DNA from: Ischnura elegans
Taxonomy: Eukaryota > Arthropoda > Insecta > Odonata > Coenagrionidae
NCBI RefSeq assembly: GCF_921293095.1
Contig: NC_060258.1
Span: 992,001-1,056,000, forward strand
Direction: 5' to 3'
Length of the DNA: 64,000 nt
Shown: positions 1-64,000 of the stretch, piece after piece
How the letters are laid out: every line of letters begins with the position of its first letter
Numbering within the stretch: the stretch's first letter is position 1
Made by a program: the position numbers and the translations under genes
Notes under the pieces: generated by a model
Seen by the model: the letters and a program-made list of their open reading frames with translations, nothing else
What the model was told of the DNA's origin: nothing
Databases searched by the model: none

Positions 1-1334
1 GCTGTAGGCAAAAAGCGAGTTCTCTCAAATACACCGCCAATGAAATGGCCCGTTTCCCCGCCGCTGCTGCAGCCGTCCATTGAAACCGCCAATCCTTTTG
101 CAGCCATTGCCCCGACAGACGACGTCATGGAGGAGGACGCCACCGAAGACACTGAAGAAGCCACCAACAATAGGGATAGCCAATCAAAAATCCCGTCAAT
201 ATTTATCACAGAAACGACCAAATGGTAACCAAAATGGCGGCTGATCAAATCAGCTTGCAAGTTTCGTCCTGTCGCTTCTCTCCGGAGTAAGGACATTATA
301 TTTAAATGCCAGAGAGTGGACGACTTCAGAATCACGGCCAAAATTCTCGCGGAACATAAAATCCCACACTATACTTATCAACTAAAGAATGACAACAAAC
401 AACATTTCGTAATCAGAGGACTTCCCGCCGATTCACCGCCTGATCTGATTGCCCACGAGCACAAATCCAAAGGCGTCATCATAGAGCACGTGCATCAACT
501 ACACACGTCGCACCTTACTCCGGACGAATATCGCCAACGTACTCAGATGCGTCGTAACGACCCCAATGCCAAACTGCCGCCAATTTATCTGAAACTGCTG
601 CCGATGTTCCAAGTTCGACTCGACAACCCGGAACAGCGAGCCAACTTAACAAATGTTAAGCATATGCTTGGACTCACGGCCAAAGTGGAAGTTTACAAAG
701 CAGCCCCCGGACCAATACAATGCCGAAGATGTCAAGCTTTTGGACATTCACATAAAGCATGTGCCCTCAGCCTCAAATGCTTTAAATGCGCAGGCCCGCA
801 CCACCACTCAGCTTGCACTAAGCCAAAAGACCAGCCGGGGAAATATGCAAACTGTGCTGGGGCGCACATCTCCACATACAGAGGCTGCCCACAATACAAG
901 GAACTCGCTCTCGCGATGCACCTGAAACATACTCTGACTGAAGAAACCCCCGCAGCTCCGGCTAATACCGAAATCAATTTTCCTCCACCTCCTACTACAA
1001 ATGCCTGAACACAACGACGGACAACAAACCGCCAAGCCACCACTCCGCCCACAGTTCCACAGGCCCTGACCGCACCCTCTGCCGCAACAATGCCCTCAGC
1101 ACCATCGACATCCTCCTCTACTGCCAATCTTCCACGCTGCCACCCACAACCGCCACAAAACAGCCAGCCGCCATCGGCCCAAATGCTACTAGTGATTCCT
1201 GGAAAAGCCAACTGAAAGGCTGGCTCTCCAGTCTCATTAAAAAAATCATTGCCCCAAAGCAGGGCAAATCCAGAATGGACGTATTCATCGAAGAAGTCAT
1301 TGCAGGCGCCATGATCCTCCTCAATGGCTTATAA
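1..1334 (+). pseudogene. LINE ORF1 (gag-like, zinc-knuckle protein), broken
   Basis: The frame is open from base 1 to an in-frame TAA at 226, continues in the same frame to a TGA at 1006, and resumes in another frame to a TAA at 1332. Around residues 75-300 of the reading it shows the domain that precedes the knuckles in Jockey-type ORF1 proteins (a VDDFRITAKIL stretch), then knuckles CRRCQAFGHSHKAC (from about 721) and CFKCAGPHHHSAC (from about 778). The third knuckle reads YANCAGAHISTYRGC, so its first cysteine is gone. The last part ends in LLNGL just past the ORF2 start. In this family the protein binds RNA and chaperones target priming; this copy cannot make an intact one. Confidence 0.8.
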
Positions 1335-2192
1335 ATCAAGAATCGTCCATAATCTACGAATACTGTCCTGGAAAGCGGGCAGTCCTCGGCCGTAAAAACA
1401 GGAATTTCTACATCTCCTGTATTGCAATCAACCTGACATCTTACTCGCCCAAGAAACATGGCTCAAGCTGAGAGATGCCTTTAGTGTCCCAAATTACATC
1501 ATCAGAAGAAAGGAACGAACCGAAGGGAATGGAGGAGGTGGTGTGATGCTCGACTCCAAAAAGACTTTACAAGAAACTCCATTACAACCCCCACCACCGA
1601 TAGACTAGAACTCGTCGGGTCTAAGTTCACCACCAGCAATGGCAGCATTGACGTATGGAGTGCCTACCACCCACCAAAGCAGCACGGCATCAGCCGAACA
1701 GATCTTCATGCCATACAGACTGTCCTTAAGAACACCGCAATCATCGGCGGCGATCTTAATTGTAAGCACGCTGCCTGGGGATGCAACATCACAAACTCTA
1801 GAGGACGAGACCTGCACCACGCAGAGTTAACTGTCCCGTTCACTATTCTTTCACCACCAAACCCTACCCACATATCTGCCGATTCCAACCATATAGCTGA
1901 TATCCTAGATCTCTTTATCACAAAAAAATCTTTCTCCATTCCTCTTGCCTACAACCCTTCTTCAACTTTCGTCTGACCATCTCCCGATTTCAATTTCATT
2001 ATCTCTCTCGTATCCAATGACTCTACCCTCCCCTATAGTGAACTGGGACAAATTTACAACCTCTGCCTCGAAGATCATTCTTCCAGACCCACGCAGCTGC
2101 AACACCACCTAAGAACTCGAAAACCACGTCACTCTCTTCAATAAAAGTCTAAACAACTGCATAGCCGATGCATCATTTATGCCAAAACCTAG
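1324..2192 (+). pseudogene. LINE ORF2, endonuclease portion only, broken
   Basis: ORF2 opens at the ATG at 1324, overlapping the end of ORF1. Endonuclease landmarks in order are the N-terminal strand LRILSWKAGS, the catalytic block LLAQETWLK (about 1441-1467), an IDVWSAYHPP stretch, IIGGDLNCKHAAWGC (about 1740-1785) and SDHLPI (about 1974), followed by the VNWDKF linker typical of Jockey elements. A stop lies at 1393, a frameshift near 1580, a second frameshift near 1970, and an in-frame TAA near 2109. Reverse transcriptase is absent. The family protein nicks target DNA to prime reverse transcription. Confidence 0.8.
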
Positions 2193-2615
2193 TTATCTTA
2201 TCATAATCGACTATTTTAAATTTAATTTGATTTCAAGTTAAGTCATTTGTGGCTCATCAGTTATTTTTCTTCTCTATTGCAGGAGTGCCCAGCTTCCATA
2301 ATTATTTATGTATTTATAATGCTTTTGTTTGTGCATTTGATGTAATTGGTAATTTGTCATAATTGATGTAATTGGTATTTCTCATGCTGTAATAAATTGT
2401 ATTTTGAAAACTGTTGTGGTCATTGCAGTAACAGCTTTTGCTCAAAATCACCTAAACACCCTTTATCTTTCATCATCATGCATGCAAAATTGTGGATGGA
2501 ACCAATTATGTGATCAACCAATGTTGGCTAGGTTAAGCAAGGAGATTTATGGTGTTCCATATGATTTGATGAGGGAATTTCAATGGATTGGGCAGGAGAA
2601 TAGTATTCAGCCAAG
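2193..2615. other. AT-rich spacer, no gene recognised
   Basis: Unique-looking AT-rich sequence between the LINE break point and a minisatellite. The open frame from 2404 runs into the satellite and has no recognisable domain, so I do not call it a gene. Confidence 0.6.
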
Positions 2616-2965
2616 CAAGGCAGTTTCAGCCTAGAAGGGCAGGGGAGTTTCAGTCCGGCAGGCAAGGGAGTTTCAGTCTGGCAGGCAAGGGAGTTTCAGT
2701 CTTGCAAGCAAGGGAGTTTCAGTCTGGCAGGCAAGGGAGTTTCAGTTTTACAGGCAAGGGATTTTAGTCTGGTAGGCAAGGAAGTTTCAGTCTGGTAGGC
2801 AAGGGAGCTTCAGTCTGGTAGGCAAGGGAGTTTCAGTCTGGTAGGCAAGGGAGTTTCAGTCTGGTAGGCAAGGAAGTTTCAGTCTGGTAGGCAAGGGAGT
2901 TTCAGTCTGGCAGGCAAGGGAGTTTCAGTTTAGCCAGCCCAGTCGGCCAAGGGAGTTTCAAGGGA
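2616..2965. repeat. 23-bp minisatellite, about 13 copies
   Basis: Head-to-tail copies of a unit reading GGCAAGGGAGTTTCAGTC plus TGG(C/T)A run from about 2634 to 2935. Most units are 23 bp; one is 22 bp. Variants differ at one to four positions (for example AAGGAAG for AAGGGAG, GCTTCAG for GTTTCAG). Degenerate half-units flank the block at 2616 and again at 3065-3115. Copies with TGGTA cluster in the middle and TGGCA at both ends, which fits local unequal exchange. Confidence 0.95.
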
Positions 2966-3708
2966 GTAGCTGGAGTACCTAATTGCACTGCTACTGCACT
3001 GCCATCCCTCTTCCAAACTCCACTGGTTTGTTTCAATTTCAATGCAGTTTTAGCATAAAAGCAAGGCAGTGAGTTTCAAGGTAGTTTCAGCCCAGTTTCA
3101 GTCAAGTTGCAAGGGAGAAATTTTTACCTGAGTTGTATGATGGCATTTTCCCTTCTTTTCCTGCGCATGCAGAGAGTGGATCGAGGTACTTAAACGTTAT
3201 TAATGAGGTAACGTCGGTAGCGACTCATATTGAACTATACTTTGAGCCTCTTTCTGTTCCAAAAAGCTGCAAATTAATAAGATTTTTTGCTTTAAGTCTG
3301 CAAAAACAACGTATTTCTGTCGTGCTCGTGCTTACCAACTTCTGAGATTATCCATCAACAAGAAGAGGTAACTTTGGCTTCTCTGTTAACGTATAGGCAT
3401 AGGTTTAAAAAACAATAAATTTTCTAAATACGTCATTAATGAGAGGAGGGAAGGCAGAGTTGCCCTAATTTCACCTTCTTTCGAATGATATTTACTTAAC
3501 ATCGTCCTTGTGTAGAAGGACCAAAGTACTTATATTGTGAAGTTGGCAGTTTCGAAAGAAAAAGAAGCGACGGCAGCCGCCAATCCCGCCTAAAGTGGAC
3601 CGCAACCAAACGAAGCTAACGTTGCTAACGAAGCTAATGTTGTATCCGTGCCGAGGAGGTTATTCTTCACGAATCTGACGGTAGTTTTGATTACATTAAT
3701 TGGTCAAA
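2966..3708. promoter_or_regulatory. 5' flank and probable 5' UTR of the coiled-coil gene
   Basis: The left part holds scattered degenerate satellite units. From about 3540 the sequence becomes more GC-rich and contains GAAGCTAACGTTGCTAACG, a tandem of two near-identical 12-mers, ahead of the ATG at 3709. No TATA box is obvious. The two open frames here (3133-3345 and 3648-3872) have no recognisable domain and the second is a shadow of exon 1. Confidence 0.4.
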
Positions 3709-3961
3709 ATGGTCGAAAATTGTGGCTACAAGTGTTGGGTAGCGCATGGGAAGTACGCCCCTCCATTTGGAATGGAAGACATTTCTGTATCAAAGCTTCA
3801 GTACGAATTCACGAGCAAGAAAGGCAAAACCAAACGAAAACCCTTTTGTCCTCGTACCTTCCAAGATTTTGATTTGAATAGATGGTATGTGGCTACAACA
3901 TCTCAAAATCTTCCCTCTGGGCAAGAGGATTGTTATTACGGCCTGATCGGGAAAATCGCAG
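3709..3961 (+). CDS. Exon 1 of the coiled-coil/BEN-like gene
   Basis: Starts at ATG 3709 (context CAAAATGG) and ends at CAG|GTGAGT with one base carried over. Encodes MVENCGYKCWVAHGKYAPPF and on to LIGKIAG. The open frame ahead of the ATG has no better start. Confidence 0.65.
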
Positions 3962-6900
3962 GTGAGTACCCTAACGGTTTTTGTTCACGTTGAATTAAGG
4001 TTATGTATCACCCGTGACCTTGAATGTTTGCCTAGCGCAAAATTGCTAACATTCTCAGGCTTAAGATAAATCAAACAATTATGTGGTGGCGGTATTTCGG
4101 TACGGAATTATTATGTGGTAAAAACTATTCCTCGCCTTTCCTTATGGTGCTTCATTTCAGTTAAGTGATTTTGTATATTGTTTCCATCCATGAAATACTA
4201 CCAAGCAGTCCATAAGAGCAATTCAAACGGACATGAATAACTTTTATTTAATTTTATCGTGCTGGGAAGAATGAAGATAGTAATCTACTACGATGATATA
4301 GTGAGCATGAATTATTTCTTATTTTATTATAAGTTATATAATGTCTCAATATTCCAGCGACAAAGGAAGACCTACACAGCACCTGCAGTGGAAGAAAACG
4401 ATTTGGTAACCCTAATGTACCAAGTGATAAGCCAGATACAGAAGCTGGTACCACTGAACAGGATACAGACATGGTGATGAGAGAAAAAGTTGACCGGGTG
4501 TGTAACAATGCGATCTACAGAAAAGTTAGTCTGTTTAATATCATTGCTAATAATACTTTATCTTTATTTTCTTCAGATTCGTAAGAAGAATTTAAAAAGA
4601 AACAACGCTGTTCTAGGCATAGAGAAATACATGGGAAACACCATGCTCTCAATGCCTCAGAATCAGAATTCTGAGTTACAAGTTGCCTTGGAAAAAGTCA
4701 GAAAATTAGAATCTGCTCTGGCAGAGAGAAGTAATGCAGACACAAGGTTAGAGACTTGCCTCAAAGAAGGCTTTAAGGCATTGGACGGCAACATGACTGC
4801 CATTCAGAAGAAATTAGAGTCTCTTGAGGAAGAAAACAATACCCTAAGAGAGAAGGTTGAGGAGTTAATGAGTAAGTCACTCAGTAATTTATTGTGAAGT
4901 AATCTTATGCAATTACTTTCGGGTTTTTCGAAGTAATGGTGTGGGAGAGTTAATTTTTTATTTCTCTTCAAATTTGTTTTTTTTGCCTGGTGGCTCTGTG
5001 CTTCATGCAAAAAGAATGGTGAGCCAACTGTACCATTGTTTTATTTCCATCAAGTATAAGGTTACCTCTGAAAGATGCCAATCTCATTGTTTTCGTATGA
5101 TTTCTCTCCAAATTAGTAGTCTTGAAAATGCTGCCCAATTTATTGGCTGAGTGATGGTGAAGAAGTTAAATCTCAGGAAAAACAATATTATTTTGTGGGT
5201 GTCTATGCTATTCTGAAGGATTTTTAAAGAAAGAATTGATGTTCTATGATAGATCAACGTTATGGTGGATGCATGTACGCCTTGTGTGCACCCTCAACAT
5301 AATACTCGAGATTTGTTAGTTGTGACAATTTTAAATTCTAGCCACCTTCTCTCTCCGTGCAGGGCAGTCAGCATCTGGGCAAAGTGATGTCATGAGTGGG
5401 GATGGTATAGGGGCAACACTGGAGGAAGACTCCAAGGTAATAGCTATTTTAGTCGCTCTAGGTAAAGTATCATTTCTCTATTAAGGCCCTAAAGCGAGTA
5501 AATCAAAGTGTGTGGCATTCAGTCACATATGAGTTGGTAAGTTTATGCATTTTTTAATATTCAAGGCAAGTTAGCCAACAATCCAACCAAATCCAACTGA
5601 TTAAATGAAGTGATTTTAAAAATGACTATAGTGTGAAATGCTGACTATGATATGAATACATTGTTTGTGAGTGACAAAACAAATAATTGAATGATAAAAA
5701 ACTATATGCCTTTAGCAGTATCACTGTGACACTTAGGATTTACAATATAGACATTGTATGAAAACATCATTCAGCATTTTAGAAAGTTTCTTTGTGTCAA
5801 TGAGACTCATAAAACAACCTGTGGCGCATCGTCCGCCACAATGTAGAGTTGGACCAGTGGATAAGTGTCCGCCTACTAATCGGACGGCGCGCGTTCGAGT
5901 CCTGGCGCCGGCCGGTATTTTTTCCTATATCTTTTCAGGAATTCTAGAAGGTTCGAGGAAGATCCGGCGCGGCGTTCCAGAATATTCGCCGCATGTATAT
6001 AAGCTAGCCATCTGGGCTACCCAGTTCAGTTCTGTATTGTCAAGTCACAATAAACGCCTCTCCGCAGATAACCGAAGTGTGTTATTTAGCGTAGCCATCG
6101 CTACAGTGGTGACCCCGACGTGATGCGACCATGGCAGACGCAGATCAACTCGCCAAAAAATCAGGCTCAAATAGCGGGACTCCAGCAGCAGCTCGCCGAA
6201 CACCAAACGAACCACAGCCAACAGCTAGCGCTCCTTCAAGAACAGCACCAACAGGCTCTGCAGCAACAACAGCAGCAAACAACGCTGTCATTGCAGCAAG
6301 CCTCACCGTCTCCATCATCCTACGGCGTCGACACTGCTGCCGTCTACCGCGTCACTCCGAAACTGCCTCCTTTCTGGCCAGCTCAGCCTGAAATATGGTT
6401 CGCCCAAGTCGAAGCACAATTTTCTTTGGCCAACATCACCTCGGACAAGACTAAATACGATTACGTCGTGGGAAACCTAGACCATCGTTTTGCCAGTGAA
6501 ATAAGCGATCTTATCGTGAATCCTCCGGCCGAGAATCGTTACCTAACGCTGAAAAACCTATTGATACAGCGCGTCTCTCCCTCCGAGGATCAACGGGTGC
6601 GGTTACTCCTCACAGCAGAAGAGCTCGGTGATACCAAGCCTTCGCAACTATTACGACGCATGCGGTCTCTCATCAGCACCACCCTTGTGGAGGATTCTTT
6701 CCTCCGCACATTATGGTTGCAACGTCTTCCGGCCAACGCTCAAGCCATCCTGCAAACGCAAGTTACTTCAATGCCTCTTGATGAACTTGCAAATATGGCT
6801 GACCGCATCGTCGCCGTGGCTCCGCCTCCAACTGCACCCGCCATCCATGCAGTACGCCATACCAACGATGTTTCGTCATTGGCCCAACGGGTTGAGAAAC

Positions 6901-9900
6901 TCTCAAAGCAGCTCGAAGATATACAAGCTCATCTGAAAAAACCTCCGTACTCACGGACTTGGAGCAGATCTCTACCCGCGCCGCGCCCCGCTCAGCCTGA
7001 GATGTGTTACTACCATCGCAAATTTGGAGCCGAAGCCAGACGTTGCATCCAGCCATGCACCGTAAATGCAGTGAATCCGGTAAACTCCAACAGCGACTCG
7101 TAACGGCGGCTATGAGTCGTTCTATCACAGGCTGCCGCCTCTTCGTCACCGACCGCCTCTCCCAGCGGCGTTTCCTCGTAGACACAGGATCGGATCTCTC
7201 AATCTACCCTGTAAAATTATGCACCGAACAACGAACCTGCACTGACTACGAGCTCTCCGCAGTCAATGACAGTAGGATCCATACTTATGGTACTTTACTT
7301 CTACGCCTTCAGTTCGGCCTCCCGCGTGACTTCCTTTGGAGATTCATCGTTGCCGACGTTACCGAGCCAATCATCGGAGCAGATTTCTTAACCCACTTTC
7401 AACTCATTCCTAACATGGCCACTGCTCAGCTCATCGACGCAATCACTGGCCATTCTACATCGGGTCATCGAGGTCGAACTTACCAGGACAGCGTGCGCGC
7501 TCTGTCGGGCTCTTCATCCTACCACGACATCCTGGCCGAATTTCCTGATATCACGCGGCCATCAGGGACTCCTCGGGAGATCCACCATCATACCAAGCAC
7601 CACATACGCCTACAACCTGGACCGCCGATCTACCACCGTGCCCGCCGTCTAGCCCCGGATCGACTCCGAGATGCACAGGCAGAATTCGAGCTTCTAGTAC
7701 GCGAAGGCACTGCTCGTCGTTCACACAGCCCTTACGCCTCACCACTACACATGGTTCGCAAGAAGGATAGTAGCTGGCGACCTTGTGGTGACTACAGGGC
7801 TCTCAACGCACGTACGATACCGGACCGCTACCCCGTCCGCCATCTGAAGGATTTCTCCCACGCTCTTCAGGGGTGCAACATCTTCAGTGTTATCGACTGT
7901 GCCAAGGCCTTCACTCAAATTCCAATGGCTCCCGAAGACATAGAGAAGACAGCCATAATTACACCCTTCGGCCTTTTTGAATTCCTATTTATGCCATTTG
8001 GACTTCAAAATGCCGCCCAAACATGGCAGCGCTTCATCGACGTAGCTCTCGAAGGCCTAAATTTTTGCTTTCCTTACATAGATGACATCTTAGTATTTTC
8101 CCGTTCGCAGGAAGAGCATCATCAACACCTGCGGATATTATTTCAGCGCCTTTCTGACTACGGTGTCATCGTCAACTCAGCTAAGTGTGTCCTAGGATCT
8201 TCCAAGGTCACATTTCTGGGCTTTCACGTGAGCGCTGACGGATGCTCGCCGTTACCTGACAAGGTAGCTGCTATCAACAACTTCCCTCCACCGAAGACCA
8301 TAAAGGACCTTCGGAGATTCCTCGGTATGCTGAATTTTTATCGACAGCACATACCACACGCCGCATCCACACAGGCCCCTCTCAATGCTCTACTTCAAGG
8401 TCCTGATATCAGTAGCTCCACTCCAATTTTCTGGACACCAGAACTTCAGCAGAGTTTCGATGCCTCTAAAGGCGGACTAGCCAAGGCGGCAACCCTGTCG
8501 CATCCAATCGACTCAGCACCTCTGGCTCTTGTCGTCGATGCTAGCCGAACCGCAATCGGCGCTGTCCTACAGCAAAATTTTGGGAACTCTTGGCAGCCAC
8601 TCGGTTTCTTCTCTCGCAAGCTGACACCTTCCCAGCAGAAGTGGAGCACTTACGACCGCGAACTCTACGCCGCCTACCAAGCAGTGAGGCACTTTCGGCC
8701 GATGGTTGAAGCCCGCGATTTCGCCATCTTCACCGATCACAAACCACTCTCTTATGCCTTTGGCCCCAGCACGAAGAGTAGCGACACCTGCTCACCACGA
8801 CAATTTAATCACCTGGAATTCATCTCACAATTCACCACGGACGTGAGACACATCTCCGGACTTGACAACGTCGTCGCGGACTGTCTCTCCAGGGTAGAAT
8901 CCATATCCACACCGTCTCCGATTGACTTCGCCGCTCTCTCTCGCTCCCAAGATGAAGACGAAGTGCTCCAAAGACTACGCCACAGCGGTACGGCTCTTCA
9001 ACTTCACCGTAGGCCTGTACCCGGAACGAACATTTCACTATGGTGCGACACCTCCATGCCAACCCCACGCCCCTACGTTACTCCCTCATATCGCCGGCAA
9101 ATCTTTGACAACATCCACTCCCTTAGTCATCCTGGTGCAAACTCCACCATTAAACTCGTCTCCCGTCGATATGTTTGGCCATCCATGCGAAAGGACTGTC
9201 GCGCATGGGCTCGCAGCTGCCTCCCCTGCCAACGTTGCAAGGTGTCTCGTCACATCACAACGCCACTTGGAGACTTCGTTCCGCCAACCAGGCGTTTCGA
9301 ACACATACATATGGACATCGTGAGTCCTCTCCCGTCTTGCTCCGGCTCCGGTAACCACATGAGCCAGCTGCGTCCGACCCCTGCGTCACGCCACATCTCA
9401 TCGCAGCGGGTCTTCATCCACAAGGACTTGGCCACATCCTCCCAGGTCTTTGTCCGCCAAGACGCTTTGCGGCCAGCCCTGCAACCACCTTACGCGGGAC
9501 CATATCCTGTCCTCAGCCGCGGTGAGAAGACGTATACCCTGTACATCAATGGCAAACCAGCCACTATATCAATCGACCGTCTCAAGCCAGCCCATCTTCT
9601 TGAGGAGGACCCTCCGCCTACTCCGTCACCAGATACCACCACTCGCTCCGGCCGCGCCGTCCGTCCTCCAGAACGTTTTGTTGCCAACACTCTGTCTCTC
9701 CTCCAAGGGGGGGAGTAGTGTGGCGCATCGTCCGCCACAATGTAGAGTTGGACCAGTGGATAAGTGTCCGCCTACTAATCGGACGGCGCGCGTTCGAGTC
9801 CTGGCGCCGGCCGGTATTTTTTCCTATATCTTTTCAGGAATTCTAGAAGGTTCGAGGAAGATCCGGCGCGGCGTTCCAGAATATTCGCCGCATGTATATA

Positions 9901-10809
9901 AGCTAGCCATCTGGGCTACCCAGTTCAGTTCTGTATTGTCAAGTCACAATAAACGCCTCTCCGCAGATAACCGAAGTGTGTTATTTAGCGTAGCCATCGC
10001 TACAAACCTTATACATTCAAGGAAATTAGAAGCACGAAAAAAATGTCTTTGGATTAAATTTTGCTGTATATATTTGTTAACAGGTGGACATAGGGGAGGG
10101 CCAAATGGTGCTAAAATCATCGCTGATCCACATGCAGCACACGACGGACCATGCTGTGTGGGGATCTGCCCTGCTCCAAGGTAGTTTCAGGGAACAAGCT
10201 CCTCTGATGAGAGTAAAGCCAAAGGGTGAGGGGCAGAAAAAATTCCCCCCCAAATTCCTGACTGCAGCTAAAATTAAGTCATTTCTTATTGTTGTTTGAA
10301 AGGATATTTCCGGTGAAAACTTGACATGTATGAAATATTTTGTAACTAACCCCTGTGATACTTTTACAGTTCTCCATCGAAAATGGCTGGAAAATCAAGA
10401 GAAATATTCTCCAGCCGAGATAGAAAAATATTTTCAAGGCCTGCCAGCGTATTTAAGTAAGCGGTGTGTGGATATGAAGGGGCCTCGTGGGTTGAGGGCG
10501 CAGATAAGTAAACTCCAGGCGGCTGGTGGTGATACGGAATCCCGTATTGCTGAATTGTGCAGAAAGTCTGCTGAGAAGGCTCACCAGAGAGGGAGCCAGA
10601 AGAGAACATATACGAGAAGAGGTGCTCCAAGTGCTACAACAGGAACCTCTTCAAGTGCCTTGAGAGGCCATCTCCCTCTGGAAGATGATGTTCCTACTCT
10701 TGAGCTGCCCCAGGATGTGGCTGCAAAGACCTTCGTTTCAGATGGGATAGTGGCCGAGTATGATGTTGGACCCATCCAGACGGCCATCATTGTCCTCCAC
10801 CAATTATGA
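3709..10809 (+). CDS. Spliced gene for a coiled-coil protein with a possible BEN-like C-terminal domain (447 aa)
   Basis: Six coding exons join in phase: 3709-3961, 4358-4497, 4577-4871, 5363-5436, 10084-10225, 10370-10809 (1344 nt, 447 aa). Every boundary has AG acceptors and GT donors, several strong (GTGAGT, GTAAGT), and the three non-zero phases all match. Residues 1-84 form a cysteine- and aromatic-rich N-terminal region I do not recognise. Residues about 165-229 are a long coiled coil (VALEKVRKLESALAERS onward). Residues 255-345 start VDIGEGQMVLKSSLIHMQ and vaguely resemble a BEN domain, the DNA/protein-binding fold of Insensitive- and BEND-type chromatin factors. The tail is basic then acidic (QKRTYTRRG). 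Coiled coil plus a C-terminal BEN domain is a known nuclear architecture, so a chromatin role is possible but unproven. Intron 4 is swollen by an LTR element in the same orientation. Confidence 0.72.
4358..4497 (+). CDS. Exon 2 of the coiled-coil/BEN-like gene
   Basis: Acceptor TATTCCAG, donor CGG|GTGTGT, 140 nt, phase 1 to 0. Encodes a polar, acidic linker ending DTDMVMREKVDR. The frame open across this stretch in another register (4259-4477) is a shadow. Confidence 0.6.
4577..4871 (+). CDS. Exon 3 of the coiled-coil/BEN-like gene (coiled coil)
   Basis: Acceptor TTTTCTTCAG, donor ATGA|GTAAGT. Encodes IRKKNLKRNNAVLGIEKYMG and then about 65 residues of heptad-patterned coiled coil ending EENNTLREKVEELM. 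Reading through the donor gives a stop within nine codons, which supports splicing here. Confidence 0.75.
5363..5436 (+). CDS. Exon 4 of the coiled-coil/BEN-like gene
   Basis: Acceptor CTCTCTCCGTGCAG, donor AAG|GTAATA, 74 nt, restoring phase 0. Encodes a Ser/Gly/acidic linker, QSASGQSDVMSGDGIGATLE. It is too short to show as an open frame and is supported by phase and splice sites only. Confidence 0.6.
5820..6105 (+). repeat. 5' LTR (286 bp) with heat-shock-element-like promoter
   Basis: Begins TGTGG and ends CTACA. From left to right it holds a tRNA-like segment (about 5848-5923, A-box-like GGACCAGTGG, B-box-like GTTCGAGTCC, then T6), two heat-shock-element patterns (5941-5955 and 5974-5988), a TATATAAG box at 5996-6003, a TTCAGT initiator whose A is at 6028, and AATAAA at 6049-6054. 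The TATA-to-initiator distance of about 32 bases is right for RNA polymerase II, so U3 would end and R begin near 6028. Confidence 0.9.
5941..5988 (+). promoter_or_regulatory. Two heat-shock elements in the LTR
   Basis: Positions 5941-5955 read aTTCt-aGAAg-gTTCg and 5974-5988 read gTTCc-aGAAt-aTTCg. Each is three perfect alternating nGAAn/nTTCn pentamers, the classic binding site of the heat-shock factor trimer. They end 8 bases upstream of the TATA box. The same pair recurs in the 3' LTR at 9840-9854 and 9873-9887. Factor binding is inferred from the pattern only. Confidence 0.7.
6106..6123 (+). promoter_or_regulatory. Primer-binding site, tRNA-Trp type
   Basis: TGGTGACCCCGACGTGA begins one base after the LTR and is complementary to the 3' end of arthropod tRNA-Trp (including CCA), as known for CsRn1-clade elements. 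Confidence 0.85.
6123..7103 (+). CDS. Gag-like region of the CsRn1-type element (fossil)
   Basis: About 326 residues from ATG 6123. A glutamine-rich coiled-coil N-terminus is followed by a capsid-like core (LPPFWPAQPEIWFAQVEAQF) typical of arthropod Ty3/gypsy gag proteins, and then a CHCC zinc-binding motif CYYHRKFGAEARRCIQPC. It overlaps the start of the pol-like frame, the usual frame-change arrangement of the family. Viral-like, treated as a fossil part. Confidence 0.85.
   Translation: MRPWQTQINSPKNQAQIAGLQQQLAEHQTNHSQQLALLQEQHQQALQQQQQQTTLSLQQASPSPSSYGVDTAAVYRVTPKLPPFWPAQPEIWFAQVEAQFSLANITSDKTKYDYVVGNLDHRFASEISDLIVNPPAENRYLTLKNLLIQRVSPSEDQRVRLLLTAEELGDTKPSQLLRRMRSLISTTLVEDSFLRTLWLQRLPANAQAILQTQVTSMPLDELANMADRIVAVAPPPTAPAIHAVRHTNDVSSLAQRVEKLSKQLEDIQAHLKKPPYSRTWSRSLPAPRPAQPEMCYYHRKFGAEARRCIQPCTVNAVNPVNSNSDS
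7113..9718 (+). CDS. Pol-like region of the CsRn1-type element (fossil)
   Basis: Parts visible in order: aspartic protease with a DTGSD motif near 7183; reverse transcriptase with a CGDYRALN block and a YIDDILVF block (about 8074-8100); RNase H with LVVDASRTAIGAVLQQ (about 8530); integrase-type zinc-binding segment (about 9100-9240); and a C-terminal region ending just before the 3' LTR. The domain order is that of Ty3/gypsy elements. It ends with a G-rich purine run directly ahead of the 3' LTR. Treated as a fossil; no functional claim is made. Confidence 0.85.
9719..10004 (+). repeat. 3' LTR (286 bp)
   Basis: Same length as the 5' LTR and identical by eye, including both heat-shock elements, the TATA box (9895-9902), the initiator and AATAAA. 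It lies only 80 bases ahead of host exon 5 and points toward it, so transcription started here could enter host exons 5 and 6. Confidence 0.92.
10084..10225 (+). CDS. Exon 5 of the coiled-coil/BEN-like gene
   Basis: Acceptor TTTGTTAACAG, donor AAAGG|GTGAGG, phase 0 to 1. Encodes VDIGEGQMVLKSSLIHMQ, then HTTDHAVWGSALLQGSF and on to RVKPK. This is the part that most resembles the start of a BEN domain. Confidence 0.6.
10370..10809 (+). CDS. Exon 6 (terminal) of the coiled-coil/BEN-like gene
   Basis: Acceptor GATACTTTTACAG; stop TGA at 10807. Encodes VLHRKWLENQEKYSPAEIEK, a PAYLSKRCVDMKG stretch, a basic segment (QKRTYTRRGAPS) and an acidic tail. A long open frame of 146 codons in this AT-rich setting with ordinary amino-acid composition argues for real coding. 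Confidence 0.7.
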
Positions 10810-11764
10810 ATCATTCATTTATTTTACCCCATAAAGAAAAGATTACTTAAGAAATGTATACAGATGATAAGGTTGAAAGCGCTATTATGGGGAACTATAT
10901 AGGTAACGATAACAAATAAATTTTGTACATAGAATCCATATTAAGAAAAAATAATAAATTTGAAATAATTGAAATGTCATTCAACAATATTCAGTTAAGC
11001 ATTCATTATAAAGCGGTGATTTTATTGATAAGATAAATTTGGAGAAAGTTAAGTGAAAGTATGTCAAATGGAAGATAAAATATTTAAAGATTTTTAAATT
11101 CAATTATGAAGTCTAGGTCAAAGGAATTTGCTTCTTTAATCATTCTTGGTATAAATGATTCTCTTAGTAATACTGTTTATACAAGTGTAAGTGAAGTAAA
11201 TTCTCGGAGCATGAAATTCATTAGTTGAGAAGTTTGTACAAAAAGTCTAGAATTTGACTGTTTTTCTCAAAGTAGCCATTGTTTATATTATAATTAATCG
11301 TAATTGTACTTTTAATATGAAGATATGTGACTGTTACATATTTCTTTAAATTCATTGTCATAAAATTACTTGAACGCCAGCAAAAAGCACAAAAGGTGGA
11401 ATTCTACCTGGGCCTGGCCTCATTGTGGTGTATGATGAACAAAGTTTCTTAAGTTCTTATGTGATTGTATGATGTATTTGTAAATAAGTATGTAGTATTT
11501 AAAAAAATATAATTGTTCTATCATAACAGCTAACTTTATGGTTTCCATTTCATTCGTGGACCCTGATTGACCTGAATGTCACTGATTTATTCTTCATTTA
11601 ATTTATTCACTGCAAGAATGTATGGACGCATTGGCAAGTGTTTCCTTAGCGTTCAAGAATGATGCAAATCACACTAGCATCTTACATTATGTTGATGAAC
11701 ATACTCAATAGCTTAGACAGGGCATTCTCAAATTTACGTAAACGCTCCAAAATGCTGAAAAACG
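10810..11764 (+). other. 3' UTR and downstream AT-rich spacer
   Basis: A poly(A) signal AATAAA lies at about 10915, about 100 bases after the stop. Beyond it the sequence is AT-rich and I see no gene or repeat until the foldback at 11765. Confidence 0.5.
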
Positions 11765-12041
11765 CTATCCCAGTGCGTTCTCGAGCGGAAATGTGAACGC
11801 CTTCGAGCGTTCTCAAACACTATACAGAGCGTTTCACCGAGCGTTCAGCAATGTTTCTGACTGTTTGTTAATGTTCTCAAACGTTCACGAACGCCCTGCG
11901 AATAGCACTCACAGGGTGTTCATGAACGTTTGAGAACATAAACAAACAGAAACATTGCTAAACGCTCGGTGAAACGCTCTGCAGAGTGTTTGAGAACGCT
12001 CGAAGGCGTTCACATTTCCGCTCGAGAACGCACTGGGATAG
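11765..12041. repeat. Foldback hairpin, arms about 130 bp, 13-nt loop
   Basis: Arm 11765-11898 (CTATCCCAGTGCGTTCTCGA...) is the inverted copy of 11912-12041 (...TCGAGAACGCACTGGGATAG), with only scattered mismatches and a loop of about 13 bases. Inside each arm the motif GAACGYTCGAG / CGAGCGTTC recurs several times. No coding frame fits. Weaker similarity extends outward on both sides, so it is probably the core of a foldback-type mobile element; a piggyBac-like element has inserted just to its right. Confidence 0.9.
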
Positions 12042-12361
12042 TGTTCTTTGAGTGTTCTTCGCAGTTTATGCACACCTCCGTGTTGCGTTCTTAACCCTCA
12101 TATGGATTCTCTGCGCCTTAGCGGCGCTCGTGGTTTTAAAAGTGGTGTAAAAATTTTCCATTCCAATGGATCATTCTGAAATTTACAGTAGTCTATTTTT
12201 TCTGCCTCCTTCGTCTACGCATAAAATTTTGTTAGCATAGTGTCGATAGTTTACATTTTATTGGCCTCTAATGGAAAAAGTTACGTCGTTGGATTTTCTG
12301 CGCCGCTGCGGCGCTCAGTATTTCCTCGTCGCTACGTCATTGACTGCACTCCCAATGTTAA

Positions 12362-12945
12362 TGTCAAATCATTTATGTTTCGTATGAAATGCTATAATAT
12401 ATTTATTATCATATTATTTATATTTTTAAACATTATAAACAAAATGAAATTGTTAAACAAAAGGAAAATTTTACCATACCTATTTTGCTTTCTATTACAG
12501 CTAAAAATCAAAATATTTGCCTCAATATGATGTTCAATGACAAAACTTCATCTTTTTACCAAATTATTCATAAAAACTTATGGCTAGTCAAAGTTGTTTT
12601 CTCATGGGCCGCCGACTTAGTTTTGCTTGGACCGAGAATTTCCTCATCGTTACGTCAGGGTCTGCACTTTCAACGCTAATGTCAAAGCAATAATGTTTCA
12701 TATGAAATGCTATAATCTATTTTAATCCTATTATTTAATTTTTAACTTATAAACCAAGTGAAATTGTTTAACAAAAGGAAAATATTACAATACCAATTGT
12801 GCTTTCTCTTTTAGCTAAGAATCATTACGTTTGCTTCGTTATAATGTTCATTGACAAAACTTCATCTTTTTGCGAGAATTATTCATAGAAACTCATGGCT
12901 ATTCAAAGTTGTTTTCCATGGCTTCCGACTTAGTTTTGCTTGGGC
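12362..12945 (+). repeat. Tandem duplication (about 318 bp unit) inside the piggyBac-like element
   Basis: The block beginning TGTCAAATCATTTATGTTTC at 12362 recurs beginning TGTCAAAGCAATAATGTTTC at 12680, and similarity continues through GACTTAGTTTTGCTTGG at about 12610 and 12928. Copies differ by substitutions and small indels, so the duplication is not recent. Confidence 0.85.
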
Positions 12946-12999
12946 ATCTTCTCCGCTCCGCGTCCACGTTACTGCCGTGGTGATAGTCAGCTTTGGGTA

Positions 13000-14900
13000 A
13001 ATACTAGAGTGACTCTGTTTAGAATTACTCCAAGCAGCAATTCTAAGAAAAATTTAACACAATGCATTATCCGAATTCGTAGAATAATGCTTCCTCACCG
13101 TTGTGTGAATATTTCTCGCTGAATGAGTAACTGTAACTTACCAAGAGATTCAGAAGTTTCTCCGACTACCGTGAAGAACACATCGCACAGTTATTGTTAT
13201 ATGTCTTGTACTTTTCATTCGAAAAAAATCCCTTTGCGGCTACGATAGTCTATACAAAATTGCTGGCGTTTATATAGCTACTGATGACGTGACAGTTTAC
13301 CATTGAGGTGAAATCAAGATAACTACCCAACTAATTTCGTGATAGAAAATAATTTCTCTTTCCTGACGATGAGTTTAGACTTTACATGGTAAAAATCGTT
13401 TCATTATGAATAGATGAAAAGACAATTTGCCATGAGGTGAAAATTTGTAAACATATATCTCGTTTCTATGTGTACTGAAATGTACAGATGTTTTATGCAT
13501 TGGGGGTGTTACTAACGTAAAGGGATGAGTGAGAAGGAGAAAGGAGAAGGAATGCCAGGAGGTTGTTTTGAAGTGAAGAGGCGGTAGTGTGTAGACTGCC
13601 AAGGATCGGGGAGTACCCAGATCGTTAGGACAGGTAGGAGTAGAAAATCCTTATCGCAAAAAAGGTTGGGAGTGCAAGGAGGCAATTAGATACAAAAGCC
13701 TGCTTTTTCTTCATCCTTCTAACGCTGCATGAAGGACAGGGAACAAAAGCCTTGTCAAAACGCCCCGCGGTGGCCCTCCCTTCATTCCAAGAAGGTCCAG
13801 CTCGGTGGGTCATTAGGGTGGTGAGAAGTTCAATCAAGTTTTGTGGAAGGGGGTAAGAAGGTGGTGAATGACGAATAAGGGAGCTTAGTGGGAAAGTATG
13901 GAGAGTCTCAATGTTTGGGTCAGTGAAACGCTAAGAAAGGAAACGGAAAGAAAATGTAAGGGAAGTCCTTCCAAAGTGAGGGTATTTTTGTCACCCCAGA
14001 GCATATTATCATCAGTTTCTCACGCAGATTTGGACGAAAAAAAGGCAGCTGCTCATTCTCCTCTACCACCAATAACACATACCTCTAAGAATTTATTTTT
14101 TTGGACTTCCCACCAATCCAGGAGTAAAACCTAATCTTATGCACTCCCACGCAAAACATTTACCCGTCCATATCTAAGGAAACCTTTCGCTTGGGCTACA
14201 CGTCCCCAGTGGGGGAATGGGGCTCCGTGGTAGGAAAAGAGTACCGACTCTTCTAGCTCCATCTCCAAAGAAGCGTTGAGTTCTTTGACACGCCGCTTAT
14301 CATCCAATATTATTTATATTTCAAAAGCCATAAGACTTGATTTTTTTAATTTCAGGACATAAGCTCCCAGAATATTCGTAAGATTTGTCTTGATCGCCAG
14401 AATCTTGTAAAAATCACGAAAGTTACACTCGTCTCTTCACACTTAACCTACATCTGTTCCATTATTAACGTTTAATAACTTATCCTTCTATATACACTGC
14501 AAAGATATAACATATGGGTGGACGCATTGAAGCAAAATTATGTCATATGGGCATAAACGAATTTTATTTGGTCATCATTTTTAGCATTTAGATACATAAA
14601 ATTATAAACAATATAAACATTAAAAAGCTGAGTTTGCCGAGCTCTGCATATCAGAAAAATATTTCAAACAACAATTACTCACGAAATTAAAACTTTCACT
14701 CAAAAATAACATACAAAGGGAACTGAAATAAAGAGCATTACGGCAAGAAATGGAAAAGAATGCAGCGTTCAATTTTTTTTGTTATTACTTCAACAATAAG
14801 GGTTTAAATCTAGCAAAACACGGTAAGAAATAAAGATAATAGATGTATTTACCATTATCAATCAAAAAACTTGTAAATTTAGGCTAACTTTGAAAGATAA
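13000..14900. other. Interior of the piggyBac-like element, no gene recognised
   Basis: Short open frames on both strands (for example 13375-13602, 13625-13837, 13898-14134) have no recognisable domain and no DDD-type transposase features. I see nothing else to annotate. Confidence 0.6.
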
Positions 14901-15468
14901 TAGCAAAAAATGACGCGGCGCCGCTGCGGCGCCGAGAATCCAACGACGTAACTAATTTTGTAAATCCATATGAGGGTTAAACAATCAGAAAACGCTCACA
15001 TTTTCACCAGGGATATGTGAATTAATGGTCACCGTACTCTTATTTTATCTGAAGGACAAAAGAAGACCTGTGTCCGCTGCAATGAAGAGTGCCACATCCG
15101 GAAAGACTGCTCGAGAAACGAAATCTGGATCCGAGTCGCTGACGGACTTCCTAGCGCATATGAACAGCGTTCATCCCAACATCAAGTTCACCATGGAGAC
15201 CGAATTGGACAACCGGCTACCCTTCCTAGACATCCTGATTGAACGAAGGGCTGATGGCAGCCTAGGACACAGCGTGTATCGGAAACCCAACCATACGGAC
15301 CTGTACCTTAATGGAAGGAGCCACCACCACCCAGCGCAGAAAAATGGAGTGTAGAAAACTCTCATCCACCAAGCCAAAGCTTTCTCTGACGCGGAACACC
15401 TAAAGTCGGAAATTGATCACCTGAGGACTACCTTCCGGTCAAACGGATTTACAGAGGGAGACATCAAA

Positions 15469-16047
15469 ATGGCCCTTAAAAGGTCCTTAAGGAAAAAAGC
15501 AGAAGCCGATAAACCTGACATAAAACCAACAGGGAGAGCCTGCCTGCCATATGTCTCAACAATATCAAACAAAATTGCTAGGATATTAAGAAGGCACAAT
15601 GTGGAGACAATCCAAAAACCACTGGGAAAACTCAAGGCCCTTCTCGGAACCACCAAGGATAAATTGGGATTGAAGACATCAGGAGTCTATCGCATACCGT
15701 GTGAGTGCGGCCAAGTATGCATCGGGGAGACCGGACGCACCATTGAAAAACGCTTGAAGGAGCACGAAAGATGCATCCGACTGTACTATCCCTATAAGTC
15801 TGTGGTGGCCGAGCACAGCCTAGAAAACGGTCATCGAATAAATTTTCAAGATACAAAACTAATATGCCAGGCCAAAAATTACTGGGCCCGTGTCGTGAAG
15901 GAGGCAGTAGAAATCAGGCTCGAGGGGAAAAACATGAACCGAGACTCCGGCTTCCACCTGAGCTATGCGTGGAAACCAGCTCTGAAAAATCTGAAGGGGG
16001 AGAGGACGCGCATTGGCCCGACCGTCGACCAATCAGAGCCCACCTGA
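15469..16047 (+). pseudogene. Penelope-like GIY-YIG endonuclease domain, fragment
   Basis: This open frame of 192 codons carries the end of the reverse transcriptase linker (KALKRSLRKKAEADKPDIKP region) and a GIY-YIG domain: GVYRIPCECGQVCIGETGRT at about 15679-15738, a K-RLKEHERC helix, then AEHSLENGHRINF and the acidic ending KEAVEIRLE. The domain nicks DNA for target-primed reverse transcription in this family. The tyrosine of the usual YIG triplet reads CIG here. It is a piece of the larger element. Confidence 0.75.
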
Positions 16048-16097
16048 AACCAACGCGACGGTACATAGGAAGGACACAACTTGGCTAATCCATTCAC

Positions 16098-16160
16098 CCT
16101 GAAGACGATGGCAGACTTAGCCTTCGAAACGTCGGTGCTGACAAACCTTTGGACCCGGCT
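16098..16160 (+). ncRNA. Hammerhead-ribozyme-like core in the Penelope 3' tail
   Basis: CTGAAGA at about 16098 is followed by a possible stem (GATGGC pairing with GCCTTC across a 7-nt loop) and then GAAACGTC. This is the order CUGANGA, stem II, GAAA of a hammerhead core, known to occur in Penelope-like elements. The core has CTGAAGA, and stems I and III are not convincing, so it may be a decayed or coincidental match. Confidence 0.35.
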
Positions 16161-16189
16161 GGAAACCCGAGATTTCTTCCTCCAACAAT

Positions 16190-16567
16190 CCCTCTGTTTC
16201 CACAAAGTTCCACCATTCATCAGCACTCCACTCGCTCCAAGAACCACATTCATCTGCACAGTTACAACCTGACTGCTGCTCAACATGGTCCGCATCACTC
16301 TGCTTCCCTTATATACAATAAATTGCCCCAGTCAATTAAGTTTATTATATCTCCCCACACATTCAAATGTCAATTTAAGAAAATGCTGCTCAATAAAACT
16401 TACTACTGTGTTAAGGAATACTCTTGCGACCAACTCTAATGCTATGATTAGAGTATCTTGAAATATAATGTGTCTCTATTGTGTAAAGTGTATATTTTTA
16501 TGTTTTCATGGCCATGTTCTATGTCAAATTTCCTTGACCAACGGAACAATAAATATTATTATTATTA
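16190..16567 (+). mobile_element. LINE 3' end (RT C-terminus, 3' UTR, ATT-repeat tail)
   Basis: A frame reading STRSKNHIHLHSYNLTAAQH then SLIYNKLPQSIKFI and KKMLLNKTYYCVKEYSCDQL matches the C-terminal pattern of Jockey/CR1-group reverse transcriptase ORFs, stop at 16437. The 3' UTR ends in AATAAATATTATTATTATTA at about 16548-16567, a microsatellite-like tail as many LINEs have. Strongly 5'-truncated, inserted next to the Penelope remnant. Confidence 0.75.
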
Positions 16568-16626
16568 ACTGTTAAAGGATGTCTCAGAGAAAGACATCAA
16601 GCTGGCCATCCCTTTGTTGCACCGTC

Positions 16627-16715
16627 ACCCTTTTAGTCGCCCTCTGCGACAAGCAGGGATACTTGTTGGACTCTCTAGTCCCCCATTCCCAGCGAATGCT
16701 TCCCTAATGAGAATG
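16627..16715. repeat. Dispersed 85-bp conserved repeat, copy 1
   Basis: CCCTTTTAGTCGCCCTCTGC, ACAAGCAGGGATACT and a C-rich stretch ending AGCGAATGCTTCCCTA match 18470-18548. The block is more GC-rich than its surroundings. I do not know the family; it could be the conserved domain of a SINE or LINE tail. Confidence 0.7.
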
Positions 16716-17949
16716 ACCAAGAACTTGCAACAACCAGAACTAAGTCCATTGTGTTTCCATCATGTGTGCTAATTCACAATCCAATATCAATATTCTTTCA
16801 CAAAGTGGCACACTGAATATCAAATTGCTTTGTCACAGGTCAGTGCAGTGTAAAAAACTGATGTTCCTATAGGAGGGCATGTAAGCAGTGTATACCCAAT
16901 AGCTATTTAATTAAAAATTCAACCATTACATGGTATATTCCATTGCTGTGCCACTAAGTTGTGATGGTATTTCAACCATTACTACAGCATCCACCACTCA
17001 GCATAGAAGACCCATCTTCAAAGCACTGGATCCAATCATTTAACTCAATTGTGTCACCCAATGCTACGCCTTAGTAATGCATATTCCCTCCTCAAAAATC
17101 AACCACTATCAGCACTCCACTTGAACTAAGAATATTCACCTTCATCACTATAATATCTTACTACTGCCCACGATAAATTCTGAATCAGTGATGGCATTGA
17201 TAAGGATTAAAACATTTTGCATTGCGAATGAACTGCACTGCAACAAAGACAGTGAGGTGTGGGAGAGAGAAAGTGATTTTTCTCAGATCAAGGCGATAGC
17301 AACAATTATTTAAAATAACTGTAATGATATAGATATTCATCAGTGATTCTTGGTTTTATTTCCTCAAGAGGGATGATATTTAATTTCATAATGCAAAAAA
17401 ATGCTATCACCTTGAGTTTTCCCATTTGATACCAAGATTTTGCCCTTGCCCACACCTTCAGCTCATAAAGCAGACCAAACTACTGCCATCAGGCATCTAG
17501 TAGGTATTAAGAGCAATCTGTTTTCACTTAACTTGCTCAAAGACTTCTGTAATTGAATAATAATGGATTTAAATTGCAGACATTTTTGAACTTTTGTGGT
17601 TGGATATCAGGATGGCGATATTGATGCGTAAGGCAATAAGTTCATGCAAAAGACATACACGAACACTTAACTTTAGCAAATAATTTTGACTAATAGATTG
17701 TACATTCATGTCATGATAAAGTAATGCAACATTAAGAGGTAAAAATTGAATTTTTGTTTTCATTATTTACTTCCTCATGAGCCAGCACAAAAAATATGGG
17801 TTGCTTTAGATACACGAGGGTCTGGCTTACTTAAGTATATACTATCTCTTCACATAGTAATTCAGTTCCACACTGCATGTTAGCAGTGAGTTATATAGTT
17901 AACTGTTTTTTTGTATTTCCCATTTCCATTACTATGATCCATTTCAATT
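16716..17949. other. AT-rich spacer, no gene seen
   Basis: No open frame with recognisable content and no clear repeat. The minus-strand frame at 17569-17763 looks random. Confidence 0.5.
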
Positions 17950-18400
17950 TTTTTACTTTTAAAATTCAAAATAAGATAGTAAGATCTATGCATTATGATG
18001 GGTTCAGGAGCCATGGCCGCCCACTTTTTAAAAAGTTAGAATTGCTTATTGTACCATGTATTTATATTTTATGTGCACGGTTTTTATAAGGGAAAATTTA
18101 TCTTTGTTTCTGATAAACATGTGCTACCAAGAACATAATACTAGACAGGTAACTGATCCATATCTTCAACAAAATGGTGAACTCTCTACTAGGAGGGACC
18201 CAGAGTTCTGTATTAAATTGCGCAATGCCCTTCCAGTGAATCTAAAAACACTCCAACAATGTCTGTATTTAAATGACAGCTATTGTCATTCCTATAGTTA
18301 AAGTTTTTTTAGTGTGTAGGATAACTTCTTTTAGTTTTAATCTGACCTGTAAATGACATTCTTGTAATTCCTGTAATTTCTTTCTTGTAATTCCAAGATG
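17950..18400 (+). mobile_element. LINE remnant (RT C-terminal thumb)
   Basis: Reading QNKIVRSMHYDGFRSHGRPL, FKKLELLIVPCIYILC and, after a frame change near 18080, NTRQVTDPYLQQNGELSTRR with LRNALPVNLKTLQ gives the order seen at the end of Jockey/CR1-group LINE reverse transcriptases. An AT-rich 3' UTR-like stretch follows to about 18400. Old copy, 5'-truncated. Confidence 0.65.
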
Positions 18401-18469
18401 TAATACATTATTTTTTCCAATTTTTATTACTAAGGAACCATAACTTTCATAGTTATTGTGATTCCAACC

Positions 18470-18548
18470 CTTTTAGTCGCCTCTTACGACAAGCAGGGAT
18501 ACTGCGGAGGTATTCTCGAATCCCCTCTCCGCAGGGAATGCTTTCCTA
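18470..18548. repeat. Dispersed 85-bp conserved repeat, copy 2
   Basis: CCCTTTTAGTCGCCTCTTAC, GACAAGCAGGGATACTGCGG and CTCCGCAGGGAATGCTTTCC. CTGCGGAG and CTCCGCAG form a short internal palindrome here that is degraded in the copy at 16627-16715. Both copies follow the 3' end of a LINE remnant by less than 100 bases. Confidence 0.7.
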
Positions 18549-19437
18549 TACCGGTAATATAAAATGCTTGTTACACTTAAGAGTAATTCTTATGTTTTTT
18601 AAGAATAATGTACAAGCAGCCTAGGTCTGATTGTGAAACTCCAAAAAAAGGATAAAATCAAGTTGCTTATTCACCACCAAAATTTATATTACAACTGAAA
18701 GCAATGTTGCACATGAAATGCGTATATTTTCTTCCAAAGTTAGGAGAAGAAGTGTGACTGCAATGTATAAGTAAAGGTATTCCAGTATAGGTATATTGTA
18801 CAAAAATTAACGTTTTTAAGGTAACTGATTTGATGGCCCACTGTGGTGCAAGTATAGAAAATATACACTTTCACAATCGAAGACCATGAAATGATGACAT
18901 CAACAACCTAATTTAAATGTGATTTTACAAATTAATAAAACTCTTAACTGTATTCCATGAAATGTCTGTCGTAATACTTACTGACAGTTACTTTGGTAGA
19001 AGTAATCCAGTACAATTAAGTAGTTGACATACATAAGTATTGCAACACAGGTATAAGCAATTTAAGGCAAATAAGATTCTTTTGCATGAGCAGAAACAAA
19101 GGAGAGATCAATATTTATTTATCACATTCAATCGAAATTTTGTCAGCAACATTTACCAATGGTTGTTTCACATATTTTTAGTGATTTGGGTAAAACAGTT
19201 CAAATTCTGGCCACTTTATTTCCTTTAACAGCTATTTCATAATTGCTTTCCAATTCCTGAGGTGAGGTTTGTGAACTAAGATACGTTAACAGTGAAATAC
19301 ATAAGTGGACACCATGGGTTTCACACCTCTTGATGCTTAGTTGTACGCAGGCAGATCAGGACTGCACTCTTGCCATTTAATCCAGCCTCTGCTGTTCCTG
19401 GATTAAGATGAATGCCTCATGCTTTAGTACTTCTGGG
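18549..19437. other. AT-rich spacer; minus-strand poly(A) signal
   Basis: Nothing coding seen. TTTATT at about 19213 is AATAAA on the minus strand, 225 bases beyond the stop of the candidate minus-strand exon at 19438-19646. Confidence 0.4.
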
Positions 19438-19646
19438 TTAACATCCATACATCACTTCAAAGCCTTGAGTTGAGCCTCTGGAAGGCATGGCTCTCTTCAG
19501 AGTATCCATATGTTGTTTAGATAGACAGAGGGAAGAGATTTCCTCTTGTCCTAGTTCGCCTCTGCTCTGCCTTTTGCATGTCTTAAGAAATCCATCTGGA
19601 ACAGTCAAGCAAAGAATACCTACATGACAATAATTGGACAAACGAT
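19438..19646 (-). CDS. Candidate terminal exon of an unidentified minus-strand gene
   Basis: On the minus strand an acceptor AACTTTATCCAG opens a 209-nt frame that runs RLSNYCHVGILCLTVPDGFL, then QEEISSLCLSKQHMDTLK to a TAA at 19438, with a minus-strand AATAAA about 225 bases on. The composition is balanced and unlike the surrounding AT-rich noise. I do not recognise the family and see no convincing upstream exon, so this is a weak call. Confidence 0.25.
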
Positions 19647-19650
19647 CTGG

Positions 19651-21436
19651 ATAAAGTTAAAAACTGCCTCATAAAATTATGTGTACTGGAAATAATGATT
19701 ATAATAATAATATCTATTAGGCATTTTAGGAAATTTAATATTCTTATAATGTGGGTATGCCACAGTTCTAAGAAGTTAAGACCCTAGATGTAATTCCACT
19801 GCTGGCACTGATGAGACTACATCACCACTAACCACTTCTGGCCATTGCCTAGAGATGTTACAGCATTTTGCAGCCTCTTATTAATGGGAGCAGTAGGAAG
19901 GGAACAGGATGAACAAGAGACTGTTCAGGCCTACTGAGGGTAGAGATTAGAGAGTAGGATTATACCAGAGGTTACATAGGTCAAATTCCAATGCAACAAC
20001 ACCACTTCAGTGTATACCATTTATGTACTAACACGAGTATGCCTGCGGAGCATTTCAGCAAACGAGAACTAACTACATATGACCAAAGTCCTGGTACACC
20101 CATGCAGCCGCCAAAAAGCTATAAACCAAAGTAAATCTCTAAAGCACCATGTTGTGCTGAAGGATATGCATCAAATTTGCAGATAAAAATGGTGACTTGC
20201 AAAAAAATACCGCCTTAGAATATGAAGCCATTGATGAGAAAATCATTGCATCTACAAGATGGTTGGTGGAATTACGGTAGCTGCAGGATGGAGAATGAAA
20301 AGTGCCGACATTCACCGAGATTTAATTTTTATGTAGTACGGTACTACCATTATTGATGAGTTAAAATAGAAATATAAAAAGAGATTATCCCTACTTAAGT
20401 GAGAAACAATACTATGAATTATCAACCAGTCATGAACAAACAAATGCATAAAGTCAACAAAAATTTAATACATTTGATAAAAATTTTTAGTAGCTTACAC
20501 ACACAACACGTAAACATATTAACATTGAAAATAAGGAGGTCAATTTACCACTTAAGGCTTTTTAACATGAGTGCGTTATATTTAAAAATCCAATTTAAAT
20601 GAACCCATGTCTGCCGATCCCTTCAGTTTCACCAACTGGCAGGATCCCCAAGCATGGATGCTCTAATGTCACCATAACTCAAGACCCTTTCTAAAAAGGC
20701 CTCATTCCCATAAAAAATACTTTTCCCATTAACATTCATGATAACATAGAAACCTGAAATCAAAGATTGAAGGAAAATCCTCCATCCCTCCCACGTGACA
20801 ACATAACTCCACATTCCTGTGTAAAAAACTGCTGAAATGGGTAGAGAGGCTATACTAGTGTTCTCTAACTTCGAGAGCCCATGCATTGATATATGATGCA
20901 ACATGCTTCTTATTACAGCACTCACTATCAGCATATCGTGCAATGATATATTTGCTATGCCAAAATTAAAAAAATATTATTTCTCACTTTTAGTATTTTT
21001 TTATTTTTTATTACATGCATACATATTTAGCATGCATACATTACATACATAGTTCTGAACAAAACATTCCCCACCAGACATGCAGAACTGCCACGCATTT
21101 CAATTAATGCCAAAATCATATCAAATAACTCATACAAGAGATCAAGGTAAGTTGATATGATATGAATAAATTGTACAATAGCATACCCCAAAGAAGCTCC
21201 TTTTTGGACCTCTTGCATTAATATATCATGCATGGTGCCTCTCATAAAGGCATATGAATTGCCAGTTTAACTAAAAAGAAACGATGATCAATTTTTTAAA
21301 TACCTGTTCCAACTATAACAACTATACAAATAAACACACCATCATGTAACACTCGTATTTCGTGCACACACATGGTAGTTTTAAAACACAAAAACTACCA
21401 AGCTTTTAAGTAAGCAGAAGAATTAAATCTTACATC
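19651..21436. other. AT-rich spacer, no gene recognised
   Basis: Two minus-strand open frames (20629-20943, 104 aa; 21027-21245, 72 aa) have no recognisable domain, splice pattern or neighbour support. I regard them as chance. No repeat is obvious. Confidence 0.45.
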
Positions 21437-21483
21437 TGATAGCAGAAATCCCATACATTTATGCATGGGATATCTGCTATCAT
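21437..21483. repeat. Small hairpin palindrome
   Basis: TGATAGCAGAAATCCCATAC and GCATGGGATATCTGCTATCA are inverted copies with two or three mismatches, separated by six bases. It may be a tiny foldback element or a structured transcript site. Confidence 0.75.
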
Positions 21484-23639
21484 CATAGTAATTCAGCTTT
21501 TGCGAGTCCTCGCTCGCTAACCTAAGGTTGATTTTTATTTAACCATCTTGGGAATTACTGTGATTTTTCAACATGGCAATAGCTGATAATGCCTTGATCG
21601 AACTACATTCCAATGCATTAATTTCACATCGAAATATACAACACCTAATACCATGCAGTGACTGGCCATGTTGCCCTATGTTTCCATTAGTCGAAAGTCA
21701 AAGTAAGGGTGCCGATGTAACTACAACAATGTTGCATTTTCCACTAACGTACCACGGGAAAAGATGGAGTGGGTTTCACTACAACGCAAGTTGCAGCTCT
21801 CAAGACGTAGCCAACAGCGACGAGGTCAGCCAAAAGGAAGAGAGGGGGGACCTATCTCCCTCTCCCACTGTCATCTTCCTCCCATTCCCCTCCCACTGAT
21901 ATCTAACCCAAACAAAAGAAGAACGTGAAATAGGAGCACAAGGAGCATACTTAAGGCCATAAATCACATAAATGCTTGGACATACCTGGCTTTAGGTGTG
22001 GTAGAACTGACAAACATCTACTATTTTTAGTTTAATAAACAGATAACACAAAGCATAATAGGTAATACTTGCTCAGCAATGCATTGCATTCGAGAAATAT
22101 CAGTCATAAAAGCGGGCTTACACAGCGAAAGAAATTTCTTGACCTCGCTAAATCAGATTTATTTTATATGTAAAACATACACCATTTGGTGGTACAAAGA
22201 CTGTCACTTGCAAAAACGCAATTCTCGTAAAATGCCGTATTTGCAAAATGGGGCTTCCACTGTACATAAATAAGTCCTTATCGAAAACGCACTTGGATCG
22301 ATCATTACTTCGACTGTAATCATTCGATCCGCTTAATTTAACTTTTGTCTAATTAAACATATTAGCAGTATTACTATATATAACTTTCACATTCAAACAT
22401 TGCTTACCAAAAAAGTTATTAGCGAATAAAGCATATAGAAGAAGATAGGTATTGACATAACTCACACATGATTCCATAAAGCTGAATGAACATCATTGGA
22501 AAATTTGATATACATATTTGTTGATAGAAATACACTGAAAAGTTTATGCATCTAGCGCAAACATTTACTAAGATAATCCAATTTGTATTCTCTACATGAA
22601 AATAGCAACAAGAATTTTTCACCCGCAGCACATTTTTTTGGAATTTTATTATGAATTAACCAAGAGAGTCACAGGAAAATCAGAGTAAAACACGAGGGAA
22701 CAAAGTAGCCTCCATGATTTTTCATTAAGATTCCAAATTTCACATTCCAAAGTCTCAAGGCCAAAATCCGAGATTTATGGAAAATTTGCCTATCTCAACA
22801 AAGGAAAATCGAAAATTAATTTTGCTTGGAAATTTTTCGAGGCATAAAAATTCCAAGATAGCCGTTAAATCAAGCAAAAAATCTGGTATATTTTCTTTCA
22901 GGGATTTTTGTCCCACCATTATTGCAAGTAGGTGAAAAAAATTCCACAGTTAGGCTAATAATAATAGCATTGCAAATTTGCAATAATTAATAAAAAATAT
23001 TCTAAATTCCAACACCACACCAAAAATCAGAAATATATTCTAGTTTCAATCTAGGGAAATTCATGCTCCTAAGACAGTCAGAACTACCAAATACAAGGGA
23101 AAAAGTTTTATTGCCTAACAACTTCCATGTTACCATAGAAGTGCATCCCACACACGTGCAAGACACCAGACTCTTACCCAATCTTTTAAATTCTACAGGG
23201 AATAGAACATGTGAGTTATTTTAACATAAGTATAAATTATTGTGAATTGTACATAATATTTCTATTTAAAACAGTGCAATAATTTGAACGTGGACTCATG
23301 GGCTAGAGGGTCTAGTACAGGGCCTGGGGTAATAGCCCGGCACCCCATTGAGTTAAGTCCCAAATCAGAGGAAAGCAAACACAAGAGAAGTGCACTTCTC
23401 TCAAAATTACACCTCAATAGAGAGAGATTAAAAATATTCTAATGCTATGTGTAGAATGGAAAACACTTTTCTTTGGCAGAAAGAGTTAAGTAAGCCACCT
23501 TCAACATGGAGTTTGCCTTAATCAATTACTCACTGACCAGAGGTTCTTGCTCAACTCCAGCAGCAAGCAGGTGTTATTCCGTAGCCTTTACCCTCCAATC
23601 ATAATTATAGCTGGAAGGTGGAGCGTTACTCAAGACACT
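21484..23639. other. Spacer, no gene recognised
   Basis: The plus-strand frame 21573-21899 (108 aa) is the longest here but shows no domain. The remainder is AT-rich with no repeat I can define. Confidence 0.45.
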
Positions 23640-23741
23640 GGGGATTCTGAAAACACAGTAGTCCTCAAAGACACTGTTTTACCTCAGCTTGTCCAAACAG
23701 ACAGAACAGATGCATCTCTGGAAGCCATCTGATGGCACAAC
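23640..23741 (-). pseudogene. ZAD exon 2 fossil (minus strand)
   Basis: After the minus-strand acceptor TGATTTGTAG, the frame reads VVPSDGFQRCICSVCLDKLR, then a stop, then NSVFEDYC. The intact ZAD gene at 46101 has, right after its own acceptor, VAVGDGLPTTMCPLCLKKLT then EFSVFKKIC. Acceptor position, phase, the CxxC pair, KL and SVF..xC all line up. The in-frame TAA suggests a pseudogene; alternatively GTAAAA directly after LR could be a donor. No matching first exon is convincing upstream. Confidence 0.5.
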
Positions 23742-24099
23742 CTACAAATCAAGAAGAGGGAAATTTTTCATACAAATAATAGGACCAATGAAATCATTTC
23801 TTCAAATTCTCCTCAGTCGAAATTGCGATTGTTGAACAACGATGCCAAGTCATGAAAGTCAATCGATAGTCAAAGTATGGCTTGATTAGGGCTGAAATAC
23901 GAGAAAAAATTCCTTTAAGTTTAGGCCCCCACAGCGACAATATCTCTAGTTCTGTCTAACAATTACACCTCAACAATTACCATGATTCTAAATGCATTAT
24001 AGAAATAAACAAAAAACTACTTACTTCAATTTGAAATAAGTCACCTATCACTCAAGAAGTTTTTCAAGGATGCCCAAGAAGGTGGAGCAATAAACATAT

Positions 24100-25590
24100 C
24101 CCTCTTGTTAGTTTTTGACCTCCAATGAATACGTAGGGGTCAAATGTCACAGAATCTTTCACGGAAATATCAGGACAACTTCCATAACAGACAAAAGGTT
24201 TTAAAAGTTGTTCTAAGATATGGTGCTGTCCACATATCAAGAGGTTACCCTACATAAGTTACAAAGTTACACATTGACCTTATTGTGTGTCTCAAAAACT
24301 GTTTGATGCATTTTTCAAGTATTTTAATGCAGGCACCCTTACCTCAGCAACAATGTTACCCATTTGGGAAACTCTTCAGCTGCATGTCTCTTTGGCATTA
24401 GTTTGTCGTTAGTCGTAGTGGAAAGAACTACCATGAAGAGCCTAACTCCCGCAATCGGGGCGGATATAATCGAGATATGCTATGCTGGAGGAAAGCCTTT
24501 CCCGGGATATGGAGCGTGAAAACATTGGAAATGCTGAGGAAGTGAGGTTGCAGCAGGATGGAACTCCTGCACACAGGTCTAAGGCAGTCCTCAATGTGCT
24601 GAAAGAGAAGTTTGGAAATCGGCTTAATCGAGTTTTATACATATGACTTTGACTTTATCATTAATAAAAACCAAAATTTTACTTTCATTTCAACGCACAG
24701 TTAAGTTTGAAATTAGCTCAACACGACCCAACATCTCTTTATTAATCACTAATTTAGTAACATTGAAATGGGAACGGCACCACCCTTTAGAACACATTTT
24801 AAACCTTTAATTTAGCATGATGTTCACCGCTGCATTGTCTTGGGGCATCCTTGAAAACTTTCCGGCTAGTGATTTAATTCCCTGGATATTTTTGTGCAAA
24901 CCTCAGTGAATGTTGGCCACCTTATGACCTCAGGAGGGTAATGACTTAACAAAATGAACACTATTCACTCACTAGGTCACCCTTTGGTTGGGGACATTAG
25001 TTTCCTTGAAATATCAAAGCATGCCTTCATGATCTTTGACTCCCATTATGACCTATGGAGGTCAAAAAATCAACAATACTGATAAATAAACTGCAAAACT
25101 GTCGTAAGAACCCTTAAAAACCCATGGGTCGACACGCTGGTTGTCACGATGGCCCGACGTTTACCTCAAAGACCCTTGACCCCCATTGTGACCTCCTAAG
25201 GTCAAAATATCAACAATACTGATAAATGAACTGCAAAAATGACTAAAGCACCCTTATGTCCTTTACTGTGACCTTGCTGGGTCAACAGTTGAATATTCGT
25301 GAACAAAAGTGTTATTTTCACTTTGCTCATATTCGAAAACCTACGAATTGACATTCTGATCAATGAAATTCTGACTTTTTCCTATCTCGATTTTTTTAAC
25401 ATTGAAACCCCATAAGGTTAATTCAAGATTTTGGTTAGGGCCCACATTGTGAGGTCAAATGATCAAAATTCTAAAAATTTGCTTGCATTCAACAACACAT
25501 AGAACCTTTCCCCACAAGTATGCCAATTTTCACGAATATTTGCTGGAGTGGGAGTTACTAAAATTAGAGGTCAAAAATGACGCACCACCA
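24100..25590. repeat. Old repeat region with recurring TGACC...GGTCA motifs
   Basis: Two direct copies about 133 bp apart (25038 and 25170) share GACYCCCATTRTGACCT, then AGGTCAAA and ATCAACAATACTGATAAA. Looser copies of the TGACCT...AGGTCA arrangement occur near 24116, 25268, 25450 and 25567. It looks like an aged satellite-like or transposon-internal array. AGGTCA is also the nuclear-receptor half-site, but that may be coincidence. Confidence 0.6.
24465..24645 (+). pseudogene. Tc1/mariner-type transposase remnant
   Basis: A plus-strand frame reads MLEESLSRDMERENIGNAEE then LQQDGTPAHRSKAVLNVLKE and KFGNRLN. LQQDG.PAH followed by a helix is the second-aspartate block of IS630/Tc1/mariner-type DDE transposases. 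Only about 60 codons are left; no inverted repeats were found. Confidence 0.6.
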
Positions 25591-26799
25591 TTGGGACAGT
25601 CTGTACAATTACATAAATCTAGGAAGCAAGATGTATAGATCAAAATTCCTGCAAAAAAGTTTGAGGGAGTTGGTAGTCATTTATAAGAAGAAGATCAGAA
25701 ACAAAATGATCTCAAATGAGCTGAAAAGAAAGAATTGGTGGATTTATAGTATGTTGGCAGAATAAAGACATTAAAACAAAATTGTTCTGTTGCTCATACA
25801 ATAATTGGATGTGCATGAGCTATATGATTTATATTTCCAAGGACTGTAAGAAAAATTCTAAGGATCACTGACGAGGAAAATAAAAAGTAAAAATATCAAT
25901 ACTTGTTTATGTTCATTAAGACCCTAGACAACGAAACTTTCATACGTTACGGAAATATGAGTCAGCACACGGCAAAAAAGGACTGCCGTGCTAATGCCAT
26001 GATAACATTATTCACAGTGCATACTGAAGATTCTGAGGAAGTAAGTAAATTTTGTAGGAGACAGATGAGGATTAGGCTATAAATTTTGGGGGGAACACCA
26101 CCCCCAAGTATAATCTCAGGATAATCCAAGTATTATCAGGCACGTATTGGAAGTTGAACAAAAATTTCTCAGATGGAACACCAAGTCACAGTGGCCATTG
26201 TTTCAGACTTGTCAACACTATAATCGAGCATCATTTTTCTGGGAAAATGTGAGTCACCTCTGCCGTGACACTCTCCATACACATTAAAACTGCAAGCAAA
26301 AATTGATTTAAATCATAATAAGTACTTTCAGATGATAATATGGTAAAATTAAAGTTAATTTTTTCCCTTCTATTAGATTCCTTCACTATAAAATCTAATT
26401 CCATTTGCTCACCTTTATTGTATTGTATTTGGGCACTGATAACAACCATAATTAAATTTTTTATCTTTTATGGGATGACCCATTATAGGTTCATTGATGC
26501 TATACTTATAACATAAATCCTGGTAATTTTTTCAATAAAAATATTGTCCAACCCATTTTTTCCAATGTTCTACGTGGTGTCAGGAGCACCCCACTTGAGT
26601 AACCTCGATTGGTAATCTCGTGCGGGAAACGCCGGGTTATTAACGTTATAATGAGCTAAAACTAAAACCAGATGGAACTGTCTGTGATAACTCAAAGAAT
26701 ATAGAATTCAAGATATTTGTTTCATTCAATTCAAACATCAAATTTACGGGTTATACTTGCAAAAATTAATCAATTCATGTATTTTGTTGAATGCTGAAC
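25591..26799. other. AT-rich spacer, no gene seen
   Basis: Frames at 25577-25765 and 26231-26449 look random. Nothing else to report. Confidence 0.5.
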
Positions 26800-27566
26800 A
26801 TTTATCACTGCTCTGTCGATCATTGTAAAGGTCCTTTCATAACATTTAATATTATTCATTAAAAACTTTTATGCTCCATTAAATTTTGATCTCTAACTGA
26901 ATTGCTTTTTCGTAAATTTGGCACGTAATACTTTGTATGAGTCACTAAGCATTATACTTTGCCCTTCGTGGCAAATGATTCATCAAATACAAGATTTAGT
27001 TACTTTTTCTATTGCTATAATCTGTTGAGCCCACAAATACAAACATTTTGCTAAATTTTTCATTCTCGATGATATGAACTTGAAACTATTAAGGCCGGGC
27101 TACATAGTACATCAACACGAACAAGTTAATATCTGCTTGCCTGAATGATTTCAAGGGGCTTACAATGAAAAAAGAATCAATCACGCTGAAGAAATTTCCA
27201 CAGAAAATTTTGCAAAATTTCCAGGCAACATTCTGCATCCAAAATATGACAAATATATCTGAAATCATTGAATTCGATGAGCTTTTTCAAGCACAGTGGG
27301 CATAAAGTGGCAGGTAGGCCATCTCCAACAGCAACCTACGAAAGGAATGAAAACATATGCAAGAGATTTCAGACCTGTCATGGAAAGCATGCCCATAGAA
27401 TGGAATAAAACAATAACTAAGGAAATCAATAAAATGTAACCCCTCCCTTACTCTGAAGTAGACAAAATCATACAAGGCATACTCTACAGTTATCTGGCCT
27501 GCCACATTTGAAGTGAATATGTTGTAATAATAATAGTTTTCTTCACGCTAAGTCTGCACAGGGGTA
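26800..27566 (-). repeat. Segmental duplication, copy 1 (left piece)
   Basis: This stretch matches 33895-35105 in direct orientation (for example GGTCCTTTCATAACATT and AAGGCCGGGCTA blocks) and carries the ZAD exon pair on the minus strand. Its continuation is found at 31783-32310, after a 4.2-kb interruption. Confidence 0.8.
27198..27566 (-). pseudogene. ZAD zinc-finger gene pseudogene, copy 1 (exons 1 and 2)
   Basis: Minus strand. The 3' part of exon 1 (27566-27452) reads PLCRLSVKK, then SNVAGQITVEYALYDFVYFR, followed by GTAAGG; a 1-base deletion separates the two parts, and the second cysteine of the first zinc pair is serine. A 116-bp intron ends in CTTTCGTAG, and exon 2 (27335 to about 27198) reads VAVGDGLPATLCPLCLKKLI then EFNDFRYIC. 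Intron position and phase equal those of the intact gene at 45825. The 5' part of exon 1 (reading like ISITIGNFS) is displaced to about 31783-31830. No finger exons are seen nearby. Confidence 0.75.
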
Positions 27567-28540
27567 CCCTCGGAATGGGGAATTCTACTGAAAATGAATG
27601 ATTATGCGATAAAAAAAATCCTTCGTGCTGTAAATTAAGTGAAAGCAATTCTTCTCTAAGCTGAATATTATTCATAAAATTTCACTTTGAAAATTTTACA
27701 TTAATCTTGCACTAAAAACGAACCATTGCCATGTTGGCTGAGCGTGACATCAGAGGCCAGTAAACAATAGATTTATGTGGTGCCAGTAGACTATTTGTCC
27801 CAGTTTTAGTAAAACCTACGCATCTATCTACGTAGTTAATTTTTTTATATCTTAATTCCATCATCAGTCATGTGAAATATTTATCCCGAATAATTGACAG
27901 ATTTAAAGAATGTATACAAACTGGAAGATGCAGCACCATCTTGACAAATAGCACTTATTACTTCCTCATCCTCCTCATCCACGGCTATTTACATAGTATA
28001 AGCTTATTGTTCTCACTTAATGTTCTGGCATCACCTTAGCCTCAACAGTGCAAACGTTCAAATTTATTAACACTTGAACCTAACAACCTGCTGAAACACG
28101 CTATGTCTCTCTTCCAGACCTTAGGATTGCTAAGTAAATCAGCGTAAAAGATGACCCGTTGTACTTCTCCAAAATGTTAACATCACATATTCCAATATTG
28201 CACCAAGTACACATTAAAAGCAATGAGTAAATGACAGTAGTTAAATGAGACACAAACCAAGCTTTAGATTACTAGCAAAATAGATTATTGATTTAATTTA
28301 TGTTACATTTCAATTTCGCAGCTTCTCAACTCATAGAAATCTTCATCACTGGAGAAGAAGTAAGTGGCGATGAATTAATCGACCATCAGAATGTTCCCAG
28401 GATGCACCTTTACAAAGTCAGAGTCAACCATTGCGCAATACAAGCACCATAAAAACTTTAAAACTATTCACAACTGTTTTTGACACACCCTTCAAGTTAT
28501 GAATCATTATCGTCGTAGATATTTGTTATCATCATGTTTA
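27552..28540. repeat. Tandem duplication, unit A (989 bp)
   Basis: GTCTGCACAGGGGTAC at 27552 recurs as GTCTGCACAGAGGTAC at 28541, and the two units match through to about GTCGTAGATRTTTGTTA. Differences of a few percent indicate moderate age. The unit starts inside ZAD pseudo-exon 1, so the duplication came after the event that split that exon. Confidence 0.88.
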
Positions 28541-31537
28541 GTCTGCACAGAGGTACACCCCACCTGAAATTCTACTGAAAATGAATGATTATGCGATAAC
28601 AAAATATCTTTCGTGCTGTAAATTTAAATGAAAGCAGTTCTTCTCTAAGCTGCATATTATTTGTAAAGTTTCACTTTGAAAATTATATATTAATCTTGCG
28701 CTCAAAATGACCCATTGCCATGTTGGCAGAGCATGACATCAGTCGCCAGTAAACAATAGGTTTACGTGGTGCCAGTAGACTATTTGTCCCAGTTTTAGTA
28801 AAACCTACGCATCTATCTACGTAGTTAATTTTTTTATATCTTAATTCCATCATCAGTCATGTGAAATATTTATCCTGAATAATTGACAGGTTTAAAGAGT
28901 GTATGCAAACTGGAAGATGCAGCACCATCTTAACAAATAGCACTTATTACTTTCTCATCCTCCTCATCCACGGCGATTTCCATAGTATAAGCTTATTGTT
29001 CTCACTTAATGTTCAGGGGCGGAATTCTGTACACCGTACCGACGATTGTCGGTGTCGGTAAGCCGGTCCTACCGATAAGTCTCGGTGGGAGCGATTCAGG
29101 AGACACGTTTTACCGACGATTGTCGTAATCCCACCGACAGTTGTCGGTAAACCCGTCGGTACATACCGACGATTTCAAAACACTCGGTAGGACCTACCGA
29201 CAAATTTTTAGCAACATGGCGGACTTTTGTTTACACTTTTCGGCCTAAGCTGACGATTTTAAATCATAATCTACGACGCTAGATCCGTGGAAGCGCTCTA
29301 ATTGTATGTTATTTATAATAAAAATGATTGATTAAACACTTGAAACGTAAAATTTACATAGTGGGAGCAGTATTTAACTTTACCAATGTTACACGTACCA
29401 ATGATACATTATGCGTTCCAATAGCGTAAGGTATTTTACATTATAAATATTCCGTAATTTTAAGTATGTAACGTATTGCTTTGCTTTTAAATTACTCACA
29501 ACAAGACACGATAGGTATCTATTGTTGATTCGTAAAGTTTGGATCCGAAATTAATTTATATTTTCAATAAAAACGAATGCCTATTGATGCACTTTCAATG
29601 AAATATATACGTGGACATTTCATTCACTTTCATATTAACTTCAATACCCTATGTGAGCATCTGAGAATGGGGTTTATAATGAAAATACCTCTCCTACCTT
29701 CGTAAGTACTCTTGAGAGCATCAGACAGCAACGACGAAATAGAAAAAGCATATTGCTACTATATTTTAGAAGAATATAAATGGCATCACTTAACTCCTCT
29801 CACTCTTTGACGTCGTTACCGGTGCACAAAACTTCCCGTAAAATTAATGCTGAATTTACTTCACCATAATAACCAAACACCGTACGGGACTTAAAGATAG
29901 ATTTTCATTATTACTATAAGAGCACTGAGTAGGTACGTACCGTGTATTCCATCGGTAGAAAGGGGCAAATAAAAAGAATTATTGCACGAAACAAGGAAAC
30001 ATTTAATGAATTATTCATCATAAAACTACAAAAATTTCATTTCAACACGAGAAAACCTTCATACTTTCACAAATTAACACTGATCAAGCGTATTTAGTCA
30101 AAGTCATATCAACGCAAAGTTTGAAATAACACACAAATGGTATGAAAATGCAAAAGTATGCAGTTCCAAATAGATAGCGTAAAGTATGTCACTCAAGTTC
30201 ACAATCACAACACTTGACGCAATGATACTGATGATACCTTCCGTGACATCCGCGGAATCTCGGTGTTTTTCTCAACGAATGTATTTTAAATAGCCCAAAA
30301 TGTGAATTCAAGCGACAAAAATGTTTTCTAATTAAATAATTACCCTTGTGGAAGTATCGGACTTGCGGCGAACAATGAGGCAAACGATGTAAACAAGCCG
30401 TGGCTCAAGATGAAGGTACATTGTTACAATACTAATAAAAATAATTTCGTCACTGCTAATCCCAAGAATACAATTATAATAAGCGTAGGTGAACATTTAT
30501 GTAGCAGACAAAGTCCTCTTCAAGACAATTATACTTGAAAATTGCAATACATTGAGCACCAAATGTTGCCGGTGTTCTTCTATCAACGACCGTTAAATCC
30601 TCGAATATAAAGGCTTTTTTACTTGGGCTAGAAAAAATCCGATGGTAAATACAGCAAAATCTCGGAATACAAGCCTCATCGCACCAACGGGAGTAAGAAA
30701 TTGTGTTCGCAGAGTGATTAAACATCGTAAATATCTCAGAAAGCAGTGATCAACTCTGTTTAACTTCTTCGCGGGCTGACGAATAACAGATGGCGTTTTC
30801 GGAGCCTCATTTGTTTAATGGAAACAAAGGAGAAATATGATTGGTCGAGGCACCTAGCCTCGCGTGCGGGTGCCACTTTCGTACCGACAGAAGCACTACG
30901 TCACGAATTTGTCGGTTGCACCGACAATCTGTCGGTAGCGGCGTTTTGTGAATCACATTTCTATCGGTGCTACCGACGATCGTCGGTAGCTACCGACACC
31001 GACGATCGTCGGTATCCGTGTACAGAATTCCGCCCCTGGTGTCTCCTTAGCCCCAACAGTGAAAAGGCTCAAAGTTATTAACACTTGAACCTAACAAACT
31101 GCTGTCTCTCTTAAAGACCTTAGGGATGCTAAGTAAATTGGCATAAAATATGATCCGTTGTATTTCTCCAAAACGTTAACATCATATATTCCAATATTGC
31201 ACCAAGTAAACATTAAAAGCAATGAGTAAATGACAGTAGTTAAATGAGACACAAACCAACCTTAAGATTACCCAGCGAATGAGATTATTGATTTAATTTA
31301 TGTTACATTTCAAATTCGCGGCTTCTCAACTCATAGAAATCTTCATTACTGGAGAAGAAATAAGTGGCCATGAATTAATCTACCTTCAGAATGTTCCCAG
31401 GATGCGTCTTTAAGAAGTCACAGTCAACCATAGTGAAATACAAGCACCGTAAAAACTTTTAAACAATTCATATATGTTTTCACACACCCTTAACATTATG
31501 AATCAGTATCGTCGTAGATGTTTGTTACCGTCATTAC
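28541..31537. repeat. Tandem duplication, unit B, interrupted by a 2-kb transposon
   Basis: Matches unit A on both sides of a DNA element at 29014-31038. The left part (28541-29013) corresponds to A 27552-28032, and the right part (31039-31537) to A 28033-28530. Confidence 0.88.
29014..31038. mobile_element. 2.0-kb terminal-inverted-repeat DNA transposon, PIF/Harbinger-like
   Basis: Ends are inverted copies for about 46 bp: CAGGGGCGGAATTCTGTAC followed by ACCGACGATYGTCGGTGTC. Subterminal regions (29030-29200 and 30880-31020) are dense in the palindrome ACCGACGATYGTCGGT, likely transposase-binding sites. The empty site in unit A reads GTTCTGGCATC where this copy has GTT-CAG...CTG-GTGTC, so the target was CTG. 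The interior is AT-rich. Minus-strand frames at 30189-30383 and 30474-30725 might be remains of coding, but no transposase motif is visible, so it is probably non-autonomous. Confidence 0.85.
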
Positions 31538-31782
31538 TGTTTTGTTACTGCCACAGAGCGAGTCTGGGTACTCGCATTCTGATATCAAAGGGCATTTTCG
31601 TAGCGCGAAATAATTTGGTAATTGTTGCGAACTCAGAAGCTCTTTAGCAACAAGAATATTGAGAATCATGAATTATTTATCTTGCATATACATTTTATAT
31701 GCAAAAATATTATTTTGCATACGTTAATAACTTAAACTTACTCATCTAAACTTGAAAAAAAATTAGCTTTTAATTTTAGGAG
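31538..31782. other. Right edge of the block that split ZAD copy 1
   Basis: Single-copy stretch between tandem unit B and the resumed ZAD copy 1. Nothing coding is visible. Confidence 0.4.
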
Positions 31783-32310
31783 AGCACCCCATTCCTTTGT
31801 AAAGACTAGGAGAAATTCCCAATGGTAATACTTATGTTTTTCACTGCAATAACTCATTCAACCTGTAAACCAGTTCACTCCACAAACAAATCTCAAAGCA
31901 CTCAGTGATTTACAAATTTCTAATACATTATGTTCATTTCTATGACGTACACAACGCAAAAACTTGAGAATAATTAAGGAAACAGACATAAAATGTTCAC
32001 ATTAACATATGACCTCAAAAATAAATCGAATTTCAACAGAAAAGACAGCAAATATTTTGCACGAACTCCATACTCATTGACGGCCTGGCTCATAACTGAC
32101 CAGGCTAGCAAGAATTAGTTTAGATACCAGACTTCATTTGCGTATTACACCACTAGAGGTTTACGTATGCAACAGGCTTACCATCGAAAAATGAGGTATA
32201 TCTAACGATGAGTGAAATATTATTGAGGTGCATTGAATTATTTTAAACATGGATATTTTAAAACTTTTTTCACTCGACATTACTGAGATTTTTTTACTGT
32301 TTTTCATACT
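31783..32310 (-). repeat. Segmental duplication, copy 1 (right piece; start of ZAD exon 1 and upstream region)
   Basis: Matches 35110-35640 (shared blocks include TTTACAAATTTCTAATACAT, GACCAGGCTAGCAAG and CTTCATTTGCGTRTTNCACC). On the minus strand it contains the decayed N-terminus of the ZAD exon and its upstream region. Confidence 0.8.
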
Positions 32311-32839
32311 AAAAGACCATATATGAAATGTGGCCAAGTGCAAGCCATGAAGTACCTCTTGGACTTAGTGATTGCTACATAAACTATCACAAATTGTTCC
32401 TTCAGCAAAGCCGTTCACCACTTATACTAAAAACTGCCCAAGAAGACAGCCATTAAAATAACATTGCAAAATATACTAGAAAAGAAGACTATCCCGTTCA
32501 AGTAGTTCATTGCCATCTGTACACCAACAATTATTTTTTTCATGTACTCCTAATTAAATAAAATTGATCTATAAAAAAACCACATCCCATCAGTAAATAA
32601 ACTTATGCGCAAATATGATTCTAGAAATAACCTTAACTTTGAGTGCAAACCAAATAAAAAAGCTAACAATTTCCCATGTACTCAAAATTAATTAAACAAA
32701 ATGGATCAATAAAATTAAACACATCCCATTCTCTTATCCATGAGTCTAATTACAAAAAAAACTTATACGTACAAATAATAAGCGTTTCCATAAAAGAAGA
32801 CAAAAAAATATATCACGAAAATCAAAATCATCACCTCAT
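32311..32839. other. AT-rich spacer, nothing seen
   Basis: No gene or defined repeat. Confidence 0.5.
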
Positions 32840-32849
32840 ATTTTTAACT

Positions 32850-33075
32850 CCTGTTTACACCACACATTAACATACACAAGTTATTGAGTGAATGCATGAA
32901 CGACTTTAGAAGACCAGAATCTAATGTGTACATATGCGTTGACCATATCAGAACAGGATCTATTGTCTATTCATGCATTCACAGGAGTTGTGTGGTTACA
33001 CAGTGCATTATTGTTTACATTCAAGGGTTCATATAGTTAGATAATAACTGGTACAGGTAAATGCATGGAGTAAAC
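32850..33075. mobile_element. MITE-like element, older copy
   Basis: Shares its interior with 34046-34279 (GAATGCATGAACGA, TTCATGCATTC, then ACAGTGCATTATTG). The left end reads TTTACACCACACATTAACAT, like the inverted end of the better preserved copy. Confidence 0.6.
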
Positions 33076-33894
33076 ACCAGTAAACATGGAGAACGATAAA
33101 GAAACGACCTCTACTGATTTAAAAAGCACTAAGGAGTTTAATATCCCCTGCGAGAATTATGAGGACTCCTGCATGGGAAAAACATCTAAATACATAAAAA
33201 ATAGTATTTCACAGCAAAAATATCTCTTAGAAATAACACACCTATGGGAATGAGCCCATTTTCCCCAAGCAATAAATGTATACCACACTTTCATTTTTGA
33301 CAGCACCAATATTATATACACAAAATACAATTAAACAAAAAATTATTTGAACAAACATTTTTTTATGCGAGTGCATATATTTTTTTACTAACATCTGACA
33401 GTCATCAGACATCAGACCAGATCAGACATCAGACATCTGAATTTAAACAAATAATAAAGTTATCAAATCAATCAATTACGAAACAAATATAAAAAATGCA
33501 TACGTATGTAATATTGTGACATGGTAATGAAGAGTGCACTAAATAGCCCCAAATCAACAATCTTAACTTGTTTTAAAATACTTATATCGATTTGTTGAAA
33601 TGCCTCATCATGGATATTTTTTGCAGCTGAATTATTCTGTTGTAAAACAAAGAGGAGGTAAAAAGCAAAAGAAATACATGGAAAACATATTCCACAAAAT
33701 TCTTCACGTTCATTGAAGTGTGTTATGAGTTGGTCATTGGTAAATTCAAATTATTCACTTTTATGACTGAATGAAATGAAAACACTTAGTTATACCACAA
33801 GAAAAAGCGACTTCGGTCGTCACCATTGAGGTAGCAACTGCGAGTTAATTAATGCCTCATCAGGATTCGGAAACACAATGTGGGAAATTGGACT
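33076..33894. other. AT-rich spacer with a short ATCAGACATC cluster
   Basis: Near 33395-33440 the sequence CATCAGACATCAGACCAGAT shows a few degenerate tandem copies of a 10-mer. Nothing coding. Confidence 0.5.
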
Positions 33895-34045
33895 TTTTTC
33901 ACTGCTCCGTCTATCATTGGCGGGGTCCTTTCATAACATTCAATGTTGTTAACTAACTTTAATGCTTCATTAAGTTTTGATCTCTAATAATTAGTGCTTT
34001 TCAGTTGATTTATCATGTAATACATTGATGCAGTCACTAAGCATT

Positions 34046-34279
34046 TAGGCCTGTTTCCACGATGCATTAACAGGTATGAGTTAATGTACGTTTTCTTGAA
34101 TGATTTTTGCTGACCGGAACCGTACATGTGCGATTGCATGAACCAAATTAGAACAAGTTCTATTTTCTGTGCATGCATTCGCAAAAGTTGGGTGGATATA
34201 CGGTGCATTATGGCATTCACTCTCGCGTTCATACATTTAGACATTAACCCGTACGTGTTAATGTACTGTGCAAACAAAT
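34046..34279. mobile_element. MITE inserted in duplication copy 2
   Basis: Absent from copy 1 at the matching place (GTCACTAAGCATT continues directly there). Ends are imperfect inverted repeats: GGCCTGTTTCCACGATGCAT and, on the other strand, TATTTGTTTGCACAGTACAT, both followed by TAACA and a second GTTAATG block. Relatives lie at 32850-33075, and end-like GGCCGGGCTA sequences at 27092 and 34421. The minus-strand open frame 33984-34316 is a by-product of this repeat. Confidence 0.7.
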
Positions 34280-34533
34280 ACATCGCCCGCCTTGGCAAGT
34301 GAATTATCAAATACACGATTAATTACACTTTCAAGTTATTGCTATAATCTGTTGAAACCACAAGTACAAACATTTGACAAAAATTTCATTCCAGTCCATA
34401 TGAACTTTTAACTATTAAGGCCGGGCTAAACGTTAAGTTAACACGAACAAGTTAATATCTGGTTACGTGAATGATTTCACATTATTTGAAAGTTACACGA
34501 GGCTTCCAATGAAATAAAATAAGATGCACTCAC

Positions 34534-35164
34534 CCTCAGGTCATTTCTACACGAAAATTTAGTCAGTTCTGCGTCCGATTCATGACAAATATCTGAAATC
34601 GTTGACTTCGATGAGCTTTTTCAAGCACAGTGTACACATATAGTGGCATGCAGGCCATCTCCAACAGCAACCTACGAAAGGAATGAAAACATATCCGCGA
34701 GAGATTTCAGACTTGTTGTAGAAAACATGCCCATAAAACGGAATAAAACAATAACAAAGGAGATCAGTAAAATGTAAACCCTCACTTACTTGTAAGTCAA
34801 CAAAATCGCCTAAGGCACCCTTTACAGTTATCTGGCTTCCAGCAATTGAAAAGAATATGTTGTAATAATCAGGGGCGGATCCAGGATTTCTTTCTGGGAG
34901 GGGCACAAGCAAGGCCGCATCCAGGATTTTGTTCAGGGGGGGGCACAAGGATACCTCGTAATACAAAACGAACGCAATGATAATGGGACCATATTAAAAA
35001 TCTAGCATATTTTTAAGGGTTTGGGGGGGGCACGTGCCCCCGTGCCCCCCCCCCTGGATCCGCCTATGGTAATAATAATCATTTTTCTTCATGCAAAGTC
35101 TGCACGGAGTACCCTCGAAATTCCTTTCTGAAGACTCAGAGAAATTCCCAGTGCTAATACTCAT
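34534..35164 (-). pseudogene. ZAD zinc-finger gene pseudogene, copy 2 (exons 1 and 2)
   Basis: Minus strand. Exon 1 runs from ATG 35164 (MSISTGNFSESSERNFEGTP, CRLCMKKND) to 34790, followed by GTAAGT, but is interrupted by a 199-bp hAT-type MITE at 34870-35068. The rest reads NIFFSIAGSQITVKGALGDF then VDLQ. The intron ends CTTTCGTAG, and exon 2 from 34671 reads VAVGDGLHATIC, after which a 1-base insertion shifts the frame before the second CxxC. The intact gene at 45825 reads TESSDRNPEIDLCRLC and NVACKITVKDALHDLVGLQ at the same places. Clearly a dead host gene copy. Confidence 0.8.
34870..35068. mobile_element. hAT-type MITE (199 bp) with 8-bp target duplication
   Basis: Ends CAGGGGCGGATCCAGG and CCTGGATCCGCCTATG are inverted repeats (14 of 16). 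GTAATAAT flanks it on both sides (34862-34869 and 35069-35076), the 8-bp duplication expected of hAT elements. Duplication copy 1 shows the empty site GTAATAATAAT at 27524. The interior includes long G and C runs. Confidence 0.93.
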
Positions 35165-35640
35165 ATTTTCACAGCAATAACTCATTCTATCTCTAAACCA
35201 GTTCACTCCTCAAACAAACCATGCACACAGCACTCAGTTATTTACAAATTTCTAATACATTATGTTCATTTCTATGACTTACGCCAACGCAAAAACTTCA
35301 AAATAATAAAGGAAAATTGCATAAAAAGCTCACATTTACATTGTACCTCAAAAATAAATCGCATTTCGACAGAAAAGACAGCAAATATTTTACACGTATT
35401 CAATGCTCATTGACGCCCTAACACTTAACTGACCAGGCTAGCAAGGATTAGTTTACATACGGGACTTCATTTGCGTGTTCCACCGCTAGAGGACTGCAAA
35501 TGCAAAAGGCCTAAAATCGAAAAATCAAATATTTCCAACAATATGTGATGCATCATTCTGGTTTATTGCATTATTTGGATAACACATATTTTAAAAATTT
35601 TTAATTCTGCATTAGAGAATTTTGAACTCTTTCTCATAAA

Positions 35641-36579
35641 TTCTCATTTCTTTAAAGACTGCAGAAGTAATGTGGTAATGTGACCTTGTAGACGACGAAG
35701 TTGGGCTTTAAATTTCGTTTCTTGCCAGGTGATTGAATAACTTTTAACCAAACATTTTTGCACTAAAATCAATCGAACATTTGATGAATTTTAAATGAAA
35801 TGGTCCTTTATTTTTTTTATAGAAATAAATTACTCTTCACACACCGATGTTTGGCCTGCTCTATAGGTGTGCTGTTGGCGGATAAAATGTCAACTAGAGA
35901 ACGCTGGTTCTATACTGAGGTTGATTGTATAGTCATATAATAACAAGAGAACGTTATGGATTAATCAAGGCCCCTATATACTGGTTACTAATCTCCGGCT
36001 CTATCTTGTTGCCTCGACGGACGCTACCACCCCTCCAGAGAAACTCTTGGCGCGGTGGCGCTACCACTAGGGGAAATATGAAACTACCTGCGCCGCCACT
36101 AGGGTAAATATGGAACTACCTGCGCTATCGGCGGCGGTTCTAAAGCATATTGGGACGAGAAAGTATAACGTGGTCGGTTTATTGGAAGAACGATCAGATA
36201 GACTGAATAATTTAACCATGAAAACGCGCTATGTGCTGTAAATCAATATTTTTAAAATATCGGCTGGTAAATAAGACCTATTGAAACTGAAGTAAGAGTA
36301 AATTTTTATCTCCATAAGGGTTGCACCAACTCTCAGTATTTTCCTACATTAAGACCTGGAACAAACCCGGCGACAATTCCAAAACATGTCAAGGCGAGGA
36401 CGACTTTTGCCTCATTCACTGGCAGTTATACAGTTTGTAGTCACAAAAAGCATATTGTAGCCATACTAGTAGGCTCCACACGCTCAACAGCTACATTGAA
36501 AATCTAACTAAACAGCACTAGTCTTCCTTTATCCCCTAAAACTATTACTAAATTTATATCAGGAGAGATAAAATTAATA
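35641..36579. other. Spacer with a 35-bp element shared with the gene 2 upstream region
   Basis: 35958-35992 (GGATTAATCAAGGCCCCTAT then ATACTGGTTACTAAT) is nearly identical, inverted, to 45510-45546. It is followed by a GC-rich stretch (36005-36140) with repeated CTACCACTAGGG and CGCCACTAGGG. No gene is seen. Confidence 0.6.
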
Positions 36580-36840
36580 TTTCCAATAATAAAAACATTT
36601 ATTTCAAAGAAAATTGGTAGGGAAACATTTTCAGCTGAACAATCCATCTTGATGAAGTAAATATTTTCAATTATACTTCAAACTACATGAATCTACAATA
36701 ACACACAATCTACAACATAAATTATTGCATGAAAATGAAATTAACGAAGTTTGACATAACTTCTTCATTAGAATTCCAGCAGAAACCAGCCACCTTAGGT
36801 CTTGAAAATTGAATCTCACCACTGAATTATCCTCGAATGA
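36580..36840. repeat. Dispersed duplication, copy 1 of 2
   Basis: AACATTTTCAGCTGAACAAT, then ACTTCTTCATTAGAATTCCA and AGCCACCTTAGGTCTTGAA match 38260-38515 in direct orientation, with many differences. Old repeat of unknown type. Confidence 0.65.
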
Positions 36841-38259
36841 ATTTCAAGAGAATCTTTCAAGGAGTTCCAAGGCCATCATATAATCTGAGAAAAAATATCA
36901 GTGTGAAGGAAGAAGTGAATTAGAAAGGAAAACAACATAACAATGAAAAGTAATGAAAAATTAAATATGCCAACATGAATAAAAATAAACCAACAAATTT
37001 CAGAACCTCGATAACTATTACCATACTTATCGCATAACCCAAAACTCAAGGGAATACATATAAATTTTACCAAAAAGAGAAAAATATTGAATAAACTTAA
37101 ATAACAGTAGCCATACCAGGTTTGGGATCACCGTTAAACCTGAAAAAAGAAAGATAAAGAAAAGGATGAATTACAAATAGGAGGTATAAGATAATGGCAA
37201 AGGCATTAAAATTATTTCACACATTTCGTATTTAAGAGTATTAATTACTTAATGCATTATGTTTCAATAGCAAAATTTGCAAACATTCATGAAAGAAATC
37301 CTTCCAATAAGAAAAAATGTAGAAATAATAGCACAGGCTTATTGTTATCACTGCCGTAGACCTGATAACATCCATTAAATCAGTATCATCGTGACAGATG
37401 TGTCAACTTTGTATCTCAAGGCAGAAAGTTGGATCTTGCATGAAGCATTATGGATCTAAAGATCTGAATGGTCGCTGCTCCATAAGAAGTAAAAACAGAT
37501 AGCAATGGCTATTACTTTACCAGTACATCCCTTTACATCAAATCATATCCACAAAGTTTCGGGTTCACAGGTTATAATGTAGAATATTATGCTCCAGAAA
37601 TGGAAACATAAGTTAGCAGAGAAGGCCAAAACAATAATAACAGGTAATATGCAATCATAAATTTGAATAAATGAACTAACTTTGCAGTAAGATGGCTAAT
37701 TCCAATTCCATGAATTATTCAGCTTATTGGATGAATTATTCAGGTAAGGCATGCAGTCTACACAGATGAAATTGTGCAAAAAAACTCAAAGGAAAAATCA
37801 TTCGGGAGATTCCTTAAAAGTTATGACCCTGGCTAGTCCCAGCATACTTAAACACATATCCATATTTTCCCATACAACTCAACACTTTCAAATCCCAAAT
37901 GAAGGCGAACCAATTTCATTCAGTTCTCCGCAGTGGTTTCACAACAAAGTTGACGATCTGAAAATGAAATCTTGATTTAAAACCGGAGACCATGAAATGA
38001 TAGGAGACAGATATGGAAGGATGTGAGACTATAGTCAAATCATGGAATTTGTAACGTACTTACTCCATGTTAAAGCAGTTCCTCGAATCTTGGCAGTGTT
38101 TTTTGGATTTGAGGGTCAGGATCACTTTATCAGATGCAGTTGACATACATCCAAAGTTATCAAAGTTTTACAAAAATCTGTGAAAGTAAAAAGTTCTCTC
38201 TTATCTTTTGAAAATAATCACTAGGATTACTTATATCAAGAAAAAAAAACACCTTTTGA
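36841..38259. other. AT-rich spacer with a possible minus-strand splice acceptor
   Basis: At 37107-37131 the minus strand shows CTTTCTTTTTTCAG followed by GTTTAACGGTGATCCCAAAC and a GTATGG, which could be a micro-exon. The open frame at 37751-37975 has no domain. I call no gene. Confidence 0.4.
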
Positions 38260-38515
38260 AGCTTACCAACACTTATTTCCGAGAAAAATTGATAAGCAAA
38301 CATTTTCAGGTATACATTCTATCAAAAGGAAGTAAATTTCCACATCAATTCGTCAAACAACATCTCTGTATAATGTCATGAAACAGACAGCCACAAAAAG
38401 CATCAATTATTCTCCTGAAAACGGATTAAATAAAAGCTGACTGTAAGTTCTTCATTTGAATTCTAGTAGGAAACAGCCACCAAAGGTCTTGAATATTGAA
38501 GTCCACCGATGAAGA
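38260..38515. repeat. Dispersed duplication, copy 2 of 2
   Basis: Counterpart of 36580-36840 (AAACATTTTCAGGTATACAT, AGTTCTTCATTTGAATTCTA, AGCCACCAAAGGTCTTGAA). The match ends where the THAP-like fragment begins. Confidence 0.65.
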
Positions 38516-38730
38516 GGAAGAACGATCTGTCGACGAAAACGACGGGATTTGTTCGTGAAGATCACTTTACCTTCAGTAATTATAACAGAATTATGCTGAG
38601 AAATGACTTGAGCGTGTGGTGCGGAGGAAGTGCAGTTGCCCTGTTTGCGCAGTACCCGCCTGTCGCTTGCATGCTGTTTTTGCTGAGTTATCGTAGGTTG
38701 ACGGCCCTCGTAATACCCGATGTCTTATAA
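38509..38730 (+). pseudogene. Possible THAP-domain fragment
   Basis: The frame reads KRKNDLSTKTTGFVREDHFT then FSNYNRIMLRNDL. The TGFV.EDHF......Y pattern resembles the C-terminal half of a THAP zinc finger (xxVCxDHF), with arginine in place of the usual cysteine before EDHF. THAP domains occur in P-element-type transposases and in host regulators. No N-terminal half or flanking repeats were found, so this is tentative. Confidence 0.3.
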
Positions 38731-41045
38731 TTATTGTATTTTTTAATTTATCAATGATTAATCAGGATAAGACTACTTAAAGGGTACATCCAGTAGGCTA
38801 CCCTCCCTCTCTCCTAAATCAATTGACTCACATGCATAGAATTCCAACTGAACTCCCTCGACACCATATTTGCTACCTAGGAGTGTAGAATTTGTAAGAG
38901 CTCGATTGTATATAATCACGACCTCCTCCAATCAACTGACTTAGTGCCATAGGAGGAAATACAACCTGAGGAAGTGATGGAAAGCCGAGTTCAGGAAAAG
39001 TCCTGCCAATTAAAACCAGAATCAAAAACTGTTGGTGTCCAGAAAAAAAACCTTCAGTATACTGTGTTTTTCTTGGAAAAAAGGCAGCATTGTATTTAAG
39101 AGTAGACTGTGAAAATTATTTTATTGTCAATTTGCTGTCAGGAAAGACTGGGTTACCTGTTGTTGTTATGTTAAGAAAAATTAGACACAACGAATCCTTC
39201 AATATTTTAGCTAAGAATATCTCAATGTCTCGCCCTCGACAGCGGCACGATATTTTTCTGCTTCCATTATTCCGATGGCTAGTCTGTTGAAAAATCTGGT
39301 TTTTATGGTTGACAAAAAAAAGATATTGCTTAGTTTTGCACCCTTTCCTGCTTGCCTTCACATGTAGAGTCAACTATTGATTGTTTAGAAATAGACATTG
39401 AAAAGCCAGGTAACCCAATTTGGCAAATTATAACCTGAATTGGAGCATAAAAAAATAGATGAGTATCCACTACAGTGGGTGACATTTTGTCTTGTATGGA
39501 TCAGTATTGTTACTGCGATTAAAACATCAAATTACGCTTACTTTATTGTGCTACGAGAGGCATAAAGTAAAAAAGTGAATTGCGAAGGAAACTCTAAATC
39601 CGTTTTTACAGTAATCAGTGCATTATACCGCTGATAGTAAAGAAAAATAGAAATAATGTTTTTCAAACGCAATTATTTCAAAATGAATATTTTTTACATT
39701 GCTATAAAATTAATGAATTGTTTATAGCTCAAATATTTCTATCTAAACTCTATCAAAAAATAAATAAATCATTTGATTATTCTTTAGAAAATTTCATTTC
39801 GAGGGGTTATGGTGACCGGGCAATAGATAGTGTCATTCACATAGACTGGATTTCTTGAGCAAATTCCAAAAGGCTGTGGGGTAATTGTAGTCGCGCGTTC
39901 AAACTAACTGCTCACTCATTCAGTGGTAAATTTGAGAGTTAATTATACCACCAAGAGTTTCAAAGAATGTTAAGAGCTCTAAAGATGAAGTTATTCTAAC
40001 TAAGCAAATAGAAAGCTTTAGGATCCATGTGGAGAGAGTAATAAGAATGGTCAGAGAATACAAGTTGCTTGTCCTTCATTCCTGCATTGATAACTATTTG
40101 GTGCACAAAAGTAGGATTAGAGGATAACTTTAAAAGAGAATCACTTCTACCATAACGATATTCGGGCTCTGCCTCAATGATGGGGAAATTTTGTAGGAAG
40201 CGTCAGAAAATACTTTGAATGCATTTATAACCAATGCACACATTTATAACCATTTAAAAAAATAAAGTTAAATTTTTCATTTAAAAAACATCGAGAGATT
40301 AGTTGCACACCTAATACTATTTAACATAAATGATTGAATTTTGTCATTAGTTTACTAAATAGCTAATAATTATTTTGTAGTCATCTAATAGAAGTTTCAT
40401 AGCTAACATTAAAGGTTTATTATCTTATGCCAATCGTTAAACAGCCATTATAAAAGTGGCTCCAAAAGCACATAACCTGTCAAAACATGTACACACTTCA
40501 GACAGTATGCATACAGAACACACCTTAAAACTGTACATAGTATGATGTGCATAATGTGTACACAAACATTACCTTAAATCTGTGCACAGAAAGTATTTCA
40601 CAACATACTGAATCAAATATCCGATATCATACTGAAAGCAAAAAAATCATAACTCGTGCCATATAAACTATATTTGCACTAACTAGATGCATCAATATTT
40701 AATGCAGAAATTTTCAACGGAGGCCGAGTAGCTACTTCTGTATTCGTAAAAGCTGGTCCACTAAAGGCAAAATAAACGAGAAAAAATTACCGCGAAGTCT
40801 TCACTTCTTTAATTTCTGCAGCCAAAAAGTTACTTTTAAAATATAATGCCATCATTAAGGAATCCACCTTTGGGAGATTATCGCAACAGTCTTTTCACGA
40901 AACCGTCTTCCATTTCGCATATGTTCGATATATTTTTTTAATACGAGTACAGAAAATGGATAAAATATGCTTAACGTGACTAAATACCGTCATAAAATGT
41001 CTGAGAGAAAACACGGTTAAAAAATATGTCGAAATATTAACTTAC

Positions 41046-41061
41046 TCAACGAGTGCTTCAT
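41046..41061 (-). CDS. Candidate 16-nt first coding exon of a minus-strand gene
   Basis: On the minus strand an ATG (41061) opens ATGAAGCACTCGTTGA directly followed by GTAAGTT. Upstream lies a CpG-containing stretch with TGACGTCA (a perfect CRE) at 41111-41118. The layout is that of a promoter with a short first exon, but downstream exons could not be assigned. Confidence 0.25.
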
Positions 41062-41110
41062 TGTAGCTTCTGTGGCCGTGCACGCAAAACGAAAACGCCG
41101 TAGGGAGAAA

Positions 41111-41118
41111 TGACGTCA
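41111..41118. promoter_or_regulatory. CRE palindrome TGACGTCA
   Basis: Perfect CREB/ATF site 50 bases upstream of the candidate minus-strand ATG, in a local GC-richer island. Confidence 0.4.
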
Positions 41119-42330
41119 CCAACAATCAGAGCTAACTTCGCGTTTGCAGACGGATTTCAATGTTTTAAATGAATTTCATGATAAAATCAATGGTTTACGA
41201 GAAGTTTGATTGGTGAAAATGGATTCCTGGTGAAAATTGCTATAAGTATCATGTATTATTTCGATGAAAAAAATTTCATGCAACTTCCCCATTGGGTGAA
41301 ATTAATTAATTGCTAATTGGAGGGGCAAGAATAGTACATATTACCAAAAGTTCTCCAGGAGTGTAAGTCAAGTCGTAGTTCACAAAGGTCATATGGAGGT
41401 TGTTAGTATGAAGAAAATTTTAAGAACCAAGGTTTGGAGGAAAAGTATGCAAAAAGATGTTGAACAGTGGTGTAGATCCTGCCATGAATGTCAGCTAGTG
41501 GCTAGGAGTGACCCACTAGAACCAATAGTACGATCTGAATTGCCATGTCAACCATTGTAAGTTTGTATTTCCTTGGCCCCTAACCATCAGGTGGCAATTT
41601 GTTGATAGTGTTAGATTTGCACAGTCCTTATTTGCCTAAAGGCTTGTTTGCACGGTATGGTTTGCTAAAATCTATTTCATCAGATAATGGACCACCATTT
41701 AAAGATGCAGGATTTCAGAGGTTTCTGAAAGATTTAAATAATTTTATTAATAATTTTCTTTAAATAATTTAATCATTTTTCTACACCATATTGGGCCCAG
41801 GCAAATGGAGCAGTAGAATGTATAAGGATTGCTGGTGCATCAAAGATAAGTTGGATAGAGGAACTTCTGATATACCTATCCTCATATTGAGCCACTCCCC
41901 ACTTGGTAACAGGTTGCCCACCAGCAGCGTTGTTTTTAGGATGCAAGATTTGGTTAAAAAAATTCCAGATTTACAGTTATGTATGCAGGTGAACCTGATA
42001 TTAGCTGTAATAATTAGAGAGGGGAGTTAATGTTGAAAGATGATGGTAAATTGTGTGCTCATTTAAACTGTCTTGCAAAGCCTAGTCTTGTGGAACCAGG
42101 GGATGTGGTGTTAATGAAACAAGCTTGGGAAAACAAACTATCCACTCCCTTTAGACAAGATCCTGTGACCGTTATAGAATCTAATGGAAATTCGGAGTTG
42201 ATATTATGATAATCAAGGGAAACCTCATAGAAGGAATACTTCTCATGCTAAACCATATCTTCAGAGGGAACAAGAGAATGGGAATAAGGAAGAGAACTAC
42301 AATGAGCTAACACCAAGGGAGGATATAGTA

Positions 42331-42643
42331 CAGTTGAGGACCAAAAATACGGAATCCAGAAACCCAAAAAAAAACAGAAATCTGGAATGTTTGAAAATTC
42401 TTCTGCATAGGGTTTCGACTAGACACCTCGTGGCACCAGCCTCTGAGCCTTGTTCTGGGACGAGTGGGAAGTTAGCACACTCTGTAAACATACACTAACA
42501 ACCTGGGCACTTAGGGATCTCAAATATCAAGCACAAGAGCCTGAACACATTTATAAATTAATTAATTAACAAAACATACCATGAAGACCAGAAATCCAGA
42601 AACCCTTTGGTCCCAAGCTTTCCGGATTTGAGGTCCTCAACTG
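42331..42643. mobile_element. pogo/Tigger-like MITE (313 bp) inside the Ty3/gypsy fossil
   Basis: Ends CAGTTGAGGACC and GGTCCTCAACTG are perfect inverted repeats over 12 bp, with TA on each side (42329-42330 and 42644-42645). Inner copies of ATNCGGAA / TTTCCGGAT extend the similarity. CAGTTGA ends with a TA duplication are typical of pogo-type elements. Confidence 0.85.
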
Positions 42644-43021
42644 TAGATGGAGGAAAGAATTTGCAACCTAATCCTGTGATGGCAGGAAACAATTACAGGA
42701 AAACAGGAGACTCTCCAGGAGAGATGAGGTCAATGAGAGAATGTAATAAATCTAGTTCTTTGCAGTATTATAAAATGTAGATCACTGAATAACTAGTATT
42801 TATTTATTTATTATTTATTTACTGAACACTCAGTATTTAACATGCACTGATTATTTAACATATGCCAAGCTTGTAAAAAGACTTTTGATTTATCTGGAAT
42901 GAAGAATGTAATTTTGGTTTATAAGTGAATTGGTGTAGTAAGTATCAGGATTTGCATTTGTTTTTGTTCAAGACTTTACGTTTATGTAAGGGTAAGAATG
43001 TCTCTTAAAGGAGAAAAGGGA

Positions 43022-43194
43022 TGTTGAGTCCTAAGGTTTGCCACCATGATGGCATGCTCAGAAGTTGGGAATGAGAGTTCCGGTGTAAGAGTGATGAACA
43101 ATAAAGATGGCGAGATGTAAGGTGTGCTTACACATTGTTGATACATACCTAATAGGTGATTGATCACCAAAGCTTGGTAGTACATATACCAACA
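43022..43194 (+). repeat. LTR-like end of the Ty3/gypsy fossil
   Basis: Starts TGTTGAGTCC after a purine run and ends ACCAACA; holds AATAAA at about 43102. Only one copy is in the window. Confidence 0.65.
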
Positions 43195-44788
43195 TTTATA
43201 TTATGCTTAATGATCTAAACTACCTAGGTAAACCTCCCACAGATGTTGGACATTGAAGTTGTAAAAATTATCCATAAAATAAAACTTGGGCTCATGTCGC
43301 CTTACTTAAATTAATAAACAATAATAGTGATATTCATAAATATGAGAGCAAAATTTTCATATTACTTTTCTGAGTAAATCGGGACACAAACGTTCAAAAG
43401 AGCAAGCTCAGATCAGCCATCAATATATATTTACATATTTTCAAATTTACTCACATTGCTGGAAGGCGGTTGCATTTCTCTTGAGGACATACAGTATATT
43501 TGGATCTGAGGGTCTACATCATTCTTTGTATCTAAATGTTCGACTCCTCCAGACAGTATTATTAGGTTTCATCTCCCAAAATTACTTCACATTAAATTAC
43601 ATTCACAAAGTTTCATGCTTCACTGGTTTTATACATCAGTTAATCCTGGGGAAAAATAAAGAATAATTAGTTCTCAAAGCCACTTACAGATCCAACATCA
43701 AAATGCATTCATGTATTTTCAAATAGTAGCACGGTTAGTCAGAAATTGTTCATGAAACATGCAGGATGTGCAAGGCTTGTCAGCAACTGGCTAGTTAGTA
43801 GGCCATTTATGACTTGGCAGGGAAAGATGGCCAATTTCTCTTGATTATCCAGATAATTTGCACAGAACCGAATCGATAAATCTCAGCAATTGTAGCAGCA
43901 GATCAAATTGATAAACCTCGACATCCAATTATTTCCACAAAATTTATTGCAAGGCATTTATTAAATAACTATTTCAATTTGTTAATTCACGCATCTGGTC
44001 TTTAAAAGCTCCCGAGTAAAATAGTCATTGGTTCCGGTCATTGATTATAATTAATTGTAGTTCCCAAAATATCATATCATAGTAGAACGTAGAACACTTC
44101 GAAATGGCAGAGCAAAAATGAAGTTAATTAAATTAAACGCAAAATCAACCAAAGGAAATTCTTGTGCGCGACATTGCGAGATACCTGTTACGCTTTATCT
44201 ATGAATCCTACATAAAAAGTTAATGTTTGTCTGTGTCTGTCATACAAAAATCATCATATAAATGTGGTTTGTATCCGATCGAGCTAAAATAACGTAAAAG
44301 AATATTTATCGGTCGTTTAAATTGCAATGCATTTAAATTCTTCAAGACTATTAACCCTGCAAGGCACTAATATACGTTAAAAATAGAGGCCAAGATAGAG
44401 AAAAAATACACTTATTTGCGGTGTGTAGTAGGATACGATCGAGGAGTACTCCTCTCTGCTACCATGAACAAAACTTATGAACCTTGTGACGAAGAGAAAT
44501 AAACAATAGCATTTTCACGCACAACTTCAATGCACAAAGAATTACGCAAATTCTCTAACTCATCTCCGAGCTGCTCAAAATCAAAGGGCTTCTCAGCTAG
44601 TAATGTATATAAACAAGAAACCCAAACCAAACATCAGGTCCATTCCAGATAAAAAAAAACTTAAAAATAACTTTTCAAGAGTTTGATTCTACTTCCGATA
44701 GAGCAAAACAATGTTAAAAAAATATCAACTTTAGATGCGAATACTCACTGTGCCATGCGATGGACAGTAGGCGGCACACATTACTTAC
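43195..44788. other. AT-rich spacer, no gene seen
   Basis: Frames at 43481-43666 and elsewhere show no domain. Stretches near 43480-43640 loosely resemble 37540-37600 and 38090-38150, perhaps one more old dispersed repeat. Confidence 0.45.
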
Positions 44789-44824
44789 AAAATTAAAATT
44801 AACGTGTCCACCACATTCTGCCAT
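44789..44824 (-). CDS. Candidate first coding exon of a minus-strand gene
   Basis: Minus strand: CCAAGATGG start context at 44824, twelve codons (MAECGGHVNFNF), then GTAAGTAATG. The ATG and donor are both good, and the exon lies about 1 kb head-to-head from the ZAD gene. No downstream exon could be assigned; an in-frame ATG upstream at 44917 is also open. Confidence 0.35.
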
Positions 44825-45824
44825 CTTGGAATAAGGTCGACTAAAAATGTTGAGCGGGATTGGAGTTTCATTTTCGACAAATGCTGTAATATGGACACGC
44901 AGTTGAAACATTTGCATTGTTATTAAACTTAATTGCTAAGATTAGTAAGACTTCCGGCCTTCACCGTTATCATAACTTAGGTACCATGCACAAGAAACAA
45001 CTTATTCAAAAATGCAACATGTAAACATTCAGTGTACTTACCGCCGCCTTCCACAAATGGGAGTTTATAATGCCCAGTTTGGAATTTTATTTCTTCTTAG
45101 CATTATATACTGACTTAAAACCACGCACAAAAACGATCCCTTGTCGTAAGCCATGGTGTTCACAGGTAAGTAAACGGGATCCCACTACGAGCGAGGGCAC
45201 GGGATTTGTTTCAAGTCACTACTCCTGAACCATCGCTGACTTTTCTGAGCTAATAGCACCACTTTCTAGCCACAACACTCAGTATCGTACTGTCAAAAAA
45301 TGAAACCTCCAGAAGGCCTCCTTACCACTGAAAAAATGGAAAAAAAACACCACAAGTCAACGTTTTGCCTATCTTCGCCATGTTAATTTTCCTACAACTG
45401 GAAACCCTGTGCACCCTCGCGCTGCCACTCGTTCAAAAGAGGAACTATTTGGTGTCGGAAGATTGAGACAACAGCGCCCTCTGCCGATTTCAATACGAAC
45501 CTGTGGAACATTAGTAACCAGTATATAGGGGCCTTGGGATTAATCTTATCGTGGATGTTTGTCCGAAGAATAATCAGTCGTGTCATAAATTGTTGAAAAT
45601 TTTCTCAAATCACGCTATTGAATCGTGATATATCTTTCCATCGATTCATCATGTGTTGGATTTTGTGTTCCTTTCTTTGAGAATTCTAATGTATTTCATT
45701 TAACTCATCATCTTAGTGAATGTAGTTTCCTTGTTAGATTTTGTGATCTATGTCAATGCTGAGTGGATGATTTCTATAACGATAAACCTGATTCAAAGAG
45801 TGAATGAGATTTTGAATCGAAAAC
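44825..45824. promoter_or_regulatory. Intergenic region between candidate minus gene and the ZAD gene
   Basis: A 1-kb head-to-head spacer that could hold both promoters. It contains a GC-richer part (45140-45230, 45400-45500) and the inverted copy (45510-45546) of the 35-bp element at 35958. No TATA box stands out. Confidence 0.35.
45510..45546 (-). repeat. Copy of the 35-bp conserved element upstream of the ZAD gene
   Basis: ATTAGTAACCAGTATATAGG then GGCCTTGGGATTAATC is the inverse of 35958-35992 with a 1- to 2-base insertion. It lies 280 bases upstream of the ZAD start codon. Confidence 0.7.
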
Positions 45825-45992
45825 ATGAATCGCACCATCGGGATTTTCACGGAATCTTCAGATAGGAATCCAGAAATAGACCTTTGCAGACTTTGTAGGG
45901 AGAAGCATGATTGTTATTACAGCATATTCACTTCGAATGTAGCATGCAAAATAACTGTGAAGGATGCCCTACATGATTTAGTTGGTTTACAA
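45825..45992 (+). CDS. ZAD gene exon 1 (first half of ZAD)
   Basis: ATG context AAACATGA; ends LHDLVGLQ|GTAAGT, phase 0. Encodes MNRTIGIFTESSDRNPEIDL, the first zinc pair CRLC and the first helices. Other ZAD copies confirm this splice point. Confidence 0.88.
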
Positions 45993-48900
45993 GTAAGTGG
46001 CACATTAAATTTTATCGATTTTCTTTACAATGGTGCTTACTACATTTTATGTTTTAATTCCAAACTCTATTGATGTGTAACTTGTTTATTAACATCTCAG
46101 GTTGCTGTGGGAGATGGCCTGCCCACTACCATGTGTCCACTGTGTTTGAAGAAACTTACGGAATTCAGTGTTTTCAAAAAGATTTGTTTAGAATCAAACG
46201 CCATTCTGAGAAAAAGCTTCCCGAGTAGTTGCTTCAGGGTGAGTACTTATCGTAATTTCTTATTTGAAGACTGGTGTAGTAAAAGTATTACAGAGTTAGA
46301 GGTGAAACTCTTTGGTTTATGTCGACAGCAGTAGGAATCAACAAAGATGAATTTTGCGAAACGGTTTACGGAAAAGTGTAACAAGTCCAATTTCTCGTTA
46401 ATGGTTTTTCCCTATCCGTCAATCCTTGGCAAGGTCCTATCAATGTTGAAGTTGGTGTTACAATTGCGACGATTGAAGACATTTTGTCTTCTGGTAAAAT
46501 TAAGTGTGTGCTAAACTACTAGGAAAGTATGGCATTCAAATTCAATATTTATGAACTCAAAAAGGCAATCTACCCACTGTGCTATACCACGCTACCTTTT
46601 TAAGTATTTGATTAGGTAATCGGAGCATGTTAAAGTGAACCGAAAAATCCCTGACGAATTGCTGCTAAAGATTGAAGTGTCAGAGATCCAGAAATTGGTT
46701 TGGCAATGCGTTGTCAAATAAAATCACATGTGCACGCAAACGTATTATCTTTATTTAGCTCGGAGCCTCTTTCTTACCTTTAACTATGACCTCATGAGGC
46801 TATGGTTATGTATAACTAAAAATATCTTTGCGAAGTTTCGGAAATTGATTGTTTATTTTCAGGTCATCTTGTATGAATAGATGGTGGTTACAATGAAGGC
46901 AAGACTGGCAAAGTATTAGAAATTAATTTAAGTGCGGAAAAATTAACACAGAAAACATTTTCATCAAAAATGTAACATTAGAAAGCAAATTAGGAACTTG
47001 GATGTGGTATATCTTTTCTGTATTTGTTAAGTTTGTTTTTATTAACTATTTTCCAATATTGGAATATAATTTTTATATTTGCATCAACTTTGATTATTTA
47101 AATCACAGCATATTTGACTAGAACCATTTCTCTTAATGCCTTAATTAAAATTATTTGCATATGTGCTTGTAAAAACAGGTTTTTGCACAATCAATTAGAT
47201 AAACTATTTTCTTTCTAAAAATGCATTGAAAAATTGGAAAGTTTTCTACAAATCTTATGGTAAGCAAGTTTAAATATGACCTTAGTATAAATAAGTTCAA
47301 AGGTTACCTGTGTTAGGAAATACATTTTTAAGGTACTGAGATGTTCATCCTTCATAATGGTCTTCAAAATCTTTGCAAAGAATGTGACATGCAGAAGCTT
47401 ACTCAAGAATTCTCAGATTCTCCTACTCCATCATGGCTAACATTTCTATTTTGACGAGTTGCCCAGGTGCCTTGATGTTGATGGACAACTCATGCATCGA
47501 AACTTCGGCTGATTGTTAGATAGAGTTGAAGAACCTGACCCAGTGGAATTCCCATGTAACTTTTAACGAATCTATATGAAGGGAAAACCTGTCATAATTC
47601 TTTTTATGATATGCATGCCTGGCAAGGTTATTGCATTCTTATTTTTTTGGGGCTATTGACGTAAATAAGGGCTATAAATTCATCCTCAGAGTAGCTTAAT
47701 TCTTACAATCTATTTTGAGCTCTTTTCTCTTGAAACCTTTTTTTGTATTTGTTTTGATAACGTTTTGTGTATTAATTGCGTGATATTTGGAATGGGATGC
47801 TGTTTTAATTTGTGGATCAATTTTGCTCAATGAGTTTGGAGTGTGTTGACAGAAATAGTTCCTTAGTTCATAAGGAGTAATTTAAGGTTTTTTGCTGATT
47901 TTTTTGGAGTACCTTTGAGTTTATGCAGGTAACTGTGGTGATAAACTTTTTCACCTAACTGTAGAGTTAAAGATTTACTTCGTGATGTGTATTTATTTTG
48001 TATTTTAATGGACGATGTGATTAATAATTTATAATTGTGGTTTATTAATAAGGCTCTGCCCACCCTATGATAGAAATGTAGCTATTAGAATATCTTATGG
48101 GTGAGATGTGAAAGGAAGGTTATTGTCCATTGCTAGCTTGAGTTTTTCCCCATCATTATGGCAGAGCTTGAACACGGGAATGGTTTAAGTGTTCATCTTT
48201 TGAGGTTATGCATGAATGAAGCCATTTTTCAATATATTCATATGAGTGCAACTGCTGATCTGCCAGACCATGTATTATTGAATGCAACAAATAATAATCA
48301 GATGATTTAATGTCTGGGGAATTTGGTGGGTGCATTCAGCCTTTGCACTGTGTTTCCAGCTAGGTTTTAATATACACTGTTCTAGGCTTGTAATGTGAGG
48401 TTGAGCATTTCATGCTGTGGAATTACTGTTGAATCGTTGGAAACACAATTTTCTTGCTTGACACTAAATTCCCAATGCATGCAATCCCTTGGAAATGGCT
48501 TGGTGAGCAACTCCATATACAAAGCAGTCTCTTCTTGAGTATGGCATTGATCTTCATCGAGAAATGCCTCCAATTGATTTTCTTTGGAGGTTTTTGGCCT
48601 TTCTTCACATAGACAGTTGTCATCATTGAAATGATTGTCTTTGAAGCAATGATACCAATTGTGTAACAGTGTTTCTGTAATAGCAGCATCTCAGTTAACT
48701 TTATGGTGCTCTTCTCTCAGCACTAAGTATCTAATGTCATGATGTATTCATCATGGTTGTTGAGCAGTTTGTTTACCTAATGTCTAAGCTTGAGTCATGC
48801 TATAACCATCAATTGACAGGCAGTAGGAACTTTGTTTTGAGCATAATACATAATTGCTGTGCGATTGGTTTCGCATGTTTTAAGGATAATAAAACCAGGG

Positions 48901-51900
48901 TAATTTAAAAAACCATTTCATGAAATAGTTTTGGAACAGAGGATGATATTGAGGCCTGTTTTCTTTCTGCATAAATATTACACCATTTATTCTCTTCTGG
49001 AGTTTATTTGAGTATTAACAAGACGTAAGAGAACATAACAAATGCATTGAAAACATGCTCCACATGTTTTTTCCATGATTCTACTGTTGAGAAAAGAATA
49101 AATAGTGAATTTGGCCTGTTAACAGCTACTACTACAAAAGTGACAATTGCAGAAGCAAATGGAGTGCAAAAATAAGGAACTTAAATAATTCATTTTGTTA
49201 AATGCAGAAAATTCATCTTCAGTCTCTCATTTGATTTCTCATGATTTGAAAAAATGGAAAAGTGATACATCTGAATAATTTCCATTCTCCGTCATGTATT
49301 TTGCTTTGAGAAGGCAGCTTCCATGGTCCCCAAGATATTTAGAAAAGACACTGTGTGAACTTGGAATATCAGGGATATTCGTGTTAAATTTTTTTCAGTT
49401 TGCGCTGAAGTTTTTCAGTATTTGATTAACAGGCATGCGTAGACCAGGCTATTTTTTATATAATAGCAGAGGCAGTATGTGTAACACACTTCTTTGCAAT
49501 GCTTAGAGTATTCCATATATGTGTTTTTAAAGAGATAAAGGTTTATCCATTACTTTTTCTGCAGAGTTTTGAAGCAGAAGGGGCAGATGATGAGGAGTCG
49601 GAGCCTTGTGTGGAGACTAAGGACTGCTTTCAAGATGCCATTGAAAACACTTCAGAGTTCACATGCTCAGCCCAAATGACTGAAGTGTACATTCCTGTGC
49701 CAGATTGCTCATTGCCCAGGGATGATAAGTTGGTAAGTTATATTTTCATTCACTGTGAAAACTGAGTCTAATCACCTTCAGTGTTACAAATTTCTCGGTT
49801 GTATGAGGAATGGGGGTGTGTCTGATATAAATTTAAGTATTTTTGTGGGAAGTCACTGGCATAATGCGACCTTTAGATGTTGTATTTCTAGTGGTGACAC
49901 ATGAGGCAGGAGGTGGAACCACACTTATGTTTTTTCGTGCGTGTCAGTTGTTATACAGCATTGATAATCTGTTGACAAAAATGTCTCTTATCCCATGGAG
50001 TGTAATTTTGGATACCCTTGTCAAATCTCTGTTCAAGCCATTAGTGGTGGCTATTACAAGGCTGTGTCTCATGATTGCCCTCTATTCGTTCAAGTCATCA
50101 TCCTCCATTATTTCAACAGAGGAACCAGCATAAACTATTGTGGATCCTTTTAGTAAGCCTAGGTGAAAAAATGATGAAGACAATTCAATGTACAGTGGAA
50201 CCTCGATGTATCGTTCCCACCATTGTTCCCTTACTGTAAGTGGCCAATACTCTCATTCTAACCATGTGATGTTGGTGATGTAGCTTTCCCCTACTCTTTG
50301 AGCGTTTATATGCTGGAGTTTGATCTGTGAGTGGCAAGAATCTCATGAGTATTTTGGCCAGCTGGAGTGGTCTCACTGAAATGAGGAGTTGTCATTATCG
50401 AATGAGGTTATTATTGTTTGGCCTTTATTGAGTGACGCCCATTATTCTCTTCTAGTTTCATGTGAAAGATGAGAGTGAAGACCCTCTGAGTGAAGGGAAC
50501 TCTCCTGTTGTCGACACGTCACATCCAGCAGCAATAACAAGTGATGCCTCTGACCCATTGGCCACTGATGACCTGGTGAGTGTACTTTTACCAAGTGTAA
50601 TTTAACTTTTCTATGACACAGTGTCATTCCTTCATGCATCATTAATTTATGCCTCTCAGCAGAAACGTATTGCATGTTGCCTTGCCTGTTCAGTCATGAA
50701 CAACTACAGAAAAGCTTTCATGCTTGAATCATTTTAATTAAATGTAATGAACTGATTTGGTGTATTTTGCCAAACTGGCTGCTCAACTTTGCTCACTGAG
50801 CAAGTAAGCTCTCTGTCATCTCGGCACTAAGCAGTCATTTGTTATGTGATCATACAAACACAGTTTCACTTCCGTTTACCATGGAGTGGAAGGGGGATGT
50901 TAGGAATTGAGAGTTAAACTGAGTAATATTGACTCGGGTAGAGTGTAACAGATTGACCGTGACATCATGATGTAGCTGCTAGCTAGATTTGACTAAATAA
51001 CTCGCATTCCTTATGAGAAATTGATGTTCATAGGAATCAAAATGTTGCAGATTTGGATTTTGTGATGAAAGTGAAGAGGAATTTACTGTGGGGATGATGG
51101 ATATTTTAGACCTTCTTTACCATTTTTGAATTGAGTGTTGGACGTAGGCAATGCTAGTCGACTGCCAAAAGATATCAATTTTTTGTGATGTTAGCACTTT
51201 CAATGCTGACCATGTAAAACTCAAAATCACCCTGTGCAGCTTCTGTTTTTTTTCCTTCCCGTCAACTGCACAGTGGGATAGACACGTGATGCAGGTTGGA
51301 TAAGGTCTGCTTTTTCCCCATGCCACCATTTTCTTTCAATTTTTTGTGCGTGATGTGTCCAAAACAGTGTGAGGAAAATGAATTTTTCATGTTCTACTGG
51401 TACTGCAATTGGTATTTTGCCACCACCATAGGAAATTTTTTGTTTTGATGGTCATACACTCATGCCTCGTATAGTGTGATTTTGATGTTGCGCAAATTCG
51501 TTCCTCGGGGAAACATCGTAATGCAGTGTAGCCTAATCATAAAACTTTATCGCTCTCATGACAACACGTGAACTTTCGCTCAGTACACACGAAAGTGCTA
51601 TCATTTTATGCATTTTAATAGTATTGCTTTCCTCAAATCTTCTTTGTTTACATATTAATCGAAATCCATTGCTGTGCGATGGCCAAAAGCATTACTTGAT
51701 ATTGGGTCTAGATAGTTGGCCTACCGAAGTAATTTATCTTGTCTCCTTAACAGTATGACAATAGTTAATTTGGATCATTAATTATGTGTGGTGCTAGTGG
51801 AAATGAGTTTTTTTAAGCAATATGGTATGAGATGTAATTTTTGCCATCATAGGTTATCAGGCGATTGAATTCCAGGTAGAGGATCTATGCTAAAGCCTTT

Positions 51901-54900
51901 GAGTTCATCAGTATTCACACGGGAGAAATGGAGTGGTGGCCAAGTTGCATACGAATAGTATAAACACATAAAGGGTCTGCTTTAGAGTCTCAAACACAAT
52001 GGCTTCATTCCCTTCCTGCAGTCGTAGGCCTGTGTCTCCTAGATACTTGATAGATGTAACTCTTTCTTCACATCCAAAGTCCTCCCAGATTCATTTTCTC
52101 TGTCTTCTCCATGGGACGTGCCCGCCTTAGGGTCAGTGGTCCAAGGCTCCACTGACGGGGGACCACAGGTGGAATCTTTTTATTTCTGTTCGTACCCAAG
52201 GCATGTTGATCCAGCGAGAAGGCAACCCATTGGACCCAAGGGCTTTTACACCCGATACCTCCTCCCTTATTTTAAGGTACACCGACTGCACACCGGGTAG
52301 GCACGGAAGCAGGTCATTTGGAGTGTGTGTCACAGGAATACAGTGCTGCAGTAGGTGACTTTTATAGAGCTGCACAGAAGGAAAACCAAGAGAACAATGG
52401 CCAAAAATAGGAATGCAGGTAGAAAAATCAAGAAGTTATCAAGTAAAACCATTAACCTAGAAGAGAAATTAAAACAGGTCAATTGCTTTGAAAATGGAGA
52501 TCATCAAAGCAATATTGCGCGGAAGTTTAAACTCATGATTATCTCTTTACTGTTCTGCAGCTGTAAATTTTGAAGCCATCATTTATAAATATGTTCCATA
52601 CTTAGAATCTGATGCATTGTTTCCTTACCTCTGTATTTGTATTCTCAGCTTTGAGTAGATGATTCTTTTTTGTAGAATGATCCCTTTCCCTTTACTATTC
52701 CACAGTCTATTTCTTTCTCGCTTCATCCATCACTGGTTGCTTGACTTTCTGTGGCTTATCAATGAACTGGTTACTCTGCTTTGTGTAGCTTATCATATAA
52801 GTCTGTTTGTAAGGTTATGAAACATGAAAAACGCATATTATTAAAGCCATGGTAAGTAGTGTATTTATAATTTAAATGTGTGATGTTATCATTTGTTTTT
52901 TATATTTTTTCATGGATATATTCCTTTTCCACCTGAAACAACTTCACGTGTTTGAAAGTACTGTCTTATACCTTTTGAGCAAATAAGTTGTAAATGGTTC
53001 AGTTATATCCTGGAAAACTAGTAATGTTCTACTTAAATTGCATTGAAAATTTTTGTTTGGTCCCTGGATATAAAAATTCTTCTAGAAAGCACCACTTATG
53101 AGTAGGGATAGGAATTTTTCGGTGGTTTGAGAGGGAGAAAAGCTGTACTTAGAAATTGGAAATTCAGTTCTTTCAAATAGACATTACGGTGTTTTCTCAA
53201 AAACTGCAAGTTTAAATATATACTTACATTGGTTTTTATTTAAAAACCTAGAAAAGGGTCACTTCTATAGTTTAACCAAATATATCTTGGATATGTGACT
53301 TTTCCCTTGTAGCTGTGTTATGACTGCAGACCTCAGTGGTGGAACTGGGGAAGTTGACAAATGTAAAAGTGGTAATTTTAACAAAATAATTATAAATACA
53401 TATTATAAATTCCTAACATTAATTACCTTGAGGCATCTTGCAGGGTAGTATGAAGACTATATCCATTTGAAACTAACTTTAATTTTATTCGTGTGAGGAA
53501 TTCTGAAAAGTGTTTTTATCTTTCTGTATCTCAATCATTAATGATGTTGATTGGGGTTTGTGTTGCAGCCCAATACCTTAACTGCTTCCCAAGGTGAAAA
53601 GGTGGAAGCTCAGGGCAGGGGAGCAATGGTGGCAGATCGGGACTGGATGCTGGTCGGGGCAAAGAAGGAACCATCTCCTGAGGAGAATGCCCAGGTATGT
53701 GTGGAATTTAATTAATTGTTGAAGGAGATAGTGGGTAAAAAATGTTAATCATGGAAAATGCCAGAACATTTTGATTTTGTATACAGCTTTAAAGGTAACC
53801 CATTTGATTCAAAGTTACCAATTACTCAAATAAGTTTTCTCATCATAAAAAATCTGTTTTTCCCTTTTTATGTTGTTCATTTGTGTAGTAGATTTTTTGC
53901 CGTATACATTACTATATATAATCTTGGGACCGATAAAGTTAACCTTATTAGCCCTCTAGTGGGGACGTGGGGCACCTCGGTGGTCCAAAGTGTTTCATGC
54001 GTGTGCTGTTATTCATGTGATGACATAAAATACCTGTGATTTTCAGAAGCTTACCATTATTTTGGTGTCAAATGCCTTTCATAGATACTTGTTAGTAACT
54101 GGTTAGCATTCAATAGCAAAAGAAAGTGGGAAAGTGGGCCACAAGTTAGAAGTGTTTGGCACGTTTATGCTACTTTTATTGGTACCTCAGCAAGTGGCCT
54201 ACTTGTTTGCCTTCATCACAAGGGAGGGGGGTGAGATGCAAATGACCTAATGCTGTAGCTTTACAAGTGACCAAGCTCAACTTTTTTCCCTGTGGTGAGT
54301 AACAAAGAGCCGTACTCCTGCAATGCAAGTGTGTGGATTCCCAGTGGTACCGTTTATTGGAAGTATAGTTACCCTTCTTCAAATTTCATTCATCTTACAA
54401 GGGGAGATCATGAAACTTGCTCTGTCTTTTTCAATGCCGTATTTTTTATGGCCTTTGGAATGGTGAACACATCCCTGAACTAGTAGCGGTTCTGTAGAAT
54501 GGGCATTAGATCGGCTGTACTTAATTAATTTTCAAGGAGTACTATTCACAAGCCACATATACTTCCATAATATCGCACTACTCAGCATACCGGTCAGGTG
54601 GGGTAGTGGTAGCGATTTTGGCTACCTGCCAGGGGACCAGGGTTTGGAGATTCGTCATGGCTTTATATTTTGTTGTCTTCTTTGTTCTCATATGGCCTCA
54701 ACTTTTTCATTAATTACTAATTGCGACGAACACAGACATGAGACTTTTTTATAATTCATAATGGCGTTTAGGTATTTAAGCAGTGTCATTTCTAACGTGG
54801 AGAAGTGAAGGCTCCACTTGTTACTCTCCTCAAAAACATACCGAAAGATTAATGGGGAGCTGTAACAGTGGCTTTTTTTTTTGAAGAAATGACATATGTT

Positions 54901-57900
54901 GGTGCGCCTGTTGTTATTATAATGGAAGGGCTACAGAAGATTTTGGGAAGCGGCGAGCACAAGACACATTTGGTGTAATTGTTGCTTTTAACCCTCTAGC
55001 GGGTGCGACTGTTATTTCTGCACAACTGGGCAAATGGCATACTTTGCCCACGTTATGTGCATACATGATAACACTCGATTTTTGTTTAAATTAATCTTTA
55101 TTTCTATAAAGTAGTTAAATCTTGTGCATTTATAGGTGATACAGATATAAAGGTACACAGCTGGTCGCACGGTGTAATTTATACGCCACTTGTGATGGGT
55201 TCCTCTTCCTGATTTAAAAAAATTAGCTTCAATACCTCAAACTTTGAAAACTCACAACATACACAGTCAAAGTACATTGTAGGAATAGGCGAGACCATTC
55301 TAGCCCAGAATATACGTACAATCTTGAAATCCTTGGTTTTCGAGGATTGACTTTTTTTATATGCCAGCAGGCCTGGTCCAGGGCCATCAACTTTATTTCA
55401 CCCTATTTATCAGTTGAAATGATATTTTGGAATGGTTCTTTTAGCACCTAGGTACTGTGTTAGTAAAATCCCTTTGGAGTAAAGTGAATTACAAGTGTTT
55501 GAGAAATATGGCATTTTAAAATCCTTTTGTGTTCTTATTAATTATGTCTGTACGCATGTTGTGGATCGCTGCGAGCTTGTAATTGCATGTGCTCTCGCAA
55601 GATTGATTTTAATTTTTAATGAGGAAGTCAATCAGTATAAGCAATGAAAAAATTAACATATTGGTGCACACCAACGCTTGCTAGTATAGTCCTCGTATCT
55701 CCTTGTTTGAAATGACACTACTTAAATACCTAAACTCCGCTATGATGATAAAAAATAGTCTCATGTCTATCCTTGTTGCAATAGGATTGTTCACCAATTT
55801 TTTTATGGTCTTAAATAAAAGTACACATGGAGGGGATACTGGCAGCAGTTTCAGCACTTTTCTATTAAAAAATTTAACCCTTAAAAGGCTAAGCAAAAAG
55901 TGTGGAATACCAGGGTCGGCTCAAACGCTCCGAAAGCATACGCTGGTTGCCGAAGGCATGGTGACGGCTAGTATATTACTGGCTATCCAAAATCGGTGTG
56001 TGTGCAAGAGGCCTTTCAGTAATCTTCACAAGAATAAATATTGACAACATTTTGCAATTCTATGTTACAATGCAGACGAATCTGAGAGGAACATAATTGA
56101 TTATTTTACGATATTAGTTCCCTTTAGTCACCATAGTTTTTATAGGCTAGAAATTAGCAAAAGCCTTTCAAACTTAAAAAAACGAGCGTTGTGTGACAGG
56201 GATTGTTGATATAATATGAAATGTATCCCTCAAGAACCATTTCAGCATTTACTAGGGTATAATTCAAATAAAAATGGAAGCCAGTCTAGGCCAAGTAAAT
56301 GGTAACAAAATTAAGTATTTGATTCAAAATATACTCATAAGTACATTAACATATTTTACAGTGTTATCATAGTTAATATGCATCAACTTTAACCTCACAC
56401 ACTTGACTCCTTGAATTTCCAGAGCACTAAAAATGTCATCATTAGATTTATTTTCTGCGTATTTAGATTTTTTCTTGCCTTGACTGCTATTTATTGAATA
56501 AAATTGAAAATGAAAAATGAGCATAGGGCACTTAGCTCATATTGGGCACAGTATTAGAATTAGCCCTCACTAAACCACAATCCGAAGGCATTTCTCACCA
56601 CGGCATCCACAAATTCAAGTACGGCTTGGATAACGGCGTTCACTGAAAGCATGCAGTCAGCAAAGTAGCTGTGTGTGATGTCAGAGCCATTCGAGGCTGA
56701 CTTCCCGCGGAAACTTCAAAAGTGCAAAAATTTCAACCGAGCACAAAAGAAATTGTAATGTACCTATTGCAGAAATTTCTTCACCAATGTGAATTTTTAG
56801 CCAAAACTCACGGTTAGCATCTACTTGAATGGGTAATTTCGTTTGAGGTAAACACCCCTATTAAAAGTATTGAAAAAGGTGGCACCGTATGATCACGATG
56901 AAGACAACCAAATATATTGCCATGATGAAGCCCTGGTCCCCTGTGTGGTAGCCTGAAACGCTACCACTACCCCACCTGACCCGTCTGCTAAGAGGTGAGA
57001 TATTATGGATCTATAGGCAGCTTGTGAAAAGTACTGCATGAAAATTAATTAATTGCAGCCAAGCTAAGGCCCATACAATGGAATCACTACTAGTTCAGAG
57101 ATGTGTTTACCATTCCGAAGGCCATAAAAAATATGGCTTTGAAAAAGGCGTAGCAAGGTTTGTGGTCTCCCCTTGTTAGTAAGGCTTACACACGAGTATT
57201 TACAGGCAGTCTTACCTATTCGATTCAAAGTTACTTATAACTCAAAAGAGTACATATTCTTACCTCAAAATAAGTGATTTTTTCCTCTTTATTTTGTATT
57301 TAATTGTTGTAGTTTTCTTGCCTTATATTTTTCTTGTCTTGTATTTTTCTATGTTAAATCTTAATACCGATAATGCAAGTATCAATATGATATTTATTTT
57401 ACTATAAAATATCCTACGACCAATAAATCATGCCTCATGAAGATGTTTATTTTACTACAGGAAATCCCAGGGCTGATAATTCATAGCTCATTAAGAAAAT
57501 CAGGTCTCACATTTCAATCAAACTGTGTAGTGTTGTAGTTCATTGGGAGCTGTCCACAAATATCCTCCCATATTGGGTTTTATAACCAATGGTTTTAAAA
57601 GTGGAATGCATTTCAGCATTTATATACCTAATATGTTCCCCTAGAAATGGTCTCCTTTCAAGTAGCAGTGGTAGTGTGGTGGTTATGGTGTTTGGCTACT
57701 ATCTGGAGGTCTTAGGTTCCACATTAGCATGCAGCACTTTTTTAATAATTTGTTTCTACTTTTCACTTTACAAAGTTGTACAAAAGCCTGCTGTACATCA
57801 TTATTTCTATGATTTTCACTGAAGAATTTAGTTTTCTTTGTGGAAATCTTTTTTCTGCAATATAGCAGCATCAGATTTTATCTCATTTTTTCTCACAGAT

Positions 57901-60900
57901 GCCTAGTTTCCATTAGGTTATTTCGGTTTACTCATTGCCAAAGAAACCTTAATTATTATATGGTATCTCATTAACTAAATTACATCCATTGCAGAGTTAT
58001 CTAATGAAGATAATATTACAATGCAGGCAGAACATAAATCAAAGACCGTTTACATGTTGAAAAAAATGGAATAATATTTAATTCCCTGAAGTGTTGCAAA
58101 TATTTTTATTTTGTTAGGAAAAATTTGTGAGGAATTTTATATTTTGTTGTAATGTGGTTTATAAAAAAGTTTAAATCAATCCTTTCAAAAAAAAAGTCCT
58201 GAATCTCTTTTCGTGCATGATTAATATCTTGATGATTACTTCCAGCCTACCTTAAGTGAGGATGGGGACCCATTTGAGAGTTCAACTACTGCCCATGAGT
58301 CTGCATTTGGTGAGTACTCTTACGGGTAGCAAATAACTCTATCCTTGGAGGGATTGATTTTAATGTGGAAGATCTACAAGTAAATGCTTTTGTTTAGCCA
58401 ACTTTTACTGTGGCTAAAGCAATTATTGAGAATTTGACTTTGTCCCATAAGTCCACAATGGAAGTCATGGATGAGTGCTTTTAAGTGCCTCAAAAAGTTG
58501 CATACAAGTAAGGCTTACGTCACTTTCAGATGGCACGGTGCTGCACTTTCATATAATCTAATGTCCCTACCGATGCCTTCATACCAATCAAATCATGCGG
58601 TGTTCTCCACTGCGCCCATTTCTAACTGGCCAGGCACTGCACCATCAACAGCGTCAACTGGTCGTGAAACTCAGACCGCTTTCAGATAAGAAAACTCTGG
58701 ATTTCCTTGTGCCATGCGGGGAATATAGGAATGTGAAAAGTCGTCTCTTCTGAAATCAGCCTTATTGTGACTGATTCTGAAGGATGAAGAACCTGAATTA
58801 GTCATTCATCCATATTTCCTGTTGTCTTTATTTTAAGTGGTAATTGGAAAGGGAAGAAGTTTTATGTTAACTTTCTTTTTTGTAGTCATTTGAATCGTTT
58901 TTAATGGTCTTCCCGAACAAAATATTTTTGTTTCACTAAAATTGTTGGGTATGTAAATGAGCAATGGCTAAGAATTTTTTCTTTATTTTCTCTATTTGGC
59001 ATTTTTGACAGTTAAAGAGTCATATTAAATGAATAAAAAGAATGCTGCCTTGCTTCAACCAAGCTTGGAGACTAGTTTATTGAAAGAAAAAATTTACTCG
59101 TAGTAGCCACACACCTTTTTTCCAGAAATGCTGGTGAAAAGCGGTGCGAATCCTCAAAATTATATACCCAAAAAGCCAGAATGGAGCATTTTGTTTGAAA
59201 ATTGAGTATGAAAAGTAAATTTCAGGGTTCATTGAAAATGTAAACATGGAACTTGGTCAAATGAGGGCGAAAATTAGCTTAGCTTTTGGACCAATTTGAA
59301 TTCGTGGTAAAATTAGAGAAAATCTTTTAAATGAGTGCATTCCTATTCACCCTTTTGTCCTTGGGATTAGCAATGGTGCTTTGTTAGGTTTTACTAACTA
59401 CTAGGCATGAAGCTTCCTTGGAGGAGAAAATATTGTTGACATAATATTAAATTTATAGGTATGCTCTAGAAATGAAATCAGTATGGCTAAGAAACAGCCG
59501 AATTCTTGATATCAATCAAATAATTCTACATACAAGCTGCATAATACCCTGAAAGGCGTGTGGAAGGGGGTGTTAGGACTTCCGCTGTTCTTACATAAAA
59601 ATGATATGCTCTATGGGAATTAGGACTAGCATTTATTAAAATCCCTTACGGCTCGGGGGAAAAACGAATTCCCGTATCTACCCGTTCCGCAAAACAACTC
59701 TTTTAATTTATCGCTTCTATCGGACCTGGAAATATAGTGGGGCTCTAGTATTTTGTCCTCCGTGTCGCTTTTAAAGAAATCCATCCTCAACTGTTCAAGA
59801 AATCTAAGCCTAGCACTCAGCCTTCGAGTCTCCAGTGGCTCCCAGTCCAATTCACATGACATCTGGGTAATGCTTTCTGTACAAAGATAGCAGTTTTTGG
59901 CGAACCACAAAGTCTTCTTTAGTATTTTTTCTGTTTACTGATTTAATCTTTCTTTGATGGATCCCATAGGCTCGTTGCATTATCGAGGTGCCGTCGGACG
60001 AGTGAAAAATAGCACCTTTCTTTTACTTTCTCATCTGAAAATCTTCCCACAATACGCTTGATAAATCATAATTTCTTCAGGGCTATGCCACAAATATTTC
60101 TTATGTGTGTTCCCCGCAATAGGTTCGAGGTTATCGTAACTCCCACGTACTTCACTTTTTATGTTGCCTCTATGTTAATACCATCCACTGCATAAACATG
60201 GTTATAGATGTACAAACTCAGCAAGAAATGTACCGTCATGCATTTGCTCAGATTAAGTTCAAGTTCCCTCTCTTGGCTCCAGAAATGAACGTTGTTTCAG
60301 TCCAATGATAGAATTTTGTAGAGTGATCACTATTTTCGCGATAGATGACAGGGTCATCAGCAAATAAAGGTATTTTACTGCTAAAGCGGGAGCAAAGCTC
60401 ATCAATGTATATAATGAACAACAGGGAAGAAAAATCTATTGTTCCCTTAACCAAAATAATTGCTGAAAGAAAAAGGCCTACACACGTTGGTGCAAAAATA
60501 AGAAATAAGAGGTGAATTTGGAGATAAATTTTCCCTTGCAAAAGCAGAGCAGGGTATTCATCTCTCTTTAGTTCCCAGAAGAATTGACGATAATGTCATA
60601 CTGACCCAAAATAATAAATTAGTCTTTATTCTTTCTAAAATGCTTTATGATTCTGCCATTGATGTTGAAAGGGATAGCCAAAATAAATCTGAAATGCTTA
60701 CATCCTACAACTAAAATTGACGTTGATCTAGTGGACCAATTCTGGGCAAAAACTATACTGCAGGACGTAATCAAGATGGCAGCCTTTGGTCATTTTTTGC
60801 TAATAATCGAAAATTTCTGCTTTCGTTGCCCTTGGCATTTTAAAGGTTTATTAAATATCTTCTGAAGTTTTTAGGAGTGGCTTTCTGCAGAAGAAGGCTT

Positions 60901-63100
60901 GGGAAATGATTAAACTGCATGTACTGAAAAAGAGTGGAAATGCCACTATCCCAACACAAATAAGAGCTCAGGCTTGCGTGCCATACTTGGAATATCTGCC
61001 CCCATCGCCCCTCCAAACCATTGCTTATCTCATGACAGTTGGGTATATTTCACTCAAGGGAGTTTCTTTTGGCTGTTTGTTCATTGCTTTTATCTTTAAA
61101 TTTTTAATTACCTCTATGAAAACTAATTCAGGAAAATTTCAAAATAATTTTTCTAGATACTCATTTGCAGTGCCACAAAATTTAATGTGATTGCCATTGT
61201 TAGGAACCTTTTTAATTTTGAAAATATTCACTTATCATTAAATATTCGTTTTAAAAGAAAAATATTTTTCCCTCTTTTAAGGACCAATTCTGAAAGGGGT
61301 ATAATTTTATTCTTTTTCTGCAATTGGAAGTCACATGTGTGATGCGTATGTGTGTGCTTGATTATATGTCTACGTAGCATTTTAACCAATGATTTCGTCT
61401 TTTTTGTTCTACCACACCCCTGTTGCCCTCGTCATTTTTATGCTATGTGTTCTTTTCCCCTCCATTCATTTACATCGAGTCTCTAAGTTCAAGTCCAACT
61501 TGGGCAGCAATTGTACCACCTGTTTTTACATTTTTCCATCCATTCAATGGATTTTAAAGAGAAGATGTTGTAGTCTTAAATTTCATGTTTGATGTTGTTA
61601 GTTGCTATTTAAAAATTTCTTCTAGGTGTCCCGGCTGCCGAAGAAATGCCCGAGCAAACAACATCAACTTCATATCTGCTTGTAGAAGGAAATATAAGGA
61701 ATCATTCAATTGATGAATGCATTGGTCCCACAGCTTTGGTGACACAAATTGATTCCAAGGCTGGAACATCCCATGAAGAGATAGAGAAAAATCTGATGGA
61801 TGAAGACTTAGAAAAATGTGGTGCTTCTGAATCTGATGAAATATCAAGTTGCTCAATTCCTAATGACAGACAATGTAATACCAAAGACATTGAATCACTT
61901 AAAAGCAGCAGAGGTGGAGCCGCAATGGCTGTTGTTGGGGAGAGAAGTGGTTGTGATGCACCAAATACCTCGCATAACCTTAGGTTTATCAGAATAAGTA
62001 GAAATGACAGAAGTGGCTGTGGGACCATCGTGGGAGGCAACAACGAGGTACTTAATTCCTTGATCGAAAATCCAGGGAACAATTCCAGTTCAAACGAAGA
62101 TTCATATAATTGCGTCAACTGCAGAGATGTGTTCAACAACAAAAAGGAGCTAATGAAACACATGAAAATTCATTTTGTTGCCCGTAATTTTGATGCTGCA
62201 GCAGAATCATCAATCGTAGATGTGTCATTAGAAGCACATCCATCAAGCGGACACAGCAGTTCTTGCGAGCCTACCATCTCAAAGGGTTTAGAAGAGCTGG
62301 ATAGGAAAATGCTAGAGCCCATGCAAAAAGAAAATTTGCTCAACAAGGAAACCAGTGGAGGAAAAGGGGATGAGAAAAACATAAGACGATTCACGAGAAG
62401 TTTCACAGTAGGAGAGAAATCAACTACACAAAGTTTATCTTCAAAGTCATCTAGCATTAGAAATGTACGCAATCACGTGGGTCCGAGAGAGGAAGATAAA
62501 CCCTATTCATGCAGCGAGTGCACTGAGTCCTTCACTCAGAAAAGGGACCTCACCTTACACAAACTTAAACACACAAGAGGGAAAAGGTATTCTTGTAGCA
62601 CTTGCAGGAAATCTTTCACTCGTAGAGGTCATCTCAATATTCACTCGCGAATACACACGGGAGAGAAGCCTTTTATATGTAAGGTTTGCAGCGAGTCCTT
62701 CTCTAGGAAAGACGTTCTCTACGCGCACGTACGTAAACACACAGGAGAAAGGCCCTATTCATGCAACGTGTGTGAAAAGTCTTTCCCGATTAAGAGTAAC
62801 TTAGTTAGACATGTACGCACGCACACGGGAGAGAAACCATTTTCTTGCAACGTGTGTGAAAAGTCTTTCTCGAGTAGTAGCCACTTAGTTAGACATGTAC
62901 GTATTCACACGGGGGATAAACCGTATTCTTGTAGCATTTGCTGCAAGTGTTTCACTCAGAAGAGTATTCTCGACAGTCACACACGAACACACACGGGAGA
63001 GAAGCCTTTTTCTTGCAGTGAGTGTGAAAAGTCTTTCTCGCATAAGAGCGACTTAGTTAGACATATTCGTACGCACACGGGGGATAAACCGTATTCTTAA
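45825..63100 (+). CDS. ZAD-type C2H2 zinc-finger protein gene (752 aa, seven coding exons)
   Basis: Exons 45825-45992, 46101-46238, 49565-49732, 50456-50575, 53569-53694, 58246-58309 and 61626-63100 join in phase (2259 nt). Residues 1-102 form the ZAD (LCRLC and MCPLC zinc pairs), a dimerisation domain of insect zinc-finger factors. Residues 103-420 are an acidic linker. One isolated C2H2 finger sits near 422 (YNCVNCRDVF), then seven tandem fingers from about 555 joined mostly by TGEKP/TGERP/TGDKP linkers (first linker altered to TRGKR). The protein ends inside an eighth finger. Predicted: a nuclear, sequence-specific DNA-binding regulator. Dead ZAD copies lie at 23.7, 27.3 and 34.8 kb on the opposite strand. 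Confidence 0.9.
46101..46238 (+). CDS. ZAD gene exon 2 (second half of ZAD)
   Basis: Acceptor TTAACATCTCAG, donor CAGG|GTGAGT, 46 codons, phase 0. Encodes VAVGDGLPTTMCPLCLKKLT and the closing helix (FSVFKKICLESNAILRK). Confidence 0.88.
46239..49564 (+). other. ZAD gene intron 2
   Basis: 3.3 kb, AT-rich. Holds a mariner-type transposase fossil on the minus strand (48390-48720). No other element is recognised. Confidence 0.7.
48390..48720 (-). pseudogene. mariner-type transposase fragment (N-terminal helix-turn-helix region)
   Basis: Minus strand, in one frame: ITETLLHNWYHCFKDNHFND, then QLEAFLDEDQCHTQEETALY and KPFPRDCMHWEFSVKQ. This follows the mariner pattern of a WF.RFK block, QLEALLDED..QTQEELA and an LH.LG..KK block. 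The remainder of the transposase and the inverted repeats are missing. Confidence 0.65.
49565..49732 (+). CDS. ZAD gene exon 3 (acidic linker)
   Basis: Acceptor ATTACTTTTTCTGCAG, donor AAGTTG|GTAAGT, phase 0, 56 codons. Encodes SFEAEGADDEESEPCVETKD and a further polar stretch. Confidence 0.82.
49733..50455 (+). other. ZAD gene intron 3
   Basis: 0.7 kb. The open frame at 49843-50133 lies inside it and has no splice support or domain. Confidence 0.7.
50456..50575 (+). CDS. ZAD gene exon 4 (acidic linker)
   Basis: Acceptor TTCTCTTCTAG, donor GACCTG|GTGAGT, 40 codons, phase 0. Encodes FHVKDESEDPLSEGNSPVVD and on. Confidence 0.8.
50576..53568 (+). other. ZAD gene intron 4
   Basis: 3.0 kb, AT-rich apart from a GC-richer island at about 52115-52330 that may be an old repeat. 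Nothing coding is recognised. Confidence 0.65.
53569..53694 (+). CDS. ZAD gene exon 5 (linker)
   Basis: Acceptor GTTTGTGTTGCAG, donor GCCCAG|GTATGT, 42 codons, phase 0. Encodes PNTLTASQGEKVEAQGRGAM and KKEPSPEENAQ. KKEP resembles a sumoylation-type motif, common in such linkers. Confidence 0.8.
54190..57290. repeat. Long inverted repeat, arms broken by insertions
   Basis: 54390-54480 pairs with 57100-57180 (TTTTTTATGGCCTTYGGAAT). 54590-54680 pairs with 56890-56990 (GGTCAGGTGGGGTAGTGGTA; AGGGGACCAGGG). 54740-54800 pairs with 55690-55770 (GTTTAGGTATTTAAG; AGTGTCATTTC). The order is mirrored, so this is one structure with a non-matching stretch in the right arm (about 55780-56860). It may be two SINE-bearing copies in opposite orientation or a foldback transposon. 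Confidence 0.75.
54596..54660 (+). mobile_element. tRNA-like (SINE head-like) segment
   Basis: GGTGGGGTAGTGGTAGCGAT (A-box-like) and, 30 bases on, GGGGACCAGGGTTTGGAGAT (B-box-like, weakened). The inverted partner near 56935-56985 reads the same on the minus strand. The spacing suits an RNA polymerase III promoter derived from a tRNA. No cloverleaf was established. Confidence 0.4.
57655..57730 (+). mobile_element. Second tRNA-like (SINE head-like) segment
   Basis: GGTAGTGTGGTGGTTATGGT followed by TTGGCTACTATCTGGAGGTC and TTAGGTTCCA has A-box-like and B-box-like elements at tRNA spacing. It resembles the head at 54596. No tail is defined. Confidence 0.4.
58246..58309 (+). CDS. ZAD gene exon 6 (linker)
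   Basis: Acceptor ATTACTTCCAG, donor TTTG|GTGAGT, 64 nt, phase 0 to 1. Encodes PTLSEDGDPFESSTTAHESA. It is supported by the phase match to exon 7. Confidence 0.75.
58310..61625 (+). other. ZAD gene intron 6
   Basis: 3.3 kb, with an antisense LINE fossil at 59620-60545. Open frames at 58471-58689, 60647-60865, 60906-61190 and 61389-61592 have no splice support or domain. Confidence 0.7.
59620..60545 (-). mobile_element. LINE fossil, antisense in intron 6
   Basis: On the minus strand: LLFIIYIDELCSRFSSKIPL then the FADD catalytic block (about 60360), NLSKCMTVHFL, YVGVTITSNLLRGTHIRNI, FSDEKVKERCYFSLVRRHLD, and LDWEPLETRRLSARLRFLEQ ending RDFNKC at 59626. This is the reverse-transcriptase palm, thumb and C-terminus of a CR1/Jockey-group LINE in consecutive but frameshifted pieces. 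5'-truncated, old. Confidence 0.8.
61626..63100 (+). CDS. ZAD gene exon 7 (linker and C2H2 finger array)
   Basis: Acceptor AAATTTCTTCTAG, phase 1; stop TAA at 63098. The isolated finger YNCVNCRDVF...H...H lies near 62105. The array starts at about 62504: YSCSECTESF, YSCSTCRKSF, FICKVCSESF, YSCNVCEKSF, FSCNVCEKSF, YSCSICCKCF, FSCSECEKSF, each with two histidines at standard spacing. The fingers with KSFxxKSxLVRH (4, 5 and 7) are very similar, which fits recent internal duplication. The frame stops after GDKPYS, where an eighth finger should begin. Confidence 0.92.
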
Positions 63101-63560
63101 GGGGTAAATTGTCAATATGCAAGAAATCTTTCACTCAGCCATCATCTCAAAAGTCACATTCGAACACACGCGGGAGAGAAACCTTACTCCTGTAGCATTT
63201 GCTGCGAGCATTTCACAAAGAGATGTTCTCTCGACAGTCACATGCGTTTGCATATAGGGGAGAGAGGCATTATTCATGACACGAGTGTTAAAATTCTTTC
63301 TCAAATAAGAACCACTCGGTGACACATTTTCGTATACATTCGAGAGAGAAGCCTTAGTCGTGCAGAATGTTCTTGAATGAAAATTCTTTTCACAGAAGAA
63401 GCAATGTGGTGGGACACATGCAAACGCACGCAGAAGAGACCTTTTTCACGCAGAATCCGCCAAAATAATCTTTCACTCAGAGTCGTTCACGTAAAAGTCA
63501 CATGCGAAACAACACGTAGGAGAAACCCTTCTCGTGCGGCGAATTATAGTGTCCCTCTCG
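63101..63560 (+). pseudogene. Decayed C2H2 fingers downstream of the ZAD gene stop
   Basis: At least five more finger units can be traced after the stop, in shifted frames. One full finger ([20 protein letters not shown] then RLH) is intact in another frame at about 63184-63252. Degenerate ones continue with THAGEKP-, HSREKP- and THAEET-like linkers to about 63560. The ancestor therefore had 12 or more arrayed fingers; the array was cut by the stop at 63098 plus frameshifts. Confidence 0.85.
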
Positions 63561-64000
63561 ACAAAGAGCCTCTTAGTACATTTGTACAAAAAAAACGGGA
63601 TTTGCTTTATTTCTGCAACGTCTCACAGTGGGCTAGAATCGAAAAAAGCTGGCCAAAACCTCAAAATCGATTTTTTTGAGCTAGGAAGTTGAAACTTCGC
63701 ACACACATTCTCAAATAAATTGTGCATAACTGCCCAGATTATTTCGGTCCTGTGTTTTCACTTTAACAATATATGTGAGGTCAAAGTTGAGCAAATTTAG
63801 CGAAAAACGACCACCCTCGATTTTTTCTGAAAATTGCCGACTTTATCCTCGTGCAGTGGTTTTATAAATAGTTTTATCGACAAAACTGTAATACCATCTT
63901 AATTGACACTTCTTATTCTTTCATTTGAAAGGCTTTTAAAGATTTTGTTTCATCAATAACAATAGATACATAACAAAATGGCGGAGCCTGTTTTCAACCC
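63561..64000. other. AT-rich, repeat-like sequence at the window edge
   Basis: No gene. Phrases such as ATCGATTTTTTTGAGCTAGG and AAGTTGAAACTTCGC have the look of a transposon end, but no inverted partner is inside the window. An AATAAA at about 63714 might serve the ZAD transcript. Confidence 0.35.

Follow-up and report, generated by a model that had tools for sequence, protein, structure and literature searches.

Heat-activated LTR elements have already been documented in plants. For example, by the available text, transcripts accumulated up to hundred-fold in Brassicaceae COPIA elements with three-pentamer sites, and in those with four pentamers up to thousand-fold (PMC5059998). tRNA-like LTRs have been described by Kojima (2024) in short non-coding TRIMs, and the sections available consider it improbable that an autonomous partner would have a long stretch of LTR in common with such TRIMs (PMC10886601). 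In addition, the available description of the CsRn1 clade names a CHCC motif in Gag and a tRNA-Trp primer site as its traits (PMC2582038). Literature searches of open-licence papers, by titles and the starts of abstracts, yielded among the matches listed no described heat-shock elements (HSEs) in an animal Ty3/gypsy LTR and, for tRNA-like LTRs, no protein-coding case that bears HSEs.

The genome under study comprises 1.72 Gb, and the window (the whole stretch of 64,000 nucleotides analysed here, G000:C13:992001-1056000) contains an element of 4,185 bp, ending at 10004, in which PBS, polypurine tract (PPT) and a 4-bp TSD are all present. The original prediction had placed an LTR at 5820-6105, and this proves to be exactly the 5' LTR, with an identical copy at 9719-10004. 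The features of the element, in window coordinates, are as follows.

5816-5819, no strand: TSD AACC, left copy; AACC stands before the 5' LTR and after the 3' LTR (10005-10008)
5820-6105, plus strand: 5' LTR, 286 bp, TG...CA, defined by its identity to 9719-10004
5848-5917, plus strand: tRNA-like unit, with A box at 5850-5860 (TGGACCAGTGG) and B box at 5892-5902 (CGTTCGAGTCC)
5918-5923, plus strand: T6, possible Pol III terminator; T6 in 40/40 copies, many of which had been selected through a sequence containing T6
5941-5955, plus strand: HSE1, aTTCtaGAAggTTCg, core TTCTAGAAGGTTC at 5942-5954; intact in 38/40 copies
5974-5988, plus strand: HSE2, gTTCcaGAAtaTTCg, core TTCCAGAATATTC at 5975-5987; intact in 36/40 copies
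5996-6003, plus strand: TATA box, TATATAAG, present in 39/40 family A copies
6025-6030, plus strand: TTCAGT, likely initiator and putative start site; CAGTTCAGT is common to families A, B and C
6049-6054, plus strand: AATAAA poly(A) signal, from sequence
6107-6123, plus strand: PBS, TGGTGACCCCGACGTGA, able to pair with the end of a tRNA-Trp-like gene in the same genome
6126-7103, plus strand: gag open frame (piece scanned), with DUF7041 and a CHCC motif at 7005-7058
7001-9718, plus strand: pol open frame, with RT, RNase H and integrase zinc domain
9704-9718, plus strand: polypurine tract, CAAGGGGGGGAGTAG, from sequence
9719-10004, plus strand: 3' LTR, in which the HSEs recur at 9841-9853 and 9874-9886

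The proposed CsRn1-type membership agrees with both the Gag motif and the primer site. In Gag, CYYHRKFGAEARRCIQPC at 7005-7058 fits the pattern CX2HX9CX3C of the CHCC motif, and the PBS, from 6107, complements the end of a tRNA gene that we take, from its anticodon, to be tRNA-Trp; the complementary tRNA-end pattern occurs at three places in the genome, with letters printed for one, and at none in the reversed control. Together with the RT, RNase H and integrase zinc domains, these traits place the element among CsRn1-type Ty3/gypsy retrotransposons. A domain scan of the window's pol frame gave no match to the integrase core; the core is present in 2/2 other copies scanned for the integrase region, and the pol frame of other family copies measures 1062 aa. 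At least 38 other near-full-length LTR copies were found in the genome (40 of 152 candidates scored). The element is best explained as a recently active CsRn1-type Ty3/gypsy retrotransposon, with the LTR as its putative promoter. Elsewhere in the window, a 23-bp unit forms a tandem array at 2592-2971, and an inverted repeat at 11758-12048, with 109-nt arms that are 94% complementary and lie 73 nt apart, is perhaps a foldback element.

Within the LTR, two perfect HSEs had been predicted 8-55 bases before the TATA box, and both sequence and position hold: TTCTAGAAGGTTC and TTCCAGAATATTC each consist of three exact alternating pentamers, and the HSE2 core lies 8 nt from TATATAAG. The three or more adjacent nGAAn pentamers that mark an ONSEN-type LTR are therefore present twice. 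The TTCAGT initiator is likewise found downstream, at 29 nt from the first T of the TATA box rather than at the original estimate of about 32. Among 200,000 dinucleotide-preserving shuffles of the LTR, one trimer arose in 347 and two trimers in none, which bears out the view that a chance origin of the paired sites is unlikely. In the 63,428 nt of the window that lie outside the LTRs, a trimer occurs twice, at 25291 and 63365. A genome-wide pattern of two trimers 8-38 nt apart was found at 114 places, a total that is not read as enrichment because the reversed control is high (81, from 7 + 74). The 46-nt geometry of the window LTR recurs at 63 of the 100 places listed out of 114, and 34 of the 58 places with printed letters are window-type LTRs, as counted by eye. 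The use of hsp70 as a positive control for paired HSEs failed, with 0/39 HSP70 matches at the 100 of 114 places listed. Paired trimers were also observed at three places within 41 kb at G000:C6:2184409-2225273, away from HSP70 matches, and this group is perhaps a cluster of other heat-shock genes. As for the heat-shock factor (HSF), the genome contains a match of 60.8 bits to its DNA-binding domain, interrupted by stops that are read as an intron.

We lean slightly towards the reading that the LTR is a Pol II promoter, drivable by HSF, of a recently active CsRn1-type element and carries a tRNA-derived unit upstream. Pol II would start near TTCAGT, directed by the TATA box, and host HSF would drive this promoter through the two adjacent three-pentamer HSEs 8-55 bp upstream. 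Transcription and transposition would then be expected to rise with heat or other HSF-activating stress, by analogy with ONSEN.

For the window's own family (family A), the original prediction would have been refuted by LTRs that lack the pentamers; the trios are instead intact in most copies examined, each at the count listed above and both together in 34/40. The 40 copies include the window's two LTRs and are what was left of 46 LTR matches once any shorter than 280 nt had been removed and those indistinguishable in sequence and 15-bp flanks had been merged. The merged pairs L014/L016 and L015/L017 sit at different genome places: two family A elements at G000:C9:77384945-77403014 have LTR sequences and 15-bp flanks that are pairwise equal, probably by segmental duplication. 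Identity to the window LTR is 98-100% for most family A copies, which makes them weak evidence of conservation. Their intact HSEs show only that the copies that spread had both, and selection cannot be inferred from family A.

Relatives were found by a search with an RT piece, in which 150 of 2586 candidates were scored. Family B has an RT 82-91% identical to that of family A and an LTR of 229 bp, and family C (L051 type) an RT 74-79% identical and an LTR of about 379 bp. Among the 20 loci of this RT ladder, L047 and L049 are without a recognisable LTR, L064 is without a primer site, and L054 has no more than part of a C LTR, some pieces of it inverted. The C alignment comprises 13 LTRs after 5/18 loci with a match of at most 350 nt were dropped, and the young group of the identity comparison excludes L108. 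Because 11/13 of the C LTRs came to light by an exact (0-mismatch) match to the tRNA-like part, the sampling of family C favours that part. Two tandem arrangements of C sequences were also observed: at G000:C1:100349095-100349923, the last 101 bp of a C LTR stand in eight tandem copies with 104-bp spacing, perhaps a satellite in the making, and at G000:C6:95054239-95059048 three C LTRs form an array with a spacing of about 2,215 bp.

The tRNA-like unit, which the original prediction overlooked, sits between the 5' stem of the LTR and HSE1, in the first half of U3. The unit with its T6 (5848-5923 in the 5' LTR) recurs at 9747-9822 in the 3' LTR, and its A box and B box are 42 nt apart. Counts of A box, B box and T6 in family A are biased, since copies were chosen by that stretch. 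The consensus of the A box is TRGYNNANNNG, to which the A box of the family A unit has one mismatch. Compared with 12 tRNA genes of the same genome, this unit reached a local score of 20, against 19 for the best of 1000 shuffles, and the best-scoring gene is presumably tRNA-Arg from its anticodon; the 12 distinct sequences were drawn from 30 of 61 genome matches and represent part of the isotypes. No tRNA was reported in the A unit by ARAGORN (bacterial mode, window) or by Rfam (LTR), and a stricter two-box search (TRGYNNANNNGG, at most 1 mismatch) detected the boxes in C and not in A.

Family C provides a second view of this unit. The A and C units align with a score of 20 (best of 2000 shuffles 15), and the C unit scores 21 against the tRNA genes (best of 1000 shuffles 15). 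The Rfam tRNA model covers the whole C unit, but at 19.1 bits (E 0.22) the match falls short of the 29-bit cut-off. Rfam ranked a bacterial trpB motif first for C, with 26.4 bits and E 0.14, which was put down to chance; the tRNA model came second. The part of the C unit that was not used for finding copies has an identity of 0.917 between young and old copies (neighbours 0.75 and 0.70), and among old copies alone 0.867 vs 0.822 and 0.805 beside it, which is a small contrast; one C locus, L103, has a 5-nt gap in the A box. An alignment of 80 nt joins the LTRs of A and C at 70% identity (E 3e-7, from a search set of only three LTRs), and the 22 LTRs of family B that were compared are without a tRNA-like unit. 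Judged by these alignments, the A unit is homologous to the C unit and has no counterpart in B; its putative tRNA-like identity rests on the 12 tRNA sequences and on the comparison with family C.

Family A is nearer to B by RT identity and nearer to C by its U3 cassette. The tRNA-like unit may have been present in the ancestor and lost from B; otherwise, A and C would have acquired it independently or through recombination. On this latter view, A and C would each have taken the unit over from similar SINEs, or A would have received it from a C-like LTR through recombination, and the shared architecture would not be one ancestral state. We rate this at a little below even, and it is compatible with the reading of the LTR as an HSF-drivable promoter. 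Family B, the closer to A by RT, is without the unit, and the rest of the A LTR is more like B (R-U5 77% over 75 nt) than C, as a separate gain would predict. On the other hand, the homology of A and C runs past the tRNA-like part into TTCTAGAA, and no free SINE source has come to light: the pattern common to the A and C units has 354 genomic occurrences, against 0 for the reversed control, and all 20 loci examined, from the 100 of 354 places listed, belong to complete or broken LTRs of A or C.

The HSEs, too, were compared across families. A perfect trimer is found in 0/22 family B LTRs, and the pair GAAnnTTC stands at the HSE1 position in 20/22; the HSE region of A aligns directly with its B counterpart, so that the perfect trimers are only a short way in sequence from the partial sites of B. 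Family B has spread despite having neither trimers nor the tRNA-like unit. The distant relatives L055-L066 (12 loci, RT 57-71%, 1.4 kb each) gave no HSE trimer; the LTR is in view for 11/12 of them, as the primer site was found there, and they represent fewer than twelve families because several share one LTR type. The presence of HSEs in A and C but not in B or the distant relatives indicates, on these alignments, that gain or loss of the trait has taken place from one family to another.

In family C the HSE1 trimer is present in 12/13 aligned LTRs, and a trimer at the HSE2 position in 5/6 older LTRs and 0/7 younger ones. L100 has four contiguous pentamers, with the window's TTCCAGAATATTC among them. 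The HSEs of C adjoin a TATA-like box whose identity among old copies is 0.963, and the HSE2 core of these old copies has the same identity of 0.963, compared with 0.80-0.81 in the stretches on either side. By alignment column, the identity of the C HSE1 core is 0.611 between young and old copies and 0.356 among old copies, low values that result from a deletion: in three old copies, 13-17 bp are missing with one of the two copies of TTCTAGAA. Two of the three still read TTCTAGAATTTTC, and so retain the trimer. Family C is better evidence for the HSEs than the near-identical copies of A.

These comparisons bear on the view that the trimers are functionless hitch-hikers, which a founder LTR happened to have and which recent bursts copied. 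We regard this as doubtful, given that two trimers arose in none of the LTR shuffles and that trimers recur in C beside a TATA-like box, with the HSE2 core of old copies better conserved than its flanks; the close identity of the A copies, the lack of a trimer in 22/22 LTRs of the sister family B and the seven younger C LTRs without an HSE2 trimer are what hitch-hiking would produce.

HSF acts outside heat shock in animals, and the same sites could serve it there. Papers on such roles are among the references of PMC6927752. HSF would then bind the LTR in the germ line or in development without heat, as a constitutive germ-line activator and not a stress switch, and a recent spread to many places does need germ-line expression; nevertheless, we think it unlikely that this is how the LTR works. 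The reading of the LTR as a heat-responsive HSF-driven promoter remains plausible, with comparative support from the related families.

Three family A copies (L116, L010 and L033) are internally deleted, and each retains LTRs, PBS, PPT and a 4-bp TSD. L116 (G000:C10:81300000-81301300) measures 1,063 bp, which is inside the size range of Helenus, a tRNA-like TRIM, and has the layout of a Helenus TRIM; it may have moved in this short form or have lost its interior after insertion. Within L010, about 350 bp of the interior consist of 5' internal region in inverted orientation. That the tRNA-like unit is the main promoter, from which Pol III would make the template RNA in the manner put forward for Helenus and Cassandra, is very improbable: the A and B boxes at their 42-nt distance, the homologous unit in C and the miniature L116 speak for it, but the T6 directly after the unit should halt Pol III inside U3, the element has a length of 4,185 bp and carries TATA box, initiator and AATAAA, and Kojima argues in section 4.2 that autonomous partners must use Pol II (PMC10886601).

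The unit may have another role beside the HSF-drivable Pol II promoter. It might recruit TFIIIC and Pol III, whose product would be at most a short RNA ending inside U3, and not genomic RNA, because of the T6 right after the unit; it might also act as an open-chromatin or boundary element. The recurrence of both HSEs and tRNA-like unit in a related family may point to heat switching combined with two kinds of promoter, and we infer both heat induction and Pol III transcription from sequence. A bolder reading, which we hold as tentative and rather improbable, is that an autonomous Ty3/gypsy LTR has a double promoter, formed by a Pol III unit derived from a tRNA and a Pol II core driven by HSF, both heat-responsive, in which Pol III/TFIIIC would keep the LTR open and HSF would fire it, and that miniatures such as L116 show the birth of a Helenus-type TRIM that keeps the LTR.

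Among known systems, DIRS-1 of Dictyostelium is like the window LTR in having a heat-shock promoter in the terminal repeat of a retroelement; unlike the window's Ty3/gypsy element, it is a tyrosine-recombinase element of an amoeba. ONSEN/COPIA78 and other heat-responsive COPIA elements of Brassicaceae likewise carry LTR clusters of at least three nGAAn pentamers, and in the available text their HSEs are gained and lost between related families, as here. Those are plant Ty1/copia elements with measured induction, whereas the present case is an animal Ty3/gypsy element known from sequence; the same text mentions no tRNA-like unit, which the window family has (PMC5059998). The HSE-bearing Helitrons of Caenorhabditis are, like the window element, animal mobile elements with HSEs, but by the available account they are DNA transposons, and the HSEs of the window sit at the element's own core promoter (PMC6927752). 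The CsRn1 clade shares the CHCC Gag and the tRNA-Trp primer site, and in the available text of its description no HSE or tRNA-like unit was found and the word 'heat' is absent (PMC2582038). If induction is true, dozens of mobile heat-shock promoters would be present in an animal genome, and could bring nearby genes under HSF control.

Helenus (TRIMp3), as set out in the available sections, shares with the window element the tRNA-like unit in the LTR, PBS, PPT, a link to Gypsy and, in animals, a 4-bp TSD (PMC10886601). The tRNA-like LTR sequence is found in A by comparison with tRNA genes and with C, and in C by an Rfam match below the cut-off. Helenus is non-coding and 311-1263 bp long, whereas the window element has gag and pol in 4,185 bp, and its family additionally carries TATA box, initiator, AATAAA and HSEs (PMC10886601). 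The window family is thus protein-coding (gag, RT, RNase H, integrase) and yet carries a tRNA-like unit, contrary to Kojima's expectation, and its unit bears on the question raised by Kojima (2024) of the origin and mobilisers of TRIMs with tRNA-like LTRs.
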